Positions 1 to 7,097 of a stretch of DNA of 7,097 bases are shown one piece after another. The notes below the pieces were generated by a model. The model was not told the origin of the DNA. It saw only the letters and a program-made list of their open reading frames with translations, and searched no databases. Numbering within the stretch: the stretch's first letter is position 1; each line of letters opens with the position of its first letter. The translations under genes were made by a program, and so were the position numbers. Origin of the DNA: Dehalococcoidia bacterium (GTDB lineage: Bacteria > Chloroflexota > Dehalococcoidia > SZUA-161); the NCBI GenBank assembly GCA_030619685.1, contig JAUXAX010000081.1, forward strand, positions 1 to 7,097, read 5' to 3'.

Positions 1-1059
1 AAGGTGGTCGCCGAAGCTGAGCGCAAAGGCCTCCAGATCATAGAGGAAGCAGAAAAGAAGGCTCAGCCCGAGGTGAGAAAGGTAGTCGCCGAAGCCGAGC
101 AGACCGGACGACAGATTATCGAGGAAGCAAGAAAGAAGGCCGAGGCTGATACAAACAGGATAATTGCTGAAGCTGACCAGAAAGGCATCCAGACCATAGA
201 GGAAGCAAGGAGAAGGGCTGAACCTGAGGCAAACAAGATAGTCGCCGAAGCTGAGCAGAAAGGCCGCCAGACCACAGAGGAAGCAAGGAAGAAGGCTGAA
301 CCTGAGGCAAATAGGATAGTCGCCGAAGCTGAGCAGAAAGGCCGCCAGATTATTGAGGAGGCAAGAAACAAAGCCAGGCCCGAGGCAAACAAGGTGGTCG
401 CCGAAGCTGAGCGCAAAGGCCTCCAGATCATAGAGGAAGCAGAAAAGAAGGCTCAGCCCGAGGTGAGAAAGGTAGTCGCCGAAGCCGAACAGACCGGGCG
501 CCAGATTATCGAGGAAGCAAGAAAGAAGGCCGAGGCTGATGCAAGCAGGATAATCGCTGAAGCTGACCAGAAAGGCCGCCAGATTATTGAGGAGGCAAGA
601 AACAAAGCCAGGCCCGAGGCAAACAAGATAGTCGCCGAAGCTGAGCCGAAAGGCCGCCAGACCTTAGAGAAAGCAGAAAAGAAGCCTCAGCCCGAGGTGA
701 GAAAGGTAGTCGCCGAAGCCGAGCAGAAAGGCCGCCAGATCATAGAGGAAGCAACAGAAAAGGCCAAGCAGACCGCTCGCGAGATCATAGACGAGGCAAC
801 CAAGAAAGCTGAGGCCGAGGCATCTAAGATTGTTTCCCAAGCTGAACAGAAAGGCAGCCAGGTCATAGAGGAAGCAAGTAAGGAGGCTGAGCCCGGAGTA
901 GGTAGGATAATCGCTCAAGCCGAGCAGAAAGGCAGCCAAATCATAGAGGAAGCAATGAAGAAGGCTGAGGAGCACGCAGGTCAGATAGTCACTGAAGCTG
1001 AACGGAAAGGCGGCCAGATTATTCAGGAGGCAGAGGAGAAGGCCGGCGCTCAGACAATC
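1..1059 (+). repeat. In-frame 78-bp tandem repeat array (26-residue coiled-coil units)
   Basis: Thirteen 78-bp units start at 1, 79, 157, 235, 313, 391, 469, 547, 625, 703, 826, 904 and 982; a 45-bp short unit lies at 781-825. The array continues out of the window to the left. Units are not equally diverged: 1-98 and 391-488 are identical base for base, and 112-150 equals 502-540, so a block of five units (390 bp) appears duplicated. Bases 333-390 equal 567-624, a three-unit offset. Units after 703 are more divergent. The short unit aligns with residues 12-26 of the consensus, so it lacks exactly 11 residues. Confidence 0.93.
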
Positions 1060-1599
1060 AGCCTGTTCAGCGAATATGAGCAGAGAGCTCGCAAGATTGT
1101 AGAAGAGGCGGAGAGAATAGCTGCTGCCCCTGCCGCGGAGAGACCTGGGCAGATAATTCGAGCTCTCCAGGAAAAGGCAGCCCTAGAGGCAGAAGCTAAA
1201 GGGGTAGAAGCTAAAGCCGCTCAGCAAAAGCGGGTGGAGCTAGTAATAATACCACCGATCAATTTTGCCCAAATGACGAGATTGCGGATATCCTTAGAGC
1301 AGTTCCCTGATGTGCGCGTCCTGGCAACAGGTGGCTCTCTCGAAGGCGGTGCCACCATTTCCATCTTCATGGAGGAGCCAATACCGCTAGCTGACGAGCT
1401 AAGAAAGATGGGCGCTATAGAGGAAGCAGTAGAAGAGGAACTGCTCGATTCTCACCCCTTGGGCGATTTTCTGAAGCAGGTAATGCCCGCGCGTTCCTCA
1501 AAACGACGGGAGATACAAAGGATCCTGGTCGTGCTGAAGAGAGACGATCATAGTCCCGAAAATGGAGCCTCAAACATGCCGAGGGAAGAGCCTATATGA
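1..1599 (+). CDS. Long repetitive coiled-coil protein with a C-terminal alpha/beta domain, 5'-truncated by the window
   Basis: The frame is open from base 1 to a TGA at 1597-1599; 532 residues are visible and the real start lies upstream. Residues 1-353 are near-perfect 26-residue repeats rich in Ala, Glu, Lys and Gln, of the type (K/R)(I/V)(V/I)AEAEQKGRQIIEEA followed by a charged, sometimes Pro-containing, linker. They should form a long helix or coiled coil reminiscent of ATP-synthase b/E/H-type stalk helices. A less regular helical part (about 354-411) follows. From about 412 there is a compact predicted strand-helix-strand-strand-helix segment: VELVIIPP, a helix, VRVLATGG, ATISIFMEEP, then a helix with LADELRKMG. 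The tail (about 490-532) is basic, then polar. No signal peptide or membrane segment is visible. I do not recognise a function; a structural or scaffolding role is only a guess. It is convergent with the metabolic operon and probably unrelated to it. Confidence 0.85.
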   Translation, partial: KVVAEAERKGLQIIEEAEKKAQPEVRKVVAEAEQTGRQIIEEARKKAEADTNRIIAEADQKGIQTIEEARRRAEPEANKIVAEAEQKGRQTTEEARKKAEPEANRIVAEAEQKGRQIIEEARNKARPEANKVVAEAERKGLQIIEEAEKKAQPEVRKVVAEAEQTGRQIIEEARKKAEADASRIIAEADQKGRQIIEEARNKARPEANKIVAEAEPKGRQTLEKAEKKPQPEVRKVVAEAEQKGRQIIEEATEKAKQTAREIIDEATKKAEAEASKIVSQAEQKGSQVIEEASKEAEPGVGRIIAQAEQKGSQIIEEAMKKAEEHAGQIVTEAERKGGQIIQEAEEKAGAQTISLFSEYEQRARKIVEEAERIAAAPAAERPGQIIRALQEKAALEAEAKGVEAKAAQQKRVELVIIPPINFAQMTRLRISLEQFPDVRVLATGGSLEGGATISIFMEEPIPLADELRKMGAIEEAVEEELLDSHPLGDFLKQVMPARSSKRREIQRILVVLKRDDHSPENGASNMPREEPI

Positions 1600-1667
1600 A
1601 ATGCATTAAATAGTTGCGCGTGAACCGAAGTCAAGCACCAAACTCGAAGCGCGAAATCCTGAACGAA

Positions 1668-1691
1668 CCCCAAGGGCGGTTGCCCTTGGGG
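1668..1691. terminator. Bidirectional rho-independent-like terminator between convergent genes
   Basis: A perfect 10-bp inverted repeat, CCCCAAGGGC (1668-1677) and GCCCTTGGGG (1682-1691), surrounds a GGTT loop. On the + strand it is followed by the T-rich GTTTATTAT, and on the minus strand by TTCGTTC. It lies 69 bp after the stop of the coiled-coil gene and 6 bp after the stop of metF, so it is well placed to end both transcripts. The U tracts are short and imperfect, so termination strength is uncertain. Confidence 0.75.
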
Positions 1692-1696
1692 GTTTA

Positions 1697-2593
1697 TTAT
1701 GCGCGGCTGTTTATTCCGGCGGCCGCCAGGATATCTGGAACAACCTCTTCCCTGCCGATTGCCATTATGTGCACTCCATCACAGATCGAGTCCTTTCTCA
1801 GTGCAGCGATCATGCGGCCGGCAATCTCAATGCCTTTGTTGAGTGCTTCACCCTTGGGCGCGCTCGCCAGTTCATCAATCAGGTTCTGGGGGACGAAGAT
1901 GCCGGGCACGTTTTCGTTCATATACTTCGCCATCCTGGCTGATAGGAGCAAGACTACCCCCGCCAGAATCTTGACGGGGAATTGGCGGGCATACTCCATG
2001 AACTTGCTGAAGTTATCCAGGTCGTAGATCGCCTGCGTCTGGATGAATTCGGCTCCGGCCTCGATCTTCTTCTCGAACTTGATGAGCTGAGGTTCTATTG
2101 GGTTTGCCGCGGGGGTAACAATGGCCCCGGCACAGAACTCAACCGCTCCATCGAGGTCGTTTCCTCCCAGGTCCTTTCCCGATTCCATTTGCCTGATTGC
2201 CCTCAGGAGTTGGACTGAGTCGAGCTCGAAGACGCCTTTAGCCTCCTTGTGGTCTCCGACCGGTATTGCGTCACCTGTAAGGCAGAGGACATTCCCTATG
2301 CCCCTTGTATAGGCCAGGAGGAGTTCGGCTTGAAGAGCCATTTGGTTGCGATCGCGACAGGTCATTTGCAGTATGGGCTCGCCACCTCGCTCCTTGATCT
2401 CCAGGCAGCCGCCGATAGAGGGGAAGCGCATCACCGAGCTCTGGTGATCGGTAACGTTGATCGCGTCCACCTTATCCTTGAGTATGTCGATATGGTGACG
2501 CATATTGTCGATGTTGGTGCCCTTCGGCGGGCCGATCTCGCTGGTTATTACGAACTCGCCGGAGTTGAGGGCTTCTCTAAAGCTCCGCGCCAT
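1697..2593 (-). CDS. metF: Methylenetetrahydrofolate reductase, MetF family
   Basis: Encodes 298 residues, the usual length for a bacterial single-domain MetF. The enzyme reduces 5,10-methylene-THF to 5-methyl-THF on an FMN/FAD-containing TIM barrel in the cytoplasm, the last redox step of the Wood-Ljungdahl methyl branch. Visible family motifs: SEIGPPKG (Glu19, equivalent to the E. coli catalytic Glu28), NVLCLTGD (Asp108, equivalent to Asp120), FIQTQAIYD (Gln187, near the E. coli Gln183 position) and the late block with SARMAKYM and NVPGIFVP. I chose ATG at 2593 because AGGAGGAGG lies 6 nt upstream; a GTG at 2611 in frame would overlap metV and put this RBS inside the coding region. It starts 14 nt after the metV stop, so the two are co-transcribed and probably form a MetFV complex, in which MetF alone often does not use NADH. 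It is the last gene before the terminator. Confidence 0.95.
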   Translation of the reverse strand: MARSFREALNSGEFVITSEIGPPKGTNIDNMRHHIDILKDKVDAINVTDHQSSVMRFPSIGGCLEIKERGGEPILQMTCRDRNQMALQAELLLAYTRGIGNVLCLTGDAIPVGDHKEAKGVFELDSVQLLRAIRQMESGKDLGGNDLDGAVEFCAGAIVTPAANPIEPQLIKFEKKIEAGAEFIQTQAIYDLDNFSKFMEYARQFPVKILAGVVLLLSARMAKYMNENVPGIFVPQNLIDELASAPKGEALNKGIEIAGRMIAALRKDSICDGVHIMAIGREEVVPDILAAAGINSRA

Positions 2594-2599
2594 TTTCTT

Positions 2600-2608
2600 C
2601 CTCCTCCT
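2600..2608 (-). promoter_or_regulatory. Ribosome binding site of metF
   Basis: AGGAGGAGG on the minus strand overlaps the last base of the metV TGA stop and ends 6 nt before ATG 2593. It decides the metF start and suggests translational coupling to metV. Confidence 0.8.
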
Positions 2609-3252
2609 CACAAGATTCTGGTCACTCGTGGCCGGGTTATCACCTGGGAATTCTTGAGAGGTTGGTACTTTCTCATCAGGTCGAGCCTGCCCTGCTCCTT
2701 GAGTCGCTGATAGATAAGCGTCCAGGCACAGTCTCGTTCTATGTCGATTTCACATTTGCCATTGTTGGTACCGCCACAGGGCCCATTCAGCAATCCCTTA
2801 TGGCACGCTGTAATGGGGCAGATGCCCGCAGTATAGCCCAAGACACAGTGACCGCACTGGTCACAAACCTCGTGGAAAAAGCCCGGCCCGTCCTCTACGC
2901 CCATGAAGAGAGTATCCAGAGCGGGGATGACCGGCTTACTGTTATAGGAACCCACTCTCTGCACTCCCAGAGCGCAGGACATCACCAGAAGGCAGTCCGC
3001 ACCCTGAATGGCACCCTCGTTTTCCTCCAAGGATGCTTCGGTCATCTCATCGCAGGCGGTGGGGATGACTGTCCAGCCCGTGACCATCTTGCCCAGGCCT
3101 TGCAGGCGCTCCTTCATGTCCAGAACCTCATCTCTTCCACCGGTCTTGGTCATGGTGGCGCAAGTGCCACAGCCAATGATGTATACTCTTTCCAGCCCCT
3201 CAAGTTGCTGCTCGATCTCTTCGAGAGACTTTTGCCTGGTAATGGATTTCAT
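2608..3252 (-). CDS. metV: MetV-like methylenetetrahydrofolate reductase C-terminal/zinc and Fe-S protein
   Basis: Encodes 214 residues of the MetV family (MTHFR_C-type domain), the partner of MetF in acetogens and related anaerobes. It connects the MetF flavin to an external electron donor. An N-terminal Rossmann-like half contains GCGTCATMTKTGGR (Cys28, Cys31), Cys67 and a strand LLVMSCALGVQ (Cys93). The C-terminal half is Cys-rich: CDQCGHC (130, 133, 136), GICPITAC (145, 150), LLNGPCGG (159), GKC (167) and Cys175. This pattern is typical of the family and suits Zn and/or [4Fe-4S] sites. I start at ATG 3252, which has GGAGG 6 nt upstream; a TTG at 3285 would extend into the AT-rich spacer with no family resemblance. 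It directly precedes metF. The electron donor is not evident from this gene; the upstream NuoF/GltD fusion is a candidate. Confidence 0.9.
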   Translation of the reverse strand: MKSITRQKSLEEIEQQLEGLERVYIIGCGTCATMTKTGGRDEVLDMKERLQGLGKMVTGWTVIPTACDEMTEASLEENEGAIQGADCLLVMSCALGVQRVGSYNSKPVIPALDTLFMGVEDGPGFFHEVCDQCGHCVLGYTAGICPITACHKGLLNGPCGGTNNGKCEIDIERDCAWTLIYQRLKEQGRLDLMRKYQPLKNSQVITRPRVTRIL

Positions 3253-3255
3253 ACT

Positions 3256-3264
3256 CCACCTCCC
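3256..3264 (-). promoter_or_regulatory. Ribosome binding site of metV
   Basis: GGGAGGTGG on the minus strand contains GGAGG at 3259-3263, 6 nt before ATG 3252. It supports this start over the in-frame TTG at 3285. Confidence 0.8.
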
Positions 3265-3396
3265 GACAAGAAATTCAAATGTCAAAATTCAAAGTGCAAA
3301 ATGGGTAACCAAGAACGCATGGAATCCTAATTTTGAATTTTGATTTGTGATTTTCGCTCATTTATTTTTGCTTTTTGCCTTTTGCCTTTTGCTTTA
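3265..3396. repeat. AT-rich repeat-bearing spacer inside the operon
   Basis: The gap between the fusion gene and metV is much more AT-rich than its surroundings and has no credible ORF. It holds an 11-bp inverted repeat, CAAAATTCAAA at 3283-3293 and TTTGAATTTTG at 3332-3342. The pair extends after a 2-nt bulge by CAAAT (3276-3280) with ATTTG (3343-3347). It also holds four near-tandem TTTTGC/TTTTTGCC units at 3366-3392. It could be a degenerate small dispersed repeat, an RNA processing hairpin or a site of internal transcription control. No convincing -35/-10 pair was found. Confidence 0.6.
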
Positions 3397-6300
3397 TTAT
3401 GTCTCCAGGTCGCATCTCAGGCATCGCCTAGCTTCCTGCCTCGCCACCTCCTCCGAGAAGCCCCGTTCGACCTCTTCGAAGCTACGTTTCCTTTCCCTGG
3501 CAGGAACCCTTGGCATTTCCTGCCTGGGCTGGATTTCCCAGGATTCCTCGACCTCTTGACCGCCTGTTTCTCCGTTGCCCCCCCGCCTTAGATCATACAT
3601 CTCCACACGTGAGGTATCTTCCCTGAGATACTTGTCTATTGCTATAGCTGCTCTCCTGCCGGCGGCTATAGCTTCTATGACCATCCCAGGGCCGGTGACG
3701 AAGTCTCCCCCGGCGAAGACTCCCGGGACATTGGTAGACAACCTGTTGCTGTCAACAACCAGGGTCTCCCATCTGGTGCGTTCTAGTGCGCTGTCGCGAG
3801 GAAGAAACGAAAGGTCAGGAGCCTGACCTACGGCAGCGATGACGGTGTCGGCCTCGACAAAGAACTCGGAGCCAGAGATGGGCATAGGGCGGCGGCGCCC
3901 GCTGGCATCAGGCTCGCCCAACTGCATACGGATGCACTGTAGGCCTGTTGCCTTCCAGTTGTCGCTCTCTATCCGCGTGGGACTGACAAGGAAATTGATT
4001 TGGATGCCCTCAGCGACTGCCTCGTCGTACTCCACCTCAGTCACCGGCATCTCGCCTAGCGACCGCCTGTAGTAGATGTTCACCTCCTCGGCACCGAGGC
4101 GAAGGGCAGTGCGAGCAGCATCAAACGCTACATTTCCGCCCCCGATGACGGCCACCCGGCGCCCGACTCTTACCTGTTTGCCCACTTTGACATCGCGCAG
4201 GAACCTCAGCCCGTAGTGGAAGTCTTCCACGTCCTCTAGTTCGCCGGGTATGCCTATGCGCTGGCTTCTCTGAGCGCCAGCAGCGATAAAGACCGCTTCA
4301 AAGCCGTCTTTCCTCAGATCTTCTACGGTGAAACTCACATCGATGGGCATGTTGTACCTTATGTCGATGCCACGCTTGGCGATATAGTCTATCTCACTTT
4401 GAATAACCTCCCTGGGCAAGCGAAACTGCGGTATTGCTACCGCAAGCATGCCTCCCCCCACTGGAAGGGCTTCGAAGACTGTAATCGGATAGCCCATCTG
4501 AGCCAGGAAGTAGGCGCAGCTCAGCCCGGTGGGTCCAGCTCCGACCACAGCTACTCTCTGGTCTTGAGTTTGAGGGAATGGTTCTGGTTCGGGCAATTCA
4601 TCCACATGGTCAAAATACCAGTCGGCGGCAAACCGCTTCAGCTCCCTTATGGCCACTGACTCGTCGAGTTCCCCGCGGCGGCAGCGTGTCTCGCAGGGAT
4701 GATGGCAGATACGGCCGCAGATGGCGGGGAATGGATTTCGCTCCCTGATGGTTTCAATGGCCTCCACATATTCACCCTCGGCGATGTGAGCCACATACCT
4801 GGGTATGTTGATACCCACAGGACATGTATGCTGGCAGGGGGATATCATCAAAGCATCGCATACCGCAGCCGGGCATTTCTTCTCCCTTATGTGAGCTTCA
4901 TACTCATCCTGGAAGTACTTGATAGTGGTGAGCACGGGGTTGGGGCAGGTTTGGCCAAGGCCGCAAAGCGAGCACTCCTTTACCGTGCTAGCTATGGCGA
5001 GCAAGGCGTCAACGTCATTATCACGCCCTTTGCCCTGGGTGATCCTGGTCAGGATCTCCAGCATCTGCTTGGTGCCCAGACGACAGGGGACACATTTCCC
5101 GCATGACTCAGTCTGAGTGAAACTGAGGAAATATCTGGCTATCTCTACCATGCAGGTGCCATCGTCCAGCACTACCATGCCGCCGGAGCCCATGATCGAT
5201 CCCAGTTGAGCCAGAGAATCGTACTCCACCGGGACGTCAAGGAACTGGGCGGGAATGCATCCGCCCGAGGGGCCGCCGGTCTGCACCGCTTTAAACCGCT
5301 TGCCGCGGGGGACACCGCCTCCGATATCGAAGATGATAGAGTCCAGGGAGGTGCCCATAGGGACTTCTACCAAGCCGCTGTTGGCAACCTTTCCCGTGAG
5401 GGCGAACACGGCTGTCCCCTTGCTTTTCTCGGTGCCCAGGCTGGCGAACCATTTGGCTCCTTTGTCGATGATAACCGGTACGGTGGCCAGTGTCTTCACA
5501 TTGTTAATGATGGTGGGCTTTCCATCCAAGCCCGATTGTGCTGGGAAGGGAGGGCGGGGACGAGGCATTCCGCGCCGGCTTTCGATTGAGGCTATCAAAG
5601 CTGTCTCTTCGCCACAGACGAAAGCTCCAGCGCCCTCTTTGACATGCACCACAAACTCAAAGCCTGAGCCGAGGATATTCATCCCCAGGAACCCTCTCTC
5701 CTGTGCTTGCTCTAGGGCGATCCTGAATCGACTCACTGCAAGTGGATACTCAGCGCGGACATAGACATAGCCCTCAGTAGCCCCTATAGCGTATCCGGCG
5801 ATGGTCAACCCTTCGATAATAGCGTGGGGATCAGCCTCAAGGATGGAGCGATCCATGAAGGCCCCGGGGTCGCCCTCGTCGGCATTGCAGATGACGTATT
5901 TCTGCTCACCAGGGGCATTGTGGCAGAACTCCCACTTGCGGGCTGCGGGGAAGCCAGCACCACCCCTTCCCCGAAGGCCAGACTTTGCGATCTCTTCAAT
6001 GACTTCTTGAGGTGTCATCTTAAGAAGAGCTTTCTCTAGCGCCTGATACCCGCCGCGGGCAATATAATCGTCAATTCTCTCAGGGTTAATGTGTCCGCAG
6101 TTGCGCAGGATAATGCGCTGCTGTCCCGCGTAGAATTTTATGTCTGAATAGAGCGGTATGGCTTTCCCAGTCACAGGGTCACGGTAGAAGAGACGCTCCA
6201 CCGGCTTGCCATCGCGAAGATGGGAACTCACAATCTCCGGGGCATCCTCAGCTTCGACATGGGTATAAAAGATGCCGTCGGGCTCGACCACCACATTAGG

Positions 6301-6459
6301 GCCCTGCTCGCAAAAGCCGTGACACCCGGTAAAGTCCACCTTGGCGCCTTTCACACCGTTCCGCTCCACCTCAGCCTCGAGCGCCTCGTAGACAGCACCG
6401 GACCTAGCCGAAAAGCAACCTGTTCCCTGACAAACAAAAACGGTGCGATGGTTTTGCAT
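3397..6459 (-). CDS. NuoF/HndC-like NADH-binding flavoprotein fused to a GltD/NfnB-like FAD-NAD(P)H oxidoreductase
   Basis: A 1020-residue fusion. Residues 1-90 are a thioredoxin-like [2Fe-2S] domain (Cys10, 15, 46, 50). Residues about 110-520 are a NuoF core with the FMN/NADH motif LRGRGGAGFP (162-171), NADEGDPGAFMDR (192-204), GEETALIASIE (283-293) and a [4Fe-4S] site CGKCVPC (453, 456, 459) plus Cys499. After CPAAVC (529-534) comes a GltD-type N-terminal Fe-S domain, CQHTCPVGINIP (542, 546) and CGRICHHPCETRC (581, 585, 589, 593). An FAD Rossmann motif VAVVGAGPTG (636-645), an NADPH-type site GGGNVAFDAAR with YRRS (to about 800) and GGDFVTGPGMVIEAIAAG (918-935) follow. The protein ends in RCLRC (Cys1013, 1016). 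HndC proteins usually end in a 2[4Fe-4S] ferredoxin domain, here replaced by the GltD module. It likely passes electrons between NAD(P)H and the formate dehydrogenase. Start: ATG 6459, one base after the nuoE-like stop; a TTG at 6486 is less likely. Confidence 0.92.
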   Translation of the reverse strand: MQNHRTVFVCQGTGCFSARSGAVYEALEAEVERNGVKGAKVDFTGCHGFCEQGPNVVVEPDGIFYTHVEAEDAPEIVSSHLRDGKPVERLFYRDPVTGKAIPLYSDIKFYAGQQRIILRNCGHINPERIDDYIARGGYQALEKALLKMTPQEVIEEIAKSGLRGRGGAGFPAARKWEFCHNAPGEQKYVICNADEGDPGAFMDRSILEADPHAIIEGLTIAGYAIGATEGYVYVRAEYPLAVSRFRIALEQAQERGFLGMNILGSGFEFVVHVKEGAGAFVCGEETALIASIESRRGMPRPRPPFPAQSGLDGKPTIINNVKTLATVPVIIDKGAKWFASLGTEKSKGTAVFALTGKVANSGLVEVPMGTSLDSIIFDIGGGVPRGKRFKAVQTGGPSGGCIPAQFLDVPVEYDSLAQLGSIMGSGGMVVLDDGTCMVEIARYFLSFTQTESCGKCVPCRLGTKQMLEILTRITQGKGRDNDVDALLAIASTVKECSLCGLGQTCPNPVLTTIKYFQDEYEAHIREKKCPAAVCDALMISPCQHTCPVGINIPRYVAHIAEGEYVEAIETIRERNPFPAICGRICHHPCETRCRRGELDESVAIRELKRFAADWYFDHVDELPEPEPFPQTQDQRVAVVGAGPTGLSCAYFLAQMGYPITVFEALPVGGGMLAVAIPQFRLPREVIQSEIDYIAKRGIDIRYNMPIDVSFTVEDLRKDGFEAVFIAAGAQRSQRIGIPGELEDVEDFHYGLRFLRDVKVGKQVRVGRRVAVIGGGNVAFDAARTALRLGAEEVNIYYRRSLGEMPVTEVEYDEAVAEGIQINFLVSPTRIESDNWKATGLQCIRMQLGEPDASGRRRPMPISGSEFFVEADTVIAAVGQAPDLSFLPRDSALERTRWETLVVDSNRLSTNVPGVFAGGDFVTGPGMVIEAIAAGRRAAIAIDKYLREDTSRVEMYDLRRGGNGETGGQEVEESWEIQPRQEMPRVPARERKRSFEEVERGFSEEVARQEARRCLRCDLET

Positions 6460-6460
6460 G

Positions 6461-6949
6461 CTATCCCCCGCCCTTCCTGTTTGCAAAGAGTTGAGCTACC
6501 TTCTTGGGATTCATGGTGCCATGGGTGTCCTTTCCCACGACTATATTGGGTGCCAGGGCGCAAACGCCTATGCAGGCGACGGTCTCCAGGGTGTACTCGT
6601 AGTCGGGGGTGGTCTGACCTTCTTCCAGGTCAAGATGCTGCTTAACTAATTTCAGTATGGTCTTTCCACCGCGCACATGGCATGCCGTACCACGACACAC
6701 TCGGACAATCCTTTTCCCCCGGGGCGTAGTATAGAGCTGTTCGTAAAAGGTGATCACCCCCTGTACCTGAGAGGGAAATAGTTCGAAGGCTCGCGCTATG
6801 GGATTGATAGCCTCGGGAGGAATATACCCCAACTCCTGCTGGATCTCCTGCAGCAGAGGAATCAAGGGCCATTTCCGGTCTTGATAGCGAGCTATGATCT
6901 CGTCTATCTGTTTCAGGTCAGGTTTGGCTATTTCTCGACGCTTATCCAC
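6461..6949 (-). CDS. nuoE: NuoE/HndA-like thioredoxin-fold [2Fe-2S] subunit
   Basis: Encodes 162 residues, the usual size for NuoE/HndA/HydC proteins. An N-terminal helical region (about 1-75, with LLQEIQQELGYIPPEAI and VQGVITFYEQL) is followed by the thioredoxin-like domain. The [2Fe-2S] ligands are in VCRGTACHVRG (Cys85, Cys90) and ACIGVC (Cys126, Cys130), followed by APNIVV. The family transfers electrons next to the NuoF flavin subunit in complex I, NAD(P)-linked hydrogenases and NAD(P)-linked formate dehydrogenases. The position between an FDH end and a NuoF-type gene, without other complex I genes, points to the soluble FDH-type complex. The symbol is a family name only. The start is GTG 6949, 4 nt after the upstream stop; no ATG gives a full-length family member. 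The RBS is weak (AAAGGG), consistent with coupling to the upstream gene. Confidence 0.93.
   Translation of the reverse strand: MDKRREIAKPDLKQIDEIIARYQDRKWPLIPLLQEIQQELGYIPPEAINPIARAFELFPSQVQGVITFYEQLYTTPRGKRIVRVCRGTACHVRGGKTILKLVKQHLDLEEGQTTPDYEYTLETVACIGVCALAPNIVVGKDTHGTMNPKKVAQLFANRKGGG
6464..6478 (-). promoter_or_regulatory. Ribosome binding site of the NuoF/GltD fusion gene
   Basis: AGGAAGGGCGGGGGA on the minus strand lies within the last codons of the preceding gene and ends 4 nt before ATG 6459. The upstream TAG stop and this ATG are separated by one base, which implies translational coupling of the two subunits. Confidence 0.6.
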
Positions 6950-6953
6950 GAGG

Positions 6954-7097
6954 CTAGACCCTTTCTACCTTTACGGCACATGCTTTGAGTGCGGGGGTTT
7001 TTGCCCGTGGATCCAGGGCGGTGCCAAATAGCTGATTGACGGGAGTTGAGGGGAAAGAAATGGGCATGAAAATTATTCCTTCAGGCAGCGTGTCAGT
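6954..7097 (-). CDS. fdhA: Molybdopterin oxidoreductase C-terminus, probably formate dehydrogenase alpha subunit (partial)
   Basis: Only the last 47 codons are in the window; the gene continues past 7097 and the stop is TAG at 6954-6956. The translation reads LPEGIIFMPISFPSTPVNQL, then FGTALDPRAKTPALKACAVKVERV. This matches the end of the molydopterin dinucleotide-binding domain in cytoplasmic FdhA/FdhF-type enzymes, where a PEG..FMP.HF....N.LT...LDP.AK.PE.K.CAV.VE pattern is common. These Mo/W-bisPGD enzymes interconvert CO2 and formate. The active site (Cys or selenocysteine) and the N-terminal Fe-S domains lie outside, so substrate specificity cannot be read here. A NuoG-like or other related oxidoreductase remains possible, but the metV-metF context favours formate dehydrogenase. 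It is the upstream gene of the operon as seen here. Confidence 0.8.
   Translation of the reverse strand, partial: TDTLPEGIIFMPISFPSTPVNQLFGTALDPRAKTPALKACAVKVERV

Follow-up and report, generated by a model that had tools for sequence, protein, structure and literature searches.

The window, a stretch of 7,097 nucleotides of a Dehalococcoidia-like contig, carries on its minus strand an operon that we read, with a probability of roughly two in three, as encoding a methylene-THF reductase of the MetVF type equipped with a dedicated NAD(P)H module. The operon is best read as a variant of the X type of MTHFR described by Yi et al. (2021; PMC8515935). Judged from sequence, two details would be new here: a bifurcation-type NuoF that carries a GltD (NADPH) half instead of its ferredoxin domain, and a non-catalytic formate dehydrogenase (FDH)-like subunit.

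Gene order and its conservation

Along the minus strand, the C terminus of an FDH-family protein is followed by NuoE, a NuoF/GltD fusion, metV, and metF, and both this order and the four intergenic gaps of 4, 1, 144, and 14 nt given in the initial annotation were reproduced exactly.

6954..7097, minus strand: C-terminal 47 residues of an FDH-like (NuoG-like) large subunit; open frame, gene truncated by the contig end
6461..6949, minus strand: nuoE-like (BfuC/HydC/StnA-like) [2Fe-2S] subunit; GTG start; PF01257 (2.2e-46) and NuoE NCBIfam models
3397..6459, minus strand: NuoF::GltD fusion, 1020 residues; ATG start
4846..6459, minus strand: NuoF/BfuB-like half of the fusion, residues 1–538; closest solved structure 7t2r_B
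3397..4845, minus strand: GltD/NfnB-like half of the fusion, residues 539–1020; PF14691 (1.1e-25) and PF07992 (1.6e-35)
4945..4977, minus strand: ECSLCGLGQTC motif within the NuoF half; extra Cys 496 and 505 flank the B1 ligand C499
3253..3396, minus strand: AT-rich spacer of 144 nt between the fusion and metV (gap between gene calls)
2608..3252, minus strand: metV, 214 residues; ATG start; PF12225 (4.7e-35)
1697..2593, minus strand: metF, 298 residues; ATG at 2593 (alternative GTG at 2611); PF02219 (3.9e-39)

Pfam and NCBIfam models support the NuoE, NuoF plus GltD, and MTHFR calls; MetV is supported by Pfam (PF12225) and had no match among the NCBIfam models. In the window, neither hdrA nor mvhD lies upstream of metV, where the gene is NuoF::GltD, and no RnfC2 (MetV plus RnfC domains) lies beside metVF, the only rnfC match being a weak one to the NuoF half. 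A plasmid search returned distant matches only. Within the 144-nt spacer, a consensus scan found no terminator- or promoter-like site, the predicted fold was not better than that of shuffled sequences (z +1.16), and looking for a spacer motif across 229 loci gave 0 matches.

The NuoE/fusion unit had been proposed as the partner of MetV, and it is indeed a constant genomic neighbor. An alignment of 20 close relatives served as the query for MetV, and the locus counts that follow describe the best 80 of the 219 loci encoding a relative, ranked by MetV similarity. A NuoF-type gene sits immediately upstream of MetV on the same strand in 76 of these 80 loci, at a median spacing of 39 nt (10–462); the remaining four begin at contig ends, with only 0, 2, 42, and 121 nt upstream. 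Where at least 7 kb of upstream sequence is available (n = 40; loci L089–L118 and L170–L229 carry at most 1.5 kb), the NuoF-type gene is found in 40/40 and both NuoE and FdhA (NuoG/FdhA-like) in 38/40. The two exceptions, L005 and L032, were considered as cases of metVF split from the module and rejected: each is interrupted by a run of 100 N, and the remaining part of the fusion likewise stops at an N run. In L032 the two ends have 353 nt in common, 97% identical; in L005 the shared stretch is 284 nt at only 80% identity, and a second, different copy is possible there. In a 294-genome class sample, 29 of the 34 MetV sites with at least 65% identity adjoin a fusion match, and the other five fall at contig ends or at an N run. 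The separation of metVF from the module in close relatives, which the initial annotation named as evidence against its proposal, thus has no clear case in the 80 loci or the class sample, the unclear ones being contig ends and N runs.

The module occurs in a group of uncultured sediment bacteria. L042 bears a Deltaproteobacteria title, but its genome, G257, belongs to the class sample that also contains the Dehalococcoidia genomes, so the title is no evidence of transfer. For L024 (Thermodesulfobacteriota), a close MetV occurs in only 1 of 23 genomes of its class, and transfer or binning error are both possible. The class of G296 (the Ammonifex record) has a close MetV in 6 of 113 genomes.

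A second group of MetV proteins, 51–61% identical, retains the NuoF–MetV arrangement. The class sample holds 16 MetV sites below 65% identity, and at 14 of the 15 sites fetched (the sixteenth is G028:C53) NuoF is immediately upstream. It is a short NuoF at 12 sites, 11 of which also encode a short NuoG-like protein; the group mostly has a 225-residue NuoG-like wire, with the molybdopterin domain mostly missing. A NuoF without GltD likewise precedes metV in L047, L060, L066, and L200–L205, three MetVs of the last set repeating those of the first three loci. In L123 and L124, MetV stays beside NuoF though MetF is on the opposite strand.

The MetV protein has 12 invariant Cys residues in a 20-sequence alignment (A3). 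In the midpoint-rooted MetV tree, which includes at most 33 rows from the 80 loci (25 random and eight named), a branch with support 100/99 sets to one side 51 NuoF-linked rows, the window MetV among them, together with L133. All rows from L001–L080 are labeled NuoF-linked, including L016, which like L133 starts at a contig end with its upstream partner out of view. MetVs adjoining MvhD fall outside the NuoF-linked group; partner type tracks MetV group.

These observations bear on the possibility that the operon encodes two independent, co-regulated enzymes: a Stn/Nfn-like NAD(P)H-ferredoxin transhydrogenase made of NuoE, NuoF::GltD, and the NuoG-like protein, and a ferredoxin-dependent MetVF. 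Every Stn-type building block is present, and the stnABC genes downstream of metVF in Sporomusa ovata act as a separate transhydrogenase, according to PMC7483475. The MetVF of Clostridium ljungdahlii works with reduced ferredoxin but fails to use NAD(P)H (PMC8760232), a finding that also counts against our NAD(P)H-linked reading. We nonetheless consider two separate enzymes unlikely. In the class sample, counting MetV hits with E values no worse than 1e-60, MetV adjoins 28 of 30 fusions with at least 65% identity but only 2 of 49 below that value; the second MetV group mostly retains NuoF–MetV without GltD or a full-length NuoG; and partner type follows MetV group.

Absence of the catalytic site in FDH-like relatives

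The initial annotation took the neighboring large subunit for a formate dehydrogenase and offered, as a possible reading, that the NuoE/fusion unit couples methylene-THF reduction to CO2 reduction. Neither claim is borne out by the relatives. Only the last 47 residues of the large subunit are within the contig and the Mo/W-ligand position lies outside the window, but a Mo-ligand Cys or Sec is present in 0 of the 49 FDH-like copies beside metVF in relatives, the column holding Tyr in 43 and Ser, Asp, Thr, Glu, His, and Val once each. In the 120 nearest homologues, the same column holds Tyr in 111, Cys in 5, His in 3, and Phe in 1; the next column has no His, and a Cys-His pair occurs in 0/120. 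Because the best-scoring solved relatives (8rqz_C, 9gzq_A, and YjgC) have Cys followed by Gln, a missing His alone is not decisive, and the case rests on the Cys. The 47-residue tail is identical to module copies at 45/47 (L001), 38/46 (L002 and L003), 26/47 (L018), and 24/47 (L047) positions and to three Cys-His FDHs at 19/42, 22/46, and 23/46; the tail is thus hardly closer to distant module copies than to FDHs with an intact site. Seventeen of the 120 homologues have a source name, which in all 17 is formate dehydrogenase.

A scheme in which the NuoE/fusion unit serves both MetFV and a working FDH, with exergonic methylene-THF reduction driving CO2 to formate, is highly improbable in light of these counts. 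Moreover, 24 of 31 module-carrying genomes were seen to encode a further FDH, away from the module, whose site is intact; "intact" is a motif criterion only, and the 31 are all but G001 and G173 of the 33 genomes whose MetV reaches 65% identity (30 loci read, all but G194). In favor of the scheme, one relative, L124, does show this arrangement: an FdhA that keeps Cys-His is followed without interruption by NuoE, a NuoF with ferredoxin domain, and MetV, the gaps being 11, 18, and 33 nt. By our own arithmetic from potentials printed in PMC13040438 and PMC8760232, the paired reductions would be favorable with NADPH as donor, at about −21 kJ per two electron pairs, but unfavorable with NADH at its in vivo potential, at about +18 kJ.

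Alternatively, the FDH-like subunit could still bind a Mo/W cofactor and convert some non-formate substrate, exchanging electrons with MetVF. The Fe4S4, molybdopterin, and dinucleotide-binding domains of the FDH family (PF04879, PF00384, and PF01568) are still recognized in the L002 and L022 copies, and the checked Fe4S4 Cys residues are retained in 120/120 homologues; together with the predominance of Tyr at the ligand column, these features would fit such an activity. The six other residues found in that column beside metVF and the lack of the entire molybdopterin domain in most of the second MetV group make it improbable. The large subunit is probably not a CO2 reductase and would instead have a structural and electron-wiring role like that of NuoG or of the NuoG-like part of StnC.

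Composition of the NuoF::GltD fusion

The NuoF half contains an N-terminal [2Fe-2S] domain (C10, C15, C46, and C50), an FMN/NADH domain, the ligands of the [4Fe-4S] cluster B1 (C453, C456, C459, and C499), and a B2-type site. The residues of the latter, C436, T474, H523, C529, and C534, align with C438, C476, H525, C531, and C536 of 7t2r_B. The B2 ligand set is that given in PMC9304861, where the conserved His is said to mark bifurcating members; many Bfu family members are said to have Thr in place of C476. Conservation of these sites is high: the cluster Cys and His of the NuoF half are kept in 118–120 of 120 homologues, or in 114/114 or 119/119 covering that position, with C436, H523, C529, and C534 kept in all 120, and T474 is invariant across 36 aligned sequences. 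The extra Cys 496 and 505 of the ECSLCGLGQTC motif are kept in 118/120 and 114/120 homologues and are also found in the minimal NuoF of L047 and L066; they are missing from the proteins taken for comparison, namely three of the HydB-like kind, two further fusions, and a single short NuoF.

The C-terminal ferredoxin-type B3/B4 domain of BfuB is absent from the fusion, and the GltD half (PF14691) stands in its place. This half has a double [4Fe-4S] domain, whose Cys 542, 546, 581, 585, 589, and 593 are kept in 120/120 homologues, an FAD domain, and an NADPH-type nucleotide site. By family resemblance only, it may prefer NADPH. An AlphaFold2 model of the fusion has a mean pLDDT of 72.7, with values below 50 at residues 445–456, 498–505, and 527–545, and is poor at the junction of the two halves.

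Proposed function and relation to known enzymes

Gene order is no proof of a complex. If the products of the operon do form one, the NuoF half would react with NADH at its FMN and the GltD half with NADPH at its FAD, and electrons would pass through NuoE and the clusters of the FDH-like subunit to MetV, which would hand them on to the MetF flavin. More speculatively, the bifurcation-type NuoF might send some electrons to methylene-THF and others to a low-potential acceptor, either NADP+ through GltD or ferredoxin. A specific form of this idea, which we regard as tentative and on balance doubtful, is a bifurcating methylene-THF reductase built on a Bfu core. The FMN of the NuoF half would split electrons. 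One pair would reach methylene-THF by way of the NuoG-like wire derived from an FDH and then MetV; the other would go through the B2 site to GltD, so that NADPH rather than reduced ferredoxin is formed. The wire, once an FDH subunit, would have been retained after its active site was lost, L124 representing an arrangement with that site intact.

The X-type MTHFR, whose MetFV proteins form group III in PMC8515935, has a NuoEFG homologue upstream of metFV and is unstudied; its authors describe a wide distribution among Desulfobacterales and Chloroflexi and guess that it bifurcates. The operon shares with it NuoE/F/G-type genes immediately upstream of metV-metF. It differs from the X type as published in the fusion of NuoF to a GltD/NADPH half and in a full-length FDH-like protein without a catalytic site in the role of NuoG, neither of which is mentioned in the accessible portion of PMC8515935. 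With the Bfu (HydABC-type) family of PMC9304861, the module shares the N-terminal [2Fe-2S], B1, and B2 ligands, including the His, as well as NuoE, but GltD replaces the C-terminal B3/B4 domain.

The Stn/Nfn-Bfu transhydrogenase of S. ovata has the same parts, namely NuoE, NuoF, GltD, and an FDH-like NuoG part, and its genes likewise adjoin metVF (PMC7483475 and PMC10482914). There, however, StnC fuses GltD to the NuoG-like part and StnB keeps its C-terminal clusters, whereas here GltD is fused to NuoF. HdrABC-MvhD-MetVF (6S type; Moorella and Sporomusa) also pairs MetVF with a multi-subunit, possibly bifurcating electron module, using Hdr/MvhD rather than NuoEF. Finally, L129 and L138 encode fusion paralogues, with 62% and 60% identity, respectively, to that of the window, which combine the same fusion domains with the same large-subunit family, but their FdhA keeps Cys-His and no MetV is directly adjacent.

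Overall, the operon bears on an open question of acetogenesis as framed in PMC8760232 and PMC9430772, namely the electron donor of MetVF-type reductases and the use made of the exergonic step. If the bifurcating reading were true, methylene-THF would be a third substrate for the Bfu core; the main text of PMC9304861 contains neither "methylene" nor "metF". Because none of the 120 homologues has the Cys-His pair, genes of this large-subunit type that are named formate dehydrogenase should not count as the CO2-reducing step in genome-based pathway inference. With its electron module genetically fixed to MetV, the operon offers a compact expressible set.

Conservation of the NuoF-MetV order

Re-calling genes in the window, which is the entire contig of 7097 bases, reproduced the gene calls of the initial annotation and its gaps of 4, 1, 144, and 14 nt. 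The gene order, which that annotation had proposed comparing in related genomes, holds there as well. A MetV alignment of 20 sequences was used for the search, and among the best 80 of 219 loci a NuoF-type gene lies directly 5′ of metV on the same strand in 76; the remaining four begin at contig ends, with just 0, 2, 42, and 121 nt of sequence ahead of metV. The median distance between the NuoF-type gene and metV is 39 nt, with 75 of the 76 values at or below 168 nt and a single one at 462 nt. Forty loci extend 7 kb or more upstream; the NuoF-type gene is present in every one and is accompanied by NuoE and an FDH-like gene in 38, and in both misses (L005 and L032) the break falls at a 100-N run. 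In these two chromosome-titled records, the runs (9350–9449 and 9372–9471, respectively) split the operon, and its halves lie far apart.

A separate sample of 294 genomes from the class of genome G001 contained 34 MetV sites of at least 65% identity in 33 genomes. A fusion match adjoins 29 of these sites. Of the remaining five, one lies at an N run (G001), two lie at contig ends (G172 and G173), and two lie beside a fusion fragment at a contig end (G166 and G237, the sites of loci L071 and L073). Counted from the fusion side, with MetV matches accepted at E 1e-60 or better, MetV adjoins 28 of 30 fusions of at least 65% identity that reach the GltD end and 2 of 49 fusions below 65%. The operon is real and strongly conserved. 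Two to four MetV matches are present in 57 of the 100 genomes of the class sample that have one, and their partners differ where neighborhoods were read.

Among the 34 loci whose upstream sequence extends to about 10 kb, 24 carry genes that by similarity encode a histidine kinase, a LuxR-type response regulator, and a double-receiver protein; the domains read in L018 (509–3484) are those of a GAF histidine kinase, a LuxR-type regulator, and a double-receiver protein at the operon head. Such genes suggest that the module is controlled by redox state or by a ligand.

The operon is partly anticipated in print by Yi et al. (2021; PMC8515935). For Dethiosulfatarculus sandiegensis, that paper notes homologues of NuoEFG upstream of metFV, and it describes such sets, named X type and guessed to bifurcate, as widespread in Desulfobacterales and Chloroflexi, so the NuoEFG-metFV association itself is already published. 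In the open-licence PMC literature searched, we found neither a GltD fusion beside metVF, nor the missing catalytic site of the FDH-like subunit, nor a comparison with the B2 site of the HydABC-type bifurcating (Bfu) family. PMC5736913 states that metV is absent from every other known Chloroflexi clade, and the metV loci found here contradict that statement.

Partners of MetV and the NuoF-GltD fusion

For MetVs 51–61% identical to that of the window, 15 of 16 sites (all but G028:C53) were fetched; a NuoF-type gene precedes metV at 14 of these 15, and the fifteenth, L133, starts 323 nt from a contig end. A short NuoF of about 400 residues is found at 12 of the 14 sites, accompanied in 11 of 12 by NuoE and in 11 of 12 by a 223–260-residue protein resembling the Fe-S region at the N terminus of FdhA/NuoG; in the single such protein scanned, from L119, no molybdopterin domain is present. 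In this group metF directly follows metV at some sites, and a kinase-like or similar gene intervenes in L126, L129, and L130. The sets of L119 and L132 adjoin genes that, judged by size, may encode CODH/ACS subunits. Two further arrangements have MetF on the opposite strand: L124 combines an FdhA with Cys-His, NuoE, a ferredoxin-domain NuoF, and MetV, and L123 has a GltD-type fusion 1 nt from MetV. A 541–567-residue NuoF without GltD stands ahead of metVF in L047, L060, and L066, and a NuoF without a GltD match precedes MetV in L200–L205, three of which repeat the MetVs of those loci.

For 61 sites at which MetV is more distant, the covered sequence shows no NuoF as the next upstream gene; MvhD is present at 41% or more in 28 and more weakly in three, and in one, L224, a GltD-type match coincides with an HdrA/GltD-type protein. 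In the MetV tree (108 rows), a branch with support 100/99 separates 51 rows labeled NuoF-linked, together with L133, from the MvhD-linked rows. The 51–61% rows form no clade of their own, and the window's group nests among them. MetF of L134 and L135 is 72–73% identical to that of the window and lies in Hdr/MvhD clusters with MetV of just 45–48%, so MetF seems to switch partner types and MetV to follow the partner. L135 and L136 also hold a further MetV group near a conserved pair of 519-aa and about 300-aa proteins, the former neighboring MetV.

Residues 1–538 of the fusion form a NuoF/HydB-like half, followed by a GltD/NfnB-like half. The best solved relative of the NuoF half is 7t2r_B, NiFe-hydrogenase subunit B, from an enzyme named as bifurcating in PMC9304861. 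The NuoF half keeps the N-terminal [2Fe-2S] cysteines, B1, and the B2 ligands Cys436, Thr474, His523, Cys529, and Cys534. It has all the parts that the same paper says mark bifurcating members except the ferredoxin domain, in whose place the fusion has GltD.

Two additional features were noted in the window:

4945–4977, minus strand: fusion residues 495–505, with two extra cysteines beside the B1 ligand.

1–1599, plus strand: a 532-aa open frame, largely 26-residue coiled-coil repeats with a nonrepeat C-terminal part.

Among the proteins compared, the cysteine pair is present in MetVF-linked NuoF, in fusion and minimal forms, and absent from HydB-like, FDH-linked fusion, and short NuoF proteins; it could be an extra cluster, a disulfide, or a docking site. 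Positions 1–754 hold about 9.7 tandem copies of the 78-bp unit behind the repeats of the open frame, and the best NCBIfam match of the frame, ATP synthase archaeal subunit H, is probably due to coiled-coil resemblance.

The FDH-like large subunit

Because the window holds just the last 47 residues of the large subunit, we examined this protein in relatives. In FDHs of the same class whose site is intact, the motif is DHCARL(C or TGA)H, whereas most module copies have DN.SRLY. The Mo/W-ligand column of 49 module copies is Tyr in 43 and Ser, Asp, Thr, Glu, His, and Val in one each, with Cys or TGA in none; the following column is His in one (L070). The 120 nearest homologues have Tyr (111), Cys (5), His (3), or Phe (1) at the ligand column and His after it in none. 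The same replacement is seen on alignment to the solved FDH 9wxb_B. Cys-Gln occupies this site in the two solved relatives with the best scores, each named YjgC, so the argument for loss rests on the Cys and not the His. The window's tail is identical to L001 at 45 of 47 positions and to L002 and L003 at 38 of 46; distant module copies (L047 and L018; 24–26 of 47) score hardly higher than intact-site FDHs (19–23 of 42–46).

Thirty-one module-bearing genomes were searched for FDH, and the best FDH-like locus was read in 30. An FDH with Cys-His or TGA-His lies outside the module in 24 of these; the locus read in the other six is a degenerate copy, which shares a contig with MetV or the fusion in five and lies on a different contig in G037. 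L071 and L075 have a TGA-containing FDH, NuoE, and a HydB-like gene downstream of metVF.

With the ligand Cys/Sec missing in the 49 module copies of relatives and intact FDHs outside the module in 24 genomes, the module is unlikely to be a CO2-reducing enzyme, and the annotated FDH of the operon is, judged by its sequence relatives, very probably not an FDH. The initial annotation had suggested that the NuoE/fusion unit may serve both FDH and MetFV, coupling methylene-THF reduction to CO2 reduction. The link between electron module and MetFV gains support; the link to CO2 reduction gains none, the catalytic site being missing in relatives. A parallel exists in Sporomusa ovata, in which stnABC lies downstream of metVF and StnC, assayed for formate oxidation, had no activity (PMC7483475); PMC10482914, on the Stn structure, locates bifurcation in StnAB.

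Energetics and a possible working of the module

With GltD replacing the ferredoxin domain, a low-potential branch, if any, would end at NADP+. Potentials printed in PMC13040438 and PMC8760232 are, in vivo, −270 mV for NADH and −370 mV for NADPH, and further −432 mV for CO2/formate, −200 mV for methylene-THF, and −450 mV for ferredoxin. By arithmetic from these values, two NADH reducing methylene-THF would cost about +6 kJ with NADP+ and about +18 kJ with CO2 as second acceptor, and two NADPH would yield about −17 kJ with ferredoxin and about −21 kJ with CO2. Sequence alone does not decide direction or donor.

What these loci share is MetV behind NuoF; the presence of an intact FDH or of GltD differs among them, and so does even the adjacency of MetF. 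Read most simply, an NAD(P)H module is probably wired to MetV, and the FDH-like subunit would serve as a NuoG-like wire.
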